Shown here: one piece after another, positions 1 to 28,620 of the stretch | Numbering within the stretch: the stretch's first letter is position 1 | Layout: every line of letters starts with the position of its first letter | Virus record (IMG/VR): IMGVR_UViG_3300034106_003588 | Span: 1 to 28,620 of that record | Reading direction: 5' to 3' (one strand) | Source of the DNA: a virus | DNA: 28,620 bases | Made by a program: the position numbers and the translations under genes | The notes under the pieces: model-generated | The model's database searches: none | Seen by the model: the letters and a program-made list of their open reading frames with translations, nothing else | What the model was told of the DNA's origin: nothing

Positions 1-840
1 CGATTCATTAAGCCGAGTGACTGCTCCTGTCGAGGTAGCAATCATAGGCGTAGGTACGCTAAATCTCTCCAACTGCGGAGAGCCGATGCGAATGGTGTAG
101 TTGTACGCTGTTCCGCTTGTAAGGCCATGCCCCCAGCGGCAGGTAACGAAAGCCGTTGCACTGTCCGTAAAAACCCTCGATACATTGTACCTCTCAAACG
201 GCCCTCCAACAGATAAAGAGCCTAATCCAGTAATATTACTCCCCTGAAGGAATCCTTGTGATGAATTTAACTCTTGAAGCTGCCATGTGGGGGAAACAGA
301 CGCAACAGACCCGCTAATCAACTGAAGGTAAACGGATGTGTTCCAAGATTGACCGACAAAGGCAGCAATAGTGCTTGAAGATAGGTTAGGTCTGATATTC
401 AGAAAACCAGTCGCCCCTGCCGTTCCACTCACCGTAACATCAATGTAATTGACCGAAGTGCCGTCAGCAGCTACGGCAGTCCCACTTGCGCTATACGATA
501 CAGTTATCCCAGCAGGGAGCGATGCTATGCTCCAATTTGTCGGCAGCACACCACCTGTCGCCCCTGCCATCGAATTGTTGGGCAAATAGTTAGTTCGGCA
601 TATAGGCCGCTGAACAAAAAGACTCCCTGCGTTAATAATCGAAGGGACTACAACAAGAGATGGGTTGTTCTGAATTACCTCCCGAAGATTGTTGTACCTC
701 CCACGAAGGCATCCACCGCCAAACTCCTCTGTACCAGCAGCATTTGCACCACGACCACGAGCAAGGGCATTTTCCTCAGCATACTGCCGAAGGACATGGC
801 GGGCATTACCACCTAATGAAGGGCCATCTAATAAGGGCAT
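1..840 (-). CDS. Virion appendage / fiber-like protein, C-terminus cut by the window edge
   Basis: The frame is open from an ATG at 840 to the window edge (280 codons seen, no stop), so the protein continues to the left. Residues 1-80 are Gly-, Ala- and Asn-rich. Residues 85-270 read as a beta-sandwich: a segment starting NYLPNNSMAG, then a strand rich in Ser, Thr and Val, and a closing IGSPQLERFSVPTPMI followed by AVTR. That ending resembles the QLE..G..T.YIPT..AVTR signature at the end of lectin-like or carbohydrate-binding modules in phage fibers and head spikes. It starts 2 nt after the stop of the preceding gene and lies last in the virion operon. I infer a receptor-binding or head-fiber protein; the fold is by pattern only. 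Confidence 0.6.
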   Translation of the reverse strand, partial: MPLLDGPSLGGNARHVLRQYAEENALARGRGANAAGTEEFGGGCLRGRYNNLREVIQNNPSLVVVPSIINAGSLFVQRPICRTNYLPNNSMAGATGGVLPTNWSIASLPAGITVSYSASGTAVAADGTSVNYIDVTVSGTAGATGFLNIRPNLSSSTIAAFVGQSWNTSVYLQLISGSVASVSPTWQLQELNSSQGFLQGSNITGLGSLSVGGPFERYNVSRVFTDSATAFVTCRWGHGLTSGTAYNYTIRIGSPQLERFSVPTPMIATSTGAVTRLNES

Positions 841-842
841 AA

Positions 843-1367
843 TTAGTTATAGAAAGCGAAAACATTACCACTAACAGGCGTTACGGCTGATATTGTCCTG
901 CCATCATTGGCACGGATAATCATACCCGTGTAACAAGTTATCCCCGAAAGATTTAACCCCGTAGGAGATGCAGATAGCAGGTTGTTGGATGCGCTATCAG
1001 TCAAAACGCTGAACGAACAGGAGGCGTTAATCATTAAAGCCGTGTACGTCTTACCCGTAACTGCACTTGTTACAACCTCCATCTTAGAGCCTAAGCTGGC
1101 AACAGGAGAGCTGTTCGCCACATAACTGCTTAAAGTGGTTAGAAATGCCGAAATACTCGTTCCTATGGCCGTAAGAGCAGCAGCAGTAATGACTAAGGTT
1201 ATCTGCCCATCTTGATATATTTTCAAGGTAATCTCCCCCGTAGTAGGGTCGTAGAGATTGCAGATGATGTCCTTATAGTTCACATAGAAAATCCTGCCAT
1301 CGGCATAAGTCAATATTAGCTGAGTAGCCCCAAATGTGCGGGCGGTTAATGCGGGTAATGCTGACAT
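843..1367 (-). CDS. Hypothetical virion-associated protein, 174 aa
   Basis: I do not recognise a family. The N-terminal 50 residues alternate hydrophobic and polar residues (LILTYADGRIFYVNYKD), as in beta-hairpins. A helical Ala/Thr/Ser stretch follows at about 58-85, then a Ser/Thr/Asn-rich beta-like half ending in SGNVFAFYN. There is no signal peptide or membrane segment. It sits between two proteins that look like fiber parts, with 2 nt to the next ATG, so a role in an appendage, such as a fiber base or a decoration protein, is plausible. The 52-nt gap upstream has only a degraded promoter-like box (TAACTTAG), so it is probably co-transcribed with the upstream genes. Confidence 0.6.
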   Translation of the reverse strand: MSALPALTARTFGATQLILTYADGRIFYVNYKDIICNLYDPTTGEITLKIYQDGQITLVITAAALTAIGTSISAFLTTLSSYVANSSPVASLGSKMEVVTSAVTGKTYTALMINASCSFSVLTDSASNNLLSASPTGLNLSGITCYTGMIIRANDGRTISAVTPVSGNVFAFYN

Positions 1368-1419
1368 TTTATTTCAATTTATGGTGCTAAGTTACTACAA
1401 TTTGAATTATCGGTTTTGG

Positions 1420-1992
1420 CTACAACGATACCACACACATACCTGCACTCACAGCCTTCACATGGTGCGTGTCAGTCATGTTCTTAACCCTTACCGTTAA
1501 GGTGTTGCCCGTAGATAGAGAAACGAAGCACTGAACAAATACCCCCACAGCCTTACTATTCGACATAATATCCCCAGAAAGAGCCCCTGCAACAGGCGTT
1601 AAGTTCTTGGTAATAGCAACCCTTATCTCATCACCGTTTTGCCCATCTAACGAGGCGTTTACAGTAACGTGGAATAACTTAGTCGTAGCCCCCGTATAAG
1701 TAATAACCCCTGCATTAGAAACGGTGAAATCGCCTGAATTGGCAGAGGCCGCAATAGAAGAGCCTACGTTCAGGTTTGCGTATGTATTTGATGCGAGAAA
1801 GTTAGTCTGCGGTGGCGTTATGCCCTCATCGGTAGTGCCCCACCCTGCGTATAGTGTAGCCGAGCCCCCACCGCTTATTGAGCTAAGTGGTAGTTTCTTA
1901 GCAGCAGCATAGCCCGTAGCATCAATAGCCACAAACTCTGCCCCCGTAGTCGAGGAGGCTAAATCCAAGTCTTTTATTCTCTTTCGTGCCAT
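1420..1992 (-). CDS. Appendage protein with trimer-type N-terminus and jelly-roll-like C-terminus, 190 aa
   Basis: The N-terminus (MARKRIKDLDLA, then FVAIDATGYAAAKKLPLSSI) matches a motif common at the start of phage fiber and head-appendage proteins, where a short IKDL segment anchors a trimer. Residues 70-190 form a Ser/Thr/Asn-rich beta-strand pattern (DFTVSNAGVITYTG, HVTVNASL, ISMSV-like edges and a final AGMCVVSL), resembling small C1q/TNF-like or BppU-like modules of virion fibers. The start codon is 1 nt from the upstream stop (TAA then G then ATG). Assignment to the fiber group is inference from these patterns and from its place beside the partial fiber gene. Confidence 0.6.
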   Translation of the reverse strand: MARKRIKDLDLASSTTGAEFVAIDATGYAAAKKLPLSSISGGGSATLYAGWGTTDEGITPPQTNFLASNTYANLNVGSSIAASANSGDFTVSNAGVITYTGATTKLFHVTVNASLDGQNGDEIRVAITKNLTPVAGALSGDIMSNSKAVGVFVQCFVSLSTGNTLTVRVKNMTDTHHVKAVSAGMCVVSL

Positions 1993-1993
1993 C

Positions 1994-2617
1994 TTAATAA
2001 GTTAAGGTTGTATCGCTATCAGAAGCTAAATCGTTATCTACATTCACCGCTATGGCGTTAATATCGCAAGGGTCGGCATTAGACAGACACTTCGCATCAA
2101 TCCTAACCACAACATCCATATCCACCGCTATAATGTAATTCCCCGTGTCCCAAGAGATAGACGCACCCTCAAACTCAGAGGAAAGAATAGTCGAAATATC
2201 GTAGTCAATACCACGAACATCGACATCAACGAAAACAGCACCCACCGATTGAGCAAGAGTAGGATACAACCCACCAACCTTAGCCCTAATCAGCTCACCC
2301 ATCTCGAAGTTTCTATACCCCTTCCTCTTGCCAATAACAACAAGCATAAGCGGCTGGGTAATTGAAATGAGGTCTTGGCAGCCAACGAACATCTCGCCCT
2401 CAACCTGCTCGGAAGAATCCTTCCCCGCCATTCGGATGTAGGCTATGCCCTCACTCCACTCGTAGCCATCGACAACGTGCCGATACTCACCATTCGAGCA
2501 GTAGATAGAAGGGATTAAAGACTCGCCATCAGGGATGAGTTCCGCAAAGCCATAGTGCCTTGCAACGCCAAACTCCCGAAGCTTGTCTAAAATGCCGTTT
2601 ATTACTGATAGTATCAT
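1994..2617 (-). CDS. Putative tail-completion / terminator-type protein, 207 aa
   Basis: I do not recognise this protein with certainty. Residues 1-60 (ILSVINGILDKLREFG, then YGFAELIPDGESLIPSIYCSNGEYRHV) begin with a helix and continue with strands, as in small alpha/beta tail terminator and neck proteins. The C-terminal third has regular strands (AVFVDVDVRGIDYD, IIAVDMDVVVRIDAKCL), giving an Asp-rich acidic tail. It follows a probable neck protein with a single-base gap and precedes the fiber genes. Size, fold pattern and position between head-side connector genes and appendages suggest a tail terminator or completion protein. A baseplate or neck role is equally possible. Confidence 0.5.
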   Translation of the reverse strand: MILSVINGILDKLREFGVARHYGFAELIPDGESLIPSIYCSNGEYRHVVDGYEWSEGIAYIRMAGKDSSEQVEGEMFVGCQDLISITQPLMLVVIGKRKGYRNFEMGELIRAKVGGLYPTLAQSVGAVFVDVDVRGIDYDISTILSSEFEGASISWDTGNYIIAVDMDVVVRIDAKCLSNADPCDINAIAVNVDNDLASDSDTTLTY

Positions 2618-2618
2618 A

Positions 2619-3275
2619 CTATGATATGTCCGATGTGGTTAGCTGCCATTGAGTAGCACGAAAGTTAAGGCGCATGAAAAGTCTGTTAAAGTGCCCTGTA
2701 AACATATTCTTCTCCTCCAAAGAATGTTTTACGAACATAGACCTATACTGCTGGGTCAATTTAATGACCTTATTAGCATTGGTCTTGCCTTTTGGGATTT
2801 TTGGAATGTCCCAACTTGGGTTTGATATTGTGGTATTGTCTATTATAACGGTTCTTCTTTTGCTGCCCTTATAAGCATTTGCCTTCTGAGGAATCCTACT
2901 AAAATTCTTCTTCAACTCACCCGTATAAGTAAGGTTAACCGTGTCGTTCCTCAAGCCCTGTATAGCTTTAAGCTGCTTATAGCCATTCAAAGTCATATAC
3001 GGTATTCTTCTGCCTTTTTCAGAAAAGAAGCCCGTAGGCTTGAATTTGCTATAATTCTTGGGCAAGAAATTCCACCTGAAGAAATTGGTCTTTTTGGTGC
3101 TATAAGTGCCTATTGGATTTAGATTGTTGTCTAATCCATGGTCAAAAATCCTTGAGACATAAAATGAATGAGTAGTCTTAGATGCCGCTTCTAAAGCACT
3201 TTCGGCAGCCTTATCAATACCCCTTGCCTGATATTCAAGGGCTAATATAAAGTCGTGTAAGGTCATGTTTCTCAT
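2619..3275 (-). CDS. Putative neck / HK97-gp10-like protein, 218 aa
   Basis: A basic protein rich in Lys, Arg and aromatic residues. It begins with an amphipathic helix (LHDFILALEYQARGI), followed by a helix rich in Ala/Ser, then a central conserved-looking block GYKQLKAIQGLRNDTVNLTY followed by TGELKKNFSRI. This TGEL..N pattern resembles a segment I associate with gp10-type neck proteins of phages, but I cannot confirm it. It overlaps the upstream gene by 4 nt (ATGA) and is followed 1 nt later by the next gene. A second ATG lies three codons in. No membrane segment or signal peptide is seen. The neck role rests mainly on gene order after the capsid and connector candidate. Confidence 0.5.
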   Translation of the reverse strand: MRNMTLHDFILALEYQARGIDKAAESALEAASKTTHSFYVSRIFDHGLDNNLNPIGTYSTKKTNFFRWNFLPKNYSKFKPTGFFSEKGRRIPYMTLNGYKQLKAIQGLRNDTVNLTYTGELKKNFSRIPQKANAYKGSKRRTVIIDNTTISNPSWDIPKIPKGKTNANKVIKLTQQYRSMFVKHSLEEKNMFTGHFNRLFMRLNFRATQWQLTTSDIS

Positions 3276-4276
3276 GGTATTCTGCTCACCTGTCTAACCC
3301 TCTGCCTACAAGCGAAACACCCAGTGTCGGGCATATAAGCCTGCTCAAAATACCTCGACATATAGGCATCATACTGCTGTTGGTAATATTCAACTAACTG
3401 CCCATTTCGCTCTCGGTTGTAAGATATGATGCCATTCAGCCTCTTGGAAAACTCCATTTCCTTCATAATCAGCATACCTGCCTTGTAGAGAAGTGGATAG
3501 CCCAACTGCCCAATATGAGCGCACAAAAGACTCTCAAAGGAACACGCTACCTGGTACTCAATAGAAAGACCACCAGTCCACGAGCCGCCAGATATGTTCT
3601 GCTCAATAACAGCCCCCGTAGCAGGGAACTCCAACGTGCGCTCCAAAACATTATTCTGCCACCTCGAACCACGAGAGCATCCGCCACAGCCATAGACAGG
3701 GTAAAGACCCGTTTGGTAAGACGGAACGGCAGTAGCATTGTAGAGGAAGGCAAGGTTAAGCAACTGCCCATTACTTGTAAACTTCTTATTCACCACAACC
3801 CTCGATGGAGTCCCTGCGGTTGTCTGAACAGGGATAGCCTGCAATACATCACCCGTAATCATATCGTAGACACGCACGGTAACAATCCCCGTGTAGTTCA
3901 CCAATAGGTTTACTGCGGTCAAAGTAACGGCTATGTAGTCGGCCTGCCTATATCTTACGCCTATGCCCCTAAAAACAGCACTCTGAGGCAATGCCTGTAA
4001 GCTCTGAGGCCAAAATCCAACCTGCCCATCCCAACTGCTCGTAGTGTAATTCCACCGATTGTATAAGTAGGCAAGGCTTTCCGCCTGAATCATGTTGGCA
4101 GCTTGGTCTATCTTGCGCTCAATAAGGGTGAAGGCGGTCTTATCCTCCTCATTAACACCCGAATCAATATCACGCATAGATATACCCGTGAGGTCGTTGA
4201 TATACAACCCACTCGAGGGCGTTACATTAGGGTCGCACAAACCCCGTACACCGATTACGTTATTCCAGCAACTCAT
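3272..4276 (-). CDS. Virion structural protein, head-tail connector candidate, 334 aa
   Basis: The N-terminus MSCWNNVIGVRGLCDP, followed by TPSSGLYINDLTGISM, resembles the opening of a structural protein I associate with Bacteroidetes phages. A helix at about 45-70 is followed by an aromatic-rich region and strands. Two paired Cys groups stand out: GCGGCSRGSRW at about 199-209 and GCFACRQR near residue 320, both metal-knuckle-like. Its position just after the capsid gene is where connector or adaptor proteins usually lie. It is the first gene of a unit: a strong terminator ends the capsid transcript at 4294-4321 and a TAACTTTG box at 4281-4288 ends 4 nt before its ATG. The next gene overlaps by 4 nt. 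The exact function is not settled. Confidence 0.6.
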   Translation of the reverse strand: MSCWNNVIGVRGLCDPNVTPSSGLYINDLTGISMRDIDSGVNEEDKTAFTLIERKIDQAANMIQAESLAYLYNRWNYTTSSWDGQVGFWPQSLQALPQSAVFRGIGVRYRQADYIAVTLTAVNLLVNYTGIVTVRVYDMITGDVLQAIPVQTTAGTPSRVVVNKKFTSNGQLLNLAFLYNATAVPSYQTGLYPVYGCGGCSRGSRWQNNVLERTLEFPATGAVIEQNISGGSWTGGLSIEYQVACSFESLLCAHIGQLGYPLLYKAGMLIMKEMEFSKRLNGIISYNRERNGQLVEYYQQQYDAYMSRYFEQAYMPDTGCFACRQRVRQVSRIP

Positions 4277-4280
4277 ACGA

Positions 4281-4288
4281 CAAAGTTA
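4281..4288 (-). promoter_or_regulatory. TAnnTTTG promoter box for the neck/appendage operon
   Basis: The minus strand reads TAACTTTG, a full match to the Bacteroidetes -7 consensus TAnnTTTG. It lies between the capsid terminator and the ATG at 4276, with only 4 nt between the box and the start codon. Transcription would begin at or next to the ATG, which means a leaderless mRNA. No clear -33 TTG is seen. Confidence 0.55.
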
Positions 4289-4293
4289 GTAAT

Positions 4294-4321
4294 AAAAAAG
4301 GGGATGCTTTCGCACCCCCTT
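4294..4321 (-). terminator. Rho-independent terminator after the capsid gene
   Basis: On the minus strand a 10-bp stem (arms AAGGGGGTGC and GCATCCCCTT) closes a GAAA tetraloop and runs into a U-tract. One pair is a G-U wobble only in the minus-strand RNA and is a mismatch on the plus strand, which fixes the orientation. It lies 20 nt after the capsid stop and ends the portal-to-capsid transcript. Confidence 0.85.
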
Positions 4322-4341
4322 ACCCACACACACACCACAAA

Positions 4342-5412
4342 TCAAGGGTTTGTAATCCTACCGTTGAAGATGTAGTTAACACCATCAAGGTTATCACCAG
4401 TGAAGAACATATCCGTAGGCATAGTTACATACTTGTAAGATAAGCCGAGGAAGAACTTCCATTGGTTACAGTCAAGTTGAGCGTAGTAATCGAACTCTAA
4501 GCCAGTCTCAGGGTCTACAATAGTACCCTTTTTGATAGCCTGGTCATCAATTACACGGATGCCGTTAGCACCTTTGAAGGCGTTGTAACGAATCATCTGA
4601 ACAGCACCTGGTGCCATAAAAGCGAACTCCGTAGCACCGAAGGTAGAGTCGGCTCTTGGCTCAAAGAAGTAGTAGCTCTGAGCATCAGAAGCCATCATAG
4701 CTTGAAGGTCTACGTTAATCGTAGCGCAACAGCTTGAACGAACGGCAGTCATGTACTTGTGTACCAACTCGCCACCGATAATGATAGGTCTGTCCCATCC
4801 CTCAGCCAACTGATATTGGTAGGTTACGTCAGACATAAAGTCATCGAGGTACGTTCCAAAAACAGAGCCAGTACCAGTGTTCTTGGTCGCAGTGGTCAAA
4901 AGATTGCCACTCGTTACAGTAGAACCTGCATTTGCAGCGAAGTTGCCGAAGTTAGACCCAATGAAGGTAACGGCCTCGTTGTTCATGTAACGCTTAATAG
5001 CCTGCATATGCATAGCTAATTGGCGGGCAACATAGTTCTCATCACCCTCACAACGTGGGGCAAGCTCATCTAAGTTGAAAGACCACTTGCGTGAAGCACC
5101 AACCGAAGGGTCGATGTTATACAACTGAGAGGTTTCGTAATAAACAGAGCCAGCAGCACAATCGAGTTCGGCAGAAGAAGTAGTCCCCGTGTCGGTCATA
5201 CGAGGCTGATAAACAACCTCAACGGCACGATAGTGGCCATTCTTAGTGTCGATTTGGTTTTGCAGGATGCCCTGCTCGTTAATTGGTGAAGTTACGGCAC
5301 GCAGCGTATTGATGTGGCCTGGAAACATTTGAGGGTCGCCCTTAAAGTAGCCATCCTCAAGCCTGCCTTGAATGTCGGGGCAGGAGATAAAAGAAGAATA
5401 TCCGTAAGACAT
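4342..5412 (-). CDS. Major capsid protein candidate, 356 aa
   Basis: Placed directly after a scaffold-type coiled-coil protein and closed by a strong terminator, as expected for the most abundant head protein. The length suits an HK97-fold capsid protein. Visible features are an N-arm with FISCPDIQ, a segment rich in charged residues (RKWSFNLDELAPRC), a helix at about 130-150 (VARQLAMHMQAIKRYMNNEA) resembling the long spine helix, and a C-terminal part of strands (FAFMAPGAVQMIRYN, YYAQLDCNQWKFFLGLSYKY) like the P-domain end. There is no prohead protease gene or obvious delta domain, so a separate scaffold is used. The 96-nt gap upstream has two small, mutually exclusive hairpins (5484-5496 and 5493-5505) that might influence translation. 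The capsid call is strong from synteny, less so from sequence. Confidence 0.75.
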   Translation of the reverse strand: MSYGYSSFISCPDIQGRLEDGYFKGDPQMFPGHINTLRAVTSPINEQGILQNQIDTKNGHYRAVEVVYQPRMTDTGTTSSAELDCAAGSVYYETSQLYNIDPSVGASRKWSFNLDELAPRCEGDENYVARQLAMHMQAIKRYMNNEAVTFIGSNFGNFAANAGSTVTSGNLLTTATKNTGTGSVFGTYLDDFMSDVTYQYQLAEGWDRPIIIGGELVHKYMTAVRSSCCATINVDLQAMMASDAQSYYFFEPRADSTFGATEFAFMAPGAVQMIRYNAFKGANGIRVIDDQAIKKGTIVDPETGLEFDYYAQLDCNQWKFFLGLSYKYVTMPTDMFFTGDNLDGVNYIFNGRITNP

Positions 5413-5508
5413 TTTGGTTAAAAATTAAAAAAAGGTTTTGGAAGTTTTTATCTGCCTACCCCTTCGGCACATTTAGCACTTTATGTCTGCTAGACACAGC
5501 GTGTCGTG

Positions 5509-6321
5509 TTATTCCTTGCTCAAAGCCTCTCGGTGTCCTTCAAGGCGTGGATGAGCATATCTCATCGGTCTGTCGGGCGAAGGCATCCTCACCTGAGTCG
5601 TTTTGGTCTGAGAGCCAGCTTCTCCAGCTTTCTTAACCAACCCTGCCTTCTCAGCCTCTAAACGATAAAGCTCCTCAGCCGTTAAGTACCCAGTACCCTT
5701 GTCGTTCTTAATCTGATTACCCGCCTTGTCCGTTACAATCAACTTATCATCGGACAGTGCAAAGATATACTTTTCTTTAATGTCCATTTCAAAGCCCTTA
5801 CGAGCATATTGGTTGGCAGTATCACTCCAAGGGATAGAGTTCTTAACCTTCTCAACATTCATTGATATTACATACTCTTGAAACTTAGCCGATGAAGATT
5901 GCTCCGTTTCTTCAAGTTTTTTCGTCAGTGAACTTGACAATTCCTCCTGCTCCTTAGCCCTCCTGCGAGCCTCCGCCAACTGCTCGCGGATTTCATTCAG
6001 CTCTTCAGTAGAACCTGCACTCTTAGCCTGTGCCTGCAACTGCTCAATGGTGGCCTTGTTCTTAGATTCAGCTAACTCAAAGAGTTCAGATAGCTTCTTG
6101 CCCTTCACCTCATCCTCAGACAAGCCAAAGGAACGCTTAAACTTAGTTTCCAAAGCACCAAGCGTCTTGCCCGTTACCCTGTTCTTAATATCCTCATCGT
6201 CAGCAGCGACCTCACGGCTCACATACTTCTTGGATAGCAAATCCTTGAACTCATCAAGGCTTTCAAACTCCTGCTCTTTGTCAAAGAGCCACTTAGACAT
6301 TTCTTTGTGGTCAATAGCCAT
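5509..6321 (-). CDS. Capsid scaffolding protein, 270 aa
   Basis: A highly charged helical protein. A strong coiled coil rich in Glu, Lys, Gln and Ala runs from about 75 to 145 (TIEQLQAQAKSA, then ELNEIREQLAEARRRAKEQEE). After it comes a small more ordered segment with IPWSDTANQYARKGFEMDIKE, and then a basic Pro/Arg-rich tail (about 240-270), as in scaffold proteins that bind the capsid shell by a basic C-terminus. The gene lies just before the capsid gene and its ATG overlaps the preceding stop by one base (TAATG). No protease catalytic motif is seen, so it appears to be a plain scaffold, not a protease-scaffold fusion. Confidence 0.75.
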   Translation of the reverse strand: MAIDHKEMSKWLFDKEQEFESLDEFKDLLSKKYVSREVAADDEDIKNRVTGKTLGALETKFKRSFGLSEDEVKGKKLSELFELAESKNKATIEQLQAQAKSAGSTEELNEIREQLAEARRRAKEQEELSSSLTKKLEETEQSSSAKFQEYVISMNVEKVKNSIPWSDTANQYARKGFEMDIKEKYIFALSDDKLIVTDKAGNQIKNDKGTGYLTAEELYRLEAEKAGLVKKAGEAGSQTKTTQVRMPSPDRPMRYAHPRLEGHREALSKE

Positions 6322-6641
6322 TATTCTTCAGTTTTAGGTTTTCTTGTTCTTTTTGGCTTTTCCTCTTCAGCCAACTCATCAACAACTTCAACCTCCGTTT
6401 CCTGTGTAGGCTCTTCTGCCAGCTCAGGGACTTCGGGTAGTTCAGAGGTGTCATTCGTAGATGCGGTCAATATTTTAGCCCTACGAGGCTCATCAGGCGT
6501 TGGCTCGGGGACAATAGGGCCGCTAAAAGACTCATCATCAACACGGATGTTGTACTTCTTCAAAAACGCCTGATTCTTAGCAATGGCCTCACTTATCCAA
6601 ATGATGCTGCCCTTGCTATACGCACGAATTTTGTTTGCCAT
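6321..6641 (-). CDS. Small acidic head-module protein, 106 aa
   Basis: The N-terminal 50 residues contain a basic helical segment (IRAYSKGSIIWISEAIAKNQ). The C-terminal half is a low-complexity acidic, Pro-rich tail (many Glu, Thr, Pro and Val between 55 and 95), ending in a basic KRTRKPK cluster. It lies between the MuF and scaffold genes, 11 nt after the MuF stop, and overlaps the scaffold start by one base. I do not recognise the family. The position suggests a head-assembly accessory or scaffold helper, and the disordered acidic tail suggests a transient binding role. Confidence 0.6.
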   Translation of the reverse strand: MANKIRAYSKGSIIWISEAIAKNQAFLKKYNIRVDDESFSGPIVPEPTPDEPRRAKILTASTNDTSELPEVPELAEEPTQETEVEVVDELAEEEKPKRTRKPKTEE

Positions 6642-6652
6642 ATTTTTTGGGG

Positions 6653-7462
6653 TTAATTGGTTTCATTTTTAACAGGGACTAACCAATGCCTGCACCTATA
6701 CCCACCTAAATAGTAGAATATGGTTTGAGCATTTGTACCTGGCATCCTCCCCCTCCAATCGGGAAGGTCAGCCCATGCTTGTATCTGATAGTCGGTATAA
6801 GTGTTCCCATTACGCTCAACGCAAAACGGCCTTGAATCAGCAATAAGACCGCCCTCGTATCTAAAATTATCATACCCAAGTGCAGTGTATATCATCATAG
6901 CGTAAGAACGGACTACCGATGAGAACATAATATCCGCCTTAGTATTCAGTAGAGATGATACTAAGCCAAGTTTAGACTGATTTCCGACTATCAGTTCTTC
7001 CAAGGAATCTTCTATCAATGTTTTTGAAGCACCTGCAACCAATAAAAACGTGAAAGTGTTTAGTATCTCTGAAGAAATTTCAACGGAAACATCCCCCAAA
7101 GACTCTAAAATAGTTTCTTCAATAGAAGATTGACCTTCGTCTATCTCCTCCCTTGTGGCCTTAGATATAGAACGGGTATTCAGAGAGCTGTCAATGAATC
7201 CCTTCATAAACTCAACCCTCTCCATGAGGAAAGTTATTGACTCAGATAGCCCAGCCCTCTCTACTGACTCTCTTATCTTTGAACGTAACGTAGCCAACTT
7301 AGCGAAGTTCTCCTCCGATTGGTCTATATCCCCATCCGTATAGGAGAATGTCGATAGAAGAACTAATATCGACTCAAAAAGATTGCTCTCTGTTTGCTCA
7401 TTCTGAGCCGCTATCTTCTTCGGCAGGGAGTCCAGCTCTTGAATTATTCTTTCGTAGTCCAT
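6653..7462 (-). CDS. MuF-like minor head protein, 269 aa
   Basis: The C-terminus is the diagnostic part. RPFCVERNG starts at about residue 211, followed by a W-rich stretch (DLPDWRGRMPGTN), and GGYRCRHWLVPV at 253-264. This matches the C-terminal signature of phage Mu protein F-like head morphogenesis proteins (D-RPFC...W...GGYNCRH). The N-terminal 200 residues are helical and rich in Ser, Glu and Leu. It follows the portal gene, as usual, with a 65-nt overlap; the start ATG at 7462 lies inside the portal C-terminus. No toxin domain is fused to it. It probably sits inside the head near the portal and helps assembly. Confidence 0.85.
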   Translation of the reverse strand: MDYERIIQELDSLPKKIAAQNEQTESNLFESILVLLSTFSYTDGDIDQSEENFAKLATLRSKIRESVERAGLSESITFLMERVEFMKGFIDSSLNTRSISKATREEIDEGQSSIEETILESLGDVSVEISSEILNTFTFLLVAGASKTLIEDSLEELIVGNQSKLGLVSSLLNTKADIMFSSVVRSYAMMIYTALGYDNFRYEGGLIADSRPFCVERNGNTYTDYQIQAWADLPDWRGRMPGTNAQTIFYYLGGYRCRHWLVPVKNETN

Positions 7463-9242
7463 TAGATGTGAATAAGTTTGGCAAAGTTAAGCCCTTTTCC
7501 TTTGGAACGAGCGATTTTGCCACATCTTCTATCTTTTTCTTTTGCTCTAAGTATTCTAAGTTCAGAAATCCCTCATTCTCATAGACTAAATCACGAATGA
7601 TAGACTCAACCTTAAAGTGCATAATAGCCTCCCACTTCTCAATAATGCCAGATGCGGATAGCATCATAACCTCCTTAGCATCCAAATTGAAGTACGGGTC
7701 AACCTTGACTGATAGCTTCATAATGGCACTCTTAACCTCCTCAATAGGAAAGCGAGTGTCCAAATACTGCTGAGCCAACATAGCCCTTGAAAACGAAGGG
7801 GCGTTCTTAATCTCAGTGGTTAGCTCTGCATCAGTCCTCATCTCAAAGTTCTGAGGGTAGCGCATAGCAGGCTGCTGCCAAGAGTCGCCATAACGCATCC
7901 TGCCAATCATATTGATAGCAAACTGAAAGTCAGAGAATACAACACCCGAAAAACTTAACAGGAAGCTATACAACTCCTCCCTATCAATAGCCTTACCCGT
8001 AGCCGTTTCCCTGCCCGAAATCTTCTCATTGTTCATTACGTCAATGCTCAAAAGCTCGAAAGCCATCTGAATATTAGTAATGACCTGTTTGTTTAAGAAG
8101 TCAAGGATTTCGTGTTTTACGTCAATGAAGCCAGCAGGCGGTATCTGAATCTTGGTTTCAGTTTCGGTAGTAAACCTATTCGGTGCTTGAACCTGATAGA
8201 CGGATAGCGGACCAAACATCCTGCGTGTGCCCGTGCCTCCACAATTTGAACAGGCAATAGCAACCTTATCCTCAAAGCCCAATGCCTCTTCGACCTGCCC
8301 CGAACCATTACACTTGTCGCACTCATCTACATACTCCCACTTCTGCAAGAAGGCATGAGAAAACTTACTCATCTGCAAGGTCGAAAAGTCATTTACGGCC
8401 TGGTCTAATGCAGGGATGGCAGGGGTGTAAAACGAATGGTAGTAGTAATCTCCATCCTCTTGAACCGAAATGCCACCAAGTCTTACGCAGGGAAGAACAC
8501 CCATATTGTGTCGGTAGTACAACTCAATGTCAAAGGTGTAGTCGCTCTTTTTGCCTACCTGAGTGGCTATCAGAATCTCATTCTTATCGAAGATATAAAA
8601 CACAAGGCCATCCTCAACCTCTTTCTTCTCCGAGCCTAAGTGAACCTTTGAACTATGCTCTGCACGGATGATAGCATACTCCTCATCCTTCCATCCCCAC
8701 ACCTTCTTACTCTTGAAGCAATATGCCGTTGGCTTAACCTCGACAGTGTCGTTGAACGTTCCATCCTCAAAATACTCCAAGCCTACGGGCATAATGCCCA
8801 ACACAGCGTTGGGGTCGGTCAGCGTAACGAAAGTTACTATCTGCTGAAAGTAAGTTTCAATACTGCCAAAGCGAGGGTAGTCCTCATTGAAGTAACGCTC
8901 CTGCTCAATATTGCCGAAGCGTATTTCATAGTTCTGTCTGTTCCAAACCCTACCAGCAACGTTTACCGCCTTGTGGAAGTACGGAACAGTAATCGGCCTA
9001 TAAATCTGCTTGCGATAGTTGAACTCGTGCGGAAGCTCATTAGGGGCTTTCTCTTTGAGTAGCTTTTCGGGGAAGGCATCATAGTCCGAATGTACCTTTA
9101 GGCGAGCAGCCATATCGACACAAGCCCGATATGTTGGGTAAAAGTCAGGCACATAGAACTTATCCGAGCGTTTCTTAACCTCGTAAATAGCATACTCCTT
9201 CGAGATATGGGCTAACAGCTCGGTAGCCTTTTCGAGGGTCAT
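7398..9242 (-). CDS. Portal protein with an inserted CxxCxGxG zinc-knuckle pair, 614 aa
   Basis: A large protein at the head of the head module with the length and gene order of a phage portal. It has an N-terminal alpha/beta part, a central region, and a C-terminal helical region with QVITNIQMAFELLSIDVM and repeated amphipathic helices. Residues 308-341 hold an unusual insert: C308-x2-C311 with NGSG and C331-x2-C334 with GGTG. This is the repeat of DnaJ-type zinc fingers (CxxCxGxG twice, four zinc ligands). It starts with ATG after a purine-rich GGGGGGAG stretch, one of the few Shine-Dalgarno-like sites in the window. A TACCTTTG box at 9297-9304 gives a leader of about 50 nt. The C-terminal 22 codons overlap the MuF gene. 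Confidence 0.8.
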   Translation of the reverse strand: MTLEKATELLAHISKEYAIYEVKKRSDKFYVPDFYPTYRACVDMAARLKVHSDYDAFPEKLLKEKAPNELPHEFNYRKQIYRPITVPYFHKAVNVAGRVWNRQNYEIRFGNIEQERYFNEDYPRFGSIETYFQQIVTFVTLTDPNAVLGIMPVGLEYFEDGTFNDTVEVKPTAYCFKSKKVWGWKDEEYAIIRAEHSSKVHLGSEKKEVEDGLVFYIFDKNEILIATQVGKKSDYTFDIELYYRHNMGVLPCVRLGGISVQEDGDYYYHSFYTPAIPALDQAVNDFSTLQMSKFSHAFLQKWEYVDECDKCNGSGQVEEALGFEDKVAIACSNCGGTGTRRMFGPLSVYQVQAPNRFTTETETKIQIPPAGFIDVKHEILDFLNKQVITNIQMAFELLSIDVMNNEKISGRETATGKAIDREELYSFLLSFSGVVFSDFQFAINMIGRMRYGDSWQQPAMRYPQNFEMRTDAELTTEIKNAPSFSRAMLAQQYLDTRFPIEEVKSAIMKLSVKVDPYFNLDAKEVMMLSASGIIEKWEAIMHFKVESIIRDLVYENEGFLNLEYLEQKKKIEDVAKSLVPKEKGLTLPNLFTSNGLRKNNSRAGLPAEEDSGSE

Positions 9243-9296
9243 TTACTCCCCCCTCTTCTTCCTCTACACTTGCACATAGTAATAAGGTTTATCGTA

Positions 9297-9304
9297 CAAA
9301 GGTA
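9297..9304 (-). promoter_or_regulatory. TAnnTTTG promoter box for the portal-to-capsid operon
   Basis: The minus strand reads TACCTTTG, a match to the Bacteroidetes -7 box. It lies between the stop of the glycan cassette (9314) and the portal ATG (9242), giving a leader of about 50 nt that ends in a GGGGGGAG purine run. No terminator hairpin is seen between the cassette and this box, so read-through from the cassette is possible. Confidence 0.5.
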
Positions 9305-9313
9305 ATACTTTCC

Positions 9314-9928
9314 TTAACTTTCCTTTGGAGTAACAAAACGGCAGTTATAGAGCAGTATGTCAGCATCCCACAGTCCTAATATATTCCAATCATCACCCAA
9401 CAAATCGAGTATCCTCCTGCAAACAGGCTTCCCATTTACATCTATCAGATTTCCCCAACGAACAAAGATTAAGCTGGTATTAGACGTATGAGGCAGGATG
9501 TTTTTGAGCAAGGTCAGCTCCGCATTGTACCAGTCAATCCATAATAGGTCGATGTAGGTGAATTGCTTATGCAGGAGATAGCTATCAAGACTTCGGGTGG
9601 GCACTTCAACCATGTGCCTGTATGTAACGCTCGGAGGCATAGAGCCCTCATAAGTTGTCGTAGTGTTGTAGGCATAACGCTCACCCTTTGTCGGCCTCCA
9701 CATCGTCATCCTCGAATCCTTATCCGTAATAGCACAATAGTTCATCTGAACATTGGTGGGCAGGTTCGGTATTGGGCCTTCTGCCAACGGCTCGAAGGCA
9801 TGAACCTCTGAACCAGGTATCTCGGCAAGCTTCCTCGTAACCGAGCCATCCCTTGCGTTTATTTCGATTATCAGACTTTCCTCAACGGACTCTAAGCACT
9901 CTTTAATGTACTCAATAGGTTGCTTCAT
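9314..9928 (-). CDS. FkbM-family-like methyltransferase, 204 aa
   Basis: Resembles the SAM-dependent FkbM methyltransferases that O-methylate sugars. A motif-I-like LIIEINARDGSV lies at 19-30, where the family usually has GANDG; here the first Gly is Asn. An acidic strand EVHAFEP is at 41-47. The family-typical VPTRSLDSYL is at 109-118, followed by LLWIDWYNAELTLLKNI at 128-144, which aligns with the usual lwiDveGaElevL. The family Gly is replaced by Tyr-Asn, so activity is uncertain. It overlaps the upstream glycosyltransferase by 4 nt (ATGA) and is the last gene of the cassette. The likely role is methyl capping of a glycan made by its neighbours. Confidence 0.7.
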   Translation of the reverse strand: MKQPIEYIKECLESVEESLIIEINARDGSVTRKLAEIPGSEVHAFEPLAEGPIPNLPTNVQMNYCAITDKDSRMTMWRPTKGERYAYNTTTTYEGSMPPSVTYRHMVEVPTRSLDSYLLHKQFTYIDLLWIDWYNAELTLLKNILPHTSNTSLIFVRWGNLIDVNGKPVCRRILDLLGDDWNILGLWDADILLYNCRFVTPKES

Positions 9929-10677
9929 AGGTGTTTTTTGAACTCATTGAAAAATGTTTCGTGTGGATATTGAATTGGACTATTTATTTGTATTTTCATT
10001 TTAGAGCTAAACATCCCCGATATTCCATCTTCATTGGGAGCATATTTTTTTGGCAGGTTAGGTATATCGCACTCATAAAACCCGGCAAAACACCTATTAA
10101 AAAGGCTGTATTTAGCTATACCAGGCTTAACCCCATCATCTCTAACATCGCTGCTTAAATTATGTATGTGCGAAGATGTTATTGATAGCGGGAAGAATCC
10201 GTATGTTTCTATATGCCTATAAATTATATCCCCATCTTCTTCACCAAATCCCAAAAACCTTTCATCAAACCAGTTTAACTCTGCAAGGGTGTGTTTGGCA
10301 ATAACGAAATGAGAGAAAGAGCCGTTAATAGTAAAAAAATTAGACTTAGTTATGGACACTTGATATAAAGAGTCCATAAGAATCGTTGGATTGCTTATAC
10401 GAACATCATCATTTAATAGAAGGATATGAGAGGTTGGGCAATGTACTACAAGGTCATTCCACATTTTTGCCAATCCCCTCATCTCTTGATAGAAAATTGG
10501 GCTCACATTGTCGTGTTCAGACAAAAAGGAAAGCATCTTCCTGCGATATTCATTGTCTAACCCCGTTTTGCTAGACGCATTTACGGCAACTATCACATTA
10601 AACCCACTCAAATCTTTCATAAGAGGAATGAAATGGGATTCAAACCTTTCCTTGAAGGTGGTTATGCCAATATACAT
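9925..10677 (-). CDS. GT2-like (GT-A fold) glycosyltransferase, 250 aa
   Basis: The N-terminus MYIGITTFKERFESHF resembles the opening strand of GT-A enzymes. Residues 86-92 (LLLNDDV) carry the NDD variant of the DxD metal/nucleotide-sugar motif. Residues 143-150 (GFGEEDGD) carry the acidic ED motif before a basic I-Y-R, seen in GT2 and GT27-type enzymes. The start chosen is the ATG at 10677, which overlaps the stop of the preceding methyltransferase by one base (TGATG). A GTG three bases further up is an alternative. The sugar donor and acceptor cannot be read from the sequence. It sits between two methyltransferases in the glycan cassette. Confidence 0.75.
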   Translation of the reverse strand: MYIGITTFKERFESHFIPLMKDLSGFNVIVAVNASSKTGLDNEYRRKMLSFLSEHDNVSPIFYQEMRGLAKMWNDLVVHCPTSHILLLNDDVRISNPTILMDSLYQVSITKSNFFTINGSFSHFVIAKHTLAELNWFDERFLGFGEEDGDIIYRHIETYGFFPLSITSSHIHNLSSDVRDDGVKPGIAKYSLFNRCFAGFYECDIPNLPKKYAPNEDGISGMFSSKMKIQINSPIQYPHETFFNEFKKHL

Positions 10678-11195
10678 CACTTGGCCTTAACTCCCCAAAA
10701 GTATAAGTCCCAGCCCTGATGAGATGCCTCACACCTTTCAAACGGCAGCCCTTCTAACGCAGACTCTAAATCTTCCTTAGAAATATTTCTATAATAGTCG
10801 GTTGTAAATGGAGAGTTCCATCCTTCTGATTTTTTTGTGCCATGCTCAGGGCGGCCAGGTGCAGCGCAGGTAATTACAATAAGTCCCCCTGGCTTACAAG
10901 CTTTATACATAGCCTTAATGCTCTGTTCCCAATACTTATCGTGTTCTAGCATTTCGCCAGAGATAACCACATCAAACCTCTTTTTGGTTTTTTCAATCCA
11001 CTCGTGAATGTATGCTACAACATCTACATTTTTCCCCTCACCAATATCCATCCCAAGATATTCGCAGTCCTCAAAAAACTGCAAATTACTGCCATTTATA
11101 TCCTGGCTTCCCACGTCAATAACTGTCTTACCCTTAAACATTTCGGGGAAGGCTGCCTTTACCACGTTTATGAAATCTACCTGTTGCTGGTGCAT
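10677..11195 (-). CDS. Class I SAM-dependent methyltransferase, 172 aa
   Basis: Rossmann-type methyltransferase of the Methyltransf_11 kind. Motif I is VIDVGSQDINGS at 25-36, motif II is an acidic GMDIGEG at 48-54, the post-motif strand RFDVVISGEMLEH lies at 73-85, and a CKPGG turn before a hydrophobic strand lies at 100-109. The C-terminal part (HQGWDLYFWGVKAK) is short but normal for this family. It starts with ATG 3 nt after the stop of the upstream GT10-like gene. It may methylate a sugar or a lipid-linked glycan, given its neighbours. DNA methylation is less likely because no DPPY or NPPY motif is present. Confidence 0.8.
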   Translation of the reverse strand: MHQQQVDFINVVKAAFPEMFKGKTVIDVGSQDINGSNLQFFEDCEYLGMDIGEGKNVDVVAYIHEWIEKTKKRFDVVISGEMLEHDKYWEQSIKAMYKACKPGGLIVITCAAPGRPEHGTKKSEGWNSPFTTDYYRNISKEDLESALEGLPFERCEASHQGWDLYFWGVKAK

Positions 11196-11198
11196 AAA

Positions 11199-12062
11199 TC
11201 AGTTGTTTAGTATTGTTTCCTTTATTTTCTCGTATATATTATGTTTACTCATATACTTCTTTTTCCAGGCTTTTATCGGCTGAATGAAGTCATCATAGTT
11301 AGTGGACTGCAAGATATGCTCTATCTCCTTTACGGCATACTTAGGATTCCTAAAGTTTTCTAAACTAATCGCAAACGGAACGTGCTGCTTAATATTCCTC
11401 GCCCCTACATAAATAGGTATGCAGGAGCATAGAACCGCATCTATAATCTTGTCCGATATGTAATCATCCCAAATGCCGTTCTCAATGCAGACCGAAAATT
11501 GAAACGGCAAAAGCCCCGTAGCCTTGTTGGATAACTCCCCCTTAACGCCCTTGAAGTTTAAGCCCCTGCCATAGACCGAACACCACCCTGTTTGGGCAAG
11601 CTCACGAGCCAAACGTATGCGGTATTCGTAAAAGCCTCCCGATATGTTGGAGGTTATCATGCTTATCCGTGCTGTCTTTTTTGGGGCGGTCATAAACTCC
11701 TCAAGCTCCCCATGCAGGTGATAGAACATCCCCATCGGGAAGCCCACAAGATTGCCCTCTATGCCGTATGCATAAGGCTCTGCGCAGGTGTAAACAACCG
11801 AACAATATGAGCCGATATTCCTGTCGAAGAAGTTGTGGTCAGGAGGCTCTTGAATAAAGCCAATAACCCTTTCTTTGGGCACTTTAATATCGAAGTTTTC
11901 CTTTGAATTAAAAACCACAAGCCATTCGTAAGAGTCATCAACAACGAACTCTACATTGTCCTTGAAGTGTTTTGCCGTCATAAATTGGTCAATAATCCTG
12001 TCGTGGATAGAGAAACTATCTGTCCAGTTGGTTATCACCCGTATTTTAGTTGGCTTATTCAA
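11199..12062 (-). CDS. GT10-like (fucosyltransferase-type) glycosyltransferase, about 287 aa
   Basis: The C-terminal half contains the hallmark of alpha-1,3-fucosyltransferase-like GT10 enzymes: FSVCIENGIWDDYISDKIID, then CSCIPIYVGA. This matches the family EN...DYvsEKi.dAl..G.vPiy.Ga block; here the E of EK is D. The N-terminal part has the GFIQEPPDHNFF segment and a strand-rich Rossmann-like half. No ATG occurs before residue 40 of the longest frame, so a TTG must be used. I chose the TTG at 12062 (overlap of 8 nt with the preceding gene, start MNKPTKIRVITNW) over the TTG at 12095 (overlap 41 nt), because neighbouring junctions overlap by 1-8 nt. The donor is probably GDP-fucose, by family. 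Confidence 0.75.
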   Translation of the reverse strand: MNKPTKIRVITNWTDSFSIHDRIIDQFMTAKHFKDNVEFVVDDSYEWLVVFNSKENFDIKVPKERVIGFIQEPPDHNFFDRNIGSYCSVVYTCAEPYAYGIEGNLVGFPMGMFYHLHGELEEFMTAPKKTARISMITSNISGGFYEYRIRLARELAQTGWCSVYGRGLNFKGVKGELSNKATGLLPFQFSVCIENGIWDDYISDKIIDAVLCSCIPIYVGARNIKQHVPFAISLENFRNPKYAVKEIEHILQSTNYDDFIQPIKAWKKKYMSKHNIYEKIKETILNN

Positions 12063-12693
12063 TGCGACTAATAAAATTTCTTTTTGTTCTGTCAATGTTT
12101 TGAAGATTAGTGTACTGCAAATCTTTGTTTTGGTAATAAGCTACCCTATCGTCATCAGAATGTTTTATAGTTTCAATGCAGCAGATAAAAGGCTTTTGAT
12201 GAAATCCCATTCGTTCTACCCGATAGTAAAAATCAATGTCCTCAAAGCCCCATCCATCAACATTTTCATTATACCCTTTTGCTCTCGTAAATAGCTCTTT
12301 CCATATTAAACAGCATCCTGTCCCATCTCCATACCCCCAGCCATTCAAAAAACTGCCACCAACTAACACATCCCCAATATGGTTTTTTAAGAAGTTGTTA
12401 TTAGTAAGCATAGCATCGGCATCTATGAAAAAAAATATATCAGCCCTGTCATCTGCGTTTAATGCGCCAATATTTCTGGCCTTGCTGAGATTAAAGAACC
12501 CGCTTTCATCATGGGCTTTAACAGCCTTAACCATCGGGTTTCCTAAGTCAAGAACATAGTCAAACGAATTGTCAGGGTCGTCATAATCAACAACGATAAC
12601 CTCTATCTCAAATCCATTTTGAGAAATCCATGTCGGCAAGCACTGCTTTAAATGGTGAAGCCTTCCCTTACAGCTTGTAATAAATGAAATCAT
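12055..12693 (-). CDS. GT2/GT27-like glycosyltransferase, 212 aa
   Basis: GT-A glycosyltransferase. The N-terminus ISFITSCKGRLHHLKQCL is a typical GT2 opening strand and helix. Residues 91-95 (DADAM) are the DxD metal motif. Residues 147-158 (GWGFEDIDFYYR) are the ED motif of the galactosyltransferase-type C-terminal domain, placed as in GT27-like enzymes. It starts 2 nt after the stop of the upstream gene. The downstream GT10-like gene starts within its end. The small size shows a single catalytic domain with no membrane anchor, so it probably works on a soluble or capsid-bound acceptor. Confidence 0.8.
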   Translation of the reverse strand: MISFITSCKGRLHHLKQCLPTWISQNGFEIEVIVVDYDDPDNSFDYVLDLGNPMVKAVKAHDESGFFNLSKARNIGALNADDRADIFFFIDADAMLTNNNFLKNHIGDVLVGGSFLNGWGYGDGTGCCLIWKELFTRAKGYNENVDGWGFEDIDFYYRVERMGFHQKPFICCIETIKHSDDDRVAYYQNKDLQYTNLQNIDRTKRNFISRIE

Positions 12694-12695
12694 AG

Positions 12696-13634
12696 TTATC
12701 TTGGCGGCCTCCCTTCTGCTAACAATCTTGATTTATTGGCGTGTTTAGCAGCCGACATTTTATGCCACTTGTACTCATGCGTTAGCCCCATATGCTTGTG
12801 GTAATCCATTAACTTTTTGTCGGCAAACTCCCACATAGCAGCCGAGGTGAACCCCCTGCCTCCATAAAGCCCTAAAAACCAGTGATTTTTTTCAGCATCA
12901 TATATCACCTCTTTGGGCACGGATTGGTGAGCAAACATTATCGGATATCCCCCAAAGTCAGGGTTTATGCCCAACTGCCCACAGGCTACATTAAGGGCAA
13001 GTTCATCAGGATATGTATTCCCCCAGGGCATAGACAACTCACTCAAAGGAACGCCATTTCTAGCATTTTCTCTTGCCTGCTCATAAAATCTATTGAGGTC
13101 ATCTCCTTTTCTTAAAACAAGGAAAGAGGAGTTTATAGCTGGCACAAGGGCATCTTCACCTATTTCGTGGTACTTCCATATCTTTTCTAAGGTTGCCCAC
13201 TGCATTTCAGGGAACTCATTTCCATCCCTTTTATAGTTGCCCATTGGAATGGCATCCTGTCCTCTAAATCCCTGCGCCTTCTGAGCATAAAAACATCCTT
13301 TTATGGCGTTAGCCTTGTTAATTATTTCGTCTAATGGGCGAAGGCAAATTCCATCTACATCGAGGTATATGTTCACATCGTGGACTAAATACCTGTCTAT
13401 GTTTAGCTTAGCCATACCAGGACTAAACAAACCATTTTGATATAAATCCCTTTCGTCAATCGGAGTTCTTATGCTGAAAACCCAAGACTTGTGGTCAGGG
13501 AGGCTGTACTTATCATCGTGAATGAGATGAATCGGGATGTCGTTATTAAACCTTCGGATAGATAAGGCCATATTATAGGCCATCTGATAGTATTCCTTCT
13601 TACCGAAGGCCATAAGAACGATTGCTGTACTCAT
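12696..13634 (-). CDS. GT-A-type glycosyltransferase, first gene of the glycan cassette, 312 aa
   Basis: A nucleotide-sugar transferase-like protein. It has an N-terminal strand STAIVLMAFGKKEYYQMAYN, a strand PIHLIHDD, and YLDVDGICLRPLD at 90-102 with a DVD (DxD) motif, similar to GT8-type enzymes. It carries a conserved-looking WATLEKIWKYHEIGEDALVP. A longer frame begins at 13688, but that extension encodes the terminator hairpin and U-tract of the gene upstream (13641-13677), so the ATG at 13634 is the real start. A TACTTTTG box at 13640-13647 ends 5 nt before it, which indicates a leaderless transcript. It probably opens the operon of six glycan genes down to 9314. Confidence 0.7.
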   Translation of the reverse strand: MSTAIVLMAFGKKEYYQMAYNMALSIRRFNNDIPIHLIHDDKYSLPDHKSWVFSIRTPIDERDLYQNGLFSPGMAKLNIDRYLVHDVNIYLDVDGICLRPLDEIINKANAIKGCFYAQKAQGFRGQDAIPMGNYKRDGNEFPEMQWATLEKIWKYHEIGEDALVPAINSSFLVLRKGDDLNRFYEQARENARNGVPLSELSMPWGNTYPDELALNVACGQLGINPDFGGYPIMFAHQSVPKEVIYDAEKNHWFLGLYGGRGFTSAAMWEFADKKLMDYHKHMGLTHEYKWHKMSAAKHANKSRLLAEGRPPR

Positions 13635-13639
13635 GGGAA

Positions 13640-13647
13640 CAAAAGTA
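13640..13647 (-). promoter_or_regulatory. TAnnTTTG promoter box for the glycan cassette
   Basis: The minus strand reads TACTTTTG, a match to TAnnTTTG. It overlaps the U-tract of the preceding terminator and ends 5 nt before the ATG at 13634. The placement gives the cassette its own start and makes the first mRNA nearly leaderless. Confidence 0.55.
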
Positions 13648-13677
13648 AACAAAAAGAGCCGCCATAAGGCAGCTCTT
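13641..13677 (-). terminator. Rho-independent terminator after the tail-tube candidate
   Basis: On the minus strand a 10-bp stem (AAGAGCTGCC and GGCGGCTCTT) with a UUAU loop is followed by UUUUUG and further U-rich sequence. One pair is a G-U wobble only in the minus-strand RNA, so the orientation is minus. It begins 21 nt after the stop of the 193-aa gene and leads straight into the promoter of the glycan cassette. Confidence 0.85.
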
Positions 13678-13697
13678 AATGTTACCAAACTCTAAGA

Positions 13698-14279
13698 CTA
13701 AAGAGTAGCGAAGAAAGTTGGAGGCGCAGGGTACTTCTGAATACAATCTCCTACGGGGATGTAGGCAGAAGCCGTTACCTCAAACATCTGCAACGCACGG
13801 TCATTATCTGGAACCATCAAAGCCGCACGGTAGTTCGTGGGATTTGTAATCACCATCACTTCATCGCTTCCGCACAAGTACAGAATCAAGTAAGTGGTCT
13901 GAGTGTTCAGGTCGCAGTAGAACTTAGTGTTTCCGTTGGAAGGACCTGTTGAACTATAACCCGTAGCATTGGCATCCTGCCAAGTGCAAGTCCAGTTAAA
14001 GCCTACGAGAATGTTCTCAGGGCCACAAGCAATCGGATTGGGCACTTCAACAGCAGCAGGAGATGCAACAGTCCCCTTAATACCAGCAATACGGAATAGT
14101 TGTTCGGCATCAACGGTATCTTGGTACCAAGTATCGGTACTCCAATCCCCAGGATTCGCAGGAAGTTCAGCATCGCAAAAGACGATAGCAGCAGCGGAAA
14201 TACCGCCAAGTTTATAAGCTCCGCAATCCACAATTTCGTGTGGGGGCAACTCGGAGCATTGTATTGAGCAAAAAGCCAT
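13698..14279 (-). CDS. Tail-tube protein candidate, 193 aa
   Basis: The N-terminus is Cys-containing (MAFCSIQCSELPPHEIVDC) and followed by GAYKLGGISAAAIVF. The middle is strand-rich (NILVGFNWTCTWQD, TTYLILYLCGSDEVMVIT) and the C-terminus is AYIPVGDCIQKYP. I do not recognise the family from memory, but size, all-beta look and placement suit a tail tube protein. It is a single-gene unit: a TATATTTG box lies 70 nt upstream at 14350-14357 and a terminator follows. Such a unit fits a highly made structural protein. It follows the distal tail genes, whereas tube genes usually precede the tape measure. An alternative is another major virion protein. Confidence 0.5.
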   Translation of the reverse strand: MAFCSIQCSELPPHEIVDCGAYKLGGISAAAIVFCDAELPANPGDWSTDTWYQDTVDAEQLFRIAGIKGTVASPAAVEVPNPIACGPENILVGFNWTCTWQDANATGYSSTGPSNGNTKFYCDLNTQTTYLILYLCGSDEVMVITNPTNYRAALMVPDNDRALQMFEVTASAYIPVGDCIQKYPAPPTFFATL

Positions 14280-14349
14280 TTTTTTATAATTGAAAGGGTC
14301 TATGAACTTTTATATGGCAAGTCCCCGCCACAACATCACGACAACAGTG

Positions 14350-14357
14350 CAAATATA
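14350..14357 (-). promoter_or_regulatory. TAnnTTTG promoter box for the 193-aa structural gene
   Basis: The minus strand reads TATATTTG, a full match to the Bacteroidetes -7 box, directly beside the stop codon of the preceding tail gene (14358). The leader of about 65 nt to the ATG at 14279 contains a short hairpin (TGGC...GCCA) near 14316-14331. Confidence 0.55.
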
Positions 14358-15767
14358 CTAAATGCACATATTCTTTTTTAGGTTCTGAGTCTTAGCCTCA
14401 ACATCCAATTTAACGGGCGCAAGTCTGCTCATACGCACATAAGTAGGGGAATAGTCCGTAGAGCGCGTGAAGAAGTTGTTGTTAACTCCGAACAACTCAT
14501 CTTCAAGGAAGAAATTGTCGTGCCTACAAGCTAAACTCAAAGCATCGTGGACAAATTCGGGGAGTAGGTCGGTGTTCAGGCTTAGAGATTTCCTCCTCTC
14601 GGCATAAACAACCCTTTTGCGCCCCAAAGAATCCTGATACGACACCATAGCCCCATCATACTTAGCATCCCTCACGTTGGCCTTAAACCGCATATATTGC
14701 TTAAATGTAGAAGAAGGAGGGTTGGCGGCAGGGTAGATGAAGCCAAAGCCCAGTGAATCGGAGTCAGAGGTTACATCTTGGTAGTATGTAACTTTTACCG
14801 TTCCGCAAGGGTCAGTTATCGGTTTAATACAGGTGGAGATGAAGCTCGCATCACAAATATCCTCGCCACAACAAGTGGCATCAAATCCAAGATATATGTT
14901 CATACACTTGGCTCGATAGTCATCCCATGAGTATAGTTGCCCTACTGTTGGGACTGCCCATATTTCAGTTATTTGAAACCCTCCGCTTATCACATAGTTC
15001 TGAGCATCGTATGTATCAACACTGTAATAGGTTTGGTTAAAAACCGCATCAGTATCAATAGGCTCTCCGACAGGCGAAGCACCATTGGGCTTAAATCCGC
15101 AACCCGTTCTAATGTAGAATGTAATCAATGAAGTACAACAGCAGTCTTGAACTTCGGGGTCGGGGTCGCAGTCTACAAGCGGAGTGATATTAGTCGCATT
15201 GATATTTAGCGCAATGGTAGTGTCGGTTATGTTGTCAAAAACAAGGTTTCCGCAATAGCCACTGGCAGGGTCGGGTCGGGATGCTATTGTTATTGTTTTT
15301 TGAGTCAGCGGAGTTGTAGCCCCAAATATTTCAACAGGAATGTAAATTGGATATGTAAAGAATTGGTCGCACTCCGTGTCCCAATTTAAGCAGAAGTCGA
15401 AAATAAGAGGGCATCCTTCGGTAGTGGGGATTGCATCAAAAGCTATCTCAGCCACTGGATCTGAATCACAACCATCATACCCAAAGTTTACACGAACACT
15501 ACCATCATCATTCAAAGTCCATGTTGCATTTTGAGATGGCCTTTCTTCAATCCCACTTAACTCATTTGGGCAAGCCGTGTCTATCGGAACTATTATCTGA
15601 TAGCTCATTTCCTCGGAAGTGTAATACTTGTTGCCCGAGCCATCCTCCTCTTGGATGAATAGCATCGGGCTGCAATAGTCGGCAGGTGGGCAGTCGGGGC
15701 AGTCTGATTCAGGCAGGGGTAGTAACTGCCAGTCTAAGGGCTGATTAGGTACGGCTTGTATGCTCAT
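14358..15767 (-). CDS. Cys-rich distal tail / baseplate protein, 469 aa
   Basis: This long protein follows the 657-aa tail gene with a 4-nt overlap, in the tail-tip position. It is extremely rich in Cys, about 20 residues, with clusters DCPDCPPADYC near the N-terminus, CDPDPEVQDCCC in the middle and CCGEDIC further on. The middle region looks like a set of beta sandwiches; the C-terminal region (GAMVSYQDSLGRKRVVYAERRKSLSLNTD) is more polar. I do not recognise it. The position after the tape measure and hub suggests a baseplate or tail-tip component, perhaps stabilised by disulfides or metal ions. Confidence 0.6.
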   Translation of the reverse strand: MSIQAVPNQPLDWQLLPLPESDCPDCPPADYCSPMLFIQEEDGSGNKYYTSEEMSYQIIVPIDTACPNELSGIEERPSQNATWTLNDDGSVRVNFGYDGCDSDPVAEIAFDAIPTTEGCPLIFDFCLNWDTECDQFFTYPIYIPVEIFGATTPLTQKTITIASRPDPASGYCGNLVFDNITDTTIALNINATNITPLVDCDPDPEVQDCCCTSLITFYIRTGCGFKPNGASPVGEPIDTDAVFNQTYYSVDTYDAQNYVISGGFQITEIWAVPTVGQLYSWDDYRAKCMNIYLGFDATCCGEDICDASFISTCIKPITDPCGTVKVTYYQDVTSDSDSLGFGFIYPAANPPSSTFKQYMRFKANVRDAKYDGAMVSYQDSLGRKRVVYAERRKSLSLNTDLLPEFVHDALSLACRHDNFFLEDELFGVNNNFFTRSTDYSPTYVRMSRLAPVKLDVEAKTQNLKKNMCI

Positions 15768-17737
15768 TCTGTTAAAAGTTCAAATTTAGTCATTCCCGAA
15801 GTAATGTTGTATTCAAGGCTCATCACCCACCCCGTTTCGTAAAGACCCGTGCCAAAACGTATCTTCTGATATGGATTGGCCTGAATGAGGTTAAACTGCT
15901 CAACTGTTATAGGGGATTCAAATGTAACCTTGTTCCTAATCTTCGGCCCACTGTTGTTCGGGATGAAGTTGCCGTTCCAAGAGAATCCCTCCCCCGCCCT
16001 ATGGACATATGCCCTCGCTATTTCGGGGTGGCTAACTACTCCCGCAAGAATCTCTTCGGTGAACGTTTTTGGAGTGTATCCAAGCCCCTGCCAATTTTCT
16101 CTTCTCCTGTAACTAACTCCGTGAGCTGCTATTTTGTAATAGTTGCCTACAATCGCATTATTGTACTGAACGGGGTCTTTCTCGGCTATGTAAATAGTTT
16201 CATCGCTTAGATTTGGAACATCGGGTATCTTAACAAGGTTATTAACCGTGCATATCTCAAACCCAATATTAGCCTCATAACTTTGAGGACTGCACACATT
16301 ACTTGCATAGTCAGCTTCCTCTTGTGTTCCAAACTCAAAAGATGGATTGGTATTAGTCTGCCCTATTTTTAAGGTAGATAGTCCAAATTTCCCATCTTTA
16401 ACCATTGAAATTTGATACGGAACGTCAATAGAAAATGCTTCTGTGGATTCGTAAAAATTCTTTTCCTGCCCTATCGTTACAACATCATTTCCACCAGAAT
16501 CTTTATCGAATCTAATCCCTATACCAAATAGATTGCCAAAACCTAATTGAAGGTCTGCAAAAGAAATGTTCATTTTAGCCCCACGAGCTATTGCATCTGG
16601 GTCTGAGGTATCGGGGTCTAAATCTGGATTAGCAAAATTCTTTAATGTTTTCCCTGATGTAACTTTTGCATAATAAGGGCCATATGTATATGGTTGAATT
16701 TCAACTAACTGTGCAGTAACTATTGTGCAGTTTACAAAATTTGTAAATACAGGAGAGCCCGCATTAAAAGGGAAGAATACATCCGCTATGTAAAATGGAT
16801 TGGCCAAAGTGCCTATGTTAGTCCCACGAGTAACGTACATCGCCCTATCGCAATAGTTTTCAATCCACTCGCCATCGTAAGGATTTACATTTGTTAAATT
16901 AAAATAACTGCCTATTTGCTCTTGAATATTCACAAAAATGGCACTAATGCTGGTAGTGCCAGGAACAACAACGGATTCAAGATTTATAGTAATAGTTCTC
17001 TGCGCTCCAAAAGCATCCAAATAAACAAAATCACAAGTGAATGGACCGCCAGGAACAAATGTAACCGCCCCCGTAATTTGAAGCTCAAAATGATGTGGGG
17101 TAAAGTATAAGGTAGGGTCTGTAAAATAATTATACGGAGCTAAGTCTTGGAATGTGAGCGGAGCATTATTTGTAAAGTATTTTATGATATATGGGTACAG
17201 CTCCATAATCCCATACCACTTGAAAGGCCCGTCAACGAAGTTTTTCCCGTTGGGAGGCCAAGGCCAAGGCTTGGGGTCGGGCGGGTTTATACTCCCGTCA
17301 TCAACATAAAATGGATTGTATATGTCCTCGCCTATCGGAGTTAGAGCAGTGCCATCTAAACTTTTCTGAGCATTTATCGGCACTTTCACATCGTAATTCC
17401 TGCCTATCAGCGAAGAAAGGGAGTTGTCGGAAAGGGTACACTTGGCTATACACCTGCTTATGTCTAACTCGATGTCAGCAAGGAAGATTATGCCCTCAAA
17501 TATGAATCCTAAGCAATCCGTTTGCTCAATCCTTATCGGAATGTCCAAACATCCCGTAGTGCCCTGAAAAAGGCTGTAAATGATGTCATAGCCATCGCCC
17601 CAAAAGGAAAGGTCGCTAACAATATTGCTCACGATGCCAGAGAACTGCTCATCACGCATAATCTTAACGGTAGCTTCCGTTAAGCCCATCGGCTCATCGC
17701 TTATCGCAACGTTGTTTACATAGACTTGAAAACTCAT
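15764..17737 (-). CDS. Distal tail / baseplate hub-like protein, 657 aa
   Basis: The gene overlaps the tape measure stop by 4 nt and the next gene by 4 nt, which places it as the first tail-tip protein. The N-terminus (MSFQVYVNNVAISDEP, then ATVKIMRDEQFSGIVSNIVS) resembles distal-tail (Dit-like) N-domains. A Pro/Trp linker (PPDPKPWPWPPNG) occurs at about 131-143. The rest is strand-rich, with an aromatic central region, and the C-terminus carries GTGLYETGWVMSLEYNITSG. I assign it to the tail tip by position and by the N-terminal pattern. A hub with an enzymatic domain is possible, but no hydrolase motif is seen. Confidence 0.6.
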   Translation of the reverse strand: MSFQVYVNNVAISDEPMGLTEATVKIMRDEQFSGIVSNIVSDLSFWGDGYDIIYSLFQGTTGCLDIPIRIEQTDCLGFIFEGIIFLADIELDISRCIAKCTLSDNSLSSLIGRNYDVKVPINAQKSLDGTALTPIGEDIYNPFYVDDGSINPPDPKPWPWPPNGKNFVDGPFKWYGIMELYPYIIKYFTNNAPLTFQDLAPYNYFTDPTLYFTPHHFELQITGAVTFVPGGPFTCDFVYLDAFGAQRTITINLESVVVPGTTSISAIFVNIQEQIGSYFNLTNVNPYDGEWIENYCDRAMYVTRGTNIGTLANPFYIADVFFPFNAGSPVFTNFVNCTIVTAQLVEIQPYTYGPYYAKVTSGKTLKNFANPDLDPDTSDPDAIARGAKMNISFADLQLGFGNLFGIGIRFDKDSGGNDVVTIGQEKNFYESTEAFSIDVPYQISMVKDGKFGLSTLKIGQTNTNPSFEFGTQEEADYASNVCSPQSYEANIGFEICTVNNLVKIPDVPNLSDETIYIAEKDPVQYNNAIVGNYYKIAAHGVSYRRRENWQGLGYTPKTFTEEILAGVVSHPEIARAYVHRAGEGFSWNGNFIPNNSGPKIRNKVTFESPITVEQFNLIQANPYQKIRFGTGLYETGWVMSLEYNITSGMTKFELLTE

Positions 17738-20700
17738 CGTATTCTCCTTCTGTTAGTAATTTTGGTGTAGGAACTCTTTGAAACAATGGCATCGGCAATC
17801 TCATCGGGGTTCTTAATAGCAACAGCCCCATTCCTGCGTATGGCATCAACCAATTCAGCGTTCTGAAAAGCCAATTCAAGCGAAGTCTGCTCCTTAGCCA
17901 TTCGGTACGGCTCATCCATAGAACGATGATAGGCGGGTGCAGCATAGCCCCTTATAATCTGCGAGGGCAGAGAGTCCTCACGGATAGCCTTCAGCACATC
18001 TTTGTACTTAGTCGTTTCCTCACGAGTCATCACCGACTCCCCCTCTAAAAGCTTAGCATAGAACTCCCCGCTTTTCAGCCCCTTGTTAGGCTTTTTGTTG
18101 TCGTTCTTCTTAATATCCAAGCCCCCCTCGTGGAACTCAGGAAGTGGGGCGGAGTTAATAGCTGAAAGCTGAGTTGCACCAACGGCAACGACACCTGCGG
18201 CTAATATAGTTGCAGTAATGGCATCGAAGTCGGTGTATAGCTTCACAATGGCTTGGGCAGTGTTGATTAGAACGCCAAACCTTGCGGCATCCCTGTCAAG
18301 CTTAGCCATCTCCTCTTTATTCTTTTTGGTTTCCTCGTTGTACTCATTCTCACGGATAAGACCAGCCTCGAACTTTTTGTCTAACAGTGCCTGCTCTTTT
18401 TCGATGGCGTTCTTGGCTATCTCGGTGCGAGCATCATAGTAATCTTGAAATAAGTCGATGGCTACCTGGAGTGCTTTTTGCAACTTTTCAAGTTCGTCTG
18501 GGCTTAGACCTAAAAAGTCTTTTTCGCCTTTGCCCAAATCTTGCAGTAGTTTATCCCTGGCTGCTATCAACTTAGAGATTTCTTTTTCAAGCTCTTCCGT
18601 TGCCTTTTTAACCTTCTCTACTTGTGCTTGGTCGGCTATACCTGCTAATATGTTCGGCTCTGCAAGCATAGGGCTCGTAGTAGTTGCAGTTTGGGTTATA
18701 TCAAACTGAGTAAACCCGCCTGAGCTAAGTACGTTTTTCTGAAACTTATCCCTTAACTCTTGTATTGTCTTATTATATTTTTTAGTAATCTCATCGGCTT
18801 GTTTGCTGACCTCATCCATAAATGGCTCTTCCTGCAACTGCCTTACTTCAGCCATAAAATCTTTCACCTCATTAGCCAAGCCCTGATACATCTTTTTGAT
18901 TTCAGCATTGGTATCGGCAGTTATCTTCTTAACTAATTCCGAGTTCTCTTTTGCTTTTAGTATTTCTATCGCCTGATTTTTCCTTAGCAACTCTTCCCTA
19001 AGCTTGTATTCTTCAATAGAGCCCTCTTTAACTAACAAAAGCCGTTGTTGTATAATCATTTTTTGCAGCTCAAGGTTATCTATCATTAACTGCTCTTCGT
19101 GTTGCCTTAACTCAATTTGCTGCTGCAAAACCTCGGACTCTTTTTTAGCCATCGCTATTGCAGTTTCGCCAGCACCACTGGCCTTTAATAAGGCTACCTT
19201 TTCTTCCGCCTCTGCTAATTTTATTTTCAATGAAACTAAGGTTTCAGTGGTCTTAATTTCAAATTCAGCTTTTTCGTTAATCACTTTAATAGCATCTTCC
19301 TCAGCCATTATCTTAGCCTTCAAAAGAAGGATTTCTTGTTCAAGGAATTTAATTCTTGGGCTTTCTTTATCTTCATCTCCCGTTGGCGCACCCTCAGAAC
19401 TAATCATCACGCCTAAATCCCTTAATAGTTGCTCTGCTATGGAAAGCTCGACTTTACTTATGTCCCGATACCCCCTTTTGGTTATGTCAAATCCAGCCAT
19501 AGTCTCTGGTCTTTGTAACTGAGGTGCAACTTGGGGGGAAGTAATTGCATATCGGTCAAGAAAATCTGCACCTTCAGGAGTTTTTGATATAAGCTCAAGA
19601 TACGTTTTGTAAGCCTTTATCTCTTTTTCAAGATTGTTGTACCTCTCTTGCTGCTCTTCTTTAGTTAGTTTAGAGAGTGCTAAATTCTTTTCCTGAACCT
19701 TGGTTTGAATATAATTCGCCTCCTCCAATTTAAGATTTGCTTCTACTTCTGCTTTCAGTTGGATAAACTCCGCGGAAGGACCTCCAGAGAAACCCAATAG
19801 TTTTTCAAAAAAACTTAGTCTCTTTGAACTCATCAGCGCAGTCATCTTGTTAAGCATATTTTCGAGCGCACTTGTGGCATTTTTAATTGGCGCAGTATCT
19901 AAAAGAGATGCCTTGAACGCTGTATAAGCTTGACTAAGGCGATTTAATCGAGCCGACAAAGAGTTCTTCTTCCCTTCAAGTGCAGGCCCGAACTCTTCTT
20001 CCAAGACCCTAATAAACTCTGGTAATACCTCCGCGCTTAATATCTTCCCCTCCTTTTGAAGCTTACGGAAATCTTCAAAATTTTGGACAAGCTCTGGGTG
20101 TAGATTTTTGTAAGCCTTAAACATAAGCATAGCCGCACCAGGTAAAGACTCGCCCATCTGCCTATTCAACTCCTCCGCAGAAACAACGCCCTTAGACATC
20201 ATCTGCTGAAGGGCATAGAAAGACCTCTGAACCTGAAGAGAGCTTGAGCCAGCAGCCCTTAATGATGACGCAAAGCTTATAAACATTTTTTCGACTTGAG
20301 TAGTAGTATATCCAGCTTGTTGTGCGGCAATACTAAATGAAGTCGCTTGCTCTAATGTTTCTTCATATTCAAGTCCAAGTTCTTTTATACTCGATGAAAG
20401 CCTTATGAAGGCGGCGTTTCCAGCACCAGTGCCGCCATATATGAAACCTAACCTTGACTCAAGTAACTCGAGCTTTGCGAGAAGTTTAATAACCTCTTCA
20501 CCGAAGCTTACAATAGAGCCAACTGCAAATGCAGCAGACACATACCCCCTTAAAGCCAATAATGGCTTCATCATTGACTCAGTTGAGCTTTGAGATGCTT
20601 TTACCCTTTCTGCCTCTGCTTTTTGAGTAGCAACAACCCTTCTCCTTTCCTCTCTTTCAGTTTCCCTGGTCAGCCTTTTCTGCTCTGCCTCCCTTTGCTT

Positions 20701-21396
20701 TGAAGAACGAGCCTCGGAAGCCGCCCTTTCTCTTGCTGCCCTTTCTGCGGTTTGAACAGATTGCCGAGCTTTTTTAGCCTCTTCTTTTTCAAGCCTGCTA
20801 AGCTCTTTCTCCCACCATTTAACGTATTCTGCATCAGCCTTTTTCTTGGCCTCTGCCTCTCGCTGCTTAGCCTTTACTCTTTCCTCACCAAGCTTTAACC
20901 TGCGCTTTTGAGATTCGGCAGCAGCCCTGTCCATCTCTGCAAGATGAGCTAACCATAGCCTTTTGGTTTCTTGGTCGTACTTTTCTACATCCTTAGCAGT
21001 TTTTCGCCTTCTATTTACATCGTCATTGGCAAACTTCTGCCTGCGGGCATCAACATTTTTTTCATATTCAAGGACATTGGAAAAGAGCTGTTTTATTATA
21101 GACTCAGTTTCCTTAGCCCAATTTTTGTAGTTAGACTTTGGCGGTGGCGTGCTGGCAGCCTTTTTTAATGAATTTGCGGCAGTTTCGGCAGACTTAGATG
21201 CACCATCAGATGCTTTTTTAATATCTTCAAGTGCCTTTTTTGTCGTAGATTGAGATGTTGCCTTCGACATATCTTCTAAGGCCATCTTGGTGGCGAAAAC
21301 AGAGCGACTGAGCGTCTCGTTTATCTTAACCAGCTCATTGAGTTTTGTTTTTAAATTCTCAACGTTTGCCGTGTACTCGATTTGTATTTTTGCCAT
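17734..21396 (-). CDS. Tape measure protein, 1220 aa
   Basis: The longest gene. Residues 1-275 form a helical, Lys/Glu/Arg/Ala-rich coil. Residues about 280-480 carry the N-terminal tape-measure domain with FAVGSIVSFGEEVIKLLA, GTGAGNAAFIRLSSSI and QMGESLPGAAMLMF, typical of the TIGR02675-type tape measure. Long coiled coils with many Glu/Lys pairs follow to about 1035. A hydrophobic segment (ITATILAAGVVAVGATQL, about 1055-1077) and a PEFHEGG element come near the C-terminus. By the common rule of about 1.5 angstrom per residue, the tail would be roughly 180 nm. It starts inside the -1 frame of the tail chaperone pair by 38 nt, a usual arrangement. Confidence 0.9.
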   Translation of the reverse strand: MAKIQIEYTANVENLKTKLNELVKINETLSRSVFATKMALEDMSKATSQSTTKKALEDIKKASDGASKSAETAANSLKKAASTPPPKSNYKNWAKETESIIKQLFSNVLEYEKNVDARRQKFANDDVNRRRKTAKDVEKYDQETKRLWLAHLAEMDRAAAESQKRRLKLGEERVKAKQREAEAKKKADAEYVKWWEKELSRLEKEEAKKARQSVQTAERAARERAASEARSSKQREAEQKRLTRETEREERRRVVATQKAEAERVKASQSSTESMMKPLLALRGYVSAAFAVGSIVSFGEEVIKLLAKLELLESRLGFIYGGTGAGNAAFIRLSSSIKELGLEYEETLEQATSFSIAAQQAGYTTTQVEKMFISFASSLRAAGSSSLQVQRSFYALQQMMSKGVVSAEELNRQMGESLPGAAMLMFKAYKNLHPELVQNFEDFRKLQKEGKILSAEVLPEFIRVLEEEFGPALEGKKNSLSARLNRLSQAYTAFKASLLDTAPIKNATSALENMLNKMTALMSSKRLSFFEKLLGFSGGPSAEFIQLKAEVEANLKLEEANYIQTKVQEKNLALSKLTKEEQQERYNNLEKEIKAYKTYLELISKTPEGADFLDRYAITSPQVAPQLQRPETMAGFDITKRGYRDISKVELSIAEQLLRDLGVMISSEGAPTGDEDKESPRIKFLEQEILLLKAKIMAEEDAIKVINEKAEFEIKTTETLVSLKIKLAEAEEKVALLKASGAGETAIAMAKKESEVLQQQIELRQHEEQLMIDNLELQKMIIQQRLLLVKEGSIEEYKLREELLRKNQAIEILKAKENSELVKKITADTNAEIKKMYQGLANEVKDFMAEVRQLQEEPFMDEVSKQADEITKKYNKTIQELRDKFQKNVLSSGGFTQFDITQTATTTSPMLAEPNILAGIADQAQVEKVKKATEELEKEISKLIAARDKLLQDLGKGEKDFLGLSPDELEKLQKALQVAIDLFQDYYDARTEIAKNAIEKEQALLDKKFEAGLIRENEYNEETKKNKEEMAKLDRDAARFGVLINTAQAIVKLYTDFDAITATILAAGVVAVGATQLSAINSAPLPEFHEGGLDIKKNDNKKPNKGLKSGEFYAKLLEGESVMTREETTKYKDVLKAIREDSLPSQIIRGYAAPAYHRSMDEPYRMAKEQTSLELAFQNAELVDAIRRNGAVAIKNPDEIADAIVSKSSYTKITNRRRIR

Positions 21397-21694
21397 GCTT
21401 TTCTATCGACTCAAGCTCTCGCTTTCGCCTTTCTTGGTTAAACTCAAGCAAAGTTAAAGCTTTTTCAATAGAGGATTTTGTGTAGGCATTATACATCTCT
21501 ATGTTGCCATCAGAGCAGTATATTATTAACTCCCTAAATTGTTTATCTTGGTCGTAAAGTTGCCTACCGAGGGAAAATATTCCACTGTCTTGTTTAGGGC
21601 TTTGAGGCGGGCTTGTGCCATCTCCCAATATATTTCCCAGTCTTTTTCGAAAGAGCTGAAATTGGGAAAGAACTGATTCAACCCGCCTAAAACG
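21359..21694 (-). CDS. Tail-assembly chaperone, -1 frame extension (gpGT-like C-part)
   Basis: A frame open in the -1 register relative to the upstream gene, from a TGA at 21701-21703 to a stop at 21359, giving 111 codons beyond the slip site. Within it there is no ATG until codon 67; the first possible alternative start is a weak TTG at 21628, so it is best explained as the shifted tail of the preceding protein. The product is polar (SPPQSPKQDSG, then IEKALTLLEFNQERRKRELE). It overlaps the tape measure start by 38 nt. In lambda-type phages the gpG/gpGT chaperones lie exactly here and use the same -1 shift. The fusion would be about 275 aa. Confidence 0.65.
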   Translation of the reverse strand, partial: RFRRVESVLSQFQLFRKRLGNILGDGTSPPQSPKQDSGIFSLGRQLYDQDKQFRELIIYCSDGNIEMYNAYTKSSIEKALTLLEFNQERRKRELESIEKHGKNTNRVHGKR

Positions 21695-22185
21695 AAAAAA
21701 TCATACAACCCCTTCCCTTTGTAGTTCTTTCTAAATGTTTCAATCTTCTTCTGCTCAAATTCAGCATCCCAAACGCCAGGGTCTTGGTCCTCCCTAATGA
21801 GCATACACCCAGATAACTCCATCATAATTTCGGGGTGAAGAAGCAGCTTCTTGCGCTCTTTCATCTCGCCTATTAAAAATCCGATTTTCGATAGACCTTT
21901 CAACTTCTCCCCACTTGTCGACTCAAATAGCGCACTCTCCATCGCTTCCAAAAACTTGTCCAACTCACTTTCACTCACCATCCTCTGCAACTGCAAAACA
22001 AAGTCTTGCGCCCTGCCAAGCCTCTCAACAGGCATCTCAAAAAGGGTTTCGTAGACGTAGTACCTATGCCCCTCACAGGTGAAGGCATACTTCAACCCTT
22101 GGTTCTTCTTTGGTTTGTAAGTAGAATCCCAAACAAGCTGATTGAATTGTCTTGGAAACCACTTGTAGAGCAGTTCTGCTATCAT
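21526..22185 (-). CDS. Tail-assembly chaperone, unshifted form (gpG-like), 219 aa
   Basis: Begins MIAELLYKWFPRQFNQL and continues with a helical, charged protein (VERLGRAQDFVLQLQRM, then SELDKFLEAMESALF). The start chosen is the ATG at 22185 because it overlaps the stop of the preceding gene by 4 nt (ATGA). A longer frame to 22230 overlaps that gene by 49 nt. It lies just before the tape measure. The C-terminal 55 codons lie beyond the slip heptamer T TTT TTC and are lost in the shifted product. No family was recognised; the role is inferred from position plus the -1 overlapping frame. Confidence 0.7.
   Translation of the reverse strand: MIAELLYKWFPRQFNQLVWDSTYKPKKNQGLKYAFTCEGHRYYVYETLFEMPVERLGRAQDFVLQLQRMVSESELDKFLEAMESALFESTSGEKLKGLSKIGFLIGEMKERKKLLLHPEIMMELSGCMLIREDQDPGVWDAEFEQKKIETFRKNYKGKGLYDFFVLGGLNQFFPNFSSFEKDWEIYWEMAQARLKALNKTVEYFPSVGNFTTKINNLGS
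21694..21700 (-). other. Programmed -1 frameshift slip site T TTT TTC
   Basis: On the minus strand T TTT TTC stands in the reading register of the 219-aa gene (GAT TTT TTC), which is the X XXY YYZ form. It is the first base block after the TGA that opens the -1 frame, so the shift can occur only at or after it. I see no strong stem-loop downstream. A second, weaker spot is TAT TTT CCC nearer the end of the overlap. Confidence 0.55.
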
Positions 22186-22475
22186 GATAACTTTATGAAA
22201 ATAAAGTTCAAAGGTATGCACATTATACACACAATCGACATTTCCACAAAGTTAAATTCAAAGCAGGGCAGTAGGGCGGTCAGAGCGTAATAGACTACCC
22301 CCCAAATAGAGGCCATACACCCGACACAGTTGTATATAGGCTTACTCCAAATGCTACATTCGGGGATTAGCCTTGCTAAAAATGCCCTGAATCTATTCAG
22401 AATCATCCCATCCTCCATTGAAATATGGGTGGCTACAATGAGTAGGCTAACTACTACGGCTCGTTCAATCAGCAT
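22182..22475 (-). CDS. Small membrane protein between terminase and tail genes, 97 aa
   Basis: The ATG at 22475 overlaps the end of the upstream gene by 11 nt, and the stop overlaps the next ATG by 4 nt (ATGA). This tight packing supports a real gene. A longer frame starting at 22622 exists but would run through most of the upstream gene. Three hydrophobic segments are seen: AVVVSLLIVATHI (6-18), ASIWGVVYYALTALLPCF (55-72) and SIVCIMCIPLNFIFI (80-94). Between the first two lies KPIYNCVGCMASIWG (46-59), a Cys-x2-Cys motif of the kind I recall in small membrane proteins of Bacteroidetes phages. The function is unknown. Confidence 0.65.
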   Translation of the reverse strand: MLIERAVVVSLLIVATHISMEDGMILNRFRAFLARLIPECSIWSKPIYNCVGCMASIWGVVYYALTALLPCFEFNFVEMSIVCIMCIPLNFIFIKLS

Positions 22476-22803
22476 AAAATAGTGTAAAGGATACGCAATC
22501 AACATCATCGCCAGTTCCTGGTTGTCCAAACTCCAAGTCGTCATCAACATTGCAGGTTTCATCAGCATGAACAGTAACCTCGTAGGTTCTATTCGGTGAG
22601 AATGTATATTGGTCAATAGCAATCGTCAGCTCACCCAATCCACTCGCAGTAACCGTTTGTTGGGTATAGCGGTTCAGTGTAAGGTCGAGGATGCGAACAA
22701 GATAGTCGGTAGCAGGTGTGAGCCCCTCAGCAACAGTTATTTCGGCACAACAAATGTCGTAAGAGCCTATGGAGGGGCAGTTGGTACATTCAATACAGCT
22801 CAT
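22465..22803 (-). CDS. Cys-rich small protein, 112 aa
   Basis: The N-terminus MSCIECTNCPSIGSYDICCAE carries a dense Cys motif. The rest is strand-rich (TDYLVRILDLTLNRYTQQTV, LTIAIDQYTFSPNRTYEVTV), like a single beta-sandwich, with an acidic Asp/Glu-rich region (DDDLEFGQPGTGDDVDC) near the C-terminus. It overlaps the end of TerL by 14 nt. I do not recognise it. It could be a virion or tail component, similar in N-terminal Cys style to the other structural proteins in this window, or a DNA-packaging accessory. Confidence 0.6.
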   Translation of the reverse strand: MSCIECTNCPSIGSYDICCAEITVAEGLTPATDYLVRILDLTLNRYTQQTVTASGLGELTIAIDQYTFSPNRTYEVTVHADETCNVDDDLEFGQPGTGDDVDCVSFTLFYAD

Positions 22804-24133
22804 AGGGAATGTGTTTATATCCGCTTTTTTTCAAGTGGTAAATATACCACTCCCCTAAGAATGTGTGGAAGGCATAGCGAACACAATCTCCGTGGTCGGC
22901 TAACTGAGTTATAATATTCCTGTTTCTTTTTACTATCGTGCCCATGGCATCGCATTTGAGCATCCTCAAGTCCCTCGAAGTGTTGGGGCAGCTCTTAGGA
23001 TTCACCTTGAAGTCAGGGTAGTGCCTTAGAATGTAGTTGCACTCGGCACGGGAGTTCTCGTGCTTAGGGTTGTCCTGAACGCGGATTTGCTTCCCCGATA
23101 GTTTAAGCCCACGAGCTAACTGCTCATAGTAGTTAGCATTATCCCTCTGAGATAAATCGCCCCTCTTGCCCATAGCATCGCCCGTTATCTGACACATCGG
23201 AAGGTATGGCTCATATCTCTCCTTAATCGTGTCTATCATCTTTGGTATAGAGCCATCGGGAACGGAGAACTCATCGACTATGTGGAAGTGTTCGCCATTG
23301 TCATCCTTCCACTTGTGGGCAACAATGCCAGCAAACGGCTGTAAGTTGAAGTCGAAGGCAAATAAAATCGGCAGGTTCGGGTTGAAAAACGCGCCCTTAT
23401 CCTCATGATCTTTTGGCTCAAATGCCGTGAAAAATGGGTTTTCAGGCTTTTCCTGAACCTCCCAGTCGCCCTCAACGAAACGCAGGTACTCATATTCAGG
23501 CATATTGGCCTTCAGTGAGTTTAGGTAGTCATCAGGGATGTGCGGGTTATCCGTAATCTTTGATGGAATGTATGCCCACGTTTCGGGGAGAGTGCCCTTC
23601 ATCCATTGGTCGTAAACCTTCTCCTTCACCCAATTATTCGCAGGGTTGCACGTTCCCAATACTACAATAGGGGGGCGGCCTTCAGCGTTGTTCCATGAGC
23701 CCGAGCGTTCAAGCATCTTGTAAAGGGTAGCCTCCTGACACTCGTTAATCTCATCAATACCGCCTCCGTTTATCTCCAAGCCCTTAAACCTGTCCAAGTC
23801 TTTATCGGTGTCGTAGTTCTCACCCATAAAGATGAGTTCAGAGCCATTGGTGAAGGTTATTACAAGGGAAGCCTTATCGTAAGAAGATATATAGTGCCTA
23901 AGACCCTCTGCTAATAACGTATTGAACGTAACCATAGTGGTTCGCTCTAACGTTGGCCTCGAGGCACGAACTATGCACCAACGAGATTTTGGGTATTTAG
24001 AGCAAAGTGATATAAATGTGAGTAGAAGCCAGTAAGTTTTGCCTCCCCTAATCGCCCCCCCGAATAAAATAAACTGCTTCTCCCCACTTAAAGCCAATTT
24101 ATAGGCTAACGTCTGCTTTGCCGTTAGTTTCAT
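22790..24133 (-). CDS. terL: Large terminase subunit (packaging ATPase-nuclease), 447 aa
   Basis: Walker A is GGAIRGGKT at 25-33, Walker B is GGGIDE at 123-128, and the coupling motif TCNP is at 161-164. The C-terminal nuclease is RNase-H-like: LFAFDFN (D261), then GDAMGKRGD (D319), and a later Asp-rich segment with YPDFKVNP. All parts of a functional terminase are present and the length is normal. It cuts the concatemer and drives DNA into the head. It overlaps TerS by 35 nt and is followed by small Cys-rich and membrane proteins, then tail genes. Terminase usually stands beside portal; here the portal gene is about 13.5 kb downstream. Confidence 0.92.
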   Translation of the reverse strand: MKLTAKQTLAYKLALSGEKQFILFGGAIRGGKTYWLLLTFISLCSKYPKSRWCIVRASRPTLERTTMVTFNTLLAEGLRHYISSYDKASLVITFTNGSELIFMGENYDTDKDLDRFKGLEINGGGIDEINECQEATLYKMLERSGSWNNAEGRPPIVVLGTCNPANNWVKEKVYDQWMKGTLPETWAYIPSKITDNPHIPDDYLNSLKANMPEYEYLRFVEGDWEVQEKPENPFFTAFEPKDHEDKGAFFNPNLPILFAFDFNLQPFAGIVAHKWKDDNGEHFHIVDEFSVPDGSIPKMIDTIKERYEPYLPMCQITGDAMGKRGDLSQRDNANYYEQLARGLKLSGKQIRVQDNPKHENSRAECNYILRHYPDFKVNPKSCPNTSRDLRMLKCDAMGTIVKRNRNIITQLADHGDCVRYAFHTFLGEWYIYHLKKSGYKHIPYELY

Positions 24134-24530
24134 TGACTTCTTGGTTTATAACTTGTTCATAACTATGCTTCATGGTTTCTACTTCATCCTTTTCTGGTTC
24201 TGTCAGCTCTAAAACAAATGGCTTATTGTCTGCTTCTATCACCTGATTTTGAGGCTTACCATACAAATAGGCTAAGATTAGCTCAATAGCCCTCATATTT
24301 CCCTGGATGCCCATAGTTATTAGTCGAGCGACCAAGCCTTCGGCACGAGTTACACCGTTAATCTTCTTAGATAACTCGGCCTCAATCATTTTTCTTAAAT
24401 CTTTTTTCTTTAGGTCGTCAACCAATACAACGTGCTTAGGGTCTATACCTTTAGTAAACCTCGTGTTTACGCTAACTTCCCGAATGTTTGGGTTGCCTCG
24501 CGTTTCTTTCTTTGGCTCTTTAGATTCCAT
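24099..24530 (-). CDS. terS: Small terminase subunit candidate, 143 aa
   Basis: Placed directly before TerL with a 35-nt overlap. The protein is basic at the N-terminus with helices in the middle (KKKDLRKMIEAELSKKI, AEGLVARLITMGIQGN and AIELILAYLYGKPQNQ), the general layout of phage small terminases with a DNA-binding front and an oligomerising middle, and an acidic C-terminus. The GN..AI..IL..YGKP motif resembles proteins at this position in other phages. A TAACTTTG box at 24536-24543 ends 5 nt before the ATG, so the transcript may be leaderless. The assignment is by position plus fold pattern. Confidence 0.65.
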   Translation of the reverse strand: MESKEPKKETRGNPNIREVSVNTRFTKGIDPKHVVLVDDLKKKDLRKMIEAELSKKINGVTRAEGLVARLITMGIQGNMRAIELILAYLYGKPQNQVIEADNKPFVLELTEPEKDEVETMKHSYEQVINQEVNETNGKADVSL

Positions 24531-24535
24531 CGGGA

Positions 24536-24543
24536 CAAAGTTA
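24536..24543 (-). promoter_or_regulatory. TAnnTTTG promoter box for the terminase-tail operon
   Basis: The minus strand reads TAACTTTG and ends 5 nt before the TerS ATG at 24530. It is one of four boxes in this window with that spacing. The 77-nt divergent intergenic region also holds the endolysin promoter on the plus strand. Confidence 0.55.
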
Positions 24544-24581
24544 AGTAGCAGACTCTTAAAATCGACTAAATTTTAGTAGCG

Positions 24582-24589
24582 TATATTTG
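24582..24589 (+). promoter_or_regulatory. TAnnTTTG promoter box for the endolysin gene
   Basis: The plus strand reads TATATTTG, 18 nt before the ATG at 24608. It faces away from the TerS promoter and gives the endolysin and the gene after it their own transcript. Confidence 0.5.
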
Positions 24590-24607
24590 TAACAGAATTA
24601 GGGCAAT

Positions 24608-25021
24608 ATGAGAAACATCAAATACATAGTCGTTCACTGCACGGCAACGCCTCAGATGGCTTCCGTTGAGGCTATTGTTAAGTATTGGAAAGAGCAATTA
24701 AAATGGAAATCACCTGGCTATCATAAAATTGTAAAACCAAATGGGGAGGTTATCACATTGGCTTCGGATGAAACGGTATGTAACGGGGTCGCTGGGCATA
24801 ATTCTGTTTCACTTCATGTTAGTTATATCGGAGGTGTCGATTCGAGGCTTAATCCACTCGATAATAGAACGGGCGGTCAGAAGGAAGCCCTCCTCCAAGT
24901 GCTTCATAGCTGGAAAAAAAAGTACCCCACAGCAATAATCCAAGGGCATAAGGACTTTCCTGGGGTGAATAAAGCCTGCCCATCGTTTGACGCTAAAAAA
25001 GAATACGCCAATGTCGGTTAA
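24608..25021 (+). CDS. N-acetylmuramoyl-L-alanine amidase (endolysin), 137 aa
   Basis: A compact T7-lysozyme-like Amidase_2 domain. Zinc ligands fit H10 (IVVHCTA), H114 (IQGHKDF) and C124, with K122-A-C124-PSFD matching the K128-x-C130 pattern of T7 lysozyme. Y38 (GYHK) fits the conserved active-site Tyr. The length of 137 is close to the minimal enzyme of about 150 and carries no cell-wall-binding domain. There is no signal peptide, so export depends on the holin. It cuts the amide bond between muramic acid and the stem peptide. It is divergent from the terminase operon and overlaps the next gene by 11 nt. Confidence 0.9.
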   Translation: MRNIKYIVVHCTATPQMASVEAIVKYWKEQLKWKSPGYHKIVKPNGEVITLASDETVCNGVAGHNSVSLHVSYIGGVDSRLNPLDNRTGGQKEALLQVLHSWKKKYPTAIIQGHKDFPGVNKACPSFDAKKEYANVG

Positions 25022-25352
25022 AGATGCGTGCTATCGGAAGGTTAAAGCCTCCTACAAAGTTTTCCCATCGGCAAGGGCATCTCAGGCTATTGCTAAATGC
25101 AGAAAAGAAAGCGGTTCAGTGAGAAAGGGTGAGGCAGGTACATCATTGAAGCGGTGGGAGGCAGAGAAATGGGTGGACACACGCACAGGAAAGCCCTGCG
25201 GAGCAGGAGGGAAGAATGAATACTGCCGACCAACAAAAAAGGTGTCCAAAGACACTCCAAAAACGGCAGGAGAGATAGGAAAGAAGAAGCTGGCAGCAAA
25301 GAAAAGGGAGAAGGCTAAGGTTGGTATGGGTAAGAGGGTAAAACCCGCTTAA
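25011..25352 (+). CDS. Small basic protein with Cys motifs (DUF5872-like), 113 aa
   Basis: The start chosen is the ATG at 25011 (MSVKDACYRKVKASYKVF), 11 nt inside the amidase end; a longer frame to 24987 is possible. Residues 16-35 contain KVFPSARASQAIAKCRK, then RWEAEKWVDTRTGKPCGAGG and NEYCRPTKK, a set of motifs I associate with DUF5872-type small proteins found in phages and other large DNA viruses. The C-terminus is extremely basic (Lys/Ala-rich, KKKLAAKKREKAKVGMGKR), which suggests nucleic-acid binding or packaging with DNA. Co-transcribed with the endolysin. Function unknown. Confidence 0.7.
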   Translation: MSVKDACYRKVKASYKVFPSARASQAIAKCRKESGSVRKGEAGTSLKRWEAEKWVDTRTGKPCGAGGKNEYCRPTKKVSKDTPKTAGEIGKKKLAAKKREKAKVGMGKRVKPA

Positions 25353-25354
25353 AC

Positions 25355-25382
25355 GCCATTTTGTTGAGTTCAACGAAATGGC
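25355..25382. terminator. Hairpin between convergent genes, possible bidirectional terminator
   Basis: A 13-bp inverted repeat (GCCATTTTGTTGA / TCAACGAAATGGC, one U-G pair on the plus strand) with a 2-nt loop separates the plus-strand basic-protein gene, which ends at 25352, from the minus-strand MazG-like gene, whose stop is at 25398. It is not followed by a T-run on either strand, so it might slow polymerase or protect mRNA ends instead of ending transcription by itself. Confidence 0.4.
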
Positions 25383-25397
25383 TTAGGGCCATGTTCT

Positions 25398-25625
25398 TTA
25401 GTCCTTAATCTCTTGCTTCAACTTCTCAACATATACGGCCGCATCCATCAACTCCTCCTGCAAGTGTTGCAACCATTCCAACAGCGTCAGGTCATCGCGC
25501 TCCATCGTTGTGCCGTACTTCTCCTTGCCCTTTTCCGCTCTTGTCCTTAATTGGGTAACAACGGCCTCGGTGATTGCTCTTGTGCGAAGTTGGGCAACAA
25601 CGGCCTCGGTTACTTTGTCAGTCAT
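25398..25625 (-). CDS. MazG-like small protein with duplicated N-terminal unit, 75 aa
   Basis: The C-terminal half (KYGTTMERDDLTLLEWLQHL, then QEELMDAAVYVEKL) resembles the all-alpha MazG-type NTP-pyrophosphohydrolase fold, with EExxD acidic ligands. It also resembles a common small phage protein of uncertain activity. The N-terminus is odd: TEAVVAQLRTRAI followed by TEAVVTQLRTRAE, a 13-residue duplication (39 nt, 25610-25572 and 25571-25533). The ATG overlaps the end of the DNA methyltransferase gene by 8 nt. If active, it would hydrolyse nucleotides such as dNTPs, but only part of the family motif set is present. Confidence 0.6.
   Translation of the reverse strand: MTDKVTEAVVAQLRTRAITEAVVTQLRTRAEKGKEKYGTTMERDDLTLLEWLQHLQEELMDAAVYVEKLKQEIKD
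25533..25610 (-). repeat. Tandem 39-bp duplication inside the MazG-like gene
   Basis: Two adjacent copies share ACCGAGGCCGTTGTT, a CCCAA stretch and ACAAGAGC. The Leu-Arg codons differ (CTT CGC versus TTA AGG) with the same protein sequence. Confidence 0.85.
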
Positions 25626-26895
25626 TGGTGACGTGGTTGATGCGTGCCTGTGCTATTGCTACATATTCGGCCTCGCGTTCAATGCCGATGAAGCTAAAGC
25701 CTTCGAGTGCCGCCGCTTTGCCTGTGCTTCCTGAGCCCATGAACGGGTCGAGGACTACGCCTTTGGGCGGGGTAACGAGGCGGCAGAGGTAACGCATGAG
25801 GTCGGTAGGCTTGACAGTTGGGTGATTGTTGTGCCGTGGTATCCATCGGCCATAGGGGTTTCCGTCTTCGCCAGCCGCAGCTTTTTCGGCATGGTTAGGG
25901 CGGAACTCTGATGAGGCCGTTGGCTTGCGCTCGGTATGCTCACACCCCGCATCCCTATCCGCTTTGCTCGCCTTGGCGCAGTAGAAGAAGCGGGCGGCTG
26001 AACCTGAATCGCCATAAGTTTCTGAAAGTGGATGCTCCTTATCAAACTTTCCGTAAATACCATTTGGGCTGCCGTTTGTTGTTCGTGTATGTTGTGGCAC
26101 CATCTTCCCGCTTTTCGTCATAGGAAACAACCCCACCACTTCCTCGCTGCCATCATGGATGAAGTTTGCAGGCCAGCGGCCTTGGGTTGCCGCCATCGGC
26201 TCTCTTAAGTTGGCCGCAAGGCTTTCTCGCCCGTGCCAACCACTACCGCCCCGCCCATTCGGATATGCCCATCCAGCATCAGTCCCCACCCTTCCCCCAT
26301 CCACATTTATCGCCCCCGTTCCGTATTGCAGGACATTCTCCGCAACAGTGCCAATTAGCGGCTTTCGTGCTACGGTGATAGGCTCAAGGGCAGGCTTGAG
26401 TGCAGTACCCCAGCCTTGCCATTGCTTTGCGGCATCGGTGGCGGGAGCGGTGATGTCCATTGTGGTTTTGTTTTCAGCCCACGGGCGCACCCATCCCTCG
26501 TTACAGCCGCTTGATGCGCTTGGCGTTTTCTTTACAGTGCCCACCACCTCCCGCTCGGCTCCTGCTGCCTTATCAATCGCCTTGCTCACATCGTGCGACT
26601 TCGGGAATCCCGACCCGTACACCCACGCAATCATATCACGAATCTCAAAGCCTGCATCCTCAATCCTTACCGCCATTCTATGCTGTGTCCTCGTGCCAGC
26701 AAACGCCAGTAGATGCCCACCTGGTTTTAACACCCGAAGGCACTCCGCCCACACCTCAACGCTCGGCACGTCATAGTCCCACTTCTTGCCCATGAACGAC
26801 AGGCCATACGGCGGGTCGGTAACAACAGCGTCAACGCTGCAATCAGGCATAGACCGCAAGACCTCAATGCAATCTCCGTGTATTAGTTCAGTCAT
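25618..26895 (-). CDS. Phage DNA methyltransferase, beta-type (DPPY ... FxGSGxT), 425 aa
   Basis: Catalytic DPPYGL at 27-32 near the N-terminus and the SAM-binding FMGSGST at 385-391 near the C-terminus. This order marks the beta class, which makes N6-methyladenine or N4-methylcytosine. Between them lies a long region (about 100-360) that must contain the target-recognition part, with WVYGSGFPKSHDVSKAIDKA and a GTGAINVDGGRVG block. The gene is clearly GC-richer than its neighbours and has a different codon mix, suggesting later transfer. It starts one base into the stop of the holin gene (TAATG). It may protect phage DNA from host restriction; no cognate endonuclease is seen nearby. Confidence 0.85.
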   Translation of the reverse strand: MTELIHGDCIEVLRSMPDCSVDAVVTDPPYGLSFMGKKWDYDVPSVEVWAECLRVLKPGGHLLAFAGTRTQHRMAVRIEDAGFEIRDMIAWVYGSGFPKSHDVSKAIDKAAGAEREVVGTVKKTPSASSGCNEGWVRPWAENKTTMDITAPATDAAKQWQGWGTALKPALEPITVARKPLIGTVAENVLQYGTGAINVDGGRVGTDAGWAYPNGRGGSGWHGRESLAANLREPMAATQGRWPANFIHDGSEEVVGLFPMTKSGKMVPQHTRTTNGSPNGIYGKFDKEHPLSETYGDSGSAARFFYCAKASKADRDAGCEHTERKPTASSEFRPNHAEKAAAGEDGNPYGRWIPRHNNHPTVKPTDLMRYLCRLVTPPKGVVLDPFMGSGSTGKAAALEGFSFIGIEREAEYVAIAQARINHVTND

Positions 26896-27071
26896 TAAGA
26901 CTTCGACTTAGAGTAGATAGACCATACGATAGCAATAGAGGCTAATACCGCGCCAGTGAGTTCCTGCACCTGGTCGTCAGAAGCCCAGCCCTTAGTAGCT
27001 AAAACAGCACCGAAGGCAGAGAAAAGGTGTCTAACCACACCAAGCCATTGTTCAAGAGTTAAGTTTTTCAT
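26895..27071 (-). CDS. Holin (Pam3-gp28-like), 58 aa
   Basis: A short gene starting MKNLTLEQWLGVVRHLFSAF and ending IAIVWSIYSKSKS. Two hydrophobic stretches are seen: LGVVRHLFSAFGAVLATKG (about 10-28) and TGAVLASIAIVWSIYS (39-54), separated by a charged DDQVQE linker. This is the usual form of a small holin with two membrane helices and a basic end. The pattern resembles the Pam3-gp28 family of putative phage holins. The gene lies behind a TACATTTG box at 27091-27098, with a leader of about 13 nt, and its stop overlaps the methyltransferase ATG by one base. It is apart from the endolysin, which lies on the other strand 2 kb away. Confidence 0.75.
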   Translation of the reverse strand: MKNLTLEQWLGVVRHLFSAFGAVLATKGWASDDQVQELTGAVLASIAIVWSIYSKSKS

Positions 27072-27090
27072 GAGTTTGTTGTTTAATAGT

Positions 27091-27098
27091 CAAATGTA
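27091..27098 (-). promoter_or_regulatory. TAnnTTTG promoter box for the holin-methyltransferase unit
   Basis: The minus strand reads TACATTTG. It lies just after the GT4 terminator and 19 nt before the holin ATG. Confidence 0.5.
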
Positions 27099-27112
27099 GG
27101 GATTATGCGCTT

Positions 27113-27145
27113 AAAAAAAAATAGGGGGTATGCGCTCCCCCTATT
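27113..27145 (-). terminator. Rho-independent terminator after the GT4 gene
   Basis: Minus-strand 9-bp stem (AATAGGGGG and CCCCCTATT) with an 8-nt loop, followed by nine U residues. It sits 54 nt after the stop of the GT4 gene and before the holin promoter. Confidence 0.85.
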
Positions 27146-27198
27146 CTCTAAACACCTAAACTCTCACAACCCAAGTGAGACTACGCACAAATATACAG

Positions 27199-28263
27199 CT
27201 ATTTCTTTCTCGAAAAACTTTTATACATATTTATTCTTTTATTTTCGTTTTGCTCGGCATTTAGGTATTCAGCCATCCGAGCCTTCAGATTGGATGCAAG
27301 CTCCTGTGCAATCACAGGTTCGTTTATGAGCTGCCTAATCCTCTTGTACCATAAAGAGTGCTTATGCTCAGGGATGAGAAATCCGTGAACACCATCCTCA
27401 ATACAGTCAGCATACATCGGTATGTCAGATGCAATAATAGCCTTCCCCATAATAGCAGCCTCAGATATTTTGAGTTCAGACTTATATGAGTTGAACTTAG
27501 TGTTCCTTAAAGGTGCTAACGAAACATCAACGAAGTTGTAACCACCAATGTAAGAATATATGTCGGCAGCAGCTATCCTCTTGTAATTTATGTTATAGAG
27601 GTTAGAGCTAAAAATATTCTCATAGGCTTTATAAACAGGATTATCGTTCCATCCTGCAAGGTACAGGTTGTATCTTCCATCGAGGCTCTGGTCATGGGCA
27701 AGCTTACCCATAGATATTCGGAGTATCTCGACATCTTCCTCGTGCTGAGCAGCCCCGAAGTAGCCTATCGAAAAAAGGGGTTTATCAACGGTCTTATGAT
27801 GAAACTGCTCGAAGAGATGAGGGTAGGGGATATTAGGCAGTATTTCAACGTTTTTATTCAATTTAAGACACTCTTTTGCCAAATAGGTAGTTGTGGCAAT
27901 AACGGCATCAGAATGTCTTATATGCGCTGCTACGAGCTGAGGCAGATTGTTGTCTAAATAGTGCCTATAAAAGCTATGCCCAGTTCCTAAATGCCAGTAG
28001 TCGTCAATATCGAGTATAACGCCAGCGCCAAAGGACTTCATTAGGGCAAGTCGAGTTTTCATCTCGTCTATATTCGAAGCAAAACTCCTCGAAACAATAA
28101 AAAGGTCTATAATGGAAAGCTCCTGCGTAGTTAAAAGGTCTACATTATCGGTAGAAACCACCGAAATATTAGGGAAAACCTCAATCATACGAGTATGAGG
28201 CATCTCTAACCTATAAAATGCCGAACCCGTGTTGGCAGAAGTATAAAGTAAACATACAACCAT
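27199..28263 (-). CDS. GT4-type (group 1) glycosyltransferase, 354 aa
   Basis: A GT-B enzyme. The N-terminal domain starts MVVCLLYTSANTGSAFYRLE, with ILDIDDYWHL in the middle. The C-terminal domain has the linker SIGYFGAAQH and the family E-x7-E-like segment SYKSELKISEAAIMGKAIIA. The start chosen is the ATG at 28263; a longer frame uses a TTG at 28287. A TATTTTTG box ends 4 nt before it, again giving a leaderless arrangement. It stands alone, 14 kb from the main glycan cassette, and could supply the first or the last sugar to the same glycan. The donor cannot be read. Confidence 0.8.
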   Translation of the reverse strand: MVVCLLYTSANTGSAFYRLEMPHTRMIEVFPNISVVSTDNVDLLTTQELSIIDLFIVSRSFASNIDEMKTRLALMKSFGAGVILDIDDYWHLGTGHSFYRHYLDNNLPQLVAAHIRHSDAVIATTTYLAKECLKLNKNVEILPNIPYPHLFEQFHHKTVDKPLFSIGYFGAAQHEEDVEILRISMGKLAHDQSLDGRYNLYLAGWNDNPVYKAYENIFSSNLYNINYKRIAAADIYSYIGGYNFVDVSLAPLRNTKFNSYKSELKISEAAIMGKAIIASDIPMYADCIEDGVHGFLIPEHKHSLWYKRIRQLINEPVIAQELASNLKARMAEYLNAEQNENKRINMYKSFSRKK

Positions 28264-28267
28264 GAGC

Positions 28268-28275
28268 CAAAAATA
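28268..28275 (-). promoter_or_regulatory. TAnnTTTG promoter box for the GT4 gene
   Basis: The minus strand reads TATTTTTG and ends 4 nt before the ATG at 28263. It is the first of the four boxes with the near-ATG spacing. Confidence 0.5.
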
Positions 28276-28287
28276 GCACCTCAACAA

Positions 28288-28450
28288 AAAAAAACGAACA
28301 CATTAAACTATTCATATGCAAAACCCCCTGATATTCAGTGAGTTATGGATATGTATTATTTTATTCGCGGTACTACTGTAAAAAAATGGCTGAGCTGTTC
28401 ATATAATATATATATTATATATATACTGTTTATGCAATATATATCCTATA
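28288..28450. other. AT-rich non-coding block with a 20-bp AT palindrome
   Basis: No convincing gene is seen. A perfect palindrome, ATATAATATATATATTATAT, lies at 28401-28420, with more AT repeats to about 28430. The block leads into the 20-bp direct repeats. An AT-rich melting region next to repeats suits a replication origin or a regulator-controlled promoter region, but nothing here proves either. A small plus-strand frame crossing it (from 28345) has a composition set by the repeats and is not counted as a gene. Confidence 0.5.
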
Positions 28451-28543
28451 CAATATATGTTTCAGATTATCAATATATGTTTCAGATATACAACATATGT
28501 TTCAGATATACAACATATGTTTCAGAATTATCAACATATATTG
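28451..28543. repeat. Four tandem 20-bp direct repeats plus a partial fifth (iteron/operator-like)
   Basis: The unit is CAACATATGTTTCAGATATA. Copies start at 28451, 28471, 28491 and 28511 (the fourth is 21 bp), and a shortened fifth lies at 28532-28543. Copies 3 and 4 each hold a perfect 10-bp palindrome AACATATGTT; copies 1 and 2 have AATATATGTT. The 20-bp period is close to two helical turns, so a protein bound to each palindrome would stack on one face of the DNA. No spacers, so it is not a CRISPR. Confidence 0.85.
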
Positions 28544-28559
28544 CTAATTCTGAAGTATA

Positions 28560-28587
28560 GAAAAAAGAATATAAATATTCTTTTTTC
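28560..28587. other. 13-bp hairpin with U-tract, terminator-like in both directions
   Basis: The inverted repeat GAAAAAAGAATAT / ATATTCTTTTTTC has a 2-nt spacer and is followed by a pyrimidine-rich run to 28614. The arm itself carries six T residues, so it could end a transcript arriving from either side. The gene it serves is outside the window. Confidence 0.45.
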
Positions 28588-28620
28588 TTTTTGGTTCTTT
28601 TTCTTTTTTCTTTTGCAAAT

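Follow-up and report, generated by a model that had tools for sequence, protein, structure and literature searches.

The gene-free block at the right end of the viral DNA analysed here may, at about an even chance, be the second of two initiator-recognition sites, an oriR-like element serving a late replication start or fork stalling; this reading is drawn from sequence comparison and from analogy with phage SPP1. The window is the entire 28,620-bp viral record, and its minus strand carries most of the genes, the structural ones included. The block was taken as everything to the right of the start of the first late gene, a glycosyltransferase (GT; Pfam Glyco_trans_1_4, 27199-28263, minus strand, with the ATG at 28263 taken as the start and the longest ORF beginning at 28287), as far as the end of the contig. 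A replication origin, a silencing operator or a packaging site had been proposed for it in the sequence-only reading. The origin is the best supported of these because of the sequence shared with the initiator gene (rep), the extreme AT-richness and the SPP1 precedent, and the operator found little support.

The repeat structure of the block is far from chance. Tandem Repeats Finder (TRF) reported a 20-bp period with 4.6 copies and 89% matches at 28447-28539, and TRF together with exact core matches delimited four 20-bp direct repeats of the TATACAAYATATGTTTCAGA type at 28447-28526. Exact copies of CAAYATATGTTTCAGA start at 28451, 28471, 28491 and 28511 in the window, and allowing up to three mismatches added one weak site, at 21051 (mean 0.59 and maximum 3 over 100 shuffles). 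Units 3 and 4 each contain the perfect palindrome AACATATGTT, at 28492-28501 and 28512-28521, which makes two occurrences per 28.6 kb as compared to 0.02 expected. The 20-bp AT palindrome ATATAATATATATATTATAT at 28401-28420, in which 20 of 20 bases equal their own reverse complement, is a candidate unwinding element. Folded as single-stranded DNA, 28401-28587 gave -29.8 kcal/mol vs. a shuffle mean of -13.1 (z = -6.5).

The four copies, the two palindromic units, the AT palindrome, the hairpin and the lack of genes described in the sequence-only reading were all confirmed, while two of its details had to be amended. The partial fifth copy exists, but its orientation is inverted, which had been overlooked; it forms a dyad with unit 4 at 28516-28559, the 22-nt arms of which (28516-28537 and 28538-28559) are 82% complementary. 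The terminator-like hairpin at 28559-28588 has a 14-bp perfect stem and a 2-nt loop and is almost all A/T, but with two G-C pairs only it fails the terminator rule, which requires at least three. The 30-mer of this hairpin was found identical in five viral-contig stretches. An A/G-rich tract, AAAAGAAAAAAGAAAAAGAAC (28594-28614, minus strand), recurs without a mismatch as a 21-nt stretch in the initiator gene of G005, a sister contig, and a second A/G copy, AAAAAGAAAAAAGAA (28578-28592, minus strand), also occurs in that gene. No credible gene was found in the window block, where the ORFs listed over the array coincide with the repeats themselves. The block contains no known RNA family: Rfam, with the gathering score as cut-off, had no hits in the window, L087 and L089 and two tRNAs in L086, and ARAGORN gave three hits in L087, L086, L089, L221 and L090, all outside the block.

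Before the first late gene, the relatives examined usually have AT-rich repeats or dyads. The closest of them, L007, L009/L088 and L087 (GT 95% identical, TerL 99% where present), retain the hairpin, the array and the palindrome with one unit fewer, and in L089 (GT 83-85%) the 20-bp spacing is retained with altered units (TRF, 4.5 copies). In alignments the AT palindrome at 28401-28420 is also present in L087 and has an altered form in L089; the inverted-copy dyad measures 22 nt at 86% complementarity in L087 and a shorter 18 nt at 89% in L089. L221 ends within the array. A second group, L085, L086, L090 and L091 (GT 96-97%), has a different block sequence, which in L086 forms an inverted repeat, imperfect and with arms of 73 nt, and by eye is alike in the other three. 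L084 (GT 53%) has a hairpin followed by a 14-bp unit, and L023 begins inside such an array. More distant contigs have units of 15 bp (L024-L027), 16 bp (e.g. L057) and 19 bp (e.g. L060), the 16- and 19-bp units being palindromes with TATAGA/TCTATA halves; TRF detected no array in the blocks of L028 and L031. The place and style of the block persist, and the unit sequence and period change by lineage. The absence of the repeats from all close relatives, which had been named as counting against a function, was not observed, since the repeats are present in relatives. The proposed helical phasing of about two turns per unit did not hold up: with periods of 14, 15, 16, 19 and 20 bp among arrays in this position, phasing is not what has been conserved.

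The genes upstream of the block differ between relatives. L087 has there a 509-aa ORF, amidoligase-like by eye, and a class-II glutamine amidotransferase (Pfam), with a similar arrangement by eye in L045, and other genes stand upstream of the block in L060, L057 and L086. When the window group (A) was compared near 28268 with the second group (B; L085, L086, L090 and L012), DNA homology began just before the glycosyltransferase start, as if the early module and the array had been swapped as one unit. Among isolated phages, 223 records matched TerL, all at less than 60% identity, the best among the 40 matches listed being about 30%. Elsewhere in the window, 7398-9242 encodes a 614-aa protein, taken by eye for the portal, that carries a DnaJ-like CXXCXGXG motif (E 1.4e-4, below the Pfam cut-off), and a cluster of glycosyltransferase- and methyltransferase-like genes was seen by eye within the structural region at 9314-14279.

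Base composition was evaluated along the contigs. The AT-richest 150 bp coincided with the block in 14 of 16 contigs, the exceptions being G016 and L091, and in L091 it lies in rep. The next AT-richest place after the block was rep in G001, G002, G005, G009 and L221. The ends of G001 are identical over 99 nt, and this contig is probably a whole circular genome (44,367 bp) that the assembler split at its array. A GC-skew check, suggested in the sequence-only reading, did not single out the block: the detrended minimum and maximum fell at 37455 and 23767 in G001 (block start 1), at 3615 and 23870 in G002 (block start 372) and at 27930 and 5825 in G003 (block start 24990), G002 and G003 not being closed circles. 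A skew turning point is supportive of an origin, not defining. The TA-skew extremes of G001 (27474 and 42635) are near transcription switches. Short-repeat arrays resembling ATCGTCAATCGTCAA were observed in three lineages (G001 42640-42708, G003 21995-22137 and G005/L114 9175-9330), near the early/late junction in G001 and L114.

Evidence for the origin reading comes from the initiator gene. The leftward early Rep of L087 matches PHROGs 9327, 270 and 9474 (E 3e-8, 6e-8 and 4e-6), annotated as primosomal or replication initiation; its gene adjoins a DnaB-like helicase gene, and an Erf-type annealing gene lies within the same leftward run. Local alignments were made between each block (290 to 801 bp) and 400-bp windows covering the entire contig, with about 250 bp around the block left out. 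Fifteen contigs were examined, 11 containing block and rep and four lacking rep; the 11 represent about six lineages and hence are not 11 independent tests. The window's own rep lies outside the contig, and the sister contigs G005 and L221 stood in for it. In all 11 contigs the best match of the block elsewhere was the middle of rep, and the score exceeded all 200 dinucleotide shuffles in 10, that of G009 being tied by one of 200. As a control, rep was the best partner of four of 66 other AT-rich 400-bp windows from the same contigs. The block and rep are about 7-9.5 kb apart in nine contigs, G002 and G008 being left out because the distance there runs across the contig ends.

Because rep is coding, synonymous codon shuffling of the gene (500 rounds) was also applied. 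The window block score was reached by 8 of 500 shuffles of the G005 rep and by 9 of 500 of the L221 rep. With their own reps, the counts per 500 were 0 for G001, G008 and G016, 2 for G002, 3 for G014, 5 for L091, 7 for G007, 9 for G005, 10 for G003, 18 for L221 and 23 for G009. The L089 block scored 46 with the 88%-identical reps of L316 and L317, which 16 and 13 of 500 shuffles, respectively, reached; L316, from the same sample, appears to belong to one genome with L089. Similarity of block and rep is seen at the DNA level, and the codon-preserving shuffles support sharing.

The pairing is specific to the contig in some lineages only. In G014 and G016 the block and the contig's own rep have about 100 bp of ordinary-complexity sequence in common, positioned downstream of the AT array, or within a block that has none, and these blocks score 64 and 74, respectively, with their own reps vs. 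maxima of 50 and 39 among the eight remaining reps of the matrix. Segments common to block and rep are also present in G001, for which the own rep is best as well (48). The window, G005 and L221 blocks score 48 with the G005 or L221 rep and 46 with the L091 rep, and the L091 block ties at 46 among its own, the G005 and the L221 reps. The own rep was beaten in G003 (42 vs. 50), G008 (47 vs. 50) and G009 (34 vs. 43). In the window lineage the shared DNA is the low-complexity A/G-rich tract beside the array, and masking one A/G copy lowered the score from 48 to 35; the 20-bp unit itself has no word of at least 10 nt in common with the G005 rep.

Several further relationships were explored. With a 9-mer consensus that we presume to be that of the DnaA box, 10 similar words were counted in eight blocks with flanks (shuffle mean 1.8, maximum 5), four of them in G005 and none in three blocks; this enrichment is a lead only. 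Conservation of the rep tract as a cis-element gained no support, since 11 A/G-tract codons are unchanged between G005 and L316 but two other 15-codon runs are unchanged too. Simple pairing of array type with the Rep N-terminus likewise gained no support: G001 and G003 both have TATAGA-like halves, and by eye their Rep N-termini differ. In ten windows of Flavobacterium phage 11b some intergenic repeats match each other.

If the block is a second origin, the first initiator site would lie inside rep, about 7-9.5 kb away, as the counterpart of oriL. The initiator would bind the repeats at the block and the rep-internal site, and unwinding would take place in the AT palindrome with the AT-rich array. 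At a late stage of infection the block might fire or hold up a fork, which would cause the switch to concatemer synthesis. A bolder and distinctly more tentative proposal is that the twin sites, located in rep and at the beginning of the late operon, form a fast co-evolving initiator-origin lock, in which the DNA word is rewritten jointly by lineage with the architecture fixed; it could possibly set replication incompatibility between co-infecting phages, in hosts that are probably Bacteroidota. This lock is rated less probable because a contig's own rep stands out as the best match in just part of the lineages.

The possibility was considered that the block is a rapidly evolving repeat hotspot without function, which matches rep merely through shared AT- or A-rich composition. 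Contigs often stop in or beside the block (the window, L221, L023, L038, L076 and G001), the unit sequence is not conserved and the own rep is not always the best match. However, similar arrays recur at the same place despite different sequences, composition-matched controls fail, and the segment of about 100 bp that G014 and G016 have in common with their own reps is of ordinary complexity, so we hold this explanation to be improbable. More improbable still is an initiator-bound control site without origin activity, such as a replication-fork barrier or a Rep titration site. Its evidence from rep similarity is the same as that for an origin, and oriR of SPP1 has itself been modelled as a fork barrier (PMC6316719 and PMC3485210), but the adjacent, very AT-rich palindrome would suit unwinding. 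Upstream control of the late operon, in which late transcription would be activated or repressed by a phage regulator bound to the array, is rather unlikely. The array does precede the first late gene, be that terS (L045, L057, L060) or the glycosyltransferase (window, L087, L084), and a box of the TAnnTTTG type, which we take to be the Bacteroidota -7 consensus, precedes this gene as well. In the window the box is TATTTTTG (28268-28275, minus strand), and a box of this type is found at the same place in L087, L089 and L086; in eight of nine first late genes the end of the box is 4-8 nt away from the assumed start codon, and the ninth, that of L064, has the box as well. Since the box is so close to the start codon, the array stands upstream of the first late gene in the window at a distance of about 180-290 bp, not within about 100 bp of the promoter, and the silencing master operator of the sequence-only reading loses ground accordingly. 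Across contigs the array is separated from the start by some 125 bp in L060 and some 740 bp in L040, the two extremes, which is long for an ordinary operator. By eye, moreover, a tRNA-like sequence intervenes in L040, and a terminator-like C-run and T-run lies between array and terS in L040, L045, L057, L060, L064, L075 and L079. From the presumed -7 consensus we would guess that the hosts are Bacteroidota; a host search through related TerL gave 16 genome-contig stretches that matched the pattern and no relatives. A second tandem palindromic array, approximately TGTCC-N9-GGACA with four copies at a 19-bp period, was observed in G001 (L281; 42731-42824), L048 (681-757), L066 (759-835) and L067 (7465-7541). 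In G001 it is near the point where leftward early genes meet rightward ones, and it is perhaps a better operator candidate than the window array.

A packaging site, where the small terminase would bind the tandem repeats and packaging would start beside them, is unlikely, yet it keeps weight because TerS is 63% identical (over 113 of 143 aa) between array types A and B where six other proteins (GT, amidase, DUF5872, TerL, g22465 and g21526) are 93-99% identical. The window TerS is encoded at 24099-24530, and the B-type TerS was taken from three contigs (L012/L090, L013 and L015). Divergence between A and B is not confined to TerS, however, as the MTase (66%), tape (56-60%), rep (57%) and holin (81%) differ too. 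In L045, L057 and L060 the array is upstream of terS with no long same-strand ORF between them, and in the contigs read a C-rich motif is situated very roughly 150-330 bp ahead of the array. Nevertheless, 34 of 36 family contigs, found via a motif just downstream of the C-rich run in a search blind to contigs ending there from the other side, run through it, and the other two, L039 and L079, start no more than about 5 nt from it. On this count, and with the same blindness, the C-rich motif is not supported as a fixed cohesive end. L065 begins about 10 nt before the run; contig starts are scattered, and array breaks may be assembly breaks. Phage lambda cosB consists of protein-binding sites near terS. 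The pac region of SPP1 has such sites near terS as well (PMC6316719). This differs from the window lineage, where about 4 kb separate the block from terS; the best partner of the block is rep rather than terS (terS being excluded where it is less than about 250 bp from the block).

To our knowledge, replication origins are known for only a minority of uncultured phages. Matching AT-rich non-coding blocks by sequence to initiator genes, one lineage after another, could provide a simple origin prediction from metagenomes, and the block with the rep-internal segment would be a concrete candidate site pair for the switch from circle to concatemer replication. Among the literature matches listed, titles and abstract openings reported no twin origins in Bacteroidota phages. 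In phage lambda the ori lies inside gene O and consists of iterons with internal dyads and an AT-rich stretch. It resembles the rep-internal site, an instance being the 21-bp repeats of the L091 rep, and differs from the window block, which is non-coding; we know of no second, intergenic ori copy in lambda. A twin-origin case known in detail is SPP1. Its two origins each comprise direct repeats and an AT-rich unwinding element, oriL lying inside the initiator gene 38 and oriR in an intergenic segment of the late region between transcriptional signals; G38P binds both, and the proposed stalling of forks at oriR would trigger concatemer synthesis (PMC6316719 and PMC3485210). Compared with SPP1 as described there, the two sites are closer together here (about 7-9.5 kb vs. 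12-13 kb), the units are tandem, often palindromic and of varied period, and the Rep N-terminus varies by lineage. The likenesses are that the block is non-coding, lies in the late region in a segment flanked by transcription signals and has direct repeats and an AT-rich element, that a second, similar site is found inside the initiator gene in 11 of 11 contigs, weaker and of low complexity in the window lineage, that the phage encodes a DnaB-type helicase and an annealing recombinase, and that the genome is near 44 kb in both (44,016 bp in SPP1 and 44,367 bp in G001).
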